The notes under the pieces: generated by a model
Databases searched by the model: none
The model's input: only the letters and a program-made list of their open reading frames with translations
What the model was told of the DNA's origin: nothing
In this document: positions 1 through 64,000 of the stretch, piece after piece
How positions within the stretch are numbered: position 1 is the stretch's first letter
How the letters are laid out: every line of letters starts with the position of its first letter
DNA from: Apibacter mensalis
GTDB taxonomy: Bacteria > Bacteroidota > Bacteroidia > Flavobacteriales > Weeksellaceae
DNA length: 64,000 nucleotides
Assembly (NCBI RefSeq): GCF_001418685.1
Contig: NZ_LIVM01000001.1
Location: forward strand, 1-64,000
Direction of reading: 5' to 3'
Position numbers and translations under genes: made by a program

Positions 1-38
1 GTGTTTGACTGTATTTAAGAAGCAATATTGATATATAA

Positions 39-755
39 TTATGATATAACATTATAACGAATAGATAATTTTACCATAGCTAAAGCTCTAATATTTTTAA
101 TGGGTTCGTCTTTAGGTTGATGATGTTGATTTTGGGAAACCAGCTTTATATATTCATCTCCTAAATCTGATTTTTGTACATATTTAATAGTTATAAATTG
201 GTCATCTCCACTATCTATATCTAAAATATATATTTCTCCCCATAGTATATTTTTTATATCAGATATAGTTTTATAACAAACAATATCACCAGCTTTTAAT
301 AAAGGGTACATACTATCTCCACGCACAAACAGGGCACCATCACATTTAGGAGCATTTGGTACTGATATGTAATCTAAAGGTACTTGTGTATTTTGATTAT
401 CAAAAAATACTGTTAATCCTGCGCTAGCTTCTATTTCATATAAAGGTATCCCTTGAATATCCTTTAAGACTTCTCTACCTTTTTGGCGGCTTGATATAGG
501 TTCTATTACATATTTTTCATAGTCATTACCCTTTATCATCTCCCCCTTACCTATCAAAAGCCATTCAGAATTTATTTCAGGATAAATAGATAATATATTA
601 ACCAGTGCGTCAGAATTAATAGGACGCTCTTTTGCTAAACCCTTAAAACTAGCATAACTCATACCTATTTCTTTAATAAATTTTTCATAGCTAACCCCTT
701 TATAATTAGCAAAATACAAAATCCTTTCTTTTACATTGGTTAAATTATTATCCAT
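39..755 (-). CDS. XRE/CI-like repressor with S24 peptidase domain
   Basis: A 238-residue transcriptional regulator. The N-terminal ~70 residues read as a helix-turn-helix DNA-binding domain. The C-terminal ~130 residues are a LexA/CI-type S24 autopeptidase: the nucleophile serine is S148 in RGDSMYPLL, the general-base lysine is K191 in FITIKYVQ, and an Ala-Gly pair at 112-113 (EASAGL) is a plausible self-cleavage site. Proteins of this family repress genes until self-cleavage is triggered, often by RecA-ssDNA. No phage genes lie nearby, so this looks like a chromosomal stress regulator or a prophage leftover. A TATATTTG box at 822-829 and an inverted repeat at 790-807 upstream suggest autoregulation. 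Fold is secure; targets are unknown. Confidence 0.85.
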   Translation of the reverse strand: MDNNLTNVKERILYFANYKGVSYEKFIKEIGMSYASFKGLAKERPINSDALVNILSIYPEINSEWLLIGKGEMIKGNDYEKYVIEPISSRQKGREVLKDIQGIPLYEIEASAGLTVFFDNQNTQVPLDYISVPNAPKCDGALFVRGDSMYPLLKAGDIVCYKTISDIKNILWGEIYILDIDSGDDQFITIKYVQKSDLGDEYIKLVSQNQHHQPKDEPIKNIRALAMVKLSIRYNVIS

Positions 756-789
756 TTATTTGTTGTTTGGTTAATTAATTAACTATATT

Positions 790-807
790 TGTACTCAACA
801 AAGTACA
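790..807. promoter_or_regulatory. candidate operator (6-bp inverted repeat, 6-bp spacer) upstream of the S24 repressor
   Basis: TGTACT and its exact complement AGTACA are separated by six bases. The site lies between the repressor start at 755 and its predicted -7 box at 822-829, just downstream of the inferred transcription start. Position and symmetry fit an autoregulatory operator; this is inference from sequence only. Confidence 0.35.
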
Positions 808-821
808 TTTAGCGTAACAAA

Positions 822-829
822 CAAATATA
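822..829 (-). promoter_or_regulatory. Bacteroidota -7 box for the S24 repressor
   Basis: Reads TATATTTG on the minus strand, a full match to TAnnTTTG. It would start transcription near 815, about 60 bases before the repressor ATG. No well-spaced TTG -33 element is evident. Confidence 0.4.
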
Positions 830-909
830 TGAGAAAATGAATATATATATCCTCCAATTCCTTGGGATAATTTATTTTTTGTAAATCAATTACTATGAAT
901 TTCTATTTT

Positions 910-1137
910 CTATAAAAATTTCCTTTGTTCATCAATTCTGAATAAGTATCCATCACATCTTCTGACCATACTCATTATTTTAAATATGCTTCCAAAAATA
1001 CATACTCTATTTTCTGACTCAATAATTGTATCTATAAACTCATTAATAAGTTTACTTTCGCTTCGTATTAATTCATATAATAATGATAATAGTTTACTAA
1101 ATTGAATGTTTACGGGTGATATCTGATATAAGTTTTT
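910..1137 (-). pseudogene. possible gene remnant, 75 stop-free codons without a proper start
   Basis: Minus-strand frame from 1137 down to a TAG at 910-912 is open for 75 codons and has a protein-like composition (for example LLYELIRSESKLINEF and RRCDGYLFRIDEQ), but it follows a TAA directly and has no ATG until late. I do not recognise the family. It could be a decayed gene tail or chance in AT-rich DNA. Confidence 0.25.
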
Positions 1138-1160
1138 TTAACTTTTTGATTATTGGAAGT

Positions 1161-1184
1161 TTTTGTGAATAAGTATTCACAAAA
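1161..1184. repeat. 24-bp near-perfect palindrome in the 756-1482 intergenic region
   Basis: Two perfect 11-base arms (TTTTGTGAATA and its complement) surround a 2-base AG centre. The size and tight centre fit a dimeric regulator site better than a terminator. The rest of the 727-bp gap shows the repressor control region on its left, a possible gene remnant (910-1137), a short TGATTA/TAATCA hairpin just after 1200, and otherwise AT-rich sequence. Confidence 0.5.
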
Positions 1185-1482
1185 TTCGGATACAAAAAAA
1201 TGATTATTTTTTTTTGTAATCATCTATTTCAAAAACATTTTAATTATTTTTTAGATTTAAAATTATCCCATTATTATATTATATATTCATTATTTCTCCT
1301 ATTTAATAAACTATAAGAATTATTATTATCATAATTTTTTATTTTTTCCAGTCATAATATGTCTTTTTTTTATTTATTTTAGCAAATCCCCTCTCCTCTT
1401 AGATAACAATCGCATGCTGTTTCAATTAAATTGGAATTATATTGTATTAGATTATTTTTATTTTTTACTCAAAATATAATTT

Positions 1483-3270
1483 TTAGATAAAATCACTCAT
1501 CCCCAGAATCATCAACTGATATAAAGCATTGTTAAAAACTTCCATTTCTTTTTTATTAACGGGATAACCTCCTAACATGAGTGCTTGTACGTACATGATA
1601 TGTACAATTGCTTCAAACATGAAAGAATCTTCAACCTGAAATAATTTTTGTACTATTTCATTGTCTTTATTAAAACATAAGGTCGGTAAATTTTCATTTT
1701 CTTTCTTTACAAAATTGGGTAAAGTAGAAGAAAAAGGATTAGTAAGGTTTGATAAACTCTGAATGTTTTTATTATTCATAGCTTCATCGTTTGCTACATA
1801 GATCGCCGGTGTATCAATTGGGCTAAATTCTTTAAGCTGAGCTTTGCAATAAAATCCCTGAAGAAGTTGGTTGGTTTTCTCTTCAAATCTTTTATAATAC
1901 TGATTATCGGAGATTTTAACCTCTCCAAAATTATCTAATATATCCTGAGGGGTAATCTTTTTAAAGGTTACATCGGGTATAGTTAGCTTAATTTTTTCAA
2001 TTAAATCCGTTTCAAAGCTGTAGGCTGAATTAATTATAGTTTTACCTTGGGATCCGGCTATTCGACGTATTTGTCTAAAATCATCTAAGGAGGGTGTATA
2101 ATAGATAATATCATTATAAGTCCTTAATGATAAGAAATTCATCATTCCTTTATTGGTTTCAAAAGGTATAAAATCAACAAATATTTTAAGCAATTCTGTA
2201 TCTTCAACGGCTAATGCTTTTATATATAAATGATGAATTTTTATTATTTGACTTAATATCTCTGTATCAGTTACCGTAAGGTATTTTAAATAATCCTTAA
2301 AACAAAGGGTTAGTTCATTTTTGGCATCCACCATAAGTTTATCATTCATCAAGGATTCTCGAGAAGCTGTGGGTCTTAGGCTATTTGTATTGACCACACA
2401 ACGTACAAAGGTAGACCATTCGGGTAACAAACCTTTAGCTTCTTCACAAAGAAACATACGCTTTAAATAAATTTTATTTTGTTTGGTGTTTCCGGTAAAT
2501 TGCACTTTATACGGCATTATATATGCTATGCCTTTTACATCACCAGCATTGGATTCCAATTTAAAAGAATCTAAAAAATTTATACCAAATACTTTTCTTC
2601 CATATTCAAGTATTTCTTTTTTTGATGCTTCCGGACGTAACCAAACAGGTTCTTTATTAACAAGTATTTCAGATCCCTTATCTGTGATTAAATTTATTTG
2701 TATAGGCAATGCATCTCCGAAGTAAAGAATATTCTTCTTGATTTCTTCTTCTTTAAAAAGGCTTCTCCACTCTTTTTTAGGAGTAAGAATAACTCGAGTT
2801 CCTGCTTTTTCAATATTTTCAGTTGCTTCTACTGTATAGGTTCCATCTGCTTTTCCTCTCCAACAAATGCCTTTATTTTTAATCAATGAACGAGTTTCAA
2901 CAATTATTTCATCGCTAACGACAAGGCAAGATAGCATTCCTATACCAAACTTCCCGATAAAATCTTTTTCGTCAATATCTCCTCTTTTAGAACTTTGTCC
3001 TATTACGGAAAGAAATTGATGAACTTCTTCTTCGGTCAACCCTATTCCGTTATCTTCAAAAATAAGTTTGAGCTGATTTTTTTGAGTTGTTAGATACACT
3101 GTTATTTCTCCTTCCAATTCATCTATATTTTTACGTGCTGTTACTGCATCTATCCCGTTTTGTAATAACTCCCTAATAAAAATATTAGGAGCACTGTATA
3201 TGTGTTCTGAAAGCAATTCTATCATTCCTTTCAGATTAACCTGAAATACATATTTATTTTTATCTTCCAT
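1483..3270 (-). CDS. non-canonical Hsp90 family chaperone (HtpG-like)
   Basis: A 595-residue GHKL ATPase of the Hsp90 family. The nucleotide-binding N domain shows the full set of motifs: E34/N38/D41 in RELLQNGIDAV, D73-G77 in DNGIGL, G106-G111 in GKFGIGM, and an AGTRVILTPK strand. The middle and C-terminal parts are divergent and the protein is somewhat shorter than classical HtpG (about 620), so I treat it as the paralogous HSP90 family protein, not the housekeeping gene. It follows the Sel1-repeat gene by 36 bp on the same strand and is probably co-transcribed and partnered with it. No signal peptide, so cytoplasmic. Family certain; client and role unknown. Confidence 0.85.
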   Translation of the reverse strand: MEDKNKYVFQVNLKGMIELLSEHIYSAPNIFIRELLQNGIDAVTARKNIDELEGEITVYLTTQKNQLKLIFEDNGIGLTEEEVHQFLSVIGQSSKRGDIDEKDFIGKFGIGMLSCLVVSDEIIVETRSLIKNKGICWRGKADGTYTVEATENIEKAGTRVILTPKKEWRSLFKEEEIKKNILYFGDALPIQINLITDKGSEILVNKEPVWLRPEASKKEILEYGRKVFGINFLDSFKLESNAGDVKGIAYIMPYKVQFTGNTKQNKIYLKRMFLCEEAKGLLPEWSTFVRCVVNTNSLRPTASRESLMNDKLMVDAKNELTLCFKDYLKYLTVTDTEILSQIIKIHHLYIKALAVEDTELLKIFVDFIPFETNKGMMNFLSLRTYNDIIYYTPSLDDFRQIRRIAGSQGKTIINSAYSFETDLIEKIKLTIPDVTFKKITPQDILDNFGEVKISDNQYYKRFEEKTNQLLQGFYCKAQLKEFSPIDTPAIYVANDEAMNNKNIQSLSNLTNPFSSTLPNFVKKENENLPTLCFNKDNEIVQKLFQVEDSFMFEAIVHIMYVQALMLGGYPVNKKEMEVFNNALYQLMILGMSDFI

Positions 3271-3306
3271 ATAATTATGAAATGCAAGAAAAATGCATTG
3301 ACTATT

Positions 3307-5826
3307 TTAAAATAATTTCCATTTATTTTTTCTTTTTCCTACTATTTTACCGGCTTGTTCATGACCATTTTCTGCCGCTTTTTGATACCACATCATGGCG
3401 GTTACATTGTCTTCCAAAACTCCTTTTCCTATTAAATAACAATTTCCTAATTCAAATTGTGCATCTGCATGTCCTTCGTCAGCTACTTGGGTTAATGTAC
3501 TGATTCCTTTTTCTAAATCCTGATTGGTTCCTTCTCCCTCCAATAACATCATAGCAGTATAAAACGATGCATATGTGTTACCTTCTTCTGCTGCTTGTAA
3601 CAGCCATTTAAAAGCTTCTACCTGATTTTCATCTGTTCCTACGCCAAATTTATAGGCAGATCCTAATCTGTATTTGGCCGCTGTATATCCCTCTTCAGCT
3701 CCTAAGGTGTAATATTTAAAAGCTTGGCTGGAGTTTTCTTCCGTTCCTATCCCATACTCATAACATATTCCTAACCCCTCAGATACAACTCCTTGAAGTT
3801 CTGCTGTTTTATAATAATCGAAGGCTTTATCGTACTGCGGATTTTCCTCACCTGCATCATTATATAGATAATAGTCTCCTAAAAGCAAAGCCGCATACGG
3901 ATATCCTCTTTCATAAGATCTATGAAGCCACTCTAACGCTTTTTCGAAATCCTTTTCAGTTAATCCATAATAGTAATAATATCCTACTTTGTATTGAGCA
4001 AAAGAATATCCTTGCTCGGCGGCTCTTGTCATATAGTCCATTATCTTTTGGGCGTCAAATTCTAAACCTCCATATTCACTTTCGTATGACAGTGCCAATT
4101 CTATAAGAGCATCTCCGTAACTGTATTCTGCTGCTTTTTTATAATTTTCTAAAGCTAACTCAGGATTTTCTACTACTCCTATAGCATATTTATAAGATCT
4201 TCCTACATTATAAACCCCTTCTAAATCATCGAGCTGTGCTGCTTTTTGAAATGATTCAAACGCTCTTTCTAAATTTTTCTCTCCCAGTATTCCATCTTCT
4301 TCGTAGTATCCTACTTTATTATAAGCATATGCATATCCATTTTCTGCTGCTGCTTTAAATAAATCATAGGCTTTTTGGTTATCTTTTTCAACTCCAAATC
4401 CCACCTCGTAACAAATGGCTAACTCAACTTTTGCATAGTCAGAACCTTTTTCTATAGCCATATTAAGATAGTTTATAGCTTTTTCCGGATCTGCTTCTTC
4501 AGCTTTTGTTATTCCTACCCTATAATAATGCCCAACCAATTCTATTCCATAAATATGCCCTCTGTCCGCTGCCAATTTATATAGTTCAAAAGCTTTATAA
4601 TAGTCCGGATCTCCAAAATTTCCGCTTTCATACATTAATCCTAAACGATACGGTGCATAAGAATCTCCTAATTCTGAAGCTTTTTCTAGTAATTCTTTTG
4701 CTTTCTCTACATTGGGTTGCTCTTCACTTAAAATAATATATGCTTTTTCAGACATTGCTCTTGCATTGCCTTCTTTTTCTGCCCAATTTAGATAAATAGT
4801 TCCTTTTTCTTCATCTTTAACCGTTTCATCATACAAATAAATTCGTGCTAATTCTATCATTGAATCTTCGAAATAATATAAATGAGCTTTCTCATGCCAG
4901 AAAATGGATTTTTCAATTGATTTATTTTCATCTTGTGTATAGCTGTAATAACGCCCTAACCCATTTGCAGCATATATGACTCCATAATTATAAGCATCTT
5001 CCAGTAATTCAATTCCTTTTGATTTATTATAATCTGAAATTCTATCATTTAAAATAGTTATACCCATTAAATATTTGCTGTAAGGACAATTATTTTTAAT
5101 TCCTTCTTCTAATATCTCTTTTGCTTTTTGTAAATTTTCTTCTTTATATAAATAGAATTCCCCCAATAAATGATGTGCTTTTTCTGCTTCTTCTTTTCGA
5201 GTATTATTAAATTCTTCTATTGCTGATAGAATTTTAGTATTATTTTTTTCAGTATAATAGGTTATATTAACTAAAAAGTTATCTGCTCTTTCATATCCTA
5301 ATTCTTTAGATTTCAATATCAATTTTAACCCTTGCTCTTTATCTTCTTTTTCTCTTCTCATGGCAAAGTAAAGATTATATCCCTGTATAGCCATACAGGC
5401 AGCATCTCCCATTTCTATACCTTTCAAAAGGCATTCTCTTTCTTTCTCCCTGTTTCTATAAGGTCTACGGGCAGTTTCTAACATATAATCCCGCTCAGCA
5501 TATGCTCTTGAAAAATTACACTTTAAAAAATGATCATTTATTTCTTCTGATTTTTTAAACCAGAAATCATAATCTACCTGATTTAAACGGGAGGAAAAAT
5601 ATAAATTACTGTTTTTATCATATAACTTCAGGTATAATTGTTTGATATCTTCAATTGCCATATCTGAATTAAGAACCTTGTCACAGATAGCCAATCCCTT
5701 TAACCAATTATCTCTATTAAAAAAGTTTTTTTCATTTATTAATGCTTGAATTTCCTCATTCAGCTGGTGATTATTTAAATAATTGTATAAATATAGGTAT
5801 TGATTTTCTAATATTGATTGTGACAT
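3307..5826 (-). CDS. Sel1-repeat (SLR) solenoid protein
   Basis: An 839-residue protein. From about residue 125 to the end it is an almost continuous array of roughly 18-20 Sel1-like helical repeats of ~36 residues, recognisable by A-x-Y-x-L-G and A-F-x-x-Y-x-x-A-A-E-x-G patterns. The first ~120 residues are not obviously repeated. There is no signal peptide, so it is likely a cytoplasmic protein-protein scaffold. It is the first gene of a two-gene leftward unit with the Hsp90-like ATPase (36-bp gap). Eukaryotic Hsp90 works with helical-repeat (TPR) co-chaperones, so a co-chaperone or client-adaptor role is a reasonable inference. An inverted repeat at 5866-5886 lies in its upstream region. 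Confidence 0.85.
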   Translation of the reverse strand: MSQSILENQYLYLYNYLNNHQLNEEIQALINEKNFFNRDNWLKGLAICDKVLNSDMAIEDIKQLYLKLYDKNSNLYFSSRLNQVDYDFWFKKSEEINDHFLKCNFSRAYAERDYMLETARRPYRNREKERECLLKGIEMGDAACMAIQGYNLYFAMRREKEDKEQGLKLILKSKELGYERADNFLVNITYYTEKNNTKILSAIEEFNNTRKEEAEKAHHLLGEFYLYKEENLQKAKEILEEGIKNNCPYSKYLMGITILNDRISDYNKSKGIELLEDAYNYGVIYAANGLGRYYSYTQDENKSIEKSIFWHEKAHLYYFEDSMIELARIYLYDETVKDEEKGTIYLNWAEKEGNARAMSEKAYIILSEEQPNVEKAKELLEKASELGDSYAPYRLGLMYESGNFGDPDYYKAFELYKLAADRGHIYGIELVGHYYRVGITKAEEADPEKAINYLNMAIEKGSDYAKVELAICYEVGFGVEKDNQKAYDLFKAAAENGYAYAYNKVGYYEEDGILGEKNLERAFESFQKAAQLDDLEGVYNVGRSYKYAIGVVENPELALENYKKAAEYSYGDALIELALSYESEYGGLEFDAQKIMDYMTRAAEQGYSFAQYKVGYYYYYGLTEKDFEKALEWLHRSYERGYPYAALLLGDYYLYNDAGEENPQYDKAFDYYKTAELQGVVSEGLGICYEYGIGTEENSSQAFKYYTLGAEEGYTAAKYRLGSAYKFGVGTDENQVEAFKWLLQAAEEGNTYASFYTAMMLLEGEGTNQDLEKGISTLTQVADEGHADAQFELGNCYLIGKGVLEDNVTAMMWYQKAAENGHEQAGKIVGKRKNKWKLF

Positions 5827-5865
5827 ATCTTTATTTATTTTTTAAAGATATAAAATTATAAAATT

Positions 5866-5886
5866 TATAAACAAAGCTTGTTTATA
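5866..5886. repeat. 9-bp inverted repeat upstream of the Sel1/Hsp90 unit
   Basis: TATAAACAA and its complement TTGTTTATA flank a three-base AGC centre, about 40 bp upstream of the Sel1-repeat start. No TAnnTTTG box for the minus strand is visible here, so this dyad is the best candidate control site for the pair. Confidence 0.4.
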
Positions 5887-5970
5887 TTTTGGAAAATATA
5901 AAACTATCAGTAACCTGAACTTATTTATTACTTACTTTTTTAATCTAATAATTTATTTTTATTTTTTATT

Positions 5971-6005
5971 TTGTTATTATTTTATTTAATTTTTATATAT
6001 ATTTG
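5971..6005 (+). promoter_or_regulatory. candidate promoter for the AsmA-like gene
   Basis: TTG at 5971-5973 and TATATTTG at 5998-6005 are separated by 24 bases, close to the Bacteroidota -33/-7 arrangement. The predicted start would be about 15 bases before the ATG at 6026. Confidence 0.4.
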
Positions 6006-6025
6006 ATAAAAAAGTATCCGATTGT

Positions 6026-8818
6026 ATGAAGTGGAAAAAAATTTCATTGGGATTAATTTTTCTCTTTTTTCTGGGGTTTGTTTTTAACTTTGGAATTAAT
6101 AATTGGATTAAAAGCAGTTTACCTACTTTCATTTTAACAAGAAATGATACGCCTTATAACTTTACATATTCTGATGTTTCATATTCTTTTTTTCAGAGAC
6201 AAATGTTTATTAGTGATATAAATATTGCTCCTAAGTCCAAAAAAAAGGGTATTTATACCATTAAAGTAAAAAAAATAATTATACATGGTGTCAAATTTAT
6301 TCGCTTTATACTTTTTAAAGATTTAGCTGCAGATCTTATTGAGATTGATCAACCGGATATAATCATTCAACAAAATGTTGATTCTCTAAATCATAAAAAT
6401 GATTTGGTAAAATATAAACTGGGAAATTCTATTCAAATTGGAAAATTTGAAATTAATCATGGAAATTTGGCACTTTTTGACAGGACAAATGGGATAAAAA
6501 AAGCTTCTTTAAGAAATTTAAATCTTCATCTTTCGGGAGTGTTATGGTATAGAGTGAATAATGAAAAACGAATACCCGTCACTTACGATAAAATAAAATT
6601 GGAAATTTCGGATATTTTTTATCAACTCAATGAAATCCATCAACTACAATTAAAAAAATTTAAGTTTAAAGACGGACTTCTTGAAACTAGTCAAATACTC
6701 CTACATCCGAACATATCTGAAGATCAATTTAAAAACGGTAATTATTTCCAAAAATCCTTACTTGATATAAAGATACCAACAGCAAAAGTCAAAAATTTAG
6801 ATTGGGGGTATGATAATAATGGTTATTTTTTCCTTAGAACTTCTAAAATTGTAATAGATTCCACCTATATTGCAATTAAAGAAAAAAACACCAAGTCACG
6901 GCCTAAGATCATTACAGAGCATATTGATCGTATTATCCCTTTTAATCTAAACATCGATACCATCCAAATTCTTAAATCCAAATTAAATTTCAATGATCAC
7001 ATAACCAGCAATAATATAAATATTGAAATTCAGAAAGTAATTAATAAGGTAAATGATAAAATCACCCTGGAAAATCTAAAATTGTATGATAATTCTTTAG
7101 TTATTAAACAAAATGATCACAAAACAGCTAAAAACAATTCCGATAGATTCACCTACTTATTTGATGATGTTCTTGAAATAAAAAATTTCTTAATAGCTAA
7201 TTCACATGTTCAATACTCCAATCCGGATAATAACTCATTACTGGAAATGGGAAACATCAATTATTCAATCCATGATATCAATATTAATACGATATTCACT
7301 AATACAAAAAAATATATTCCTTTTTCCTATTCAAGATTTAAATTGGAAGCAAGCCATATAATATATAACGGTTTTAAATACTACAATTTTAAAATAGGAA
7401 AAATGCTATTGTCTGATCATAAATTTGTTGCAAATAATTTAAACCTCATCCCAACTATTTCACCTAAAAAGTTTTCAGTCCAAAAAGATAGTAAAAACCT
7501 TTTTAAAATCTATATAAAACATATAACACTTCCTAATTTAAACTGGAGTTTGGTAAATAATAATTTTAATTTACAAGCATCTTCAGTGATTATAAATAAA
7601 TTGGATGCCTCTATGTATCAAAATCCTGAAGTTATGGTTAGTTCAAAAAAGATTCATTTGAATAAGTACGATCTAAACACAGAAATTCGTATTGATACGT
7701 TTTTAATCGGTAAATCTACCATAAATCAATATAATGCCTACAATGGAAAGCTTACCTCTTCTGTCAAAGACCTGAAATTGTCGCTTCATAACATAACCGT
7801 TAAAGATTCATTAGATAAATATACATTCGGCTTACCTTTTTCATTTTCAAAATTCAATATAGTCGGAAAAGATATTTACCATGATATGGGATATCATTCA
7901 ATTCATATGAATAACTTGTTACTCACCAATTCATCCTTATATGCAATTAATATTAAAATACGCCCTCAAAAAAGCCAATTGAGTTTTATGAGAAAAAGAG
8001 GTATCGATGCCTATACGATAAATCTTTTAAAAATTACTATTCCCAAATTGAATTTTGGTTCTTTGGATAAAGAAATAGAATTTTCAACTCCTAAAATCAC
8101 TTTTCAAAAAATGGAAACTTCCATTCATCAATTTGATATTCCGAATAACATTTATAAACCTGCTTACAAACCATTTTTCAGCGAAAAATTAAGAAAATTG
8201 AAATTTAAATTGAATATAAAAGAAGTAGATTTTATAAATTCTTCATTAACTTATGAAGAAGAATCTCTCCATAATAATACCGGAAAAATATTTTTTACTA
8301 ATATTCATGCAAAAATTAAAAATCTATCGAGTGGGTTTAAAGCTTCCAACTTACCTGATGTTATCATAGATTTTAAAAGCAATTTTATGAGTTCGGGAAA
8401 ACTATCTGCTATTTGGAAATTTAACCCATTAAATAAGACCGATAGTTTTACTGTCCAAGGAATAATAAACCAATTTCCGGCCGAAAAAATTGATCCATTT
8501 ATCAAACCCTATTTAAATATATCGGTTCAAGGGAATATCAAAAAAGTTTCTTTTGATTATAACGGAGACAATACCGTTGGAAGCGGTTTATTCGGTATGG
8601 ATTACCAAGATTTAAAGGTGACCCTTTATAAAAAAAATGGAGAAAGAGAAAAAAAATTTCTTTCTTCTCTAGCTAATCTTGCTTTAGTAAAAAATTCAAA
8701 AGACACTTTAAAAATGTCAGAAATTAAAAAAGTAGAAAGAAGTAAAGATAAATCATTTTTTAATTTTCTATGGAAGCTAACACTTAGCGGGCTTAAAGAA
8801 ACTTTATTTATTTTTTAA
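6026..8818 (+). CDS. AsmA/DUF748-like membrane-anchored envelope protein
   Basis: A 930-residue protein with one N-terminal transmembrane helix (residues ~6-28, LGLIFLFFLGFVFNFGI) followed by a very long periplasmic stretch rich in alternating beta-strand patterns (repeated I-x-I-x and N-L-x-L blocks), as in AsmA, YhdP, TamB and DUF748 proteins. Members of this superfamily form lipid-conducting grooves or help outer-membrane assembly. The C-terminal part around residues 750-860 carries the most AsmA-like strand pattern. It stands alone, with its own promoter, opposite the Sel1/Hsp90 unit. Superfamily placement is by architecture only; exact role is not known. Confidence 0.55.
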   Translation: MKWKKISLGLIFLFFLGFVFNFGINNWIKSSLPTFILTRNDTPYNFTYSDVSYSFFQRQMFISDINIAPKSKKKGIYTIKVKKIIIHGVKFIRFILFKDLAADLIEIDQPDIIIQQNVDSLNHKNDLVKYKLGNSIQIGKFEINHGNLALFDRTNGIKKASLRNLNLHLSGVLWYRVNNEKRIPVTYDKIKLEISDIFYQLNEIHQLQLKKFKFKDGLLETSQILLHPNISEDQFKNGNYFQKSLLDIKIPTAKVKNLDWGYDNNGYFFLRTSKIVIDSTYIAIKEKNTKSRPKIITEHIDRIIPFNLNIDTIQILKSKLNFNDHITSNNINIEIQKVINKVNDKITLENLKLYDNSLVIKQNDHKTAKNNSDRFTYLFDDVLEIKNFLIANSHVQYSNPDNNSLLEMGNINYSIHDININTIFTNTKKYIPFSYSRFKLEASHIIYNGFKYYNFKIGKMLLSDHKFVANNLNLIPTISPKKFSVQKDSKNLFKIYIKHITLPNLNWSLVNNNFNLQASSVIINKLDASMYQNPEVMVSSKKIHLNKYDLNTEIRIDTFLIGKSTINQYNAYNGKLTSSVKDLKLSLHNITVKDSLDKYTFGLPFSFSKFNIVGKDIYHDMGYHSIHMNNLLLTNSSLYAINIKIRPQKSQLSFMRKRGIDAYTINLLKITIPKLNFGSLDKEIEFSTPKITFQKMETSIHQFDIPNNIYKPAYKPFFSEKLRKLKFKLNIKEVDFINSSLTYEEESLHNNTGKIFFTNIHAKIKNLSSGFKASNLPDVIIDFKSNFMSSGKLSAIWKFNPLNKTDSFTVQGIINQFPAEKIDPFIKPYLNISVQGNIKKVSFDYNGDNTVGSGLFGMDYQDLKVTLYKKNGEREKKFLSSLANLALVKNSKDTLKMSEIKKVERSKDKSFFNFLWKLTLSGLKETLFIF

Positions 8819-8931
8819 TAATAAACTGATATTTTAAAGAATAACAAAATGGTATGCTTAAACTTATTCACACTTACACTAAATATCTACTAACAACATA
8901 AAACATTTAATAAAATAACTTGCAAAAATCG

Positions 8932-8939
8932 TAACTTTG
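8932..8939 (+). promoter_or_regulatory. -7 box for metH2
   Basis: TAACTTTG, a full match to TAnnTTTG. A start about seven bases downstream (near 8946) would put the TTG codon at 8948 at the very 5' end of the RNA and favours the ATG at 8960. No cobalamin riboswitch is visible: the space between box and start is far too short. Confidence 0.5.
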
Positions 8940-8959
8940 TTTATTCTTTGAATAATCCC

Positions 8960-11623
8960 ATGCAGAGTATATTAAAATTATCAGGATTGGAAGTTTTCAC
9001 TGTTTATCCTGGAAGCAATTTTATAAATATAGGTGAAAGAACCAATGTTACCGGATCGCGTAAATTTTTAAATCTAATAAAGAATGAAAAATACGACGAA
9101 GCACTTTCGATAGCCAGAGAACAAGTGGAGGGAGGAGCACAGATCATTGATATTTGCATGGATGAAGGCCTAATTGACGGCGTGAAAGCTATGACCACCT
9201 TTTTACGCTTAATAGCCTCAGAACCGGATATAGCACGAGTTCCTATAGTAATTGATTCTTCAAATTGGGAAGTTATTGAAGCCGGATTAAAAAATATTCA
9301 AGGAAAAGGAATAGTTAATTCCATAAGTCTGAAAGAAGGAGAAGAAGAATTTATCAAAAAAGCTAAAATAATCCAACGATATGGAGCGGCTGTGATTATA
9401 ATGGCATTTGATGAAGAAGGGCAAGCCGACAATTTGGAAAAGCGAAAAAATATATCCCAACGTTCCTATAATATATTGGTGCATCAATTAAATATGAATC
9501 CATCTGATATTATTTTTGATCTTAATGTTTTTCCGGTAGGAACAGGGATGAAAGAACATCGAAGAAATGCACTTGATTTTTTTGAAGGCACCCGATGGGT
9601 TAAAGAAAATCTTCCGGGGTGCTTTGTATCGGGAGGAGTAAGTAATGTATCCTTTTCATTTAGAGGAAATAATAAAGTTCGTGAATCAATTAATGCAGCA
9701 TTTCTTTATCATGCCATCCAATACGGATTGGATATGGGAATAGTAAATCCTACTCAATTAGCCATCTACCAAGAAATTGAACCGGAATTGCTGCAAAAAA
9801 TTGAAGAAGTGTTATTTGATAAAGATGAAAATGCAACCGAAAGACTTATTGAATATGCGGAAACCATTGTACAAAATAAGGAAACAAAGGAGCAAAAAAT
9901 TGAAGAATGGAGGTCTTGGCCTATTGAAAAAAGATTGGAATTTGCTTTAATAAAGGGCAACGCAAACTATATTGAACAAGACGTTGAAGAAGCTCGTTTA
10001 CAAGCAAATAAACCTCTGGATGTGATTGAAGGTCCTTTAATGGATGGAATGAATACCGTAGGTGAACTATTTGGAGCCGGAAAAATGTTTTTACCTCAGG
10101 TGGTTAAAACTGCCCGAGTGATGAAAAAGGCCGTAGCATATCTGCAGCCTTTTATTGAAGCCGAAAAAAACGGAGAATCCCAATCTAACGGAAAAATACT
10201 TATGGCTACGGTAAAAGGAGATGTTCACGATATCGGTAAAAATATTGTAGGAGTCGTTTTGGCTTGCAACAATTATGAAATAATTGATTTAGGCGTCATG
10301 GTCCCAAAAGAAAAGATTATTGAAACCGCCATCAAAGAGAAGGTGGATTTAATTGGACTTAGCGGTCTCATTACTCCTTCTTTAGATGAAATGATTCATG
10401 TGGTAGAAGAATTAGAAAGAAGAAATCTCTCTTTTCCGGTTATGATAGGAGGAGCTACTACTTCTAAAATTCATACAGCTTTAAAAATTGCACCTAAATA
10501 TAGTCATGCGGTTATACATGTTTTAGATGCCTCTAAATCAGTTACCGTGGCTTCTTCCCTACTCTCTTCACAAAGCGAAGATTTCAAGAAAATAATATCA
10601 GAGGAATACACCCATCTAAGAGAGGGATACCTTAACAGAGGTACGGAAAAAGAATATCTTTCTTTAGTACAAGCACGTATGAATAAACTAAAAATTGATT
10701 GGAAACTATACACTCCTTATATACCCAAACAACTTGGAGTTCAAGTTTTTACTTCCATACGTCTGGAAGATTTAACAGAATATATCGATTGGCAACCTTT
10801 TTTCAGAACCTGGCAACTCACCGGAAAATATCCGGAGTTACTTTCAGATAAAGTGATCGGTGAAGAAGCCTCCCAGCTGCATAAGGATGCTTTAAAAATG
10901 CTTGAGAAGATAATTGCTGAAAAATTGCTTCAGCCTAAAGCCGTAATTGGTCTATTTAAGGCAAATTCTAACCAACAAGATGATATAGAGATTTATTCGA
11001 ATGAAAATAATCTAATCCATACATTTCGAACCTTGAGGCAACAATCTAAAAAATCACAGGGAGCTCCGAATTTAGCATTATCTGATTTTATTTTACCTAA
11101 AAATAAGGAAAACATACACGATTATATAGGATGTTTTACCGTATCGATTTTTGGAGCTGAATCTCTTGCTAAACACTATGAAGCTAACTATGACGATTAT
11201 TCGGCCATCATGATAAAAGCCGTTTCGGATAGATTGGTGGAAGCATTAGCTGAATATATGCATGCTAGGGTCCGAAAAGAAATTTGGGGATATGCTCCGA
11301 AAGAAATCTTGGATAGGGAATTACTAATTAAAGAAAAATACCAAGGTATTCGCCCGGCACCCGGTTATCCTGCTTGTCCCGATCATCTAGAAAAAATAAC
11401 TATTTGGGAACTCCTTGATGTAAACAATAACATTGGTGTTCAACTTACCGAAAACCTTGCGATGTACCCTGCCTCTTCCATCTCCGGATATTACTTTGCA
11501 AATCCTCAATCCAAATATTTCGGATTAGGGAAAATTACACAAGATCAAGTCGAAGATTATGCAAAACGGAAAGAAATAAAACTGAAAGATGCCCAATATT
11601 GGCTAACCCCTAATTTAGCTTAA
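8960..11623 (+). CDS. metH: methionine synthase, pterin/B12/activation half
   Basis: This gene holds everything in cobalamin-dependent methionine synthase except the homocysteine domain. In order: pterin-binding barrel (start to ~300, with [17 protein letters not shown]), helical B12 cap (~330-400), B12-binding Rossmann domain with the axial histidine in [15 protein letters not shown] (about residue 423) and GGATTS, and the AdoMet activation domain with [12 protein letters not shown] and [14 protein letters not shown] near the end. The partner homocysteine domain is at 24293, about 13 kb away. An alternative TTG start at 8948 would add four residues; the promoter position favours 8960. Function: methyl transfer from 5-methyl-THF to homocysteine, with reductive reactivation. 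Confidence 0.95.
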
Positions 11624-11760
11624 GTCACCTGAAATCGTTACTTAGGTTAATGCTCAATAATTTAGTTTTTTATAAAACAGATAAAAAACCGAACTTACTA
11701 ATATTTGTTTTCTTTAAGTACTTTTTTATACAGATAATCTTAGCTTATTAAAAGAAACAA

Positions 11761-11768
11761 TACCTTTG
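11761..11768 (+). promoter_or_regulatory. -7 box for the response regulator gene
   Basis: TACCTTTG, a full match to TAnnTTTG. It ends only five bases before the ATG at 11774, so the transcript may be leaderless. The in-frame GTG at 11768 overlaps the box and is unlikely to be the start. Confidence 0.45.
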
Positions 11769-11773
11769 TGTTT

Positions 11774-12451
11774 ATGAATATTCTTTTAGTGGAAGATGAT
11801 TTGAGAGTTTCAGAATTGATTAAAAAGGGACTCAATGAGCAAGGTTTCAACGTAACCTTAGCCTATGACGGTTTATCGGCAAAAAACGTATTCCGCAACA
11901 ATGAATTTGACCTATTAATCACCGATATTATTCTACCGAAAATAAGTGGCATAGACCTTTGTAAGATAATAAGAACATTAAAACCGGAATTTCCCATTAT
12001 TATCTTAACAGCTCTAGGAACTACGGACGATAAAATTGAAGGATTTGAGGCCGGAGCAGATGATTATCTAGTAAAGCCTTTTGAAATGAGAGAGTTGATA
12101 GCAAGGATAAAAGCTATTTTAAAAAGAGTTTCAAAAAATAAATCCGGATATATCTTAAAATTTTGTGATTTGGAAATGAATTTGCAAACAAAAATTGTAA
12201 AAAGAAGTGATCAAGAACTGAATCTTACCCTAAAAGAGTTTAAACTCCTGGAATTTTTATTGAAAAACCAAGGCAGAGTCATTTCCAGAACAGAAATTGC
12301 CCAAAAAGTTTGGAATACTCATTTCGATACCGGAACTAACTTTATAGATGTATATATTAATTATTTACGAAAAAAAGTGGATAAAGAATTCGAAAATAAA
12401 CTTATTCATACCAGATCTGGTATGGGATTCATATTAAAATCCGATAAGTGA
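11774..12451 (+). CDS. OmpR/PhoB-family response regulator (metal-efflux type)
   Basis: A 225-residue two-component response regulator. The receiver domain has the acidic pocket D8-D9 (LLVEDD), phospho-acceptor D51 in LLITDIILPK, the switch threonine in IILTALG and the lysine in DYLVKPFE. The C-terminal winged helix ends with the usual IDVYINYLRKKVD and GMGFIL segments. It overlaps the histidine kinase by four bases and is followed by an RND metal efflux system, so it most likely resembles CusR/CzcR and activates czcBAC in response to envelope metal. Start: ATG 11774 chosen over GTG 11768 because the latter overlaps the promoter box. Confidence 0.9.
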   Translation: MNILLVEDDLRVSELIKKGLNEQGFNVTLAYDGLSAKNVFRNNEFDLLITDIILPKISGIDLCKIIRTLKPEFPIIILTALGTTDDKIEGFEAGADDYLVKPFEMRELIARIKAILKRVSKNKSGYILKFCDLEMNLQTKIVKRSDQELNLTLKEFKLLEFLLKNQGRVISRTEIAQKVWNTHFDTGTNFIDVYINYLRKKVDKEFENKLIHTRSGMGFILKSDK

Positions 12452-13821
12452 AAATCCGCACCAAAATAACTTTATTATTTTCATGGATTACAGCAACCAT
12501 ACTGTTGATATTTGCTTCCATTATTTATTATTCAGCCAAACAAAACAGAGATAGAGAGTTTTATTCTTTATTAAAAAAAGAGGCAATAACCAAAGCAAAT
12601 CTTTATTTTAAAGCAAAAGTTCCTCCCCAAACTCTCCAGCAAATTTACTATAACAATTATCAAACAATTCAAGAAGTTGAAGTAGCGGTATATGATAAAG
12701 AGTTCCATCTTCTTTATCATGACGCGGTAGATATTGATTTTGTAAAAGAAACACCCGAAATGATTCACGAAATTTACACCAAGGGAGAAATTAAATTTCA
12801 TCAAGGAGATTGGCAAGTAATTGGACTAACTTATTTATTTAAAAACGACAAATACATAATTACAGCAGCTGCCTACGACCTGTATGGATATAATGAGCTA
12901 AAATATTTATTAAGGAATTCATGCATCATCTTTATTTTTTCAATACTTTTTATTATCCTAGTCGGATATTATTTTTCCAAAAAGGCATTACAACCAATTA
13001 AAAATTTAGCTGATGAAATGAATAAAATATCTGCCAATCATTTAAATGTTAGATTGAATATTAAGTCTAAAAACGATGAACTTTCCAAATTAGCAATTAC
13101 TTTTAACGAAATGCTTACTCGTTTAGAAAATTCTTTTGAAGCTCAAAAAAATTTTGTTTCCAATATCTCTCATGAATTACGAACCCCATTAGCGGCAATT
13201 ATTGCCGAATTAGAATTGTCTTTACATACTCGTAAAACACCGAAACAATACCGAATCATTCTTGAAAATATCTTATGGGATGCTAAAAAAATAACTAAAT
13301 TATCTAATAATCTGCTTGATTTAGCTAAAGCTAGTTATGATACGTCTATCATAACTTTTAAACCTACAAGAATAGACGAAATCCTATTAGACGCATGCAG
13401 TCATGTACAACAAGCTAATGGTAAATATAAAACAAAAATATCCTTTGAAAATGATTCTATACACGATCATGAGATAGTAGTGATTAAAGGTAATGAATAT
13501 TTATTAAAAGTTGCCTTTATCAATCTTATTGAAAACGGATGTAAATTTTCAGAAGAACATATATGCTACATATCTATTTCAACTATTAACTCAAAACTCC
13601 AACTGAAATTTTCTGATCATGGAATTGGAATTCCGCCAGAAGATATTCCAAATATATTTATCCCTTTTTACAGAGGAAAAAATAAAAATTTTTCTTACGG
13701 AAACGGAATAGGTCTGTCCCTAACCGAAAAAATCATTCAGCTGCACTTCGGAACGATCCATGTTACTAGCCAATTATATCAAGGTACTATTTTTACAATT
13801 CAATTTTCACACTTGAATTAA
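12448..13821 (+). CDS. sensor histidine kinase, partner of the upstream regulator
   Basis: A 457-residue membrane kinase. Two transmembrane helices (about 8-28 and 155-176) bracket a ~125-residue periplasmic sensor domain, followed by HAMP (~177-230), the dimerisation domain with phospho-acceptor H242 in NISHELRTPLAAI, and a HATPase domain with N box (INLIENGCKF), G1 (DHGIGI) and G2 (GNGIGLSL). The GTG start overlaps the regulator stop (GTGA), showing translational coupling. The layout matches CusS/CzcS. It would sense periplasmic Cu/Ag or Zn/Cd/Co; no metal-binding residues in the sensor are obvious enough to decide which. Confidence 0.9.
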   Translation: MKIRTKITLLFSWITATILLIFASIIYYSAKQNRDREFYSLLKKEAITKANLYFKAKVPPQTLQQIYYNNYQTIQEVEVAVYDKEFHLLYHDAVDIDFVKETPEMIHEIYTKGEIKFHQGDWQVIGLTYLFKNDKYIITAAAYDLYGYNELKYLLRNSCIIFIFSILFIILVGYYFSKKALQPIKNLADEMNKISANHLNVRLNIKSKNDELSKLAITFNEMLTRLENSFEAQKNFVSNISHELRTPLAAIIAELELSLHTRKTPKQYRIILENILWDAKKITKLSNNLLDLAKASYDTSIITFKPTRIDEILLDACSHVQQANGKYKTKISFENDSIHDHEIVVIKGNEYLLKVAFINLIENGCKFSEEHICYISISTINSKLQLKFSDHGIGIPPEDIPNIFIPFYRGKNKNFSYGNGIGLSLTEKIIQLHFGTIHVTSQLYQGTIFTIQFSHLN

Positions 13822-13889
13822 CTCCCCTTCTCATAAAATTCTAATTTTTTTTTAATCTTTTTTTACTATTCATTAACAAATAGTTACCT

Positions 13890-13897
13890 TACTTTTG
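13890..13897 (+). promoter_or_regulatory. -7 box for the czcBAC operon
   Basis: TACTTTTG matches TAnnTTTG, with an inferred start near 13904 and the adaptor ATG at 13935. It suggests the pump operon has a promoter separate from that of the two-component genes. No clear TTG -33 is present, which would fit an activator-dependent promoter. Confidence 0.4.
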
Positions 13898-13934
13898 TAT
13901 ACATAAAAGTTTAGAATTAAAAAAGGCAGAGAAT

Positions 13935-15059
13935 ATGAAAACTATAAAAATCCAAAGCTTCAACTTACTAATTTTAGGGTTATGCTTTATAATCTATTCG
14001 TGTCATAAAAAAATAACGGAAGAAGAAAAACCGGAATATACAGTTAGTGGAAACACAATTATTTTAACGGATAATTCCAACCTTAAAAATCATTTAAAAA
14101 TAGAACCGGTAAGAAATGAATGGCTAAGTTCGAATTTATCAACCGTTGGGGTAGTTAGAGCCATACCTACCTGTTATGCAGAAATTGTTCCCCCGTTCGC
14201 CGGTAGAATTACGCAATCATTTGTAAAACTGGGACAAAGGGTAAAGGTAGGTTCTCCTCTTTTTGCAATCAGCTCACCTGAATATTTCAACGCCCAAAAA
14301 GACTATTTCGAAGCTCAGCAAGAATATTCTTTATCCAATCTAAATTTAAAGAGGCAAAAAGACTTATTGCAACACGGAGTAGGTATACAACGGGTAGTAG
14401 AAGAAGCCAAGACCGATTACGAAACGAAGAAATCAGCCCTGGAAAATGCTACAGCAGCCCTAAAGGTCTTTAATATAAATATAAACAATTTAAAACTAGG
14501 TCAGCCACTAATAGTAACCTCTCCTATCAAAGGAGAAATAATTACCAGTAACATAGTTATCGGTCAATATATAAAAGAAGAAACAGAACCTATAACCACG
14601 ATTGCAGAATTAAATAAAGTATGGATTGCCGGACAAATAAAAGAAAAGGACTTGGGATTCATTAATAAACTAAAAGAAGTTACTATACAAGCTGATGCTT
14701 TTCCCCATAAAAAAATAACTGGCAACATATTTCATGTCAATGAAATGGTTGATGAAAACACCCGAAGTGTTGAGGTTTTGGTTGAATGCGATAATTCGGA
14801 CAGGACACTAAAACCGGGAATGTATGTGAACGTGAATTTTAAAAATGAACCAGGAGAAACTCTCACTGTACCCACCAAGGCCATCTATCAGGTAAACGAT
14901 GACCAATTTGTATTTGTTCAAGTAGACAAAAATAAATTTACCAAGAAAAAAGTTGAAACCAAAGACATTTCAAAAGATAAAACCGAAATAAAAAACGGTA
15001 TAAAATCAGGAGAAAATATTGTTACCGAAGGGGGAATATATTTACTGGAAGCCCAATAA
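13935..15059 (+). CDS. RND efflux periplasmic adaptor (CzcB/CusB family lipoprotein)
   Basis: A 374-residue membrane-fusion protein. It has a lipoprotein signal with lipobox IYSC (Cys ~23), a barrel-sandwich hybrid domain whose halves are PPFAGRITQSFVKLGQRVKVG and VTSPIKGEIITSNIVIGQYI, an alpha-hairpin between them, and the beta-barrel/MP domains towards the C terminus. It links the inner-membrane pump to the outer-membrane channel and may deliver metal. It lies directly upstream of the RND pump, with 16 bp between stop and the chosen pump start. There are no methionine- or histidine-rich metal motifs at the N terminus that would separate Cus from Czc. Confidence 0.9.
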   Translation: MKTIKIQSFNLLILGLCFIIYSCHKKITEEEKPEYTVSGNTIILTDNSNLKNHLKIEPVRNEWLSSNLSTVGVVRAIPTCYAEIVPPFAGRITQSFVKLGQRVKVGSPLFAISSPEYFNAQKDYFEAQQEYSLSNLNLKRQKDLLQHGVGIQRVVEEAKTDYETKKSALENATAALKVFNININNLKLGQPLIVTSPIKGEIITSNIVIGQYIKEETEPITTIAELNKVWIAGQIKEKDLGFINKLKEVTIQADAFPHKKITGNIFHVNEMVDENTRSVEVLVECDNSDRTLKPGMYVNVNFKNEPGETLTVPTKAIYQVNDDQFVFVQVDKNKFTKKKVETKDISKDKTEIKNGIKSGENIVTEGGIYLLEAQ

Positions 15060-15075
15060 ATTAAAAGGAAATAGC

Positions 15076-18000
15076 ATGAATAAATTGATTCAAATAACTA
15101 TACACAAACGTTGGATATTACTTACCCTTTTTGTTTTGCTTGCCATATTCGGCTATTATTCATGGAAACATCTTTCCATTGAAGCTTATCCGGATATTGC
15201 CGATGTAACTTCCCAAGTGGTAACCCAAGTTCCGGGACTGGCGGCTGAAGAAATTGAACAACAAATAACCATACCTGTTGAACGCGCTCTTAATGGACTT
15301 CCGGGAATGCACGTGATGCGTAGTAAAAGTACATTCGGACTATCCATTATAACCCTAGTTTTTGAAGATGGAGTTGATGATTACTGGGCAAGAATGAGGA
15401 TACAAGAAAGATTAAACGACGTAGAATTACCCTATCAGGCAACACCCGAATTAGATCCTCTTACTTCTCCAATTGGAGAAATTTATCGATACATTATTGA
15501 AAGTAAAACACATGATTTGCGTGAACTGACAGATTTGCAAAATTTTGTTATCATACCAAGAATTAAACAAGTAGCAGGTGTGGCTGATGTAACGAATTTT
15601 GGAGGAATTACCACACAATTTCAAATTGAGCTGGATCCTAAAAAGCTAGATCAATATCAGCTATCTTTAGGAGAAGTTATTAAAACCATTGAAGATAATA
15701 ACGTAAATGCAGGAGGAAGTGTTTTACCTCACGGTGATTTAGGGTATGTGATTCGAGGAATTGGATTGGTTAAAAAACTGGAAGATATTGGTAAAATCGT
15801 TGTGAAATCGGATAAAGGAGTTCCTATATTATTAACTGACATAGGAAAACTTAAATATGGTAACATTGAACGCAAAGGAATATTAGGCTATACAGATAAA
15901 AAAAGGAATTATTCCGAAAGCATTGAGGGAATCGTTCTCTTATTAAAAGGACAAAATCCATCTCAAGTTTTAGAAGGAATTCATGAAGCCGTAAACGACC
16001 TTAATACCCAAATTTTACCGGTAGGAGTAAAAATACATCCATTTTTAGATAGAACCGAATTGGTAAACACTACTTTAAATACCGTATCCCACACCCTGTT
16101 TGAGGGAATGTCTCTGGTAATAGTTGTATTAATCGTTTTTTTAGGAAGCTGGAGAGGAGCCTTATTGGTAGCCGTTACCATTCCTCTTTCGCTTCTCATT
16201 GCTTTCATCCTGATGTATTTTACCCATATTCCGGCTAATTTGCTTTCCCTTGGAGCTATTGATTTTGGAATAATTGTAGACGGCGCTATCGTAATGATGG
16301 AAACCATACTTAGAAAACGCGAAGAAGAACCTGATAAAGAACTACAAGAAAAAACTATAGCACAAAGAGCAGCCGAAGTAGCAAAACCCATTTTATTTTC
16401 CACTATCATCATTATCACTGCCTATTTGCCTCTATTTGCTTTTGAAAGAGTGGAGAAAAAATTATTCACACCGATGGCATTTACAGTCAGCTATGCACTA
16501 TTTGGAGCCTTACTTGTTGCATTATTACTGATACCGGGATTAGCCTATTTCATTTACAAAAGACCCCAAAAATTCTATCACAACAAATGGCTGGAAAAAC
16601 TAACCGAAAACTATTTTATAACCATAAAAAGGATTATGAAATCTCCGAAAAAGATATTTATCCCTTTAGGAATTCTTCTGGGAGTCACTTTTTTACTGGC
16701 TTTTTACGTTGGAAAAGACTTTCTTCCTCCGTTGGATGAAGGCTCTATATGGCTTCAAGTTCAGCTACCACCCGGAATTTCCGTTGAAAAATCTAAAGAA
16801 TTGAGCGACACTTTACGCGCTCATACCATCAAATATGACGAAGTTACTTATATAACGGTACAAGCCGGTAGAAATGACGATGGTACTGACCCGTGGACTG
16901 CCTCACATTTTGAAGTCTCAATCGGATTAAAGCCCTATAAGGAATGGAAGAATGGAAAAACCAAATACGACCTTATCGCCGAACTTGAAAAAGAATATTC
17001 GAAACTCCCCGGTTTTACCGTCGGATTTTCCCAACCCATGATTGATGGAGTAATGGACAAAATATCCGGAGCTCATAGTGAGTTAGTTGTAAAAATTTAC
17101 GGTGATGATTTTGGGGAAACCAGGAGAATTGCCGATGATGTTTTAAAAACTTTAAAAAACGTAAATGGAGCAGTAGATTTAGCTATAGATCAGGAACCGC
17201 CATTACCTCAACTTCAGATAATTGCAAACAGGGATAAAATTGCCCAATACGGTTTAAATGTAGCCAATGTTGCAGAACTTATTGAAGTTGCCATTGGCGG
17301 AAAAGCAATTTCTCAAATCTTTATTGGAAATAAAGTTTACGATATCATATGTCGTTACGATGAAAACAGCAGAAATACACCTGATAAAATTTCAAACCTG
17401 ATGCTTACCTCTGAGACAGGAGCTAAAATACCTTTAGCCCAAGTATGCGATATCAAATTAAGTACAGGAGAAAGCACCATAACGAGAGAAATGAATAAGA
17501 GACATCTAACAGTCAAGCTTAATTTAAGGAATCGCGATTTAGGAAAATTTTTAGCAGAAGCTCAAAATAAAATTGAGAAAGAAGTTAAATACAATCATGA
17601 GAAATACCACATTAAATGGGGAGGACAGTTTGAAAACCAAAATAGAGCCTATGCTCGTTTAGCTTTTATCATTCCACTATCTCTAGGCATTATGTTTATT
17701 TTATTATATAGTGCTTTCGGAAATGTAAGACAAGCCGGATTGCTCATGAGCATTGTTCCCTTAGCCTTATTTGGCGGAATGTTGGCATTAAATATCAGAA
17801 ATATGACTTTGAATGTTTCTTCTGCTGTAGGTTTTATTGCTTTATCGGGAGTAGCTATACAAAACGGTGTGATTATGATCTCTCATATAAACTTTCTGCG
17901 AAAACAAGGGCTGACTCTTTTAAATGCAGTAATAATGGGAGCAAAAGATCGTTTCAGACCCGTATTAATGACTGCAACTGTGGCCATTTTAGGATTACTT

Positions 18001-18168
18001 CCCGCTTCATTAGCTACCGGTATTGGCTCGGATGTACAACGTCCATTGGCTACCGTAATCGTATACGGACTGTTATTTTCAACCGTTATTACCTTGTTTG
18101 CCCTACCTGCTCTATATTATATTATAGAAACCAAATGGGGAAAAGAGGAAATACCAGACGAAATTTAA
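15076..18168 (+). CDS. czcA: heavy-metal efflux RND pump (CzcA/CusA family)
   Basis: A 1030-residue HME-RND proton antiporter with the usual 12-helix plan: TM1 at ~13-31, a large periplasmic loop, TM2-6 (~335-510), a second loop and TM7-12 (~860-1015). TM4 carries D396, D402 and E409 in the pattern DFGIIVDGAIVMME, which matches the proton-relay signature of CzcA-type (Co/Zn/Cd) pumps rather than the CusA type. An upstream in-frame ATG at 15019 overlaps the adaptor gene; the ATG at 15076, behind AAAAGGA, gives the standard N terminus. Metal specificity is inferred from this signature only. Confidence 0.9.
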   Translation: MNKLIQITIHKRWILLTLFVLLAIFGYYSWKHLSIEAYPDIADVTSQVVTQVPGLAAEEIEQQITIPVERALNGLPGMHVMRSKSTFGLSIITLVFEDGVDDYWARMRIQERLNDVELPYQATPELDPLTSPIGEIYRYIIESKTHDLRELTDLQNFVIIPRIKQVAGVADVTNFGGITTQFQIELDPKKLDQYQLSLGEVIKTIEDNNVNAGGSVLPHGDLGYVIRGIGLVKKLEDIGKIVVKSDKGVPILLTDIGKLKYGNIERKGILGYTDKKRNYSESIEGIVLLLKGQNPSQVLEGIHEAVNDLNTQILPVGVKIHPFLDRTELVNTTLNTVSHTLFEGMSLVIVVLIVFLGSWRGALLVAVTIPLSLLIAFILMYFTHIPANLLSLGAIDFGIIVDGAIVMMETILRKREEEPDKELQEKTIAQRAAEVAKPILFSTIIIITAYLPLFAFERVEKKLFTPMAFTVSYALFGALLVALLLIPGLAYFIYKRPQKFYHNKWLEKLTENYFITIKRIMKSPKKIFIPLGILLGVTFLLAFYVGKDFLPPLDEGSIWLQVQLPPGISVEKSKELSDTLRAHTIKYDEVTYITVQAGRNDDGTDPWTASHFEVSIGLKPYKEWKNGKTKYDLIAELEKEYSKLPGFTVGFSQPMIDGVMDKISGAHSELVVKIYGDDFGETRRIADDVLKTLKNVNGAVDLAIDQEPPLPQLQIIANRDKIAQYGLNVANVAELIEVAIGGKAISQIFIGNKVYDIICRYDENSRNTPDKISNLMLTSETGAKIPLAQVCDIKLSTGESTITREMNKRHLTVKLNLRNRDLGKFLAEAQNKIEKEVKYNHEKYHIKWGGQFENQNRAYARLAFIIPLSLGIMFILLYSAFGNVRQAGLLMSIVPLALFGGMLALNIRNMTLNVSSAVGFIALSGVAIQNGVIMISHINFLRKQGLTLLNAVIMGAKDRFRPVLMTATVAILGLLPASLATGIGSDVQRPLATVIVYGLLFSTVITLFALPALYYIIETKWGKEEIPDEI

Positions 18169-18180
18169 AATCTGAAATTT

Positions 18181-19476
18181 ATGAGATCAATTAATAATAC
18201 CTTTTATAATAACTTACAAGTATTCATATGCCTCCTGTTTATTACATCAACTTTACCAGCTCAAGTTGTTGATACAATTTTTGCTAAAAAACAACTTAAC
18301 TATGTCGATTTTATTAAACAAGTTAAAGAAAACAATTTGGAATATGCAGCACAAAAATACATGGTAAATATTGCTGAAGCCGAGATTGAAAATGCGAAGA
18401 TTATGCCGGATGTGGAATGGAACATAGAAGGAACCGGCAATCAAAAGCATATGGGTAACAGTTTGGAAACCGGCTTAGGTTGGACAATTGAGCTGGGAGG
18501 AAAACGCAAAGCCCGTATTAATTTAGCTAAAAGCCAAGTCGATTTAAATCGTTATTTGTTACAAGATTATTTAAGAAACCTATATGCGGATGCTTCTTTA
18601 CAATTTCTTGAATGTATTCAAAATAAAAACTTGTTGGAAGTACATCTCAATTCCTATAAAACCTTATCCAACTTAGCCTCATCCGACAGTATCAGATATA
18701 AATTAGGAGATATAACCTTAACAGATTCTAAACAAAGTAAACTGGAAGCTCAATTCATGCTTAATGAAGTATACAAAGCAGAATCGGAATGGAAAAACTC
18801 TTTAATTGCTTTGAACTTATTAATGGGTAAGCCTCAAAAAGACACTTTATATACTGCCAAAAGCAATTATACCGATTGTAACAGAGACTTTGTTTTAGCA
18901 GATTTGATAACGACGGCACAAAATAATCGCGCCGATCTAAAAGCAGCCTTACAAAATAAAGATGTTTCGCAAAAAATGCTAAAGTTAGCTGAAGCCAATC
19001 GAGTGATGAATTTAGGAATCAGTGCCGGCATGCAGTTTAACGGGAAAGCTACCAATGAAGAAGCTCCCTCACCTTATCACACAGGTGTTACCGCCGGATT
19101 ATCCATACCTCTTCGTTTTTTAAACAACAGAAAAGGAGAAATTCAAACTGCACATTATACCCTACAACAAGCAGATTTAGAATATAAGCAAGTGGAACTT
19201 TTAATTCAAACTGAAGTAACTCAGGCTTATCAAAATTATGTAAATACCAAAAAACAAATGCAACAGTTTTCCAATGGTTTGCTTTCCGAATCTAAAGCCA
19301 TTTTAGAGGGTAAGATTTATTCCTATAAGCGAGGAAATACTTCACTTCTTGAAGTTTTAGATGCTCAAAGAACTTATAACGACGTTCAGGAAAATTATTA
19401 TCAAACCTTATATAATTACTGTTCAGCTTTAGTAAGATTGGAACGAACAGTCGGAATTTGGGATATAAATTTTTAA
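18181..19476 (+). CDS. TolC-family outer-membrane factor of the RND pump (CzcC-like)
   Basis: A 431-residue outer-membrane efflux protein with a signal peptide ending near TLPAQ (~28) and two OEP-type repeats containing long coiled-coil helices; the second ends with the typical Y-K-R-G-N-T-S-L-L-E-V-L-D-A-Q-R-T-Y pattern. It follows the pump by 12 bp and completes a three-part envelope-spanning metal exporter. Length is normal for CzcC/CusC-like proteins in Bacteroidota. Confidence 0.9.
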   Translation: MRSINNTFYNNLQVFICLLFITSTLPAQVVDTIFAKKQLNYVDFIKQVKENNLEYAAQKYMVNIAEAEIENAKIMPDVEWNIEGTGNQKHMGNSLETGLGWTIELGGKRKARINLAKSQVDLNRYLLQDYLRNLYADASLQFLECIQNKNLLEVHLNSYKTLSNLASSDSIRYKLGDITLTDSKQSKLEAQFMLNEVYKAESEWKNSLIALNLLMGKPQKDTLYTAKSNYTDCNRDFVLADLITTAQNNRADLKAALQNKDVSQKMLKLAEANRVMNLGISAGMQFNGKATNEEAPSPYHTGVTAGLSIPLRFLNNRKGEIQTAHYTLQQADLEYKQVELLIQTEVTQAYQNYVNTKKQMQQFSNGLLSESKAILEGKIYSYKRGNTSLLEVLDAQRTYNDVQENYYQTLYNYCSALVRLERTVGIWDINF

Positions 19477-19544
19477 TTCTAAAAACTAAGCTTCTCGGAA
19501 AAATTGTATTTTTTATTACCTTAGGTATTTTGATTGATAGACTA

Positions 19545-19552
19545 TATCTTTG
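19545..19552 (+). promoter_or_regulatory. -7 box for dus
   Basis: TATCTTTG, a full match to TAnnTTTG, 16 bases before the TTG start at 19569. It supports a short leader and the TTG start choice. Confidence 0.45.
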
Positions 19553-19568
19553 TAAAAAATTTTGATAT

Positions 19569-20543
19569 TTGGTTAAAATAGGAAACATACAATTACCCGA
19601 CTTTCCCTTTTTATTAGCTCCTATGGAAGATGTAAGCGATCCTCCCTTCCGGCGTTTGTGTAAAATGTATGGTGCTGATCTTATGTATTCTGAGTTTATA
19701 TCGTCAGAAGGTCTTATTCGAGATGCCCTCAAAAGTAAGAAAAAACTGGATATATTCGATTACGAACGACCTGTAGGTATACAAATATTTGGGGGAGACG
19801 AAGAGGCTATGTCTCTATCTTCGAAAATCATTGACACGGTACAACCGGATTTAGTTGACATAAACTTCGGTTGTCCTGTAAAAAAAGTAGTTTGTAAGGG
19901 AGCAGGCGCAGGAGTGCTTAAAGATATTGACTTAATGGTACGCTTAACGCGAGCAGTCGTACGAAACACCCATCTTCCTGTAACGGTTAAAACCCGCTTA
20001 GGATGGGATGAATCTTCTATTACAATTGATGAAATTGCGGAGCGTCTTCAGGATGAAGGAATACAGGCTCTTACCATTCATGCACGAACGCGCTCTCAGA
20101 TGTATAAAGGACACTCTGATTGGTCACATATTGCTCGTATAAAAAATAACCCCAGAATCAAAATTCCCATTTTTGGTAACGGAGATATCAATTCCGCCCA
20201 AAAAGCAAAAGAATATAAGGAAACTTACGGGGTTGATGGCATTATGGTCGGAAGAGCAGCTATAGGAAATCCTTGGATATTCAGCCAAATTAAGCATTAT
20301 CTAAAAACCGGAGAGGAACTTCCTCCTCCCACCCTACATCAACGAATTGAAGCTGCTCAACGTCATGCAACCTGGTCAGTAGAATGGAAAGGCGAACGTA
20401 CGGGTCTTTTAGAAATGCGAAAACATTATTCTAATTATTTCAAAGGGATTTGTAATTTTAAAGAATATAAAACTCAACTCTTCACTGCCTCAACATTACA
20501 GGAGTTAGATTCCGTATTTCAAAAAATACAGAAAAATATGTAA
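19569..20543 (+). CDS. dus: tRNA-dihydrouridine synthase
   Basis: A 324-residue FMN-dependent TIM-barrel enzyme that reduces uridines in the tRNA D-loop. Motifs in order: LLAPMEDVSDPPFRRLC at the N terminus, DINFGCPVKKV with the catalytic cysteine, KTRLGW, ALTIHARTRSQMYKG, and IFGNGDI / GIMVGRAAIGNPWIF for FMN phosphate binding. The start is a TTG; it gives the normal N terminus (MVKIGNIQLPDFP), and there is no better ATG upstream. It has its own promoter and is not part of the efflux operon. Confidence 0.93.
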   Translation: MVKIGNIQLPDFPFLLAPMEDVSDPPFRRLCKMYGADLMYSEFISSEGLIRDALKSKKKLDIFDYERPVGIQIFGGDEEAMSLSSKIIDTVQPDLVDINFGCPVKKVVCKGAGAGVLKDIDLMVRLTRAVVRNTHLPVTVKTRLGWDESSITIDEIAERLQDEGIQALTIHARTRSQMYKGHSDWSHIARIKNNPRIKIPIFGNGDINSAQKAKEYKETYGVDGIMVGRAAIGNPWIFSQIKHYLKTGEELPPPTLHQRIEAAQRHATWSVEWKGERTGLLEMRKHYSNYFKGICNFKEYKTQLFTASTLQELDSVFQKIQKNM

Positions 20544-20723
20544 GATTTCATCAAACATCATTAAATAATTTTTCTAGTAAAAATACAATTAATGGTTTGT
20601 TACTTATTTATCTGCTATTTTAATTTAACAGGTAACAAATCATTACTATTTTATCATATAAAAAGTAACTTTGACTCTATCGATTAAATCAAAAAATGAA
20701 TAAAAAAATAAACTAAATCTTAA

Positions 20724-20972
20724 TGCAAATTTGAATTTCATAAAGCAAATAACACAGAAATTTCAACTAGCCAGGGATTTGGATCTATATAGAGCATTCG
20801 TGCAATTGTTTATTATCCGCATAATTTTGGATATACAAAACTGATATCCCAATTGAAAGGACGTGTAACTTCACATAAAATATGGAAATTACGGGATACC
20901 AGGGTTGAATTGACTCTGTTGAAGATATCTTGTAAAGAATTTAAAAAAAAGTTAATAAAATCTTTGTGTTAA
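20724..20972 (+). pseudogene. gene remnant with an in-frame TAG
   Basis: Between a TAA at 20721 and a TAA at 20970 one frame reads like protein: TSQGFGSI, then TAG at 20790-20792, then SIRAIVYYPHNFGYTKL, LKGRVTSHKIWKL and RDTRVELTLLKISCKEF. There is no start codon. I do not recognise the family. Amino-acid composition and codon choice look coding, so a 3' fragment of a dead gene is the likely reading. Confidence 0.35.
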
Positions 20973-21098
20973 GGTCTGTTTCATGGAAGTAAACTTAAGT
21001 TTATAGTGGGCTATACAATATATATTTTTTAAGAATGCCATCACTGTAAATTACTCTATTATTACTTACTGATTTAAAAAATATATTAAGATCCTTAA

Positions 21099-21122
21099 AA
21101 TTCCAGGTTTATCTCTGGAATT
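21099..21122. repeat. hairpin, 8-bp perfect stem
   Basis: AATTCCAG and its complement CTGGAATT surround an eight-base loop. No T-run follows on either strand, so it is not a classic terminator. Function unknown. Confidence 0.35.
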
Positions 21123-21215
21123 GATTCTGATATAAAAAATAAAAAATTTAAGAGTGAACCTAAGATCGAACTCCCAAAAAAATGCATAAGTAATATTTAG
21201 TTATTAGTAATGTAA

Positions 21216-21434
21216 TCGAAAAAAATATTTCAAATACAACTTGCCGTTACTTATTTTCAAATCTTTAGAAGATCATGTTGTCCCCCTAAAAATCAAGATT
21301 ATATTTTAACCCACGTTGGAAGTTCACTAAAAGAATTAGTTGAATTAGATAATAGTTATCATGTGGCTACTTTAGACAATGATCAAATTATAATCGTGGA
21401 AAAAACTCATGAGTTTATTGAACAAAATTGGTAA
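21216..21434 (+). pseudogene. gene remnant, 72 open codons ending at 21434
   Basis: A plus-strand frame opens after a TAA at 21213 and runs to TAA at 21432-21434 with no ATG start. The second half reads like a real protein tail (DYILTHVGSSLKELVEL, NDQIIIVEKTHEFIEQNW). Family not recognised; probably the C-terminal end of a lost gene. Confidence 0.35.
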
Positions 21435-21733
21435 TACAAACTAATAGAATTTACTATTATCAAGCGTATCAAGTATATGTTTATTGTTTAAAATAACATT
21501 AGTTGATGACATCATAAATCATTTTTTACCGCCTATTTAAAGCTAAAGATAAAAGTTTTTATTTCTCTCTTTAACTTAAACTATATTAATTACAAGCGCA
21601 AACAAATTCATATACGTATAATCTATTATAACTTAATTAAACATATCATTTTAAAAAATATTCCAATAAAAAAATTACTTTATTATAATTAATTATTTAA
21701 AATTTTATTAATTTTATCCTATCATAAAATATA

Positions 21734-22819
21734 ATGAATACCGATAACTTATATTTAATTGCATTAAAATTTTGCCCTAATATTGGAGAAGCTACTATCA
21801 AACGATTAGTTTTAAAATTTGAAACTGCTCAAAAAGTTTGGAATACACCAAAATCAGAATTACTTTCCCTTTACAATATCGGAAAAAAAACAATTCAACA
21901 TATTGGAGATAAATCAATTTTATCTAGAGCAGAAGAAGAAGTTCAATATTGTATAAATAATCAAATACAGATTATTAATTTATGGGACTGTCAATATCCT
22001 AATTTACTTAAGGAGTGTCCAGATGCTCCGGTTCTACTATATTATAAAGGAAATATTAATTGGAGCCTTCCAACTGTTAGTATCGTAGGTACCAGAAAAA
22101 TGACTTCTTATGGAAAAAGTTTTACAGAAAGACTTGTAGAATGTCTTAGGGATAAAAATATGACTATCATCAGCGGATTAGCATTAGGAATAGACGGATG
22201 CGCACATAAAAAGGCTACAGAATTGAATGTTCCTACTTTAGGTGTTCTAGCACATGGACTAAAAACATTATACCCACCTCAACACAAATTATTGGCTGAA
22301 AAAATGATGAAAAACGGAGGTATACTTTCCGAATTCTCAACCTATACTACCCCTGAAAGAGCAAATTTTATTCAAAGAAATCGAATAATTGCAGGTCTAT
22401 CTGCGGTAACTGTAATTGTAGAATCTGCCTATGGTGGAGGGGCAATTTCTACTGTTAAATTTGCCAATTCTTATCATAGAGAAGTATTTGCTTTGCCGGG
22501 AAAAATAACGGATAATACAAGCCAGGGGTGTAATCAGTTAATACGAAATTTGGAGGCACAAATTATTACACGTCCGGAAGATATACTTTCTTTTTTTGGT
22601 GAAAACATGACCACTAATATTCAAACAGAATTATTTACCGATTTAACTGAACAAGAGTCAAAAATAATCAACTATTTAAAAACAAAAGGTAAAACCCAAA
22701 TTGATACATTATCTGTAGAATTAAATTACCCTACCTTTCAACTAATGCCGATATTGTTAAATTTAGAACTTAAAAATATTATCGAAACACTACCCGGAAA
22801 ATATTTTACTTTACTTTAA
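21734..22819 (+). CDS. dprA: DNA-processing protein DprA/Smf
   Basis: A 361-residue protein that binds incoming single-stranded DNA and loads RecA during transformation. An N-terminal SAM/HhH-like region (~1-60) is followed by the Rossmann-like DprA core with VSIVGTRKMTSYG, IISGLALGIDGCAHKKA, LGVLAHGLKTLYPPQH, FIQRNRIIAGLSAVTVIVESAYGGGA and EVFALPGKITDNTSQGCN. The C-terminal ~65 residues are the winged-helix DML1-like domain. Length is normal. It stands alone, after a degenerate region. Confidence 0.95.
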   Translation: MNTDNLYLIALKFCPNIGEATIKRLVLKFETAQKVWNTPKSELLSLYNIGKKTIQHIGDKSILSRAEEEVQYCINNQIQIINLWDCQYPNLLKECPDAPVLLYYKGNINWSLPTVSIVGTRKMTSYGKSFTERLVECLRDKNMTIISGLALGIDGCAHKKATELNVPTLGVLAHGLKTLYPPQHKLLAEKMMKNGGILSEFSTYTTPERANFIQRNRIIAGLSAVTVIVESAYGGGAISTVKFANSYHREVFALPGKITDNTSQGCNQLIRNLEAQIITRPEDILSFFGENMTTNIQTELFTDLTEQESKIINYLKTKGKTQIDTLSVELNYPTFQLMPILLNLELKNIIETLPGKYFTLL

Positions 22820-22865
22820 ATTCCAGTTTAAATTTAAATAAAATCAATAGTAAAAAGGAAAAAAA

Positions 22866-23069
22866 TTAAAAAGGAAATATGAAATGCTCGGGCTTTATAA
22901 AAACTCCCATAAAATCTTCTCTGTTTTTCAATAAATAGGTAAGTACTATTCTATCTGTATGGTGCATTACTTTATATATTTCGTCAATAAAGAATAATCC
23001 GGCATATCCCAAAAACAAAAGCATTACACGTAAAATTAAAGCTAAATAAACTACATAGACATACCACAT
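22866..23069 (-). CDS. small hypothetical membrane protein
   Basis: A 67-residue frame with an N-terminal hydrophobic helix (about residues 5-28, VYLALILRVMLLFLGYAGLFF) and a charged tail (DEIYKVMHHTDR, KNREDF). I do not recognise the family. The composition looks coding, but the frame is short and lies in an AT-rich gap converging on dprA, so it could be spurious. Confidence 0.4.
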   Translation of the reverse strand: MWYVYVVYLALILRVMLLFLGYAGLFFIDEIYKVMHHTDRIVLTYLLKNREDFMGVFIKPEHFIFPF

Positions 23070-23569
23070 ATTATTGAAAATTTAAATAAAAAATTTCACT
23101 CATCGAATCAGTCCATCGAATAGGAACCAAGGAATATATATCTAAAAATGATGTAATAAATTATTGGTGGAACTGTTTTTAATATTTGGAATAATATAAA
23201 AATAAATCAGGCTAAAATCATAAATGTCAGTCAGGGTATGAACATTAAAAAAATATATGATTACATTGGATATTAAAATCAAATACATGTTACCTCAAAA
23301 AAGGTTTAATTTATACCCACTCAATTAAAAAAATAGTTACCTAATTGAGTTATTTGCATTCTTAAGTTTTAAAAAGTTTCCATATATAATTATACTTATA
23401 TACTTAGGAAATTATTTAAAATTACGTTTTCAAAAAAAAATAAAATCATCACCTTCTCATAACATATTCATATATGGCATAGTATATGTGTTAAAAAACA
23501 TTCAATCTATATAATAGTTTTAATAGATGAAAGACTATTCATTAATTAATAATAAAAAATCAATTTAAT
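23070..23569. other. 500-bp intergenic region with one long inverted repeat
   Basis: No intact gene. A 9-bp inverted repeat (ACTCAATTA and its complement, 23319-23350, 14-base loop) is the only clear structure. A short plus-strand open stretch just before it (ending at the TAA after YDYIGY, about 23277) may be another gene remnant. No promoter box is obvious for the YceI gene. Confidence 0.35.
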
Positions 23570-24085
23570 ATGAAAAAAAAATGGCTAACCGATCCCAGTC
23601 ACTCCGAAATCTTTTTTAAGGTTAAACATATGGTGATTTCAACTGTAACCGGAGAATTCACCAAATTTCAAGGTTCTATAGAATCTGACAATGATGATTT
23701 ATCGAATGCAAAATTTGATTTCTCCATTGAAGCCGATTCTATAAATACTAAAATCACTGATCGAGACAATCATTTAAAGTCTGAAGACTTTTTTGACGTT
23801 ACTCATTACCCAAAACTAACTTTTACAAGCGAATTAGGGATAAAAAACAATACAATTACAGGTTTGCTTACCATTAAAGAAGTAAGCAAGGAAATAACCT
23901 TAGACGCAGATTTTGGAGGCATTATTAAAGACCCTTGGAATAATCAAAGAGCCGGATTTGAATTTACCGGAAAACTAAATCGTAAAGATTTCGGGTTAAA
24001 CTGGAGTCAAATTACTGAAGCCGGAGGTTTGGTAGTCAGTAACGAAATTAAATTGCAGATAAATCTTGAATTTATTGCTCAATAG
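23570..24085 (+). CDS. YceI-family lipid-binding lipocalin-like protein
   Basis: A 171-residue YceI domain protein. Family features: start region WLTDPSHSEIFFKVKHMVISTVTGEF, the central SINTKITDRDNHLKSEDFFDVTHYPKLTFTS segment, ITGLLTIKEVSKEITL, and FGLNW near the end. The fold is an eight-stranded barrel that binds polyisoprenoid or amphiphilic molecules. There is no signal peptide, so this version is cytoplasmic, unlike E. coli YceI. A terminator follows at 24097. Confidence 0.9.
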   Translation: MKKKWLTDPSHSEIFFKVKHMVISTVTGEFTKFQGSIESDNDDLSNAKFDFSIEADSINTKITDRDNHLKSEDFFDVTHYPKLTFTSELGIKNNTITGLLTIKEVSKEITLDADFGGIIKDPWNNQRAGFEFTGKLNRKDFGLNWSQITEAGGLVVSNEIKLQINLEFIAQ

Positions 24086-24096
24086 ATATATAATTC

Positions 24097-24137
24097 AAAA
24101 ACAGTCAGAATAAAAATTCTTTCTGTTTTTTATTTTT
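24097..24137 (+). terminator. rho-independent terminator after the YceI gene
   Basis: AAAAACAG pairs with CTGTTTTT and AGAAT with ATTCT, separated by a small internal loop, followed by a T-rich tail. Confidence 0.65.
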
Positions 24138-24265
24138 CGAACTCCGTTTCATCCAGCTACTTTTAACCATTCAGTTTTTGTTTCAATTTCACCCGTTAAA
24201 AGTGAAACATATATATATAAAATATTTATATATTTTTAATCACCATAAACTTATAATGTTTTATG

Positions 24266-24273
24266 TACTTTTG
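24266..24273 (+). promoter_or_regulatory. -7 box for metH1
   Basis: TACTTTTG matches TAnnTTTG and lies 19 bases before the ATG at 24293. No riboswitch is visible between it and the gene. Confidence 0.45.
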
Positions 24274-24292
24274 CAATTAGGTAGATTGTACA

Positions 24293-25291
24293 ATGAAAAT
24301 AGAAGAACTTATTACCAAGAAGATTTTGATTTTAGATGGAGCCATGGGAACCATGATTCAACGATTTAATTTGAATGAAGAAGACTTTAGAGGTACTAGA
24401 TTCAGCGATTGGAAAACAGATTTAAAAGGAAATAACGATCTGTTGTCCATCACTCAACCCAAAATCATTAAAAATATCCATCTGGAATATTTTGAAGCAG
24501 GTGCAGATATTATTGAAACGAATACCTTTAATTCCAATCGTATTTCCATGGCTGATTATAACATGCAAGATTTGGTAAATGAACTCAATTATGCTTCCGT
24601 CCAAGTTGCTAAACAAGCTAGAGAAGAGTATTGGAATAAAAATGGTAAAAAACCTTTATTTATTGCAGGTTCTATAGGACCAACCTCTAAAACCGCTTCC
24701 ATTTCTCCTGATGTTAATGATCCGGCTTACCGCGAAGTTGATTTTGATTTTTTAGCTGGGATATATAAAGAACAAGCAATATCTCTTATTAATGCCGGAG
24801 CTGATGTTCTTTTAGTTGAAACTATTTTTGATACTTTAAATGCTAAATCAGCCTTTTTTGGGATTAAAGAAGCTTTTGATGAAACCGGCAAATCTCTACC
24901 TTTAATGGCTTCAGGTACCATAACCGATGCAGCAGGAAGGACTTTATCCGGGCAAACAACTGAAGCTTTTTTAGTTTCTTTATCACATATACCTCTATTA
25001 TCAATTGGTTTAAATTGTGCCTTAGGAGCTGAGCAGCTCTTTCAATACCTTGAAATATTAGCTAATAAGGCGCCCTATTATATTAGCGCTTACCCAAATG
25101 CCGGATTACCAAATCCCTTGGGTGGATACGATGAAACACCGGAAATGATGGCTGAAAAAGTACAATTATATTTGGAGAATCAATTGGTAAATATTTTAGG
25201 AGGATGTTGCGGCACTACTCCTGCTCATATTAAACTTTTTAGTAAGTTAGCTTCAAAATATATTCCCAGACAAATACCTCCAATTAATTGA
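24293..25291 (+). CDS. metH: methionine synthase, homocysteine-binding half
   Basis: A 332-residue stand-alone homocysteine S-methyltransferase domain, equal to the N-terminal third of E. coli MetH. Zinc ligands are C242 (GLNCALG) and C305-C306 (GGCCGTTP); the barrel start is ILDGAMGTMIQRF. It must act with the pterin/B12/activation half at 8960-11623, with which it forms the complete enzyme in trans. It lies about 13 kb from that gene and 16 kb from metF, each with its own promoter. Confidence 0.92.
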   Translation: MKIEELITKKILILDGAMGTMIQRFNLNEEDFRGTRFSDWKTDLKGNNDLLSITQPKIIKNIHLEYFEAGADIIETNTFNSNRISMADYNMQDLVNELNYASVQVAKQAREEYWNKNGKKPLFIAGSIGPTSKTASISPDVNDPAYREVDFDFLAGIYKEQAISLINAGADVLLVETIFDTLNAKSAFFGIKEAFDETGKSLPLMASGTITDAAGRTLSGQTTEAFLVSLSHIPLLSIGLNCALGAEQLFQYLEILANKAPYYISAYPNAGLPNPLGGYDETPEMMAEKVQLYLENQLVNILGGCCGTTPAHIKLFSKLASKYIPRQIPPIN

Positions 25292-25438
25292 TGAGGTTAT
25301 AATGATAATATCTTATTAAGATTAATTCTTACTATGGTTACTATATTTTGCTAAAAATAATTACAAGAAAAAGAGCCAAAGTAGTAAAACTTCAGCTCCT
25401 TATACTATAAACATTAATAATTAAATTTCTTAGTAATA

Positions 25439-25855
25439 TTATTTTACTTCAATTTGCTTAGTCGCAATTTCTGTTTGTTCTTTTTTAGGTAAAACTAATT
25501 TTAAAACCCCATCATGATAAGAAGCATGAATTTTAGATGTATCAATATTACTGTCATCCAAAGTAAAGCTACGCTTGAAGCTGGATTGAAAATATTCCAT
25601 TCTATGAGATTTTTTGTTATGTGTTTCAGCTTTTTTATCATAACTAATAGTTAATAATCCTTTGGCTAAATTAACTTTAAAATCTTCTTTTTTTAATCCC
25701 GGGGCGTATAAATCTACCTCAAAATTTTCCTTATCTTCAGATATATTTACAGGTGGAAATTTTACCTCTGCTTTATTCCATGTAGGAGCATTTGAAAAAA
25801 ATTCATCGAATAAATTTCCAAAACTTTTGTTATTACTTTTAATTAAATCTGCCAT
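25439..25855 (-). CDS. small heat-shock protein, Hsp20/alpha-crystallin family
   Basis: A 138-residue ATP-independent holdase chaperone. A short N-terminal arm (FGNLFDEFFSNAP) precedes the alpha-crystallin domain (about 33-130: PPVNISEDKENFEVDLYAPGLKKEDFKVNL ... YHDGVLKLVLPKK, with the conserved A/G-x-L motif as GVLKL). The C-terminal I-x-I/V motif is only weakly kept (IEVK). No TAnnTTTG box is seen upstream; instead two direct repeats at 25981-26034 lie in the divergent region, suggesting dedicated stress control. Confidence 0.92.
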   Translation of the reverse strand: MADLIKSNNKSFGNLFDEFFSNAPTWNKAEVKFPPVNISEDKENFEVDLYAPGLKKEDFKVNLAKGLLTISYDKKAETHNKKSHRMEYFQSSFKRSFTLDDSNIDTSKIHASYHDGVLKLVLPKKEQTEIATKQIEVK

Positions 25856-25980
25856 AACGTTTATTTAATATTTTAAGATTTTATTGTGTTTATAATTTTC
25901 AAATTACAGGCCAAATATTTAAAAAAAAATGTAATTAATTAAAATACAAGACTCTATACAAAAAAACTATTTACATATAA

Positions 25981-26034
25981 GTCATTTTGTCACTAACACT
26001 GGTATGAAATAATATTTTGCATGTCATTTTGTCA
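25981..26034. promoter_or_regulatory. pair of 12-bp direct repeats between hsp20 and dedA
   Basis: GTCATTTTGTCA occurs at 25981-25992 and again at 26023-26034, 42 bp apart (four helical turns). Read towards hsp20 it is TGACAAAATGAC, about 125 and 168 bp upstream of that gene. The phase and exact copy suggest a regulator binding twice on one face of the DNA. Confidence 0.4.
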
Positions 26035-26110
26035 TTGTTTTTTATAATCTATTATTACGTGTATTGCTATTTTATTTATAATTTCATTTAACTTGCCTGA
26101 ACGATTTTAC

Positions 26111-26118
26111 TATATTTG
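26111..26118 (+). promoter_or_regulatory. -7 box for dedA
   Basis: TATATTTG with a TTG 15 bases upstream (26093-26095), slightly tight for the Bacteroidota -33/-7 spacing. Inferred start near 26125, leaving a leader of about 60 bases. Confidence 0.35.
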
Positions 26119-26187
26119 CAATCTTAATTTAAAATTTAACTATTTTTTATCATTATTTAAAAAAAATAACTAGCTTAAATATTATTC

Positions 26188-26841
26188 ATGGAAACTTTAC
26201 ACTATTTAATTGATTTCATTCTTCATATAAATGTTCATTTAGATGAATTAATGCGTAACTACGGAAACTGGATCTATGCTATTCTTTTTTTAATCATTTT
26301 TTGCGAAACCGGCTTAGTTATCACACCTTTTTTACCTGGAGATTCTTTACTATTCTCTGCCGGTGCACTAGCTGCATCTAGCGATGAATTCAGCATATAC
26401 TTACTCGCCCTACTATTTGTTGTTGGTGCTATTTTAGGCGACTCAGTCAATTTTGAAATCGGAAAATATTTTGGTCATAAGCTCTTTAGTAACCCAAATT
26501 CTAAAATATTTAAGCAAAGTTATCTTCAAAAAACTCATGAATTTTATGAAAAACACGGAGGTAAAACCATCATACTTGCCCGATTTGTTCCTATTGTGAG
26601 AACATTTGCTCCTTTTGTTGCCGGAATGGGGCGCATGAGCTATAAATATTTCATTTCTTATAATATTATAGGTGGAGTAATATGGGTTTTTATTTTTTTA
26701 TTCCTGGGATACTTTGTTGGCAATATTGAATGGGTTAAAAATAACTTGCCCCTGTTAATGGTTTTAATCATTGTAGTTTCTATTTTACCTCCCATTTTAG
26801 AAATTTTAAGAAATAAAATGATAAATGGTAAGGACAAATAA
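26188..26841 (+). CDS. DedA-family membrane protein (undecaprenyl-phosphate/lipid flippase family)
   Basis: A 217-residue polytopic inner-membrane protein. Family motifs: [25 protein letters not shown] after the first membrane segment, [13 protein letters not shown], the [32 protein letters not shown] signature with the key arginines, and a final helix ([19 protein letters not shown]). Members translocate undecaprenyl phosphate or other lipids and affect proton-motive-force homeostasis. It is followed by the symporter gene after 119 bp. Confidence 0.93.
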
Positions 26842-26960
26842 TATAACTATTATTTGCTTAAGAGTTTTTATAAAAAATTTTATTTTAATATATTTGTTTA
26901 CCTATTATTCATTATATGGATAATTTTACTATAAAATTTATTAAAAACTCACAAATTTAG

Positions 26961-28358
26961 ATGAATATATATCGTTTTTTCAATCTACTCCCTTTTATTC
27001 TCATTACTATAACAGGCATGCTTTATCTGATTAACTTCTTTTTTGGAGTTATTCCGGAAACACTTTTGTTCGGTTGCCGTTGGTTATTTATTATTTCCAT
27101 AATCATCTTTGCATTTAGAAAGAAAAATTTAACCATATGGATCTTCGTAGCTCTAATAGTAGGCGCTTGTTTAGGATATGATTTTCCCACTTTTAGCGGA
27201 AAGCTCGATATATTAAGTAAAATATTTCTTAAGCTGATAAAAACTATTATTGCCCCATTGATATTTGCCACTCTTGTTCATGGAATAGCTGGCCATTCAG
27301 ACCTAAAACAGGTGGGAAGAATGGGGTGGAAATCTTTAGTGTATTTTGAAGTGGTTACCACTTTTGCTCTTTTTATAGGCTTAATGGCTATTAATATTAC
27401 TCAAGCAGGTGTAGGAACAAAAAAAATTGATATTGTTCATGAAAAATTACCAGAAGCCGCTTCCCAATCTTGGGAAGATATTATATTACATATTTTCCCT
27501 GAAAACATCGCAAAATCTGTAGCTGAAGGTCAAGTTTTACAAATCGTAATTTTCAGTATCATATTTGGAATAGCATTGATCATGGTTAGTGAAAACAAGC
27601 GAACCTTTATGGTAAATTTTACAGATAGTCTTGCCGACACAATGTTCAAATTTACCAATATAATCATGTATTTTGCTCCATTTGGAGTATTGGGTGCTAT
27701 GGCATATACTATTGCGCATATGGGATTGGACGCCTTAATACCTCTTATAAAGTTATTATTAACTCTATATGGAGCGCTTATTGTGTTTGTACTTCTAGTA
27801 TTTTTTCCTATTGCCTTACTTATAAAAATGCCTATTAAACGATTTATTAAAGAAATTAAAGATGTAGCTTTTTTAGCTTTTTCAACGGCCAGTTCTGAAG
27901 CTGCTCTTCCCAAAGCGATGATTGCAATGGAAAGACTTGGCGTTCCACGAAAGGTAATAGCATTTGTAATGCCTACGGGTTATACCTTTAACTTGGATGG
28001 AACTACTTTGTATTTATCTTTAGCCAGCGTGTTTGTTGCACAAGCGACAGGTATGCATATGTCTCTTACTCACCAATTAGTTATGATCCTTGTCTTGATT
28101 ATAACCAGCAAAGGAGTTGCCGGAGTGCCTCGTGCTTCTTTGGTTATTTTAATGGGTACAGCCAATTCTTTTAATTTAGAAGAATGGCCTATACTAATGA
28201 TATTGGGAATTGATACTTTAATGGATATGGCTCGTACAACAATTAATGTTATTGGGAATTGTTTAGCCTCTGCTGTCATTGCTAAATGGGAAGGAGAATT
28301 TGACCCGGATGGAGCCGAAAAAAGGCTGTTGGAAGAAGACCGTATGCATAATACCTAA
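26961..28358 (+). CDS. dicarboxylate/amino acid:cation symporter (DAACS, GltP/DctA-like)
   Basis: A 465-residue secondary transporter of the glutamate/dicarboxylate family. Clear signatures are LIKTIIAPLIFATLVHGIAG, the HP1 region STASSEAALPKAMIAMERLGVP, TM7 with VMPTGYTFNLDGTTLYLSLASVFVAQ, HP2 near KGVAGVPRASLVIL, and TM8 with DTLMDMARTTINVIGNC. The N terminus is ~60 residues longer than average and adds two hydrophobic segments. Substrate (aspartate, glutamate or C4-dicarboxylate) cannot be set by eye. Confidence 0.92.
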   Translation: MNIYRFFNLLPFILITITGMLYLINFFFGVIPETLLFGCRWLFIISIIIFAFRKKNLTIWIFVALIVGACLGYDFPTFSGKLDILSKIFLKLIKTIIAPLIFATLVHGIAGHSDLKQVGRMGWKSLVYFEVVTTFALFIGLMAINITQAGVGTKKIDIVHEKLPEAASQSWEDIILHIFPENIAKSVAEGQVLQIVIFSIIFGIALIMVSENKRTFMVNFTDSLADTMFKFTNIIMYFAPFGVLGAMAYTIAHMGLDALIPLIKLLLTLYGALIVFVLLVFFPIALLIKMPIKRFIKEIKDVAFLAFSTASSEAALPKAMIAMERLGVPRKVIAFVMPTGYTFNLDGTTLYLSLASVFVAQATGMHMSLTHQLVMILVLIITSKGVAGVPRASLVILMGTANSFNLEEWPILMILGIDTLMDMARTTINVIGNCLASAVIAKWEGEFDPDGAEKRLLEEDRMHNT

Positions 28359-28613
28359 TTATTTTTCAAGTCATAAATAATAATTTTATAAAAACCTTTG
28401 CACGTATTAGAATATTAGTATGGGTTAATTTAACTAAACATTGAAATTAAATATCTTGAACTATTGGCAATTGAAAAATCTCTCTTAAATCTAATTATGA
28501 ACACAAGAGGGTAAATTATGTTTTTTTAGGAGGGGGTTACGGATAAAATTATATATTTAAACTGGAAAAATGTATTTCAATTTTATTGTTTTTAAAAAAA
28601 CTGTTCAAAATAT

Positions 28614-28655
28614 AACAGCTATTTCTCAATTAGAATTTAAATTCTAAAAGCTGTT
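28614..28655. repeat. nested palindromes in the 28359-28749 intergenic region
   Basis: An outer inverted repeat (AACAGCT ... AGCTGTT) encloses a perfect 14-bp palindrome AGAATTTAAATTCT. The 391-bp gap between the convergent symporter and fusion genes holds nothing else I can name. It may work as a bidirectional transcription end, although no long T-run follows. Confidence 0.35.
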
Positions 28656-28749
28656 AAAAATTTAAACAGTTATTCCAATTCTTTTTCATAGAACAGATTT
28701 AAGCCATAGTAAAATTTACCATAATGATCTATTAAATTGACACTTATAT

Positions 28750-30624
28750 TTACATATAAGGCATAAAAGCTTTTATTACGTCGGTAGGGATGTCAAGTAA
28801 TCTATAATCTTTAGAAGAAACAAATATTAATTGTTGTTTACCCTTTCCCAATAAATTACCTGCCGAATCGAATATCTGATGTTCCAAGGTTGCAATTTTA
28901 CGATTATATTCGGAAGCTCTAATTTTTACACTTATACGTTCAAATTCTCGAGTTTCAGTAATATATTTATGTTCAAATGAACGCGTTAATATCAGATAGG
29001 TGGTATCTTTTAAATTAAAATCGGGTAATACATAATTAAAAAATAATTCTCTTGCCTTTCCTACCCAAAGCACATAAACTCCAAAATAAACATTTCCTAC
29101 AGAATTGGTATCCACATAGGTTGCCATAAAAGTGTGTACAAACCATTTACCTTCAAAATGACTTCCTGTGCTAACTTCCAGTGTTTTTCCATTAATAACT
29201 GTATGGGTTGCTTTAGATAAATTTTTTAAAACAGGAATTTCGGAGGCTGCGTCGATAACTTCTTCAACTTTCTCTTTTACCACTCTTAACAAATCGGTAT
29301 TTAAAACCAGCCAAATGACATAGAGTATGGGCAGTATAGAGCCTAATATCATAAACAAAGCCATTTGCATAAAATAACCTCCCGCGAATACAGCTAATGA
29401 AAGTGCTCCTATGGAAAAAAGTTTAACTTGAGGTAACGAATGTTGAGAATTGGGAACAAAACATCGCGCAATACCTAAGGATGCGTAAGCCACAAAAAAA
29501 GTAGCATAAAATACCATAAAATATTCCAATTCAAAATTTGCCAGGACGGAAAATATCGTAATAAAACCTGCCAAAATATAGGTAGGTATGGGAGAATCTG
29601 CAATTCCTTTAGGTATTAGTGATAATACTGGACTATTGCTGGTTTTAGAAATCTCTTTTAAAAACCACTGAGTAGAGACATAGCCACTATCTAAGGTTGT
29701 TAATACTGCCAAACTTATAAATAAATAATACGAAAAGGGAATCCATTCGGGAAGAGTGGATCGAAAATGTATCATATACTCAACAATTTGTTCATGACCG
29801 TATTTAATTCCTCCTAATCCAACTGATGCCATATCCGAATTAAACCAAGCACTGTTGAATACAAAGCTTGCCATCAAACCATGAAAAATAAGTAATAAAA
29901 AAAATATAACGGATCCAAAAAAATATCCGCTGCAAATATTAGTTCCTTCTTTTCTCATTTGAATAGCTCGTTGCCATTGTTGTAAATCAAGCCAAGGACC
30001 TACAAAAAAACCTACTAGAATTGCAACCAAATATCCTATAAAAATAGGTTTTCCGGTTTCATTTTTGATCCAAGAGTGATAACTATATATTTCTTTAGGT
30101 TGAATATAAGCTAATAAAGAAACTATTATAATTAATAACACAGCTCCAATTAATAAATGCCAGTACTTAATTGATTTAATCGTAAATTCTTCACCTAATA
30201 AACAGGAGGCAGAGATAACTAAAGCTACTACCAGTAATAAAGAAAATATTTGTAATATATTCCCTCCATTATCCCATTCCGGCCAATATGAAGCTAGCAA
30301 GGGAATAAATAAATATTTTACTGTGGCGAAAACTGTCAAAGTTATTGCCAATAATTGGTATAAATACAAACTGAAACGAAAAGGCTTATACCATTTTTTA
30401 TAAAAACGCTCTAAGGATTCTTGACCTTTATCCCGATGGGCAATTTTTTGAGTTCCGTATCCAAATAAAAATAATCCGATGGAGTTTAATAAAGCAAATC
30501 CAAATAAGCCTGTTAAACCGAATAAATATGTTATTTGTACGGAAAAAAATAGTCCTAATCCCCAAAGCCATGAAAGAGCAACTGAATTACCCCATAAAAA
30601 AGAATTTATGATTTTAGATTTCAT
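28750..30624 (-). CDS. fusion: sodium:solute symporter-like membrane domain + hotdog thioesterase
   Basis: Residue numbers here follow the longer frame starting at 30660 (636 residues); the ATG at 30624 starts 12 residues later, at the first helix region. Residues ~20-470 form about 12-13 membrane helices with hallmarks of the SLC5/SSS family: DLQQWQRAIQMRKEG (the SSS WQRA motif) and LAVLTTLDSGYVSTQ (the Na2-site STaDS-like segment). A linker leads to a soluble C-terminal hotdog domain (~504-636) with YVDTNSVGNVYFGVYVLW, matching 4HBT/YbgC and especially enediyne-type acyl-CoA/ACP thioesterases; D517 is the likely catalytic acid. It sits directly downstream of the ABC exporter operon but has its own promoter. 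Function unknown; an acyl chain or lipid role is inferred. Confidence 0.75.
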   Translation of the reverse strand: MKSKIINSFLWGNSVALSWLWGLGLFFSVQITYLFGLTGLFGFALLNSIGLFLFGYGTQKIAHRDKGQESLERFYKKWYKPFRFSLYLYQLLAITLTVFATVKYLFIPLLASYWPEWDNGGNILQIFSLLLVVALVISASCLLGEEFTIKSIKYWHLLIGAVLLIIIVSLLAYIQPKEIYSYHSWIKNETGKPIFIGYLVAILVGFFVGPWLDLQQWQRAIQMRKEGTNICSGYFFGSVIFFLLLIFHGLMASFVFNSAWFNSDMASVGLGGIKYGHEQIVEYMIHFRSTLPEWIPFSYYLFISLAVLTTLDSGYVSTQWFLKEISKTSNSPVLSLIPKGIADSPIPTYILAGFITIFSVLANFELEYFMVFYATFFVAYASLGIARCFVPNSQHSLPQVKLFSIGALSLAVFAGGYFMQMALFMILGSILPILYVIWLVLNTDLLRVVKEKVEEVIDAASEIPVLKNLSKATHTVINGKTLEVSTGSHFEGKWFVHTFMATYVDTNSVGNVYFGVYVLWVGKARELFFNYVLPDFNLKDTTYLILTRSFEHKYITETREFERISVKIRASEYNRKIATLEHQIFDSAGNLLGKGKQQLIFVSSKDYRLLDIPTDVIKAFMPYM

Positions 30625-30674
30625 TAATTTTAAATTTAATGTATGAATTATAAATTTCAATAGTTAATAGATGT

Positions 30675-30682
30675 CAAAAATA
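30675..30682 (-). promoter_or_regulatory. -7 box for the transporter-thioesterase fusion
   Basis: TATTTTTG on the minus strand matches TAnnTTTG and implies a start near 30668. This gives a ~44-base leader to the ATG at 30624; the other ATG at 30660 would be almost leaderless. Confidence 0.4.
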
Positions 30683-30750
30683 ATGCATAAAAGTGAGTAA
30701 GAAACTTATAAAGAAAAAGTTCAATTAACTTAGATAAATCTATAGAATTA

Positions 30751-31851
30751 TCAATTTGTTTTTTTGTAACTTAAAATTGCCCCAACATTTAACACTACAG
30801 CAAAGATAATAATTATATATAATTGATGGGAGATATCAGCCAATGTACTCCCCTTCATATAAACCAATCTCATAACCTCTATAAAATATCGAACCGGATT
30901 AAACATGGTAATGATTTGCGCCCATCTGGGCATACTGCTTATTGGGGTATAAAGGCCTCCTAATAAGAAAAATATAATTATAATAAAAAATAACACAAAC
31001 ATAGCTTGTTGTTGTGTTGATGAAAAATTGGAAATCATTAATCCAAATCCGGTAAATGCAATAAGATAAAAAAAACAAAAAATATAAATTATCATTATAT
31101 GTCCTGCCGGAACGATCCCATAAACTAACCAGGCTATAAACATCCCTATGCTTAGAATAAGCATTCCCATAACCCAAAAGGGAATTAATTTACCTATGAT
31201 AAAAATATATTTGGGAATAGGCGTAACATTTATCTGTTCAATAGTTCCTGCTTCTTTTTCTTTAACAATATTTAAGGAAGAAAGTGCTCCACCTATAATA
31301 CTGAGAAGCATAACCAGGATGCCGGGAACCATAAAATTACGATAATTCATTTCTGTGTTGTAGATATAGTATGGTTTAACAAAAATTTGTCCTAAATTTT
31401 GAGATTGATTTACCAATTCAAGATTATAAGCAGCTAAGATTTGACCTAAATATGAAGACCCTAATCCTGCTTTCTGGCCGTTTATGGCATTTACAGATAG
31501 CATAACATCCGTTGATTTTTCCTTTATAAAAGTATCTTCAAAATGGTGCGGAATTTCTAAAATTAAATCTGCTTCATTTTTTTCTACTATTTTTAATGCT
31601 GCTGAATAAGAAGTTGAATAGTTTGCCAGCTTAAAATATCCTGAAGATAGTATTTTTTGTATTAATTCTCTGGAAGCAGTACTATGGTCGTTATCTATGA
31701 TGCTTAGTAAGATATTTTTCTGCTCAAAAGTGGCTGCCCATGGCAATACTAATAATTGAAAAACAGGCATAAAAAAAACCAGTCTCAGTATAGTTTTATT
31801 TCTAAATATTTGAAGGAATTCTTTTTCTAATAAAAATTTTAAAGTTCTCAT
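30751..31851 (-). CDS. ABC-2 type permease (YbhR-like)
   Basis: A 366-residue exporter membrane subunit. It has an N-terminal helix (~20-40), a large periplasmic loop, then five helices from ~170, with the ABC-2 signature VKEKEAGTIEQINVTPIPKYIFIIGKLIPFW and later LLGGLYTPISSMPRWAQIITMFNPVRYFIEVMR. It overlaps the preceding permease by four bases and is the last gene of the six-gene exporter operon. The two permeases probably form a heterodimer, as YbhS/YbhR do. Confidence 0.92.
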   Translation of the reverse strand: MRTLKFLLEKEFLQIFRNKTILRLVFFMPVFQLLVLPWAATFEQKNILLSIIDNDHSTASRELIQKILSSGYFKLANYSTSYSAALKIVEKNEADLILEIPHHFEDTFIKEKSTDVMLSVNAINGQKAGLGSSYLGQILAAYNLELVNQSQNLGQIFVKPYYIYNTEMNYRNFMVPGILVMLLSIIGGALSSLNIVKEKEAGTIEQINVTPIPKYIFIIGKLIPFWVMGMLILSIGMFIAWLVYGIVPAGHIMIIYIFCFFYLIAFTGFGLMISNFSSTQQQAMFVLFFIIIIFFLLGGLYTPISSMPRWAQIITMFNPVRYFIEVMRLVYMKGSTLADISHQLYIIIIFAVVLNVGAILSYKKTN

Positions 31852-32954
31852 AATCTGTTTTTAAACATTTTGATACTTACGACTAATAAAAAAAGGGTCA
31901 TGCCAATAAGTATTAAACATTCTTGCCATATAGCCCCAAATCCAATCCCTTTAATCATTACATCCTTAAGTGCTGTGATAAACCAAGTAGCAGGTAAAAT
32001 AGTAGAAATAACTCTAAGCAGTATAGGCATATTTTCTACCGGAAATATTAATCCTGAAAGCAATAACGTTGGAAGCAATAATCCCATGCCAGAAATTAAC
32101 ATTGCAGATTGTTGTGTTTCCGTTATAGAAGAAATTAAAATTCCCAATGATAAGGTGGAAAGAATAAAAATAGTACATAAAAAAAGAAGTAAAAATAAAT
32201 TGCCTTCTATAGGAACTTCTAATACTGTGATTGATATAATTAATATGGAAAAAACATCTATAATTGATATCAGAAAATAAGGCACAACTTTAGCCAGGAC
32301 AATGCTAATAGGCTTTAGCGGAGAAACCAATAATATTTCCATTGTGCCTTGCTCTTGTTCTTTAACTATGGAAATAGAAGTCATCATGGAGCAGATTAAC
32401 ATAAGCACCAATCCCATGATTCCAGGAACAAAATTATAGGCACTTTTTAACTGGGGATTATACAGCATTTTAACCTGACTTTTAATTATATATGATCCCG
32501 GACTTGCTTTGTTTATTTGCTGTTTTTGATATTCCGCTATAATCGTTTGTATATAACTGACTATAGTGGAGGCTTCATTAGGATCTGATGCATCTACTAT
32601 AAGTTGAACTTCACTTGATCCTTGATGATATAAATCTTTATCAAAGCCATGAGGGATAACCACTGCCAGTTTGGCTTCACCTAACCGAAAACGTTGTTCT
32701 ACTTCTTCTAATTTATTAAAATAGCCAGTAAGATCAAAATATTTACTAGCATTTATTTGTTCTATTAATTGTATGGATTGAATTGTTTTAGAGTTATCTA
32801 ACACTATAAAGGAAGCATTTTTTATTTCTGTAGTTATAGCAAATCCAAAAATCATAAGAAGTGCTATAGGCATAATTAAAAGCATAAGCATAGTTCGGAA
32901 ATCACGAGTAATGTGATAGATTTCTTTTTTTATAAAACTGAAAAACTGATACAT
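31848..32954 (-). CDS. ABC-2 type permease (YbhS-like)
   Basis: A 368-residue membrane subunit with the same plan as its neighbour: one N-terminal helix (~22-42), a ~140-residue periplasmic domain, then a five-helix C-terminal bundle with VKEQEQGTMEILLVSPLKPISIVLAKVVPYF and LLSGLIFPVENMPILLRVISTILPATWFI. It follows the second ATPase gene by 41 bp and overlaps the next permease by four bases. It is partner of the permease at 30751-31851. Confidence 0.92.
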   Translation of the reverse strand: MYQFFSFIKKEIYHITRDFRTMLMLLIMPIALLMIFGFAITTEIKNASFIVLDNSKTIQSIQLIEQINASKYFDLTGYFNKLEEVEQRFRLGEAKLAVVIPHGFDKDLYHQGSSEVQLIVDASDPNEASTIVSYIQTIIAEYQKQQINKASPGSYIIKSQVKMLYNPQLKSAYNFVPGIMGLVLMLICSMMTSISIVKEQEQGTMEILLVSPLKPISIVLAKVVPYFLISIIDVFSILIISITVLEVPIEGNLFLLLFLCTIFILSTLSLGILISSITETQQSAMLISGMGLLLPTLLLSGLIFPVENMPILLRVISTILPATWFITALKDVMIKGIGFGAIWQECLILIGMTLFLLVVSIKMFKNRL

Positions 32955-32995
32955 ATCCTGTAGTACTTATTTATTGCTTTTATGTTAATTAAAAT

Positions 32996-33727
32996 TTATT
33001 CTCTTTTTGCTCCCCTTGCCAATAGCTGAAAAACTTCATCCATAGTAGATACATTAAATTTATGACGAAGCCCTGAAGGAGTATCTAATGCTTTTATTTT
33101 TCCATCAACCATAATAGAAACGCGGTTACAGTATTCTGCTTCATCCATGTAGTGCGTCGTTACAAAAATAGTTATTCCATAGTTAGAGGCCCGATAAATC
33201 ATTTCCCAAAATGTCCGTCTTGCTATGGGATCTACTCCTCCGGTGGGTTCATCCAAAAAGACAATTTCAGGAGAATGAAAGGTCGATACGGCAAAAGAAA
33301 CTTTTTGCTTAATACCTAAAGGTAAAGATTTTACTAAAATATCTCTTTCTGTTTCTAGGGATAGCTCTTCTAAAGATTGCTCAGTTTTTACCTTAATGTC
33401 TTTAGTACTCATTCCGTAAATACCTCCAAATAAACGCATATTTTCTTTTATGGTTAAATCTTCATATAATGAAAATTTTTGACTCATATATCCTATATTT
33501 TTTTTAATCTTATCAGATTCTTTGTAAATATCATAACCGGCAACAATTCCCTCACCTGAAGTAGGTGTTAATAATCCACAAAGCATCCTTATCGCTGTGG
33601 TTTTTCCTGCTCCATTTGCCCCTAAGAAACCAAAAATTTCACCTCGAGATACCTCAAAACTTATATGATCTACGGCGATAAAATCTCCAAATCTTTTAGT
33701 TAACTCTTTAGTTACTATAGTTTTCAT
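32996..33727 (-). CDS. ABC transporter ATP-binding protein (second half of a YbhF-like pair)
   Basis: A 243-residue nucleotide-binding domain. Walker A is GANGAGKTTAIRML, Q-loop YMSQKFSLYEDLT, Walker B IVFLDEPTGGVDP and the H-loop FVTTHYMDEAEYC. The ABC signature is degenerate (LPLGIKQKVSF in place of LSGGxxQR), as in the C-terminal half of YbhF-like proteins. It overlaps the first ATPase by 20 bp. In E. coli the two are fused; here they are separate genes. Confidence 0.92.
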   Translation of the reverse strand: MKTIVTKELTKRFGDFIAVDHISFEVSRGEIFGFLGANGAGKTTAIRMLCGLLTPTSGEGIVAGYDIYKESDKIKKNIGYMSQKFSLYEDLTIKENMRLFGGIYGMSTKDIKVKTEQSLEELSLETERDILVKSLPLGIKQKVSFAVSTFHSPEIVFLDEPTGGVDPIARRTFWEMIYRASNYGITIFVTTHYMDEAEYCNRVSIMVDGKIKALDTPSGLRHKFNVSTMDEVFQLLARGAKRE

Positions 33728-34607
33728 GCTTATTCATTAAGTAAATAAAACAATCTTCTATTCCCGGTTCAATTTCTTTAATTTCCACTTCGTCTATTTT
33801 GATCATTTCTTTTTTGAACGTCACATGCAAGTGTTCACCGAATATGTAACAGCTATTTATCTCTTTTTGATTGCGTAAATGTTGAAGGAGCTTATAATTA
33901 TTCTTGGATCTTACAGAATACAATTTAAAAGGATATTCATCAGTAATCTGCTTAGGGGTGTTAACAGAAAGTATTTCCCCTGCCTGAATTAAAGCAATTT
34001 TATCACATAAGCTTGCTTCATCCATATATGGAGTTGAAACCATTATAGTGATTCCCTGTTCTTTAAGCCGGGCTAACATGTCCCAAAATTCTTTTCTCGA
34101 TACCGGATCAACCCCTGTGGTTGGTTCGTCTAAAAATAAAACCGTCGGCTTATGAATTAAAGCACAGCATAAAGCCAGCTTTTGCTTCATTCCTCCCGAT
34201 AGTTTACCTGCCCTTCTTTTTCTAAAGGGTTCTATTTGTACATATATATCCTTAATCAAATCATAATTTTTTTCTACCGTTGTATTGAATACCCGAGCAA
34301 AAAAACTAAGATTTTCTTCAATGCTTAGATCTTGGTAAAGCGAGAATTTACCGGGCATATAACCTATTTTTTCTCGTATTTGCAAAAAGTTTTTTTTAAC
34401 ATCTAAACCTTCAACGAAAGCATCTCCTTTATCTGCTACCAATAAAGTAGTTAATATCCTAAATAAGGTTGTCTTTCCCGCTCCATCGGGACCAATTAAA
34501 CCAAACAACTCTCCTTTATTTACTTGAATGGATATATCTTGTAAAGCTATGACCGGAACTTTTCCCGGATAGGTTTTTGAAATATTTTGTATTAAAATAG
34601 CACTCAT
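33708..34607 (-). CDS. ABC transporter ATP-binding protein (first half of a YbhF-like pair)
   Basis: A 299-residue ATPase. Walker A is GPDGAGKTTLFRIL, signature LSGGMKQKLALCCAL, Walker B TVLFLDEPTTGVDP. The H-loop is changed: VSTPYMDEASLCDK has Pro where the usual H-loop histidine (THYMDEA) stands, while the second ATPase keeps it, so this site may be catalytically impaired and the pair asymmetric. The extra C-terminal ~70 residues are typical of drug-export ABC-2 ATPases. It is the third gene of the exporter operon. Confidence 0.92.
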   Translation of the reverse strand: MSAILIQNISKTYPGKVPVIALQDISIQVNKGELFGLIGPDGAGKTTLFRILTTLLVADKGDAFVEGLDVKKNFLQIREKIGYMPGKFSLYQDLSIEENLSFFARVFNTTVEKNYDLIKDIYVQIEPFRKRRAGKLSGGMKQKLALCCALIHKPTVLFLDEPTTGVDPVSRKEFWDMLARLKEQGITIMVSTPYMDEASLCDKIALIQAGEILSVNTPKQITDEYPFKLYSVRSKNNYKLLQHLRNQKEINSCYIFGEHLHVTFKKEMIKIDEVEIKEIEPGIEDCFIYLMNKHENYSN

Positions 34608-34675
34608 TATTTTTACATTAAAACTGTTGAATATTTAGCCTTACTTATTCAATAAAATTGTAAACAAAAATTTAT

Positions 34676-35572
34676 TTAAAAATCCACATCTCCATACATA
34701 CCTATTTTGATAAGTCCATCTGTATTAGCTACTGCAATTTTAACAGCATAAACTAAATTTTGGCGTTCATCTTTGGTCTGAATGGTTTTGGGGGTAAATT
34801 CAGCTTTATCGGATATCCAGGTTACGATTCCCGGATAAAATTTTTGTTTATCTTCTGAAATATTTATATAAACTTTTACTTTTTGGCCTATTTTTATTTT
34901 TTCAAGTTGTTCGGATACAATATACGCTCGTAAAAATAAATTTTTAGTATCCGCAATTTTATAGAGTGCTTTGCCTTGAGTAACTAGTTCTTTTTCTTCT
35001 ACATATTTATTTAAAACAGTTCCCTTAATGGGATTAATAATTTTACATTTTTTTAATTGGTCCTCTATTTGTGCCACCTGAACATTATTTGTATTACTTT
35101 CTTCATTGAGACTATTAACTGACGTAGCAAGTGAATTTACTTGAGCGTTTAGAGATTTTTTAAGAACTTTAATCTGTGAATTAATATCATCCAGTTGTTT
35201 TTGGGTAGCTGCATTATCTGCCAATAATCTTAGAATTCTTCTTTTTTCAAACTCAGCTTTTTCAATCTGTTCTTTAATGGATGACACTTGCACAGAAATA
35301 TCCGGTCTTTTTACCTGTATTGCTCTATTGGCCGCTAACAACTGTTTTTTCTTCAGATACAACTGAATACTGTCTATATATCCGACATATTGTCCTTGGG
35401 CTATTAGATCCCCTTCCGTTAGTTGAAAAATTTCCAATTTACCATTAGCTTCAGATGAAACAATTACCTCAGTTGCTTCAAATGTTCCCGACGCATCATG
35501 CTCAAACTTATTTTGGTTACAAGATAACATGATCATAAAAGTTCCTATGGTTAATACTATTAACTTTCTCAT
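34676..35572 (-). CDS. HlyD/EmrA-family periplasmic adaptor lipoprotein
   Basis: A 298-residue membrane-fusion protein. The chosen ATG at 35572 gives a lipoprotein signal (MRKLIVLTIGTFMIMLSC, lipobox MLSC, Cys18). The longer frame from 35632 would run into the TolC gene. A barrel-sandwich hybrid domain surrounds a long coiled-coil hairpin (~70-190, with AATQKQLDDINSQIKVLKKS), and beta-barrel segments follow. It lies four bases after the TolC stop and connects the ABC permeases to the outer-membrane channel. Confidence 0.92.
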   Translation of the reverse strand: MRKLIVLTIGTFMIMLSCNQNKFEHDASGTFEATEVIVSSEANGKLEIFQLTEGDLIAQGQYVGYIDSIQLYLKKKQLLAANRAIQVKRPDISVQVSSIKEQIEKAEFEKRRILRLLADNAATQKQLDDINSQIKVLKKSLNAQVNSLATSVNSLNEESNTNNVQVAQIEDQLKKCKIINPIKGTVLNKYVEEKELVTQGKALYKIADTKNLFLRAYIVSEQLEKIKIGQKVKVYINISEDKQKFYPGIVTWISDKAEFTPKTIQTKDERQNLVYAVKIAVANTDGLIKIGMYGDVDF

Positions 35573-35576
35573 ATTT

Positions 35577-36842
35577 CTAATTTCCTTGTGTGTATTTATA
35601 ATTATAGATACTTTGTAAATATTGCATTTCATGTATAGAGTGGGTTAATCGTGCTTGATTTTCAGCATTAATATCTCCTATCAAATCATTCATATTATAA
35701 ATTCCATTTTTATACTTACTTTCTCCCGCTTTTTTTACGCTGTTTCTAAGCTGTATAATTTCTTCATCTTTTGCCATTAACTTTTTATACTTATTTATTT
35801 CATTTTGAATTTGGGTAAGTTGAACATTCGTGTTAAATAAAAAAGTTTCTCTTTGTGATTCAAGAGAATTCATATCATTTTTAATTAATTTATAATCGTT
35901 TTTTCTAGTATATAAGTTTCCGAAGTTCCAACTTAAACGCACTCCACCTATAGCATAAGTTTTAAAATCTGTGCTCAGCATATTTAATCCCGGTTTTCCA
36001 AATCCTGCTTGAGCAAAAAGTGAAAATTTAGGCATATTTTTAGCTTTTATGGTACTTTCCTTAGCTTCATATAATAAATTTTGTTTATCATACATAATAA
36101 GTTCAGGACGAGTAATCTCTTCACCAAAATTGACTCTATTATCAGGAAGTTTGAGTTCAACCTCTTGACTTATTTCTTCATGAATAAATAAAGAAAGCAT
36201 TTTTATATACGCTATTCGTAAAGTATTCAACTCAATTCTTTTTTGGTCAGTATTTAATAACTCCACTTTGACCAAATCCAAATCGGAGACCATAACTACT
36301 CCATTTTTCAGCATTGCACTTACTAAATCGTAATTAGTTTGTAAATCGGAGGTTAATACGTCCAATTGACTTAATTGCCTATCAATAGTTAGAATTCCAA
36401 AATATAGTTGGTTTATCTTTTCTCGTACTGTGTATAAGTTTACTTCTAATTTTTGTTTTTCTAAATCTGTATTTGCTTTGGTAATTCTATTCTGCGACTG
36501 TGTTGCTCCCCCATCCCATAATAATTGTGTAACATCTACTGCTACCTTGTATTGATCTTTATCCATTTGCGGTATATTAAATCCCGGAATTTTTAGTGGA
36601 ATTGTAACTACTTGAGTTTGATAAGAAGCTTGTCCGCCGAGGGAAATTTGTGGTAAGTAATTCTTAGTTAAATTATCTAAAGTATAGTTTTCGGCAAGAG
36701 AAATAAATCCGTATTGCTTAATTAATGGATAATTTTCTCTTGCTTTTACCTGACATTCTTCAAGACTTAATTCCAGTAACTGAGAAAATAACAGACAAGG
36801 CAGTAAACATAATTGTATGAATATATACGTTTTAGTTTTCAT
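35577..36842 (-). CDS. TolC-family outer-membrane channel of the ABC exporter
   Basis: A 421-residue outer-membrane efflux protein with signal peptide (LCLLPCLLFSQ, cut ~20) and two OEP repeats of paired helices; LLWDGGATQSQNR is a typical strand. It is the first intact gene of the exporter operon TolC-HlyD-ABC-ABC-permease-permease. Ten bases separate it from the end of the decayed tetR. No TAnnTTTG box is found directly in front of it, so it was probably transcribed together with tetR. Confidence 0.92.
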   Translation of the reverse strand: MKTKTYIFIQLCLLPCLLFSQLLELSLEECQVKARENYPLIKQYGFISLAENYTLDNLTKNYLPQISLGGQASYQTQVVTIPLKIPGFNIPQMDKDQYKVAVDVTQLLWDGGATQSQNRITKANTDLEKQKLEVNLYTVREKINQLYFGILTIDRQLSQLDVLTSDLQTNYDLVSAMLKNGVVMVSDLDLVKVELLNTDQKRIELNTLRIAYIKMLSLFIHEEISQEVELKLPDNRVNFGEEITRPELIMYDKQNLLYEAKESTIKAKNMPKFSLFAQAGFGKPGLNMLSTDFKTYAIGGVRLSWNFGNLYTRKNDYKLIKNDMNSLESQRETFLFNTNVQLTQIQNEINKYKKLMAKDEEIIQLRNSVKKAGESKYKNGIYNMNDLIGDINAENQARLTHSIHEMQYLQSIYNYKYTQGN

Positions 36843-36852
36843 AATCTTATTA

Positions 36853-37471
36853 TTATACTAAATTTAATATTGATTTTACCCCAATCGGAGGGACTAAAGT
36901 TTTTCGTCGTTTAATAAAATCTGTGAAATTTTGTTCATCCATTTTATTTACATATTTTATAAAGGGTTGAGCATTTTTTGGAAAAATAGATATAGAAACA
37001 AAATTTATAAAAAATGTATGGCTGCAAAATTTAATTTTTTTTTATTTATTTGCTTGGTTATTTGTTTAAACATATACCTGTTTTTTATAAAACCTTAAGA
37101 GATTTTAACCTTATTGAAAAAATGTCGCATATTTATCTGTGATTCACTAAATAAAAAAACAGGTAAACTCGGACTTTTGGAAATTCCTTCTATATATCTG
37201 TATACTCCTGCATCAATTTTCTCAGATAAGGTTGTATTTTTATTATTCCTTATATTCTCCATGTAAGAGAACATTTCTTCTATACTTTCCTGGATCACTA
37301 TTTAAAAAAATTTTCTTTGCTTCTGTAATAATAATTAAGTAAAACTAAATTGATTACAGCTTCCTTTACTATACAATCGGTGCGTGTTAAACCCAAACCT
37401 TTTTTTTGGAAAACACATTTGGCTGCCTCTTTAATTTTTGCTCTATTAATATATCTGTTACCATTTCCCAA
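36853..37471 (-). pseudogene. TetR/AcrR-family regulator, broken by at least two frameshifts and a stop
   Basis: Three pieces of one TetR protein lie in different frames. Piece 1 (37471-37298) is the helix-turn-helix: AKIKEAAKCVFQKKGLGLTRT then YYYRSKENFFK, ending at TAG 37298-37300. Piece 2 (37298-37095) continues one base out of frame (IQESIEEMFSYMENI ... NMRHFFNKVKIS) to a TAA, after which the same frame still reads NRYMFKQITKQINKKK. Piece 3, shifted again, is the ligand-domain end (FVSISIFPKNAQPF, NKMDEQNFTDFIKRRKTLVPP) to TAA 36853-36855. Total length fits an intact ~205-residue TetR. Three independent lesions argue against sequencing error. It heads the ABC exporter operon, which it presumably repressed. 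Confidence 0.85.
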
Positions 37472-37842
37472 TTTTCATTTTCAATTTTACAACTTACTCA
37501 CTGTAATTGTATTGCATTTTTTATACCACTTATATATTGTGCAAAATATTTAAATTTTTGATTGAATCAAATGATTAAATTGTATTTTAACTTTTAGCTA
37601 AGATAATTTAATTACACTCAAATCAATTTCTTTCATGGAAAATTAATGTTTAGATTTATAATTAATGTTTAAAAAAATACATTTTAATTTATACTATTAA
37701 ATAAAAATAAAACAAACAATAATTACCATAAATTACTATACTCAATTATTAAAATAATATTAAATAAAAAAAAATAATTACTATTATAATTATTTTAATA
37801 TAAATAATTACAATATAAGTATATAAACTTATAAAATCTAAA

Positions 37843-37875
37843 TTTTGTTAGTTCATAGTATTTAATGTAAATTTG
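37843..37875 (+). promoter_or_regulatory. promoter of pdhA
   Basis: TTTTG at 37843-37847 and TAAATTTG at 37868-37875 are separated by 20 bases, an excellent match to the Bacteroidota -33/-7 promoter. Start near 37882. The region before it (about 37472-37842) is almost pure A+T and shows nothing else. Confidence 0.7.
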
Positions 37876-37894
37876 CGTGTCAAATTGTACAAGG

Positions 37895-38899
37895 ATGAAA
37901 GAATTTAGTAAAGAAATATACCTCAAGTGGTTTGAGGATATGACTATGTGGAGAAGATTTGAGGACAAAGCTCGTTCTCTATATTTAAAAGATAAAATCA
38001 GAGGTTTTTTGCATTTATATAATGGTCAAGAAGCTATTGCAGCAGGTTTTACTCATGCAATGGATATAACTAAAGACAAGATTATAACCTCTTATCGTTG
38101 TCATGCTCATGCTTTAGCCATGGGAGTAGATCCCAAAGTAGCCATGTCTGAGTTATGTGGAAAAGCCACGGGTTCCTCTCAAGGGTTAGGTGGTTCTATG
38201 CATCTTTTCAGCCGTGAACACAATGTATATGGTGGACACGGTATTGTAGGTGGTCATATACCATTAGGTGCCGGAATAGCTTTTGCGGACAAATATTTTG
38301 AACGAGACGGGGTTACTATTTGCTACATGGGAGACGGTGCAGTAAGACAAGGTACTCTACACGAAACTTTTAATATGGCTATGAACTGGAAATTACCGGT
38401 AGTATTTGTTTGTGAAAACAATCAATATGCTATGGGAACATCCGTTGAAAGAACTACCAATAATTTGGACATTTACCAATTAGGCCTAGGTTATGAAATG
38501 CCATGTGCTCCGGTAGATGCAATGAATCCGGAAACCGTTGCTGAAGCAGCATACGAAGCTATAGAAAGAGCAAGAAGAGGTGACGGTCCTACTTTCCTTG
38601 AAGCAAGAACTTATCGTTTCAGAGGACACTCCATGTCTGATGCCGAGCCATACAGAACTAAAGAGGAAGTTGAAGAACATAAAAAAGAAGACCCAATTCT
38701 TTGTGTTAAACATAAAATTTTGTCTAATAACTGGGCAAGCGTTGAAGAACTAGATAAAATAGACAAAAGAATAAAGGATGAAATGAACGAGGTTGGTAAG
38801 TTTGCAGAAGAAGCTCCTTACGCTGATGATGATGTACTATACAAATATATTTACTCAGAGCCGAATTATCCTTTTTTAGATAAATTAGAAAACCAATAA
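37895..38899 (+). CDS. pdhA: pyruvate dehydrogenase E1 component, alpha subunit
   Basis: A 334-residue thiamine-diphosphate enzyme subunit. Motifs include RGFLHLYNGQEAIAAG, TSYRCHAHAL, GKATGSSQGLGGSMHLFS, and the TPP/Mg motif YMGDGAVRQGTLHETFNMA ... FVCENNQYAMGTS. It decarboxylates pyruvate with the beta subunit, which is not in this window. An in-frame GTG at 37877 would add six residues but lies two bases after the -7 box, so the ATG at 37895 is chosen. The E2 gene follows after 21 bp. Confidence 0.95.
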   Translation: MKEFSKEIYLKWFEDMTMWRRFEDKARSLYLKDKIRGFLHLYNGQEAIAAGFTHAMDITKDKIITSYRCHAHALAMGVDPKVAMSELCGKATGSSQGLGGSMHLFSREHNVYGGHGIVGGHIPLGAGIAFADKYFERDGVTICYMGDGAVRQGTLHETFNMAMNWKLPVVFVCENNQYAMGTSVERTTNNLDIYQLGLGYEMPCAPVDAMNPETVAEAAYEAIERARRGDGPTFLEARTYRFRGHSMSDAEPYRTKEEVEEHKKEDPILCVKHKILSNNWASVEELDKIDKRIKDEMNEVGKFAEEAPYADDDVLYKYIYSEPNYPFLDKLENQ

Positions 38900-38920
38900 A
38901 ACACGAATCAAAACCAAATT

Positions 38921-40549
38921 ATGGCTGAAGTTATAAAAATGCCTCGTCTGAGTGATACCATGACTGAGGGAAAAGTATCTAAATGGAATTTAAAGGTAGG
39001 AGATCCTGTTAAAGAAGGCGATATTATTGCTGAAATAGAAACAGATAAAGCTGTTCAGGATTTTGATTATGACGGAAATGACGGTATCCTTTTATACCAA
39101 GGAGTAAAAGAAGGTGATGCAGCGCCGGTGGATTCTCTATTAGCAATTATCGGAACAGCAGGAGAAGACATCAGCGCATTAATTGGTGGAGTAAACAGTA
39201 ATTCTTCATCTTCTGAACCTTCTAATAATAACTACACTGGCAATAGCGATACTAAAACAACTTCTTCCCCTTCTGCTCCTGTGGAAATTCCTAAAGACGT
39301 GGAAATTATCAAAGTTCCCAGACTTAGTGACACCATGACAGAAGGTAAAGTTTCTAAATGGAACGTTAAGGTAGGAGATACCATAAAAGAAGGGGATATT
39401 ATTGCTGAAATAGAAACGGATAAAGCTGTCCAAGATTTTGAATACGACGGTAATGGCGGTGTTTTATTATACCAAGGAGTTAAAGAAGGAGATTCTGCAC
39501 TTATTGAATCTTTATTAGCAATTGTAGGACCTGCAGGTACAGATATTAGTGGAATTGTTTCCGGAGGAAGTGCTTCTACTGTTACAGCTGTTAAACCAGT
39601 AACCTCTGAACCGGTATCTGTTACATCTAACGATTTAAAAACTTCAACTGAAAATAATACAGTTTCATCCGGCAACGGTAAAATATTCGCTTCTCCTTTA
39701 GCAAAGAAAATTGCAAAAGAGAAAGGAATAAGTCTAGATCAAATTAAAGGAAGTGGAGACAATGGAAGGATTATCAGAAAAGATGTTGAAAATTTTGTTC
39801 CAGCAGCTTCTAATACCACAGTTGCTGCTTCAGTAAAATCTGCACCGGTAGCTCCACAAATAAATCCGGGCGTAGACACTGAAACTCCAAATTCTTCCAT
39901 GAGAAATGCCATTGCTAAAAGTCTTAGTCATAGCTTATTTACAGCTCCGCATTATAATCTAGTATTTGAGATCAATATGGATAATGCTATGGAAGCAAGA
40001 AAAGCAATCAATAGTCTTCCAGATACTAAAATTTCGTTTAACGATATTGTAATTAAAGCGGTAGCAATTTCTTTAAGAAAACATCCTCAAATTAATAGCA
40101 CTTGGTCTGATACTAAAATTATTCATCGTGGAAATATAAACATCGGTGTAGCTGTAGCAGTTGAAGATGGGTTAGTAGTTCCGGTAATCAAAAATACCGA
40201 TTACTTATCTTTAACACAAATCTCATCAGCAGTAAAAGATTTAGCCGGACGAGCAAGAGATAAAAAATTAAAAGCTAATGAAATGGACGGATCTACTTTT
40301 ACAATTTCTAACTTAGGAATGTTTGGAGTAGAATCTTTCAATTCTATTATTAATCAACCGAATTCATGTATATTATCCGTTGGGGCTATAATACAAAAAC
40401 CAGTAGTAAAAAACGGTCAAATTGTGGTTGGTAATGTAATGCAAATATCTTTAGCCTGTGATCACCGCGTAGTGGATGGCGCTACAGGAGCTCAATTTTT
40501 ACAAACTCTTAAAATGTATCTTGAAAATCCAGTATCATTATTGGCTTAA
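38921..40549 (+). CDS. aceF: pyruvate dehydrogenase E2, dihydrolipoamide acetyltransferase
   Basis: A 542-residue E2 with two near-identical lipoyl domains (about 2-80 and 128-205, each with the lipoylation lysine in EIETDKAVQDF), Ser/Thr/Pro-rich linkers, a peripheral-subunit-binding domain (~250-290, FASPLAKKIAKEKGI ... GSGDNGRIIRKDV) and the catalytic domain ending with the active-site DHRVVDGATGAQFL. It forms the core of the PDH complex, transferring acetyl groups to CoA. The duplicated lipoyl domains share long identical stretches, pointing to recent duplication or gene conversion. Confidence 0.95.
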   Translation: MAEVIKMPRLSDTMTEGKVSKWNLKVGDPVKEGDIIAEIETDKAVQDFDYDGNDGILLYQGVKEGDAAPVDSLLAIIGTAGEDISALIGGVNSNSSSSEPSNNNYTGNSDTKTTSSPSAPVEIPKDVEIIKVPRLSDTMTEGKVSKWNVKVGDTIKEGDIIAEIETDKAVQDFEYDGNGGVLLYQGVKEGDSALIESLLAIVGPAGTDISGIVSGGSASTVTAVKPVTSEPVSVTSNDLKTSTENNTVSSGNGKIFASPLAKKIAKEKGISLDQIKGSGDNGRIIRKDVENFVPAASNTTVAASVKSAPVAPQINPGVDTETPNSSMRNAIAKSLSHSLFTAPHYNLVFEINMDNAMEARKAINSLPDTKISFNDIVIKAVAISLRKHPQINSTWSDTKIIHRGNINIGVAVAVEDGLVVPVIKNTDYLSLTQISSAVKDLAGRARDKKLKANEMDGSTFTISNLGMFGVESFNSIINQPNSCILSVGAIIQKPVVKNGQIVVGNVMQISLACDHRVVDGATGAQFLQTLKMYLENPVSLLA

Positions 40550-40573
40550 GAAACTAAAATATTTATTTAAAAA

Positions 40574-40610
40574 ACATTCAATTCTATTAAGAATTGAGTG
40601 TTTTTTTTTT
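40574..40610 (+). terminator. rho-independent terminator of pdhA-aceF
   Basis: ACATTCAATTCT pairs with AGAATTGAGTGT (one G-U pair) around a short loop and is followed by ten Ts. Confidence 0.85.
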
Positions 40611-40651
40611 AACTTTATTTCATCAATATATAACTAATTTACAAATACTAT

Positions 40652-41083
40652 ATGTCCATATCTAATTTTACACTTACTATGATAAAACCCGATGCCGTTT
40701 CGAAAGGGTTAACGGGTTCAATTTTAAAAGATATTACTGATGCCGGTTTTAGTATAATTGCACTTAAACTAACCTCTCTTACTTTAACAGATGCCCAAAG
40801 ATTCTATTCTATACATCAAGGTAAACCCTTTTATGAGGACTTAATACAATTCATGACTTCTGGGCCTATAGTAGCTGCCGTTTTAAAAAAGGAAAATGCA
40901 GTGGAAAGTTTTAGAAAGTTAATTGGATCAACCAATCCCGATCAGGCTGAAGAAGGGACTCTTAGAAAAAAATATGCTGAAAGTACACAGCGGAATGCCG
41001 TTCATGGGTCAGATAGTGATGAAAATGCAACTATTGAAGCCCATTTTCATTTTGCAGATAGGGAAATCTTTTTTTGTCTATAA
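40652..41083 (+). CDS. ndk: nucleoside-diphosphate kinase
   Basis: A 143-residue enzyme that transfers the gamma-phosphate from ATP to NDPs by way of a phosphohistidine. The N terminus [14 protein letters not shown] and the active-site [12 protein letters not shown] with H118 are complete. The C-terminal segment is the usual hexamer-contact region (IFFCL). Single gene downstream of the PDH terminator. Confidence 0.96.
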
Positions 41084-41191
41084 AAATTCAGTGTCATCTA
41101 ATTCTTATTTTTATAATTATATCATATTGTGTAATTATTTATTCTTTTTTATAATTTATTAGTAACTTAGGTGCACACAAGAAGTATCGAA

Positions 41192-41671
41192 ATGATTAAC
41201 GTCTTAGATGTAAAATATAAAGAGTATTCTCATTGGAAAGAGCTTTCCAATCAAGACTTATTAATAATTAACAAGGCTAAAGAAACACGTAATTTTGCTT
41301 ATGCAAATCATTCTAAATTTAAAGTGGTAGCTGCTCTATTGTTGGATAATAATAAAATTTTAACGGAAAATAATCAAGAGATTGGCGCTTATCCCAGTAG
41401 CAGCATATGTGCAGAAAGGACAATTATTTTTTATACTGTAACTAATTATCTCTGTGCTAAAATAATAAAAATGGTTGTAGTAGCTGGAAAACACAATCCC
41501 ATTTCCATTCCTCTCTCTACCTGCAAAGCCCGTAGACAAATACTTATAAAATACAAATGCAGATTAAAAATGCCCATTGAATTTCTTTTTACCGGTATAA
41601 AAGGAAAAGTAATTAAATTTAGCCAATGTGCAAATTTTCTACCCTTTTCTTTTTATGAAAGCACATTGTAA
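41192..41671 (+). CDS. cdd: cytidine deaminase homologue with a lost zinc ligand
   Basis: A 159-residue cytidine deaminase fold protein, length normal. The first zinc/catalytic motif is intact (SSSICAERTIIFY: Cys ligand and catalytic Glu). The second motif, normally SPCGACRQ, reads STCKARRQ: the first Cys is kept, but the second is Arg (CGT, one transition from TGT), the proline is Thr and the glycine is Lys. Loss of one of three zinc ligands should weaken or abolish deamination, so this may be a dying gene or a changed function. The ATG at 41192 is preferred over GTG 41171. Confidence 0.85.
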   Translation: MINVLDVKYKEYSHWKELSNQDLLIINKAKETRNFAYANHSKFKVVAALLLDNNKILTENNQEIGAYPSSSICAERTIIFYTVTNYLCAKIIKMVVVAGKHNPISIPLSTCKARRQILIKYKCRLKMPIEFLFTGIKGKVIKFSQCANFLPFSFYESTL

Positions 41672-41769
41672 TTATACTAATTAATTAAAAAAATAAATGT
41701 TTATTAAAAAAAATAGAAATTTTTTTCTTCTCCAGATAAAATAACCTGTTTTGAACCTAAATAATTAAC

Positions 41770-42723
41770 ATGAAAGTTACAGAACATATTTCTAATGCAA
41801 ATGGAAAAACTTTATTTTCCTTTGAAATATTACCGCCTAAAAAAGGAGAAGACTTACAAAATATATTTTCCAATATTGATCCCTTAATGGAATTCAATCC
41901 CCCTTTTATCGATGTAACCTATCATAGAGAAGAATATGAATACAGAGAGCTTCCCAATGGATTGATTCAAAAAATAGTTACAAGAAAACGTCCCGGTACT
42001 GTGGGGATATGCGCTGCTATACAACAAAAATATAAAGTTGATGCAGTACCTCATCTAATATGTGGCGGTTTTAATAAGGAAGAGACAGAAAATATTCTTA
42101 TTGATTTTAATTTTTTGGGAATTGATAATATTCTAGTATTACGAGGAGATCCTATAAAAAGCGAGGGTATTTTTAAGCCTCATTCACAAGGACATTCTTA
42201 TGCTAATGAACTAGTTAGCCAAGTAGAGAACATGAATTCAGGAAAATATCTCCATGAAGAATATGCTAATGGAGCTACAGACTTTTGTATTGGCATTGCC
42301 GGTTATCCTGAAAAACATTTTGAAAGCCCGAATTTAGATACGGATTTAAATTATTTGAAACAAAAAATTAATGCCGGAGCAGATTATATTGTTACCCAGC
42401 TGTTCTTTGATAACAATAAATATTTTGATTTTGTAAGTAAATGCAGGAGTATTGGAATTAATGTACCGATAATTCCCGGTATAAAGCCTGTATCTATAAA
42501 AAAGCACCTCACTGCACTCCCTAATATTTTTCACATTGATATGCCTCAAGAATTGGTTATGGCTGTGGAAAAGTGTAAGGATAACAAATCAGTCTACGAA
42601 GTTGGTATAGAATGGACGGTTAATCAATGTAAGGAATTAATGAAGCATGGAGTTCCCGTACTTCATTTTTATTCAATGGGGAGATCAGAAAACATAACAA
42701 AAATAGCAAAAAAACTTTTTTAA
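41770..42723 (+). CDS. metF: 5,10-methylenetetrahydrofolate reductase
   Basis: A 317-residue flavin TIM-barrel that makes 5-methyl-THF, the methyl donor of MetH. Motifs: LFSFEILPPKKGE (catalytic Glu), DVTYHREEY, VPHLICGGFNKEE, NILVLRGDPIK, FCIGIAGYPEKH, DYIVTQLFFDNNKYFDF and VPIIPGIKPV. The stop is directly followed by the folB ATG, so the two are co-translated. In many Bacteroidota metF adjoins metH; here it is 16-30 kb from the two metH halves. Confidence 0.95.
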   Translation: MKVTEHISNANGKTLFSFEILPPKKGEDLQNIFSNIDPLMEFNPPFIDVTYHREEYEYRELPNGLIQKIVTRKRPGTVGICAAIQQKYKVDAVPHLICGGFNKEETENILIDFNFLGIDNILVLRGDPIKSEGIFKPHSQGHSYANELVSQVENMNSGKYLHEEYANGATDFCIGIAGYPEKHFESPNLDTDLNYLKQKINAGADYIVTQLFFDNNKYFDFVSKCRSIGINVPIIPGIKPVSIKKHLTALPNIFHIDMPQELVMAVEKCKDNKSVYEVGIEWTVNQCKELMKHGVPVLHFYSMGRSENITKIAKKLF

Positions 42724-43083
42724 ATGCAAAAGATAAAATTAAAGAACATTAAAATTTATGCTTATCACGGATGTTTAGAAGAAGAGGCTAAAATTGGTTC
42801 CTTCTATATAGTGAATGTAACGATATGGCTAAATTTGGAAAGATCCGGTAAATCGGATTTACTTACTGATACTGTTAATTACGGAAATGTAGCACAAATA
42901 GTTAAAGATCAAATGGCCATTCGATCCAATCTATTGGAACATGTAACGTATCGAATTATACGAGAAATAAAAGCCCAATGTAAAAAAGTAAAAGCCATAA
43001 AAGTCTCAGTTGCGAAGGTCACCCCTCCTGTAAATGTAAATATAGATCAGGTAAAAGTAACTTTTAAAAAGAAATTTTATTAG
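42724..43083 (+). CDS. folB: dihydroneopterin aldolase
   Basis: A 119-residue T-fold enzyme of folate synthesis that converts dihydroneopterin to 6-hydroxymethyldihydropterin and glycolaldehyde. Seen: KIKLKNIKIYAYHGCLEEEAKIGSFY (with the catalytic tyrosine/glutamate region) and the lysine in VAKVTPPVN. It begins with no gap after metF (TAAATG), linking folate synthesis and reduction in one unit. Confidence 0.92.
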   Translation: MQKIKLKNIKIYAYHGCLEEEAKIGSFYIVNVTIWLNLERSGKSDLLTDTVNYGNVAQIVKDQMAIRSNLLEHVTYRIIREIKAQCKKVKAIKVSVAKVTPPVNVNIDQVKVTFKKKFY

Positions 43084-43131
43084 ATTTTACATTTAATTCA
43101 AAAAAAATTGTAGATTTGCAATCCAAGAAAC

Positions 43132-43202
43132 GGCTTCGTGGCCGAGCGGCTAGGCAGAGGTCTGCAAAACCTTGTACAGCGGTTCGAATCCGCTCGAAGC
43201 CT
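43132..43202 (+). tRNA. tRNA-Cys (GCA)
   Basis: A complete 71-base cloverleaf: acceptor GGCTTCG/CGAAGCC, D-stem GCC/GGC, anticodon stem GAGGT/ACCTT around loop CTGCAAA with anticodon GCA, T-stem AGCGG/CCGCT with TTCGAAT loop, discriminator T at 43202 (U73, an identity element for Cys). The CCA end is not encoded. Confidence 0.96.
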
Positions 43203-43203
43203 C

Positions 43204-43235
43204 AAAAAAACCATCTCTTTAGAGATGGTTTTTTT
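43204..43235. terminator. bidirectional terminator after tRNA-Cys
   Basis: CCATCTCT and AGAGATGG form a perfect stem with a two-base centre, flanked by seven As and seven Ts. It can end both the tRNA transcript and the leftward hypX transcript. Confidence 0.85.
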
Positions 43236-43248
43236 AGTATTACTTATT

Positions 43249-44598
43249 TTACTTAACTCGCGCCCAATTTTCAATCAACCTATCAGGTGTTTTACAAGCT
43301 TTCTTTTTAAGTACAAAACAATTTCTTTTTGTTGAAAAAGAATTTCTATCGTGCAATATATCTTCTTTCATCTCTTTTAATTCCTTCATTCTACATTCGG
43401 CCGCTTTTTCTGAATCAAAAGGTTTTTTCATTTCTTTTTTATTTAATTGCTCTGCTTGCATGGCTTGTCCCCACAACCAATCAGAAAAAAAATTTATTTC
43501 CCTGGGACCAACAGAATCAATCAATCCAATTTCTAAAGCCTTAGTCACACTTACAGGTAAACAATCTTCAGTTAACTTTCTAGCCTGAAGGTCTCCTACC
43601 CGTTTAGGTAATGTATACGTCCAATATTCTGATCCATATAACCCCATAGTAGCATAATGAGGATTGAGTATTATTCCATCTCTTGCACATACATAATCTG
43701 CAGTTAAAGCCAGCATGACTCCACCCGCTCCTGCATTTCCGGTGATTCCTGCAATTATCCATTGTTTGGTATCTAAAAGTTCTAAACACACATCGTCGAT
43801 CGCATGTATATTATTCCATGCTTCTTTTGCCGGATCTTCTGCAGCTTCAATCGTATTTAAATGTATCCCGTTGGAAAAAGCGTTGTATCCTCCTTTAATA
43901 AGCAATATATTCGTATCTTGTTCTTTAGCAAATTGTATGGCTTCTATCATTCTTTTACATTGAACTGTACTCATAGCCCCGTTATAAAAATTAAAAGTAA
44001 GCTCCCCTATTTTTCCTTTTTGTGAATAATGTATAGTACTATATTCATCTTTAGAAAAAACAGACTCCTGTAACGAACAAGTTAGATCTTCCAAATTATT
44101 TGCTTTCTCTTTTAGTACTTGTACAGCGGGTAATTTAAAAGTGAACTGATCTTTTGAAGCTCTCTTTAAAGAGCCAATCCATAAGCTTTTTTCTCCTGCT
44201 CCAATTAAAACCGCCTCTTCCCGTCGCGCTAACAATTTCCCTGATTTACCTTCTCTATGATCTAAATAAGCATCATATATGTAAAATTTTTCACCTTCTA
44301 TTTCTGTTAATACCCCCGGAATTCCTTCTGCTGAATTTACTATATTTAAAATATCTCTTGCCGGTATAGTCCATTCAAAATGACGATCCGATTGTCTCAT
44401 ATTGGGCTCAAGTTTTCCCTTTATATTTTCATTATTATAATCTAAAGGAATGGGCTTTACTTTTTTTATAAATTTATCAATTACCTCAAAAATACATTCT
44501 ATAGCAGCATCACTTACAAAATTGTTATAAAGCTCTGACTTTCTGATTAGAGTAGGTTTATCAAATTCATGACTTGACCAAATGGGCCCGGCATCCAT
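43249..44598 (-). pseudogene. hypX: HypX/HoxX-like protein, C-terminal part, separated by an in-frame stop
   Basis: This 449-residue frame holds the rest of the formyltransferase active site (MDAGPIWSSHEF, with the conserved Asp), the formyltransferase C domain (~65-160), and an enoyl-CoA hydratase/isomerase-like domain (~195-400: NAFSNGIHL, IIAGITGNAGAGGVMLALTADYV, PHYATMGLYGSEYW). HypX makes CO for the NiFe-hydrogenase active site from formyl-THF by way of formyl-CoA. The ATG at 44598 lies one codon after a TAA (44602-44604) that splits an otherwise continuous 562-codon frame. It could be translated by reinitiation, but on its own lacks the folate-binding half. No hydrogenase genes are near. 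Confidence 0.8.
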
Positions 44599-44601
44599 TT
44601 C

Positions 44602-44937
44602 TTAAACAGCTTGCAATGCGGTTACCCCCCATGTATCAAAATTCTTCAAGATTGCCCAATCTAAAGAGGATGCTCCTCTATCCCCTATTATACCGGGATG
44701 GATAATTATGATTGGTCTTCTCTCGTTTTTCCAAAGTATTTTAGGTACTCTATCTTTCAAAAAGGGACATATAACTATATCCGGATCGGCAGTCTCAATC
44801 GAGTCTACAACTTCTTCTTCTGTGGTAAAAAGTAAAAAACTAACAGAATATCCCGCTTCTTTTAATGAAAGCCAAACTCTTTGAGTCAGGCCATTAAATG
44901 CAGAAGAAAGTAAGATAATATTTAATGATTTTTTCAT
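44602..44937 (-). pseudogene. hypX: HypX/HoxX-like protein, N-terminal part, ending at a premature TAA
   Basis: A 111-residue frame equal to the start of the formyl-THF hydrolase/transferase domain: NIILLSSAFNGLTQRVWLSL, PDIVICPFLKDRVPKILW, IIHPGIIGDRGASSLDW, WGVTALQAV, then TAA. In HypX proteins this point continues as ...ALQA-(D/V)-E-E-M-D-A-G-P-I-W; here a Glu codon appears to have become TAA (GAA to TAA) and the same frame then goes on with GAA ATG GAT GCC. The complete reading span is 43249-44937. Likely a recent nonsense mutation. Confidence 0.8.
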
Positions 44938-44983
44938 ATTTTCTAACTTTAGTTATTTCAAAATAAACATTTTAACTAATTAA

Positions 44984-44991
44984 CAAATATA
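44984..44991 (-). promoter_or_regulatory. -7 box for hypX
   Basis: TATATTTG on the minus strand, with an inferred start near 44977, 40 bases before the hypX ATG. The region is AT-rich, so a chance match is possible. Confidence 0.3.
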
Positions 44992-45090
44992 TATAAATTA
45001 AATAACTATAATTATAATATGAAAATAAATAATATATTAGATTATATTAAAATATAATTTATTTTTATACTCTATTATAATTTTATAATA

Positions 45091-45120
45091 AAAAAGCAGA
45101 TTTTTTTTAATCTGCTTTTT
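45091..45120 (-). terminator. rho-independent terminator of the thiolase gene
   Basis: AGCAGATT and AATCTGCT form a stem flanked by A- and T-runs, 20 bp beyond the thiolase stop. Confidence 0.8.
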
Positions 45121-45139
45121 TATAACGTTTTATTAAAAA

Positions 45140-46318
45140 TTATATCTTTTCGATAACTACAGCACTCGCTCCTCCTCCTCCATTACAAATTGCAGCAGCT
45201 CCATACCTGGCATTATTTTGTTTTAATACATTAATTAGGGTAACTAATATTCGCGAACCGCTATTTCCTAAAGGATGACCTAAAGAAACTGCTCCTCCAT
45301 TTACATTTACTTTTGATGTATCTATGTTTAATATTTTCGCATTGGCTAATCCAACTACGGAAAATGCTTCATTAAACTCAAAAAAATCAATATCATCTAA
45401 AGATAAATTTGCTTTTTTTAGGGCTTTCGGAAGAGCTAAAGAAGGTGCCACGGTAAATTTTTCAGGTTCACAGGCAGCATCTGCATACGAAATAATTTTA
45501 ACTAATGGTTTTAATCCTAATTCTTTGGCTTTTTCAGCTGTCATTAGTATTAAAGCAGAAGCTCCGTCATTTAAAGTTGACGCATTAGCTGCTGTTACGG
45601 TACCTTCATTTTGAAATACCGGGGATAATTTTTTTAATTTGTCAAAATTTACATTTTTAAATTCTTCATCTTCCGAAATAATTATGGGACCTTTTATTTT
45701 TTGATGTACAGTTACAGGCACTACTTCTTCTTGAAATTTACCGGATTTCCACGCTAATTCTGAACGTATATACGATTGTATGGCAAAAGCATCTTGCTCT
45801 TCCCTGGAAATGTTGTATTCCTTTGCACAGGCGTCTGCACATATTCCCATATGATTGCGATCATAAACATTAGTCAGCCCATCCTTGATTAATCCATCAA
45901 CTAACTTTTGATCTCCCAGCTTGTTTCCAATCCTCCCTTTCGTTAGATAATAGGGTACTTGAGACATAGATTCCATTCCTCCTGCTACTACTATTTCATT
46001 ACCTCCTGCCAGAATAGATTGTGCTCCTATAATCACCGCTTTCATTCCAGATGCACAGACTTTGTTTATGGTTGTGCACGGGACTATATTCGGTATTCCG
46101 GCTCTTAATGAAGCTTGTTTTGCAGGTGCCTGACCAACATTTGCTTGTAAAACATTGCCGATAAAAACCTCATCTATTAAAGTTTTTTCCAATTTAATTT
46201 TATTTAATGCTCCTTCTATAGCTGCTGCCCCTAATTGCACCGCTGAAAGGCTTGATAAACTGCCTAAAAAACTTCCTATAGGTGTTCTTGCAGCAGAAAC
46301 AATAACTAGTTCTTTCAT
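45140..46318 (-). CDS. atoB: acetyl-CoA C-acetyltransferase (thiolase)
   Basis: A 392-residue biosynthetic-type thiolase. The nucleophile is C88 in NKVCASGMKA, the catalytic His lies in GGAVSLGHPLGNSGSRI and the second Cys in AAICNGGGGASA. It condenses two acetyl-CoA or cleaves acetoacetyl-CoA. It stands between hypX and a PaaE-like reductase but has its own terminator; no other beta-oxidation or mevalonate gene is adjacent. Confidence 0.95.
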   Translation of the reverse strand: MKELVIVSAARTPIGSFLGSLSSLSAVQLGAAAIEGALNKIKLEKTLIDEVFIGNVLQANVGQAPAKQASLRAGIPNIVPCTTINKVCASGMKAVIIGAQSILAGGNEIVVAGGMESMSQVPYYLTKGRIGNKLGDQKLVDGLIKDGLTNVYDRNHMGICADACAKEYNISREEQDAFAIQSYIRSELAWKSGKFQEEVVPVTVHQKIKGPIIISEDEEFKNVNFDKLKKLSPVFQNEGTVTAANASTLNDGASALILMTAEKAKELGLKPLVKIISYADAACEPEKFTVAPSLALPKALKKANLSLDDIDFFEFNEAFSVVGLANAKILNIDTSKVNVNGGAVSLGHPLGNSGSRILVTLINVLKQNNARYGAAAICNGGGGASAVVIEKI

Positions 46319-46609
46319 TTTTTAAAGGTAGAATATTTTTAATCTTAAATTTTTTCTGTTGACTTTTGGTAAATATACTTCTTTTTACTTTAAAATGGTG
46401 AATTTTGACGTCATTCCTATCATTAAATAAGAAATTATAAATAATACTATAAGTGCTATAATTTAATTTTTTAAAAAGTAATTAATATCCAGACCAGTTT
46501 TAGTTACCATAAGTTCGAAAGAAAAATTGAATGATTACTATTATAAGGTTAGGTTTACAATTAAAGCATTTATTAAAAATAAAATAATACTTTAAAAATC
46601 TTTAGACAT

Positions 46610-47677
46610 CTAGACATCATCCAAATTAATGATCAATGTTTCAGTTTTAGGGTGTGACATACAGGTTAATATTTTCCCATTTTTGAGATCATTTTCGGTT
46701 AGAATTAAATTTTCATCTACATATACTTCTCCTTCTTTCTTACTACAAATACATGCCCCACAAACTCCTCCTTTACAAGAATAGGGGGCATCTACACCAC
46801 TGTCTAATAAAGCAGTAAGTAAGGAAGAACCATTATTTATCCAATTCATGGTTTTTGTACTTTGTTGAAAAGTAAAAGTAACTTTTACTTCTTTAACTGT
46901 AGATCGTTTTATCTTATCATCATGAAAAACTTTTTCTACCGGCTCATATAATTCATAATGTATATTTTTTTTCGGTATTCCATGCTCATAAATAGCATTA
47001 GCTAGAGTAACAATCATTTCTTTAGGACCGCAAATAAGAGCTTCATCCAACTCATCCCAGTTCATAATTTGATTGATGATTAACTTAATTTTATGTGCAT
47101 CCAATTTACCCTCAAATAGCTTATCTTGCATTTTTTGTTGAGAATATAAAAAATAAGGGAAAAAATTATTAGGATTTTTTTCACGTAACTTAGTAAGTTC
47201 ATTTTTAAAAATGACCTCTTTTTCATTAGTATTGCCATAAAAAAGATAGAATCGAACTCCGGATTCATGATACAAAGTATCCTTAATAATGCTTAAAATC
47301 GGAGAAATACCACTACCGGAGGCAAATGCCGCCAAAGTTCTTTTTTCGTCTGGTCGCGAAGGAATTCCAAAAGTTCCTATAGGAGCTGAAACCAACACAT
47401 AGAATCCTTCTTTTATATGTTCTTGCACAAATTTTGATACCCTTGCATTTTTGGTCCTTTTTATTACAAAAGAAAGATATCCTTCATAAGGTGCAGTGCA
47501 TATTGAATAATCTCTTTCAACGATTTCTCCATTAATCTCAAATTGAAAACGAATAAATTGCCCCGGCTTCCAATGGAATATAGACTTTAAATGTTCGGGA
47601 ATCAACAAATCAAATCGAACGCTTCCCGAAGTAAGCCGGATCACTTTTTGTACATATAAAGAGTAAAAGCGCATCAT
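46610..47677 (-). CDS. FNR-type flavin reductase with C-terminal 2Fe-2S ferredoxin domain (PaaE-like)
   Basis: A 355-residue electron-transfer protein. An FAD-binding barrel (~1-100, with RDYSICTAP) and NAD-binding domain (~105-230, FASGSGISPILSIIK and ALICGPKEMI) are followed by a plant-type ferredoxin domain with the cluster cysteines in YSCKGGVCGACICSKKEG and ILTCMSHP. PaaE passes electrons to the phenylacetyl-CoA epoxidase, but no paaABCD genes are here, so another oxygenase or desaturase may be the partner. A TATTTTTG box lies at 47698-47705. Confidence 0.88.
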   Translation of the reverse strand: MMRFYSLYVQKVIRLTSGSVRFDLLIPEHLKSIFHWKPGQFIRFQFEINGEIVERDYSICTAPYEGYLSFVIKRTKNARVSKFVQEHIKEGFYVLVSAPIGTFGIPSRPDEKRTLAAFASGSGISPILSIIKDTLYHESGVRFYLFYGNTNEKEVIFKNELTKLREKNPNNFFPYFLYSQQKMQDKLFEGKLDAHKIKLIINQIMNWDELDEALICGPKEMIVTLANAIYEHGIPKKNIHYELYEPVEKVFHDDKIKRSTVKEVKVTFTFQQSTKTMNWINNGSSLLTALLDSGVDAPYSCKGGVCGACICSKKEGEVYVDENLILTENDLKNGKILTCMSHPKTETLIINLDDV

Positions 47678-47697
47678 GTTTCTTTATTTTAAATCTG

Positions 47698-47705
47698 CAA
47701 AAATA
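47698..47705 (-). promoter_or_regulatory. -7 box for the PaaE-like reductase
   Basis: TATTTTTG on the minus strand, inferred start near 47691, about 14 bases before the start codon. Confidence 0.4.
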
Positions 47706-47796
47706 CCGGATTTAAATTAAAAAATATTTTTACCCATTTGCAGCTTACAGAAATTGAGTTCAACTTATTAAAAACTATAAACTTACAACATAACTC

Positions 47797-48207
47797 TTAA
47801 TGGATTGATTCAGAATCCTCTTGTACGGAAATTATACTATCGACAATATAGTTGGTAAATCCTCTCCAGGGTAAAGCACCAAAATATTCTTTATAATGAA
47901 GAATTACATCTTTTCCGGTAAGCTTCATTAATTTATGTGCTAATTCTTCATTGTCCACAGAAAATTCAAATTCATTTGATTGCATACCTCCCGTAGCTCG
48001 TGATTTGAATCCGGTTTGAATTAATTTCCCTTCATAGGTCTTAAAAATTAATCCTTTATGCATGATATAATTTAATTGTCCGGATTTTACACTGCTGTCA
48101 CCATAAGGTATATAATAATATATATAAAATATCCCTCCCCCTAAAATACTAATTATCAGCAATAGGATTATAAATGTTTTTTTCCATGAACCTGATTTAT
48201 TTTCCAT
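47797..48207 (-). CDS. conserved hypothetical single-pass membrane protein
   Basis: A 136-residue protein (from the ATG at 48207) with one N-terminal transmembrane helix (FIILLLIISILGGGIFYIYYY) and a ~100-residue extracytoplasmic domain (GLIFKTYEGKLIQTGFKSR, FEFSVDNEELAHKLM, DVILHYKEYFGALPWRG). Proteins like this are common in flavobacteria and sometimes carry misleading names. I cannot assign a function. The frame could begin at TTG 48216, but a -7 box at 48214-48221 covers that codon, so the ATG is preferred and the transcript may be leaderless. Confidence 0.7.
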   Translation of the reverse strand: MENKSGSWKKTFIILLLIISILGGGIFYIYYYIPYGDSSVKSGQLNYIMHKGLIFKTYEGKLIQTGFKSRATGGMQSNEFEFSVDNEELAHKLMKLTGKDVILHYKEYFGALPWRGFTNYIVDSIISVQEDSESIH

Positions 48208-48213
48208 ATTCAA

Positions 48214-48221
48214 CAAATTTA
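48214..48221 (-). promoter_or_regulatory. -7 box, possibly giving a leaderless transcript
   Basis: TAAATTTG on the minus strand ends six bases before the ATG at 48207, so the transcript would begin at or next to the start codon. Confidence 0.4.
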
Positions 48222-48335
48222 TTTATTTGATTTAACAGTATCAATTTTCTTTTTTTTGATTCAAAGAATGAATTAGCATATTTCGATAATCTTTATCTTT
48301 TTAAAAGTTAGTTTATCAACTTTTTACAATCCAAA

Positions 48336-48369
48336 TTTGTTCCAATTAGTTCAATTAGTAATATATTTG
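48336..48369 (+). promoter_or_regulatory. promoter of the Fsr-like MFS gene
   Basis: TTTG at 48336-48339 and TATATTTG at 48362-48369, 22 bases apart, fit the Bacteroidota consensus. Start near 48376, ATG at 48398. Confidence 0.6.
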
Positions 48370-48397
48370 CAGTTATTTTTTTCACCATAAATTTAAC

Positions 48398-49612
48398 ATG
48401 GAAAAATCATCTCAACAAACAGGTACTACATTTACCTTATTGTCATTGTTGGCCTTATCTCATATGTTTAATGACACCCTGCAATCGGTTATCCCAGCAA
48501 TATATCCGCTTTTAAAAAATTCATTGACCTTAACGTTTACCCAAATAGGATTGATAACCCTTGTTTATCAACTGTCTTCATCCCTATTTCAACCGGTAAT
48601 TGGAATTTTTACCGACAAGCACCCTCAGCCCTATTCTTTACCTATAGGTATGACTTTAAGCATGATAGGCATTATATCTCTTGCTCTTGCTACCCATTTC
48701 ACTCATGTATTACTAGCCGTTTTTTTTACCGGATTGGGATCGTCCATATTTCATCCGGAGGCCTCTCGTCTTGCATACCTGGCTTCAGGAGGTAAGCACG
48801 GTTTGGCTCAATCAATCTTTCAAGTAGGAGGAAATTTTGGAAGCTCCATAGGCCCGTTAATTGCCTTATGGATTATTACTCCTTATGGTCAAAAAAATGT
48901 AGGATGGCTGGCTATCATAGCCTTATTGGGAATTGGAATTATGCTTTTCATCAGCAAATGGTATAAAGAAAATTTAATTCTTTTCAAGTCTAAAAGTAAA
49001 ACCGTAAAAAATAGTGTCGATGGCAATCAAATAAAATATACTTCTTTACCTAAATCCAAGGTAGTTTCAGCTATAGGAATATTATTAATACTGGTTTTTT
49101 CAAAATATGTTTATATGGCAAGTCTTACCAGCTATTATACTTTTTATCTTATTAATAAATTTGGAGTTAGCATTGATGACGCCCAACTTTATCTTTTTGT
49201 TTTTTTATTTGCTATTGCAGCGGGGACGATTATTGGAGGACCTGTAGGCGATCGAATAGGAAGAAAATATGTGATTTGGTTTTCCATTCTCGGAACTGCT
49301 CCTTTTGCACTATTGATGCCTTACGCGAACCTTACCTGGACCTGTATTTTAAGTATTATCATAGGATTAATATTATCGTCCGCTTTTTCTGCTATACTTA
49401 TTTATGCTCAAGAATTAGTACCCGGAAAGGTAGGGCTTATAGGAGGACTCTTTTTTGGTTTAGCTTTTGGAATTGCTGGAATTGCGTCTGCTATTTTAGG
49501 TAAAATTGCTGATAAAACAGGTATTCAATATGTGTATTATCTTTGTTCTTTCCTTCCTTTATTAGGTTTGGTGGCAAGTTTTTTACCTGAAACAAAAAAA
49601 AGGAATCAGTAA
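48398..49612 (+). CDS. MFS exporter, fosmidomycin-resistance (Fsr) family
   Basis: A 404-residue major-facilitator protein with about 12 membrane helices. Fsr-type features are LALSHMFNDTLQSVIPAIYPLLK in TM1, YQLSSSLFQPVIGIFTD, TGLGSSIFHPEASRLAYLASGGKHGLAQSIFQVGGNFGSSIGPL, and in the second half GPVGDRIGRKYV. Family members export fosmidomycin and related small compounds. It has its own promoter; the flanking genes face away from or towards it. Confidence 0.9.
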   Translation: MEKSSQQTGTTFTLLSLLALSHMFNDTLQSVIPAIYPLLKNSLTLTFTQIGLITLVYQLSSSLFQPVIGIFTDKHPQPYSLPIGMTLSMIGIISLALATHFTHVLLAVFFTGLGSSIFHPEASRLAYLASGGKHGLAQSIFQVGGNFGSSIGPLIALWIITPYGQKNVGWLAIIALLGIGIMLFISKWYKENLILFKSKSKTVKNSVDGNQIKYTSLPKSKVVSAIGILLILVFSKYVYMASLTSYYTFYLINKFGVSIDDAQLYLFVFLFAIAAGTIIGGPVGDRIGRKYVIWFSILGTAPFALLMPYANLTWTCILSIIIGLILSSAFSAILIYAQELVPGKVGLIGGLFFGLAFGIAGIASAILGKIADKTGIQYVYYLCSFLPLLGLVASFLPETKKRNQ

Positions 49613-49704
49613 TTTCATATCTTTTAAATTTCCTTACATTCCTATTTAATTTTAAATAGAATTATTTAATATTCAATTCCTGTTAGTTGATCCAATTAGT
49701 GGAA

Positions 49705-50151
49705 TTATACCCAGTCAAAATCATTAACAACCATATATTGATTAATAAAAAAATCGTATTTGAAATATATATGTTTTAATCCATTGGATAATAAAATATA
49801 TTTGGATTTTATTTGTGTATTGTAACGGGCCGCTTGTTCAAAAGTATTTTGAGTAAGGGGTATTCCGGGCGCTTTGCATTCCACCAACAACCTGGGTTCT
49901 GATCTTTTATATAGTAAAATATCTAATCGTTTGGTTTGATGATTGAGGATTATTTTTTTTTCAATAATAAAAGCAGAATGAGAAATTTTTTTTGATGATT
50001 GTAAATAAAAAATAATATGTTGCCTTACCCATTCTTCAGGAGTTAGAATTAACCATTTTTTTCTAACTTCGTCAAAAATATGCAAGAGAGATTTATCCTC
50101 CTTTATTTGAAAATTATATTTTTCTGGAAAATTTAAAACCGGAAGCTCCAT
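49705..50151 (-). CDS. HsdR N-terminal-domain-like PD-(D/E)XK protein
   Basis: A 148-residue protein equal to the isolated nuclease-fold N domain of type I restriction subunits (HSDR_N family). The PD-(D/E)xK residues are D77, E91 and K93 (RLDILLYK ... LLVECKAPG), and EEWVRQHIIFYL is the typical N-terminal helix. There is no helicase domain and no methylase or specificity gene nearby, so it is not a restriction system. It is divergent from holA with ten bases between the starts; the ATG at 50151 is preferred because 50187 would overlap holA. Such pairs are widespread in Bacteroidota. Role unknown, possibly DNA repair or replication. Confidence 0.8.
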   Translation of the reverse strand: MELPVLNFPEKYNFQIKEDKSLLHIFDEVRKKWLILTPEEWVRQHIIFYLQSSKKISHSAFIIEKKIILNHQTKRLDILLYKRSEPRLLVECKAPGIPLTQNTFEQAARYNTQIKSKYILLSNGLKHIYFKYDFFINQYMVVNDFDWV

Positions 50152-50161
50152 TATTCTAATT

Positions 50162-51172
50162 ATGAAAGAATATAATAATTTAGTCAAAGATATTAAAAAT
50201 AAAAAATTTTTACCTGTATATTTTTTACAAGGTGATGAACCCTTTTATATAGATACACTAACCAACTTACTGGAAGAAAATGTCTTAAAGGATGAGGAGA
50301 AGGCATTTAATCAAAATATTATTTACGGTACGGAATCAGATTTAGATCAAATTATTTCATTGGCGAAGCAATTTCCCATGGGAGCTGATAAACAACTTAT
50401 AATAATTAAAGAAGCAATGGGATTACCATTGGATAAATCCGAAGCTTTTGAAAATTATATAAAAAATCCTCAACCATCTACGGTATTGGTCATTAACTTT
50501 AAATATAAATCATTAGATAAAAGAAAGTCTTTGACCAAATTACTTACCAAACAAGGATATATTTTTACGAGTGAAAAGCTCTATGACAACCAAATACCGG
50601 CTTGGATTGGTTCCTTATGCCATGCATCCGGACTGGAAATTGATGAAAAATCCCGAATTTTATTGGCTGAATTTTTAGGTACTGAACTTTCCCGTATTAA
50701 TAGCGAAGTTCAAAAACTTAAATTAGTTGTTGGAGATTCTAAAAAAATTACTCCTGAAGTTATCGAACGTAATATTGGAATTAGCAAAGAATATAATAAT
50801 TTCGAATTAAGAAAAGCCATTATTGAGAAAAATATTAAACAGGCTTATAAAATAATAGACTATTTTGAAAAAAATCCGAAGGCTAATCCAATTGTACTTA
50901 CCTTTAGCACTTTAATAAACCTGTTTACCAATATACTGATTGTTCACACACTTCCCATTAAAACCGCGCCAAATATAGCAAAAGAACTTCGAATCAATCC
51001 CTTTTTTGCTAATGAATATCTAACTGCTGTCAAAAATTACTCTTTAAAGAAGACTACTGCTTGTATTGCCTATTTACGAGATGCCGATATGAAGTCAAAA
51101 GGAGTAAATGTTTCTTCTTATGCAACCTCCAAAGACATTTTAATGGAAATGCTATATAAAATATTACATTAG
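50162..51172 (+). CDS. holA: DNA polymerase III delta subunit
   Basis: A 336-residue clamp-loader subunit that opens the beta clamp. Seen are FLPVYFLQGDEPFYIDTLTNLL at the N terminus, QFPMGADKQLIIIKEA, the central AAA+-like domain, and the C-terminal collar with SKEYNNFELRKAIIEKNIKQAYKIIDYFEKNPKANP. The sequence is divergent, as usual for delta. It shares a tight divergent region with the HsdR_N-like gene. Confidence 0.92.
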   Translation: MKEYNNLVKDIKNKKFLPVYFLQGDEPFYIDTLTNLLEENVLKDEEKAFNQNIIYGTESDLDQIISLAKQFPMGADKQLIIIKEAMGLPLDKSEAFENYIKNPQPSTVLVINFKYKSLDKRKSLTKLLTKQGYIFTSEKLYDNQIPAWIGSLCHASGLEIDEKSRILLAEFLGTELSRINSEVQKLKLVVGDSKKITPEVIERNIGISKEYNNFELRKAIIEKNIKQAYKIIDYFEKNPKANPIVLTFSTLINLFTNILIVHTLPIKTAPNIAKELRINPFFANEYLTAVKNYSLKKTTACIAYLRDADMKSKGVNVSSYATSKDILMEMLYKILH

Positions 51173-51177
51173 ATATT

Positions 51178-51258
51178 AAAAAACCCGAAGTAAATTCGGG
51201 TTACGTTATTTTTTTAGCGTGCGGGATTATCGTATGGTAGATAACCGGCACAAAATCT
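51178..51258 (-). ncRNA. candidate ~80-nt small RNA with two hairpins
   Basis: A minus-strand unit with a consensus -7 box (51264-51271) and a rho-independent terminator (AACCCGAA/TTCGGGTT, 51182-51202, then six Ts). Between them lies an imperfect hairpin at 51219-51251: GTGC and CGCAC-side bases pair through 11 base pairs with one C-C mismatch and one bulged U around an eight-base loop, followed by an A-rich single-stranded linker. The block is clearly more G+C-rich than its surroundings and contains no open frame. It converges on holA. I cannot name an Rfam family; Flavo-1 is one to compare. Confidence 0.55.
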
Positions 51259-51263
51259 TATTG

Positions 51264-51271
51264 CAAAGGTA
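51264..51271 (-). promoter_or_regulatory. -7 box for the candidate small RNA
   Basis: TACCTTTG on the minus strand, a full TAnnTTTG match, with a TTTG-like element 16 bases upstream (around 51288). It does not face any annotated protein gene except antisense to holA. Confidence 0.5.
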
Positions 51272-51436
51272 CATTTTTTTTCTATTTCAAAAATTTTTCT
51301 TCAAATTTCAGTGTATTTAATACCAAATTTTTTTAATAAAATTATTTCAACTCAACCTATCTAATTTAAATATATTAAGAATTTAATATATATTTGATTT
51401 CCTGAAAAAGTAAGTAATTATCAAAAACTATAACCT

Positions 51437-51727
51437 ATGTCAGAATTAAAAATAATAGCAACTATTTTGGTAAAACCTGAATATGAAGAAGAAATAAAAA
51501 AGGCTATGTATATCGTAGTTGAAGAAACGAGAAAAGAAGAGGGAAATATTTCTTACGATCTATACCAGAATTCCAAAGAATCTTTAAAATATACCTTTAT
51601 TGAAGTATGGAAATCCCAAGAAGACATCTTCGCTCATAATAATAGCCTACATTTTAAAAATTTTATGAAATTTTTAGAAGGTAAATATGACCACTTAGAA
51701 ATTGATGTTGTCAAAAAAATTTACTAG
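51437..51727 (+). CDS. antibiotic biosynthesis monooxygenase-fold (ABM) protein, YgiN-like
   Basis: A 96-residue dimeric ferredoxin-like alpha+beta barrel protein. Family signs: IATILVKPEYEEEIKKAM, EGNISYDLYQNSKESLKYTFIEVWKSQEDIFAHNNSLHFKNFM with the conserved E-V-W and H-x-x-x-x-H-F pattern. YgiN-like members act on quinols or other small aromatic compounds. Single gene upstream of the his leader; partner and substrate unknown. Confidence 0.85.
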   Translation: MSELKIIATILVKPEYEEEIKKAMYIVVEETRKEEGNISYDLYQNSKESLKYTFIEVWKSQEDIFAHNNSLHFKNFMKFLEGKYDHLEIDVVKKIY

Positions 51728-51797
51728 ATGTAAAAAAATACGTGATAAATACATCCTATAACCAATTCATTTATATAAATAATATAATTACGATTTA

Positions 51798-51831
51798 TTG
51801 TTAGCGCCTTACTATATTTTTTATAACTTTG
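51798..51831 (+). promoter_or_regulatory. promoter of the his operon
   Basis: TTG at 51798-51800 and TAACTTTG at 51824-51831, 23 bases apart, match the Bacteroidota promoter. Start near 51838, directly before the leader peptide. Confidence 0.65.
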
Positions 51832-51849
51832 TACCAAATATGAACAAAA

Positions 51850-51906
51850 ATGATTCAATTACATTTGCATTATCATTGTTTACACACCTATATTCAGGTA
51901 AGGTAA
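51850..51906 (+). CDS. hisL: his operon leader peptide
   Basis: An 18-codon frame (MIQLHLHYHCLHTYIQVR) with four His codons within eight positions (CAT 51862, CAT 51868, CAT 51874, CAC 51883). It is followed by a terminator hairpin at 51944-51973 and then hisG. The CATTTGCAT stretch over the His codons (51862-51870) can pair with ATGCAAAATG at 51919-51928, so a ribosome stalled on His codons would change the RNA fold. This is a classical attenuation layout. An overlapping frame from ATG 51840 has only one His and is probably not the leader. Confidence 0.7.
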   Translation: MIQLHLHYHCLHTYIQVR

Positions 51907-51943
51907 GTAATTTTTGTTATGCAAAATGTCAAAGTAAATAATA

Positions 51944-51973
51944 GCCGCCTGATTAATCGGGCGGTTTTTTTTT
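51944..51973 (+). terminator. his attenuator terminator
   Basis: GCCGCCTGAT pairs with ATCGGGCGG (one G-U pair) around a tiny loop, followed by nine Ts, 40 bases before hisG. It ends transcription when histidine is sufficient, by inference from its position after the leader peptide. Confidence 0.85.
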
Positions 51974-52012
51974 AGGATCGCTTCAAAATAAAAAATAAAA
52001 AAACTATGATTA

Positions 52013-52870
52013 ATGAATAAACTTAAAATTGCTATACAAAAAAACGGACGGTTAAGTGAAAAGTCGTTGGAACTATTGAGTGAATGCGGAATAAAAATTC
52101 CTAACGGAACTCAAAAATTAAAAACTTCTTCTTCCAATTTTCCAATTGAAATTTTATTTCTTAGGGATGATGATATACCGCAATATGTGGAACAAAATGT
52201 TGCCGATATTGGAATTTTAGGCGAAAACGAAGTATGGGAAAAAGACCGGAATGTTGAGATCATAAAAAAACTAGGTTTTGGTAATTGTCGTATGTGCTTA
52301 GCAATACCAAAAGAAGAAATATATACGGGAATTTCCTATTTTAACAATAAAAAAATAGCCACCAGCTATCCTAGAATATTAAATAAATTTTGTAAAAAAA
52401 ACAATATAAAGGTTGAAATTGAAGAAATTGGCGGAAGCGTAGAAATTGCTCCGGGAATAGGTTTGGCTAATTGCATTTTCGATATTGTTAGTACAGGAAG
52501 TACACTTTTCATGAATGGGCTAAAAGAAGTAGAAACTGTTACCAAAAGTGAGGCAGCCCTTATAAAATCAAAAAATCTTTCTCAAGACAAACAACTAATT
52601 CTCAATAAATTATTATTCAGAATTCAATCAGTGATATATTCAAAAGAAAACAAATATATCTTGTTGAATGCTCCTAATGAAAACTTGAAAGATATTATTT
52701 CCTTATTGCCCGGAATAAAAAGTCCTACCCTATTACCTTTGGCTAAAGAAGGATGGAGCAGTGTACATTCTGTAATTAAAGAAGATAAGTTTTGGGATAT
52801 TATAGAACAGTTGAAGGAATTTGGAGCTCAGGGAATTTTAGTTATTCCTATTGAAAAAATGATCTTGTAA
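52013..52870 (+). CDS. hisG: ATP phosphoribosyltransferase
   Basis: A 285-residue long-form HisG, the first enzyme of histidine synthesis (ATP + PRPP to PR-ATP). Seen are KIAIQKNGRLSEKSLELL, FLRDDDIPQYVEQNVADIGILGENEV and the PRPP-binding IVSTGSTLFMNGL. The last ~75 residues are the regulatory ACT-like domain (LLPGIKSPTLLPLAKEGWSSVHSVI), so feedback inhibition by histidine is expected and no hisZ is needed. First structural gene after the attenuator. Confidence 0.96.
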   Translation: MNKLKIAIQKNGRLSEKSLELLSECGIKIPNGTQKLKTSSSNFPIEILFLRDDDIPQYVEQNVADIGILGENEVWEKDRNVEIIKKLGFGNCRMCLAIPKEEIYTGISYFNNKKIATSYPRILNKFCKKNNIKVEIEEIGGSVEIAPGIGLANCIFDIVSTGSTLFMNGLKEVETVTKSEAALIKSKNLSQDKQLILNKLLFRIQSVIYSKENKYILLNAPNENLKDIISLLPGIKSPTLLPLAKEGWSSVHSVIKEDKFWDIIEQLKEFGAQGILVIPIEKMIL

Positions 52871-52957
52871 ATTTTATAATTATTTAAAAACAAAAGAATC
52901 TCCTATTCAGCTTATTGAATATTCACCCATTTTATACGTTAATAATAAAGCTCAAAA

Positions 52958-54238
52958 ATGAAAATTATAAAATATCCTCATATAAATGATTGGCAACATT
53001 TAATTAAAAGACCGGAAAATGAAAAAGTTTCTTTACATGAAACCATTAAAGATGTATTTTTAGGTGTGAAAAATGAAGGTGATACAGCTTTGAAAAAATA
53101 TACACTTGAATTTGATAAAGTGGCACTTACTAACCTTCATGTTTCCGAACAAGAACTTACCGAAGCAGAAGCACTGGTTTCTACTGAATTAAAACAAGCA
53201 ATCCTACAGGCTAAATCTAACATTGAAAAATTTCATCTTTCACAAATAGAAAATAAAAAAATAATAGAAATTCAACCCGGTATCCAATGTTGGCGAGAAT
53301 CTCGAGCTATCGAAAAAGTAGGCTTATATATTCCGGGAGGATCTGCTCCGCTTTTTTCTACCGTACTAATGTTGGGAGTTCCCGCTAAAATAGCCGGATG
53401 TAAAAATATTGTATTATGTACTCCTCCTAATAATGAAGGTAAAATACATCCTGCTATTCTATTTGCTGCAAAAACAGTAGGTATAACAGATATTTATAAG
53501 GTAGGTGGTGTACAGGCCATCGCTGCAATGGCTTTAGGAACAGAAACGATCACTTCAGTATACAAAATTTTTGGTCCGGGAAATCAATATGTAACTGCAG
53601 CTAAACAATATGCCCAGGAATTTAAAGTAAGCATAGATTTACCGGCAGGACCCAGTGAGGTATTGGTAATGGCCGATTCGTCTGCTCATCCTGCCTACGT
53701 TGCTTCCGATTTACTCTCACAGGCAGAACATGGTCCTGATAGTCAGGTTATATTCCTCACTACAGATGAAGAAATTTTAAATCAAACTTTAGATGAAATC
53801 CATACTCAACTCGAAAATCTTCCACGAAAAGAAATTGCTAAAAAAGCTTTGAATAATAGTTTAGGAGTATTATTGTATTCTTTAGAAGAATGCTTCCATT
53901 GGAGTAATATTTATGCCCCTGAACATTTGATCTTAGCTATTGATCAAGCAAAAAAATATATACAAAATATTGAAAATGCGGGATCTGTATTTTTAGGGAA
54001 TTACAGCTGCGAAAGTGCCGGAGATTATGCCAGTGGAACAAATCATACCTTGCCAACCCATGGATATGCAAGGAATTACAGTGGCGTATCCTTGGATAGT
54101 TTTTTCAAAAAAATTACTTTTCAAGAATTAACTAAGGAAGGCTTACATAGGATCGGAAATACAATAGAGTTAATGGCTGAAGGAGAAGAGCTTCAAGCTC
54201 ATAAAAATGCCGTAAGCATACGTTTAAGATCAAATTAA
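52958..54238 (+). CDS. hisD: histidinol dehydrogenase
   Basis: A 426-residue zinc enzyme making histidine from histidinol in two oxidations. Seen are VGLYIPGGSAPLFSTVLMLGVPA, VGGVQAIAAMALGTE, IFGPGNQYVTAAKQYA, the zinc/active region DLLSQAEHGPDSQVIFLTT, and APEHLILAID and YASGTNHTLPTHGYARNYSGVSLDSF near the end. Second gene of the his operon, 87 bp after hisG. Confidence 0.97.
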   Translation: MKIIKYPHINDWQHLIKRPENEKVSLHETIKDVFLGVKNEGDTALKKYTLEFDKVALTNLHVSEQELTEAEALVSTELKQAILQAKSNIEKFHLSQIENKKIIEIQPGIQCWRESRAIEKVGLYIPGGSAPLFSTVLMLGVPAKIAGCKNIVLCTPPNNEGKIHPAILFAAKTVGITDIYKVGGVQAIAAMALGTETITSVYKIFGPGNQYVTAAKQYAQEFKVSIDLPAGPSEVLVMADSSAHPAYVASDLLSQAEHGPDSQVIFLTTDEEILNQTLDEIHTQLENLPRKEIAKKALNNSLGVLLYSLEECFHWSNIYAPEHLILAIDQAKKYIQNIENAGSVFLGNYSCESAGDYASGTNHTLPTHGYARNYSGVSLDSFFKKITFQELTKEGLHRIGNTIELMAEGEELQAHKNAVSIRLRSN

Positions 54239-54299
54239 GCTAATTCACCAAACTTATAAAAAATATATAGGGTAAAAATCACGATTTTAAGTCAATAAA

Positions 54300-55346
54300 A
54301 TGATAACCATGAAAAATATAAATCAACTGGCCCGTCCTAATGTACTTACCATGTGTCCTTATTCTTCGGCAAGAGATGAATCAGGAGAAATAGAGGGAAT
54401 TTATTTAGATGCCAATGAAAACCCTTTTGGAAAAAATAATCGATATCCAGACCCCTATCAAAAGGATTTAAAACAAAGATTGAGCGAAATTAAAAATATT
54501 GCAACAGAAAAAATTTTTATAGGTAATGGAAGCGACGAAATTATTGATCATATTTATCGGGTATTTTGCAATCCCGGTAAAGATAAAGTCATGTTTTTCA
54601 GTCCCACTTTCGGAATGTATCAGGTGGCGGCAGATCTGAATGATGTTAAGGTTATTGATATTCCTTTAACTTCCGATTTTCAGATTAATATAGAAGAAGC
54701 TCAAAAATATTTTAAGGATGAAAATTTAAAGGTACTTGTCATCTGTACTCCAAACAATCCGACCGGTAATGCGATCAATCCGAAAGATATAGATTTTATA
54801 TTAGAAAATTTTAATGGAATTGTTGCTATTGATGAAGCCTATATAGAGTTTACGGACCAACTTTCATACCTTGATAAAATAGATCAATTTCCTCATCTTG
54901 TACTATTACAAACTCTCAGTAAGGCGTGGGGAATTGCCGGTGTTCGTATAGGTATGGCTTATGCTAATCCGGAAATTATCCATTTACTCAATAAAGTAAA
55001 GCATCCGTATAACATTAGTACCTTGAATCAAAAAGCAGCTATAGAAACGCTGAATCAAAGCAGTGAATTTGAAAAAAGAAAAAAAATAATTCTTGAGGAA
55101 AAAGAAAAATTGCATTTAGCCTTAGAAAAGCTATCTTTAGTGGTTAAAATATATCCTTCAGATACCAATTTCCTTCTTGTTAAATTTTCTCATTCCAATC
55201 AGGTTTTTAAAAAATTAATTCAAGAAGGTATAATTGTACGAGATCAATCATCCAAAATTAAGAACAGCCTTCGTATTACGGTCGGTTCTCCTGAAGAAAA
55301 TTTAAAATTAATCAATTCATTACATAAGCTGAACGTTACTCTATGA
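54300..55346 (+). CDS. hisC: histidinol-phosphate aminotransferase
   Basis: A 348-residue PLP fold-type I aminotransferase. Seen are DANENPFG near the N terminus, [41 protein letters not shown] and the PLP lysine in [19 protein letters not shown]. It overlaps hisB by four bases (ATGA). A second ATG at 54309 could be the true start. Confidence 0.96.
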
Positions 55347-56437
55347 AAAAGGTATTATTTATAGATCGTGACGGTACTTTAGTTATTGAGCCTCCGTTGG
55401 ATTATCAATTGGACAGTTTGGAAAAGCTTGAATTTTATCCTCTGGTTTTCCAAAATCTTTCTAAAATATACCGCGAAATGGATTATGAATTGGTTATGGT
55501 AACTAATCAAGATGGATTAGGAACGGATTCCTTCCCGGAAGAAACTTTCTGGCCTTCGCAAAATAAAATTATCAAAGCTTTTGAAAATGAAGGTGTAAAA
55601 TTTTCAGAAATTCTTATAGATAGGAGTTTTGAACATGAAAATCTACCTACCCGAAAACCCGGAACGGGAATGTTAACTCATTATTTAAAAGGCCAATATG
55701 ACCTTTCTCATTCTTATGTAATAGGAGATCGATTAACTGATGTACAATTAGCTAAAAATTTAGGTTGTTGTTCTATATATATGGGTACCGAAGAACACTC
55801 TAACGCTGATTTACAAACGCAAAGCTGGGACGAAATTTATCACTATTTAAAAAAACAACCTCGAAAAGCTAAGGTAGTTCGTAATACTAAAGAAACCCGG
55901 ATTTCCGTTGAAATAAATTTGGACGGATCGGGTAAAAATTTAATTTCCACAGGATTAGGTTTTTTTGATCATATGTTGGAGCAGATAGCCAAACATGGAA
56001 ATATGGATTTATATATTAAAGTGGAAGGGGATTTGAATGTAGACGAACATCACACGATAGAAGATACAGGTATTGTTTTAGGAGAAGCAATTTTAAAAGC
56101 CTTAGGAAGTAAAAAAGGAATTGAAAGATACGGGTTTCTATTACCTATGGATGATTGCCTGGCACAAGTGGGAATTGATTTCGGGGGGCGTCCGTGGATA
56201 GTTTGGAATGCTGAATTTAAAAGAGAAAAGATCGGAGAAATGCCTACCGAAATGTTTTATCATTTTTTTAAATCTTTTAGCGATCATTCCCAATCCAATA
56301 TCAATATAAAAGCAAAAGGATATAATGAACATCATAAAATAGAAGCTATTTTTAAAGCTTTTGCTAAAGCCATAAAAATGGCTGTAAAGCAAACAGATAG
56401 TAATTTTGCAATTCCAAGCACAAAAGGCAGCTTATAA
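55343..56437 (+). CDS. hisB: bifunctional histidinol-phosphatase / imidazoleglycerol-phosphate dehydratase
   Basis: A 364-residue fusion of two pathway enzymes. The N-terminal HAD phosphatase (~1-165) has D8/D10 in [12 protein letters not shown] and the metal-loop region; the C-terminal dehydratase (~175-364) has [30 protein letters not shown] and [15 protein letters not shown] ... [15 protein letters not shown], the paired His metal sites. The zinc-binding cysteine loop of proteobacterial HisB phosphatases is absent. Translationally coupled to hisC. Confidence 0.96.
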
Positions 56438-56559
56438 CAAAATAATTAATTGGATACATTGAAATCTTACTGCTCAACAATAAGATTTTAATAAATAAAA
56501 TGATGTAAACTTTTATGTAAATCCCTTCTTTCAAAAAATTATAAAAAGGCTAGTGAAAA

Positions 56560-57138
56560 ATGATAGCAATTATAAAATACAACGCAGGTAATATAAAATC
56601 GGTACAGAACGCACTTTCACGTTTAGGAGCAGAATCTGTAGTTACGGATGATCACAACACGATATTGAATGCCGATAAAGTAATCTTTCCGGGAGTAGGT
56701 GAAGCCGGAAGCGCTATGGTATACTTACAGGAAAGAGGTATGGATATACTAATAAAATCTATTACACGTCCATTTCTCGGTATTTGCTTAGGACAGCAAT
56801 TAATGTGTTCTCATTCGGAAGAAGGAAACACGAATTGTTTGAATATTTTCGATGTTAAAGTTCGAAAATTTCCTCCTACTGATATAGTACCGCACATGGG
56901 TTGGAACACAATCTATGACTTGAAGGGAGAAATTTTTAAAAACTGTGTTGACCATGAAGATGTGTACTTTTTACATAGCTATTATGCTGATTTATGTATG
57001 AATACTTCCGCTACCTGTACCTATATTTTGCCTTTTAGCGCAGCTTTACAGAAAGATAATTTCTTTGCTACTCAGTTTCATCCTGAAAAATCGGCAGATA
57101 TTGGAGATCAAATATTGAAAAGTTTTATTGAGCTGTAA
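56560..57138 (+). CDS. hisH: imidazole glycerol phosphate synthase, glutaminase subunit
   Basis: A 192-residue class I amidotransferase. The nucleophile is C76 in LGICLGQQLM; the His and Glu of the triad are in ATQFHPEKS near the end. It feeds ammonia to HisF. Follows hisB after 122 bp. Confidence 0.96.
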   Translation: MIAIIKYNAGNIKSVQNALSRLGAESVVTDDHNTILNADKVIFPGVGEAGSAMVYLQERGMDILIKSITRPFLGICLGQQLMCSHSEEGNTNCLNIFDVKVRKFPPTDIVPHMGWNTIYDLKGEIFKNCVDHEDVYFLHSYYADLCMNTSATCTYILPFSAALQKDNFFATQFHPEKSADIGDQILKSFIEL

Positions 57139-57231
57139 TTTACTTTTCAGATAAAATATATGGATTTAAGAATTATATTTACTGATCTATACTTTATAAT
57201 ACGGATAAATTAATATAATCTGAAATAAAAA

Positions 57232-57954
57232 ATGAGAATTATACCCGCCATAGATATTATTAATGGAAAATGTGTGCGACTGACAAAAGGAGATTATTCT
57301 ACTGAAAAAATATATAGGGAAGATCCTTTAGATGCCGCAAAAGAATACGAGGACATCGGAGTCCAATATTTGCATGTGGTAGATTTAGACGGTGCAAAAT
57401 CAAACCGAATCATTAATTATAATACACTATATAAAATAGCTTCCCAAACTTCTTTAAAGATTGATTTCGGAGGTGGCTTAAAAAGAGATGAAGACTTGAA
57501 AATTGCTTTTGAAAATGGAGCTTCACAGATTACCGGAGGAAGTATTGCCGTAAAAAATCCGGAATTATTTCTTTCCTGGCTTTCAACTTTTGGCAGCGAT
57601 AAAATTATTTTGGGAGCAGATTGCAACCATCGAATGATAACCACCCAAGGTTGGACGGAATCTTCTTCTTTAGAAGTAATCAACTTCATTAAAGAATATG
57701 AAAATAAGGGCATTCGTTATGTAATATGTACCGACATTTCCAAAGATGGAATGTTGAAAGGACCTTCAAATGATCTGTATAAAGAAATTCTTCAAACAAC
57801 TTCAATAGATCTAATTGCGAGTGGCGGTGTATCTTCCTTAGATGATTTATATACATTGAAAGAGATTGGTTGCGAAGGAGTTATCATCGGAAAGGCTATT
57901 TATGAGAAAAAGATTAAACTGGAAAAACTAAAACAGTTTCTTAGTGATATTTGA
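57232..57954 (+). CDS. hisA: ProFAR isomerase
   Basis: A 240-residue TIM barrel that isomerises ProFAR to PRFAR. Catalytic D8 lies in [16 protein letters not shown] and the second Asp in [13 protein letters not shown]; phosphate-binding turns are IDFGGGLK and IASGGVSS. Fold and order match the usual his cluster. Confidence 0.96.
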
Positions 57955-58039
57955 TATAGTAATGATTACTGTTTCAATAAATCAAAATGGATTTTTATTA
58001 CCTGTAATTAATTACTAATGCTTACTTAAAAATAAAAAA

Positions 58040-58792
58040 GTGTTAAAAAAACGTATTATTCCTTGTTTGGATATAAAAAACGGAAGAACAGTAAAAGGAG
58101 TGAATTTTGTGAGCCTTACCGATGCTGGAGATCCGGTAGAATTGGCTAAGGCTTATGTGCAACAAGGAGCAGATGAATTAGTTTTCTTGGACATAACCGC
58201 TACTATTGAAAACCGGTCTACCTTGATCCACTTAGTAGAAAAGATCGCCAATGAGATTAACATTCCTTTTACGGTAGGTGGAGGAATAAATTCTGTTGAA
58301 GATGTATTTTCTCTAACTCAAGCAGGTGCGGATAAGGTAAGTATTAATTCTTCAGCGATAAAAAGACCGGAATTGATTTCGGATATTGCTTCACGCTTTG
58401 GGAGTCAATGTGTTGTTGTCGCTGTTGATACCAAGAAGGAAAATACCGACTGGAAAGTATATACTCACGGAGGAAGAACACCTACCAAGATTTCAACGCT
58501 AGATTGGGTAAAAAAAGCCGAGCAATTAGGCGCGGGAGAAATTTTACTTACTTCCATGAATCATGACGGAACGAAAAGCGGTTTTTCCCTTGATATTACT
58601 TATGAAGTTGCAAAGACCATGAACATTCCGGTTATTGCTTCAGGTGGAGCCGGAACTAAAGAGCATTTTTCAGATGTGTTTTTAACTACCAAGGCATCTG
58701 CAGCTCTCGCAGCCAGTGTTTTTCATTTTAATGAAATTCCCATCCCCGAACTAAAAAGATTTTTAAAAACCAAAAATATTCCTATACGATGA
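58040..58792 (+). CDS. hisF: imidazole glycerol phosphate synthase, cyclase subunit
   Basis: A 250-residue TIM barrel with catalytic D11 in [19 protein letters not shown] and the second Asp in [16 protein letters not shown]. It uses ammonia from HisH to form IGP and AICAR. It begins with GTG and overlaps hisIE by four bases. Confidence 0.96.
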
Positions 58793-59376
58793 AATTAGAT
58801 TTTAATAAAAGTAACGGATTGATTCCTGTAATTATTCAGGATGATCTTACCTTGCAAGTACTTATGCTGGGTTATATGAATGAAGAAGCCTTTGAAAAAA
58901 CAAAAAAAGAAGGAAAAGTGACTTTTTTTAGTCGCAGCAAAAATCGATTATGGACCAAAGGAGAAACCTCCCACCATTATTTATGGGTAAAAAAGATTGA
59001 AATAGATTGTGATTGTGATACTCTTTTAATTAAAGCTTCTCCTGAAGGGCCAACATGTCATACGGGAAGTTATTCATGTTTCGAGGAACAGCATAGTAAA
59101 GGATTTGTATACAAACTACAACATATTATCAATCAACGAATTGATGAAAAAACAAATGGATCGTATACATACCAACTCTATCAAAAAGGTATTAATAAAG
59201 TAGCTCAGAAAGTCGGCGAAGAAGCTGTTGAAGTAGTTATTGAGGCAAAGGATACGAATGATGTTTTGTTTAAAAACGAAGCAGCAGATTTGTTATACCA
59301 CTATCTTATCCTTTTGAAAGCAAAGGGGTTTCAACTGGAAGATATTGAAAAAGTGTTATTCGAACGAAACCATTGA
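58789..59376 (+). CDS. hisIE: bifunctional phosphoribosyl-AMP cyclohydrolase / phosphoribosyl-ATP pyrophosphatase
   Basis: A 195-residue fusion. The HisI part (~1-105) has [22 protein letters not shown] and the zinc ligands in [26 protein letters not shown]; the HisE part (~110-195) has [15 protein letters not shown] and the [11 protein letters not shown] helix. Last gene of the operon; a hairpin follows at 59384. Confidence 0.96.
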
Positions 59377-59383
59377 TATATAG

Positions 59384-59408
59384 GAACTGCAATTGATTAT
59401 TGCAGTTC
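59384..59408. terminator. hairpin between the convergent his operon and ligA
   Basis: GAACTGCAAT pairs perfectly with ATTGCAGTTC around a five-base loop. No clean T-run follows, so termination strength is uncertain; it may serve both strands. Confidence 0.55.
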
Positions 59409-59470
59409 ATACTCTAATCTTTTCACTTGATTTGAATAGTTATTAACTTGAATGTAACCGCTTAGTAGTT

Positions 59471-61492
<2,022 letters not shown>

Positions 61493-61506
61493 TTAAAATG
61501 TTTATT

Positions 61507-61514
61507 CAAATTTA
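61507..61514 (-). promoter_or_regulatory. -7 box for ligA
   Basis: TAAATTTG on the minus strand, full consensus match, with the ATG at 61489 about ten bases beyond the inferred start. Confidence 0.45.
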
Positions 61515-61763
61515 TGAACAATGATTGATATCTTAAAGAATACTTGATATTGTTTAGCATACCGACTATTGATAATCTATATTCCATAAAAATCGATATA
61601 TTTTACTAGGAATTATATTGAAATACACAAATTATACTTAACATTATTTCTTTCATCATGAATGATGCGAAATTTACTGTGAATATTATTTATTTTTTAT
61701 AAATTATTTTTTTTACCATAAGTGTAATAATAAACTTTTCAGTTCTATGTAAAAATATTTACC

Positions 61764-61771
61764 TAAATTTG
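61764..61771 (+). promoter_or_regulatory. -7 box for fabI
   Basis: TAAATTTG, full match, 27 bases before the fabI ATG at 61799. The rest of the 309-bp divergent gap between ligA and fabI shows no other element. Confidence 0.5.
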
Positions 61772-61798
61772 TTCTGTTAACATTTTTAATTAAATACT

Positions 61799-62608
61799 AT
61801 GTCTCACGGATTATTAAAGGGAAAAAAGGGAATTATTTTTGGGGCGCTAGATTCTAACTCCATTGCTTGGAAAGTTGCAGAACAAGCTCATGCAGAAGGG
61901 GCTGAATTTATCCTTACCAATTCACCTGTCGCTCTTAGAAAAGGGGAACTTAATGCATTAGCTGAAAAGACGGGTTCAGATACGGTTCCTGCTGATGCAA
62001 CTTCTATGGAAGATTTGAATAAACTTTTCGATCATGCTCTTGAAAAATTCGGAAAGCTTGATTTTATTTTACATTCTATAGGAATGTCTATTAATGTCAG
62101 AAAAAATAAAGATTATACTGATATAAACTACGAATGGTTAACTAAAGGATGGGATATATCTGCCGTTTCTTTCCATAAGGTTATGAAAACAGCTTGGGAT
62201 AAAGATGCCATGAACGAATGGGGCAGTATCGTAGCCCTTTCTTATATTGCCGCACAAAGAACTTTTCCCGGTTATAATGATATGGCTGATAATAAAGCTT
62301 ATTTGGAAAGCATTGCAAGAAGTTTCGGTTATGAATGGGGAATTCGTAATAGAGTTAGAGTAAATACTATTTCGCAATCTCCTACTCCGACTACTGCCGG
62401 AAACGGTGTAAAAGGTTTTGGCGGATTTATTGAGTTCGCTGAAGAAATTTCTCCACTAGGTAATGCTACTGCAGAGGAATGTGCAAATTATTGTATTACC
62501 TTATTTTCCGACCTAACCAGGAAAGTAACTCTTCAAAATCTCTTCCATGATGGTGGATTTTCCAATGTAGGAGTTAGCGAAAGAGTTATGAAACGTTTCG
62601 AAAAATAA
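61799..62608 (+). CDS. fabI: enoyl-[acyl-carrier-protein] reductase
   Basis: A 269-residue NADH-dependent SDR enzyme for the last step of fatty-acid elongation. NAD-binding: GIIFGALDSNSIAWKVA; active-site Y149 (ALSYIAAQ), Y159 and K166 (YNDMADNKA), the FabI-type Y-x6-K. VRVNTISQSPTPTTAGNGVKGF precedes the substrate-binding helix. Single gene with own promoter and terminator; no other enoyl reductase is seen in the window. Confidence 0.95.
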   Translation: MSHGLLKGKKGIIFGALDSNSIAWKVAEQAHAEGAEFILTNSPVALRKGELNALAEKTGSDTVPADATSMEDLNKLFDHALEKFGKLDFILHSIGMSINVRKNKDYTDINYEWLTKGWDISAVSFHKVMKTAWDKDAMNEWGSIVALSYIAAQRTFPGYNDMADNKAYLESIARSFGYEWGIRNRVRVNTISQSPTPTTAGNGVKGFGGFIEFAEEISPLGNATAEECANYCITLFSDLTRKVTLQNLFHDGGFSNVGVSERVMKRFEK

Positions 62609-62635
62609 TAAATTTATATTGTTTATAAATTCCAT

Positions 62636-62663
62636 AAAAAAAGAGGCTTATAAGCCTCTTTTA
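62636..62663 (+). terminator. rho-independent terminator of fabI
   Basis: AAGAGGCTTA and its complement TAAGCCTCTT make a perfect stem preceded by As and followed by a short T-run. It may also serve the convergent lipoprotein gene. Confidence 0.75.
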
Positions 62664-62685
62664 TCGTATAAGTTGTATTACTTTA

Positions 62686-63249
62686 TTATTTTATTATCGG
62701 TTGCAATTTTATTACCTTACTATCATCAATATGATAATACTTAATCACCTCGTTATACTTTTTGTAATCGATTGGCATTTTACCACTAAAGGCATTACCG
62801 GTATTGCTTCCCGGAATAATAACTATCCTAAAAACTTGTTCATTAATTAAACCAGGAGTTAAAGTCAAATCATAATTTCCCCTTGCATAAATATTAAAAT
62901 CTTCAATACTAAAATCATAATCGTATGAAAACTCGCTTTCGGTAATCCTATCATTATCTAAGTCTAAATAAAGGGTTCGAGGTATAAGTTGCCATACATC
63001 TTTACCTGATCCGGTTACTGTGGATAGCCTATATATTAATAAATGATCTCCGTTAATTATAGCCGGTCTAAGTTCACCATTAATAACCCAACCTAGTTGA
63101 TTGTCAAACCTAAATGAACTTTCAATTTCAAATACTTTTGAAATAGTATCCGTATTAACTACCACGTTGCCATTATCATCATCACTGCAACTAGTGAATA
63201 CAAAATTAAAGCATAATGCTATTACTACTATTGATAATATCTTTTTCAT
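62686..63249 (-). CDS. hypothetical lipoprotein
   Basis: A 187-residue protein with a lipoprotein signal peptide (KKILSIVVIALCFNFVFTSC; lipobox FTSC, Cys21) and the following SDDDNG, acidic residues typical of surface-exposed Bacteroidota lipoproteins. The remaining ~160 residues look beta-rich (SSFRFDNQLGWVINGEL, FSIEDFNIYARGNYDLTL). I do not recognise the family. Convergent with fabI. Confidence 0.75.
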   Translation of the reverse strand: MKKILSIVVIALCFNFVFTSCSDDDNGNVVVNTDTISKVFEIESSFRFDNQLGWVINGELRPAIINGDHLLIYRLSTVTGSGKDVWQLIPRTLYLDLDNDRITESEFSYDYDFSIEDFNIYARGNYDLTLTPGLINEQVFRIVIIPGSNTGNAFSGKMPIDYKKYNEVIKYYHIDDSKVIKLQPIIK

Positions 63250-63325
63250 AAAATTATATTAAAGAACTAATTTACATAATTTTCATTCAATAAAGAACAT
63301 AACAACGGATTTAAGTTTAAAATAG

Positions 63326-63333
63326 TATCTTTG
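63326..63333 (+). promoter_or_regulatory. -7 box for the ABC-F gene
   Basis: TATCTTTG, full match, 23 bases before the ATG at 63357. Confidence 0.5.
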
Positions 63334-63356
63334 CATGTTCAAAATTTAATAAGTAA

Positions 63357-64000
63357 ATGATATTAGTTCAGAATCTAGGTTTACATTTTGCAGGATCTTA
63401 TTTATTTGAAAATGTAAATTTTAGGATTAATAAAAATGATCGTATTGGATTAGCGGGTAAAAATGGAGCAGGTAAATCTACTTTATTAAAAATTTTATCC
63501 GGAGAGCAATCTTCTACTGAGGGTAATGTTGAAAAAGAAGGGAAAGTTAGTATTGGATTCTTAAAGCAAGATTTAGATTTTGAAAAAGGAAGAACGGTAT
63601 GGGAAGAAGCAAAACAAGCTTTTAAAGAATTAAATATAATCAATGAACAAATTGATACTATAAACCATGCGCTTGCCACAAGAACCGATTATGAATCTGA
63701 GGAATATCATAAGCTCATTCATGATTTAACAGATCTTACCGATCGGTTCTCTCACTTAGGAGGCTACAATATTGATGGAGAGATTGAAAAAATTCTAAAA
63801 GGTTTGGGGTTTAAAGAATCCGATTTTAACCGGCTTACTAATGATTTCTCGGGAGGGTGGAGAATGAGAATAGAGTTGGCTAAACTTTTATTGGAAGAAA
63901 ATGATGTACTCCTTCTTGACGAGCCAACTAACCATTTAGATATAGAATCAATTGTTTGGTTAGAAAATTTTTTAATTACCTATAGCGGAGCTGTGGTATT
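63357..64000 (+). CDS. ABC-F family ATPase, partial (runs off the window)
   Basis: An open frame from ATG 63357 to the window end (214 codons and two bases). It begins MILVQNLGLHFAGSYLFENV and shows Walker A GKNGAGKSTLLKIL, the ABC signature FSGGWRMRIELAKLL and Walker B DVLLLDEPTNHLDIESI, the ABC-F pattern with no membrane domain. ABC-F proteins act on ribosomes (translation factors or antibiotic resistance); the N-terminal half alone cannot tell EttA, Uup or YdiF types apart, although the SGGWRMR form is seen in Uup/YdiF-like proteins. The second ATPase domain lies beyond the edge. Confidence 0.92.
   Translation, partial: MILVQNLGLHFAGSYLFENVNFRINKNDRIGLAGKNGAGKSTLLKILSGEQSSTEGNVEKEGKVSIGFLKQDLDFEKGRTVWEEAKQAFKELNIINEQIDTINHALATRTDYESEEYHKLIHDLTDLTDRFSHLGGYNIDGEIEKILKGLGFKESDFNRLTNDFSGGWRMRIELAKLLLEENDVLLLDEPTNHLDIESIVWLENFLITYSGAVV

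Follow-up and report, generated by a model that had tools for sequence, protein, structure and literature searches.

The window, meaning the whole 64,000-nucleotide stretch analyzed here, is the beginning of contig NZ_LIVM01000001.1 from Apibacter mensalis, an insect-gut bacterium. It contains a single uninterrupted reading frame that joins a predicted 12-helix LeuT-fold membrane half (residues 1-444), through a linker, to a C-terminal hotdog domain. Counted from a TTG, the frame encodes 636 residues. The four Apibacter orthologues, which share 91, 87, 78, and 74% identity with it, all begin at an ATG equivalent to position 30624; the protein is therefore probably 624 residues long, and the first 12 residues of the longer frame are probably not translated. 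The gene lies 126 bases downstream of an ABC-2 export operon, the position that the earlier note had assigned to it. The features are given below, with conservation counted over a family alignment of 70 rows (A4), for which 10 of 77 fused sequences were omitted as near copies and the window, L002, and L004 sequences were added.

28750-30660, minus strand: open frame, 636 aa counted from TTG
28750..30624, minus strand: fusion gene at its probable true extent, 624 aa, ATG at 30624, stop at 28750-28752
29293..30624, minus strand: SSS-like LeuT-fold membrane half, residues 1-444, 12 predicted helices (AlphaFold2 model; SLC5 chains ranked first; profile match to two SSF proteins)
30559..30570, minus strand: helix-1 break in the model, W19-G22, in the expected substrate-site region; W19, W21, and G22 invariant (70/70)
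29965..30000, minus strand: GPWLDLQQWQRA, helix-6 break, residues 209-220, broken at 213 in the model; D213, Q215, W217, and R219 in 70/70
29683..29700, minus strand: residues 309-314 of helix 8 (TTLDSG), which align with the MST..S-type stretch of SSS proteins where the Na2 hydroxyls are expected
29164..29292, minus strand: cytoplasmic linker, residues 445-487; pLDDT <50 at 444-486; 0 of 43 positions invariant over 70 members
28753..29163, minus strand: hotdog thioesterase-like domain, residues 488-624 (Pfam 4HBT_2; Foldseek match to CalE7); 50 of 135 positions invariant
29083..29112, minus strand: motif DTNSVGNVYF (505-514); its N507 aligns with N19 of CalE7; D505, T506, N507, S508, G510, N511, Y513, and F514 in 70/70
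29050..29052, minus strand: R525, at the CalE7 R37 position by alignment; 70/70
30751-36842: ABC-2 exporter operon encoding two permeases, two ATPases, an HlyD-like protein, and a TolC-like protein (Pfam)

The earlier note had read this locus as a symporter-like membrane domain and a hotdog thioesterase encoded in one continuous frame. The frame is indeed open without interruption, and the stretches DLQQWQRA, TTLDSGYVSTQ, and YVDTNSVGNVYFGVYVLW on which that reading drew are all found in the translation. We scanned one genome per species across 84,980 species and obtained 134 relatives, the best 80 of which were returned. The fusion is present in one frame in 77 of these 80 loci, so the possibility raised in the same note, that homologues are two separate genes and a stop was missed here, does not agree with what we found. 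An annotation or assembly artefact in which two genes were taken as one has virtually no chance of being correct. The frame is broken in two of the best 80 loci (L019 and L026) and runs off the contig end in one (L078), against the 77 that stay open through the junction; a third phylum also has the protein at full length, in Methylorubrum extorquens AM1. As both broken frames come from MAG contigs, they may reflect sequencing errors. The fusion of a membrane carrier to a hotdog domain is real.

The C-terminal domain matched Pfam 4HBT_2 (PF13279) with an E-value of 2.7e-10 and 41.2 bits, over a cut-off of 25.5, and this model matched 70/70 family members (E up to 1; best 3e-11). Its nearest PDB sequences are CalE7 (E = 2e-9), SgcE10 (4i4j), 5vpj, EspE7 (9ccr), and DynE7. 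Foldseek likewise placed CalE7 at the top, with an E-value of 1.3e-6 and a TM-score by target length of 0.81. The domain thus belongs to the hotdog family by both Pfam and fold, and the proposed similarity to enediyne and 4HBT-type thioesterases holds, with the enediyne enzymes CalE7, DynE7, SgcE10, and EspE7 as the best sequence and fold matches. We also considered a menaquinone (MenI) role, prompted by the NCBIfam model MenI_Staph, which matched at an E-value of 6.2e-6 and 26.2 bits, far below its cut-off of 225. Across the whole protein, only hotdog matches were significant by Pfam; PAS_10 (E = 0.16) was under its cut-off.

The alignment places N507 and R525 at the positions of CalE7 N19 and R37, and both residues are found in every one of the 70 members. 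N19 and R37 of CalE7 were reportedly found to be catalytic by Kotaka in 2009, and the deposited structures include one of EspE7 with the R35A mutation. Where 4HBT enzymes canonically have their catalytic Asp, the fusion protein has Asn. This substitution, together with the strong conservation of the hotdog domain, which fits ligand binding too, would suit a regulatory domain whose binding of acyl-CoA or acyl-ACP gates the carrier according to the acyl pool, with little or no hydrolysis. We consider such a regulator improbable, since the fusion shares its Asn/Arg pair with CalE7, an enzyme that hydrolyzes the thioester to free its product (PMC3107222). The same paper describes CalE7 as a separate protein serving a polyketide synthase, whereas the hotdog domain of the fusion is tied to a carrier.

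AlphaFold2 modeled the full protein with a pLDDT of 83 and a pTM of 0.70, and residues 1-449 alone with values of 89 and 0.89. The model contains 12 membrane helices, in line with the approximately 12 proposed earlier. When the membrane half was aligned with known structures, SLC5 chains ranked first: DUR3 (Z 29.0, 3.7 Å over 404 residues) and CHT1 (Z 28.5, 3.6 Å over 398 residues) led, and SiaT (Z 24.6) and SGLT were among the first ranks. Nramp-type chains (Z 23-24; best chains 26.3 and 24.3 over two comparisons) and LeuT/MhsT (20-22) came after SLC5. Plain Foldseek gave a mixed result, with AdiC first (1.7e-5, TMq 0.51) and SGLT2 second (2.0e-5, TMq 0.63); the TM-scores of SGLT2 and DUR3 exceed that of AdiC. 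The model suggests an SLC5-like arrangement of the LeuT fold. As the structural alignments start at residue 45 or later of the listed SLC5 chains, the membrane half seems to start at core helix 1.

By sequence, Pfam SSF (PF00474) had no match in the fusion protein, in its genome, or in any of the 70 family members at E-values up to 1. The membrane half matched no Pfam or NCBIfam family, and no PDB sequence at better than E = 0.068. Aligned by hhalign with 30 Bacteroidota SSF proteins, the family gave a weak match (probability 6, E = 0.006, score 30.7 over 254 columns), while controls (AA_permease_2, MFS, and reversed rows) aligned locally over 20-63 columns with scores of 16.5-24.4. Two unfused proteins from wider genome searches provided the homology to accepted SSS proteins: L194 (504 aa) and L195 (479 aa), which are SSF by Pfam (3.2e-28 and 9.7e-31). 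They scored 68.1 and 59.4 bits against the family membrane profile, with collinear matches at positions 9-309 and 13-425. The same profile was run against 77 other transporters and scored at best 8.4 bits for 22 AA_permease_2 proteins (3 of 25 AA_permease loci having been removed by a length filter), 5.6 for 25 MFS proteins, and 2.6 for the 30 Bacteroidota SSF proteins, which it left unmatched. When L194 and L195 were added to the 30 SSF proteins, the hhalign probability was 90.6.

Because the library matches were absent and the comparison with 30 SSF proteins was weak, the SSS assignment rests on the fold and on L194 and L195. As Pfam SSF does not match, we call the membrane half SSS-like and not an SSF member. 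The conserved-domain search thus recovered the hotdog half (4HBT_2) and not the membrane half, and the SSS-like character proposed in the earlier note is upheld by fold and by the two SSF proteins, not by Pfam. Judged from its modeled fold and profile matches, the membrane half represents a diverged SSS-like lineage outside the reach of the Pfam model. With the SSS/SLC5 family (TC 2.A.21, PF00474) it shares a LeuT fold and a collinear profile match; it differs in having no Pfam SSF match, in its apparent start at core helix 1, and in its C-terminal enzyme domain. The A. mensalis genome (G000) as a whole has no Pfam SSF match, and five of the eight other genomes of the genus have one.

SSS proteins have two Na2 hydroxyl ligands in core helix 8, according to PMC7918813 (section 4.1). 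In the fusion family, T309 (68/70, Ser in the other two) and T310 would supply two such hydroxyls; T310, D312, S313, and G314 are present in 70/70, and TTLDSG aligns with STLDSG and STMDSS of the two SSF proteins L194/L195. An acidic helix-5 Na3 ligand, described for SiaT in PMC7918813, was not evident in the SSF alignment. Helices 1, 6, and 8 form the ligand and ion sites of LeuT-fold carriers. In the fusion family, 13 of 23, 11 of 32, and 8 of 30 residues of these helices, respectively, are invariant, as are 9 of 31 and 8 of 25 in helices 2 and 10. Conservation in helices 1, 6, and 10 is 0.92, 0.84, and 0.87, compared with 0.85 in the hotdog domain, and the mean pairwise identity of the 70 members is 0.76 in the hotdog domain and 0.56 in the membrane half.

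Among the Apibacter copies, NG86 dN/dS was 0.07 for the membrane half, 0.04-0.06 for the hotdog domain, and 0.01-0.02 for the linker (0.07 and 0.04 for the two halves between the window and L002), values that are only a rough guide given synonymous distances of 0.7-1.1. Both halves look to be under purifying selection. These data bear on the idea that the membrane half serves only to anchor or scaffold a thioesterase at the membrane and has lost any transport role, as its faster divergence relative to the hotdog domain and its missing Pfam SSF match might suggest. An anchor would need neither helices 1, 6, and 10 about as conserved as the hotdog domain, nor invariant residues in the helix breaks, nor a low dN/dS in the membrane half. 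We therefore rate it as distinctly improbable.

The model and the K+R counts of the 70 members both predict a topology with 12 helices and with the N- and C-termini inside. With helix ends assigned by hand from the predicted model, mean K+R was 1.4, 5.1, 1.5, 2.1, 3.3, 2.1, and 3.6 (linker) for the inner segments and 0.0, 0.3, 1.7, 2.5, 0.6, and 0.4 for the outer segments. The family means sum to 19.1 in 157 cytoplasmic residues (15.5 in 106 without the linker), compared with 5.5 in 110 residues of outer loops. This distribution places the hotdog domain in the cytoplasm, the compartment of CoA and ACP thioesters, and agrees with the orientation given in the earlier note. The linker is variable across the family and has a very low dN/dS in Apibacter, so it appears free between clades and held within Apibacter. 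Since it varies between clades and is modeled with low confidence, tight mechanical coupling of the two halves is not indicated.

Invariant substrate-site residues combined with a linker that varies across the family would also fit an SSS-like half that senses a solute outside or in the membrane and tunes the cytoplasmic thioesterase, by analogy with CbrA and CrbS. In the SLC5-STAC sensor kinases (CbrA, CrbS, and RpuS), an SSS domain is followed by a cytoplasmic output domain, as in the fusion. SSS domains are known modules of signaling proteins (PMC7918813), and in CbrA the kinase activity appears to be modulated by the SLC5 domain (PMC7096432). However, the output of these proteins is a histidine kinase, and the fusion has a hotdog domain and no kinase domain; its sole PAS match is the sub-threshold PAS_10. 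The CbrA SLC5 domain also transports histidine (PMC7096432), so sensing and transport are not exclusive. On balance, we regard a sensor as unlikely, though still a serious candidate.

We examined the neighborhood of the gene for clues to its substrate. The operon permease is directly upstream in four of the five Apibacter genomes compared (window, L002, L003, and L004), and in A. muscae (L005/L015, the same genome) the fusion gene has no adjacent ABC operon of this kind. In the other loci the operon was not found upstream; L044 has a similar ABC system that is convergent to the gene. A functional link between the fusion and the ABC operon is thus unsupported, as the association is local to some Apibacter. 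Among the six upstream window genes scanned, Pfam detected no polyketide synthase. Neighbors were surveyed in 73 of the best 80 of 134 loci, leaving out L039, L067, L070, L082, and L087, in which the ORF caller missed the gene, and L019 and L026. In these 73 loci we found no neighbor that is common to the family and names a substrate. Neighbors differ between clades, and the substrate therefore cannot be named from them. In 20 verrucomicrobial loci (L058, L060-L066, L068, L069, L071, L072, L074, L076, L079, L080, L084, L089, L092, and L093), a same-strand gene lies within 82 bases downstream of the fusion, many of these genes having a lipoprotein-like start; the single one scanned, in L062, encodes a GH75 chitosanase-type domain.

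By their record titles, the best 80 of the 134 relatives belong to Verrucomicrobiota or its subgroups except for two Apibacter, a 'Blastochloris' MAG (the frame-broken L019), and bacterium L090. We detected the full-length membrane half in 5 of 288 Verrucomicrobiota genomes (phylum of G450; open frames of 624-774 aa), in 15 of 239 genomes of the order of G450 (630-774 aa), and in 60 of 197 genomes of the order of G451, with frames of at least 587 aa in 58 of the 60; in the two order-level searches, fusion was judged by frame length. The two shorter frames (529 and 507 aa) are close to contig ends. In the 288 genomes, the hotdog profile identified the same five as the full-length membrane profile, and no unfused copy of this hotdog was found at E-values up to 0.001. 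Within Apibacter, the full gene is present in four of the eight other genomes sampled (G003, G004, G007, and G008) and absent in four, and among 395 Bacteroidota genomes the membrane half matched only in the A. mensalis genome.

A full-length copy is carried by the megaplasmid of M. extorquens AM1 (L193 11986-13821; 31% identity, query 1-623, E = 5e-69). It retains WLDIQQWRRA, STTIDS, and DTNSVGNVYF and matches 4HBT_2 at 1.8e-13. The five other plasmid matches are hotdog-only Streptomyces thioesterases adjoining a type I polyketide synthase. No relative was found among viral contigs, nor among phage records with the L091 protein as query. On the AM1 megaplasmid (L193 19266-20814), a LuxR-type regulator and a LuxI-type autoinducer synthase are encoded approximately 5-7 kb downstream of the fusion homologue.

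In a tree built by a quick method, with SH-aLRT as its only support measure, the five Apibacter rows cluster as a single clade (support 100). They are joined with the Verrucomicrobiales MAGs L016, L017, L018, and L075 (support 100), inside a wider verrucomicrobial set. This grouping and the absence of the gene from other sampled Bacteroidota point to a transfer from Verrucomicrobiota, but the branch to the Methylorubrum outgroup is extremely long, which leaves the root and the direction of transfer unsure. Taken together, the sequence data suggest horizontal transfer between Verrucomicrobiota and Apibacter. The GC3 of the gene, 0.23, falls within the range of seven other genes in the window (0.19-0.28), and the transfer was therefore probably not recent. 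The four MAGs presumably come from termite guts, to judge by isolate names. We also observed a DedA-like gene near the fusion at 26188-26841 of the window and a 47% identical one approximately 4 kb from the fusion in the Verrucomicrobiales loci L017 (5509-6018) and L018 (5477-5986); its presence in both groups may be chance or a trace of co-transfer.

The retention of this fusion in related bacteria makes it probable that acyl chemistry is genuinely linked through it to membrane transport or sensing. With the fusion, folds, motifs, topology, signs of purifying selection, and distribution established by computation, the reading that we tentatively prefer, though we put it somewhat short of even chances, is a polytopic inner-membrane protein in which a divergent SSS/SLC5-type carrier is joined in one chain to a CalE7-like thioesterase in the cytoplasm that retains the catalytic positions, with hydrolysis coupled to carboxylate transport. 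The hotdog domain would hydrolyze an acyl-CoA or acyl-carrier-protein thioester at the cytoplasmic side of the membrane, and the carrier half would bind and move the released acid, so that hydrolysis and membrane crossing would be coupled. Cytoplasmic hydrolysis would fit outward release better than uptake. In bacteria, SSS carriers mostly work in uptake, a direction for which acyl activation would be a more natural partner than hydrolysis, and this usual role counts against a hydrolysis-coupled carrier. We also count against it that no family-wide neighbor names a substrate, that the linker is variable, and that the helix-5 Na3 ligand is not evident. Peroxisomal ABCD1 and Comatose are ABC transporters, with folds unrelated to the fusion and without a hotdog domain. 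They nevertheless offer a precedent for hydrolysis-coupled transport, having intrinsic acyl-CoA thioesterase activity, which transport by ABCD1 requires (PMC7838297).

A related arrangement exists in which the two functions may be encoded separately. We found unfused sister proteins of 390-454 aa, without a Pfam family, three in the search of 288 genomes and one in the search of 239. Their profile matched the fused membrane half by hhalign (probability 97, E = 3e-11, 352 columns). Directly before each sister membrane gene, mostly with a 4-base overlap, is a gene encoding a protein of approximately 200 aa (family A9). This gene is present in 11 of 43 genomes searched and is followed by the membrane gene in 11 of 11; the loci of the two-gene system, all in Verrucomicrobiota, are L199-L209, L196, and L185-L187. 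The A9 protein may be a hotdog, to judge from its sequence: Pfam 4HBT gave sub-threshold matches to 2 of 11 members (best E 0.016), and its motif looks DUF4442-like, although Pfam did not list DUF4442 for A9 members. A9 had no match in the PDB, and when it was compared by hhalign with the fused hotdog plus seven YbgC-like rows (one of which, L010, is a wrong ORF), the match was no better than with reversed rows. Carriers and thioester hydrolases could even form a general coupled device, fused or as two genes, in which thioester energy or the acyl pool drives or gates transport, an idea to which we give little credence. To our knowledge, no coupling is known in which thioester energy or acyl-pool state drives or gates SLC5-type carriers.

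Among the literature matches listed, with subscription journals mostly outside coverage, no paper described a fusion of an SSS, SLC5, or LeuT-type protein to a thioesterase or hotdog domain. In the available text of the SSS review PMC7918813, which covers SSS fusions to signaling domains, the word 'thioesterase' is absent. The available text of a 2004 hotdog survey (PMC516016) lists hotdog fusions and notes uptake-type genes beside one 4HBT gene cluster; 'transmembrane' and 'transporter' are absent from it. SSS domains are already familiar both as transporters and as components of sensor kinases, and the apparently intact acyl-thioesterase of this conserved family would be a third kind of partner. 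The family also hints at an exchange of genes between Apibacter and Verrucomicrobiota. Since the tractable M. extorquens AM1 has a copy, the family offers a one-gene system for asking whether thioester hydrolysis can be coupled to a secondary carrier or controlled by it.
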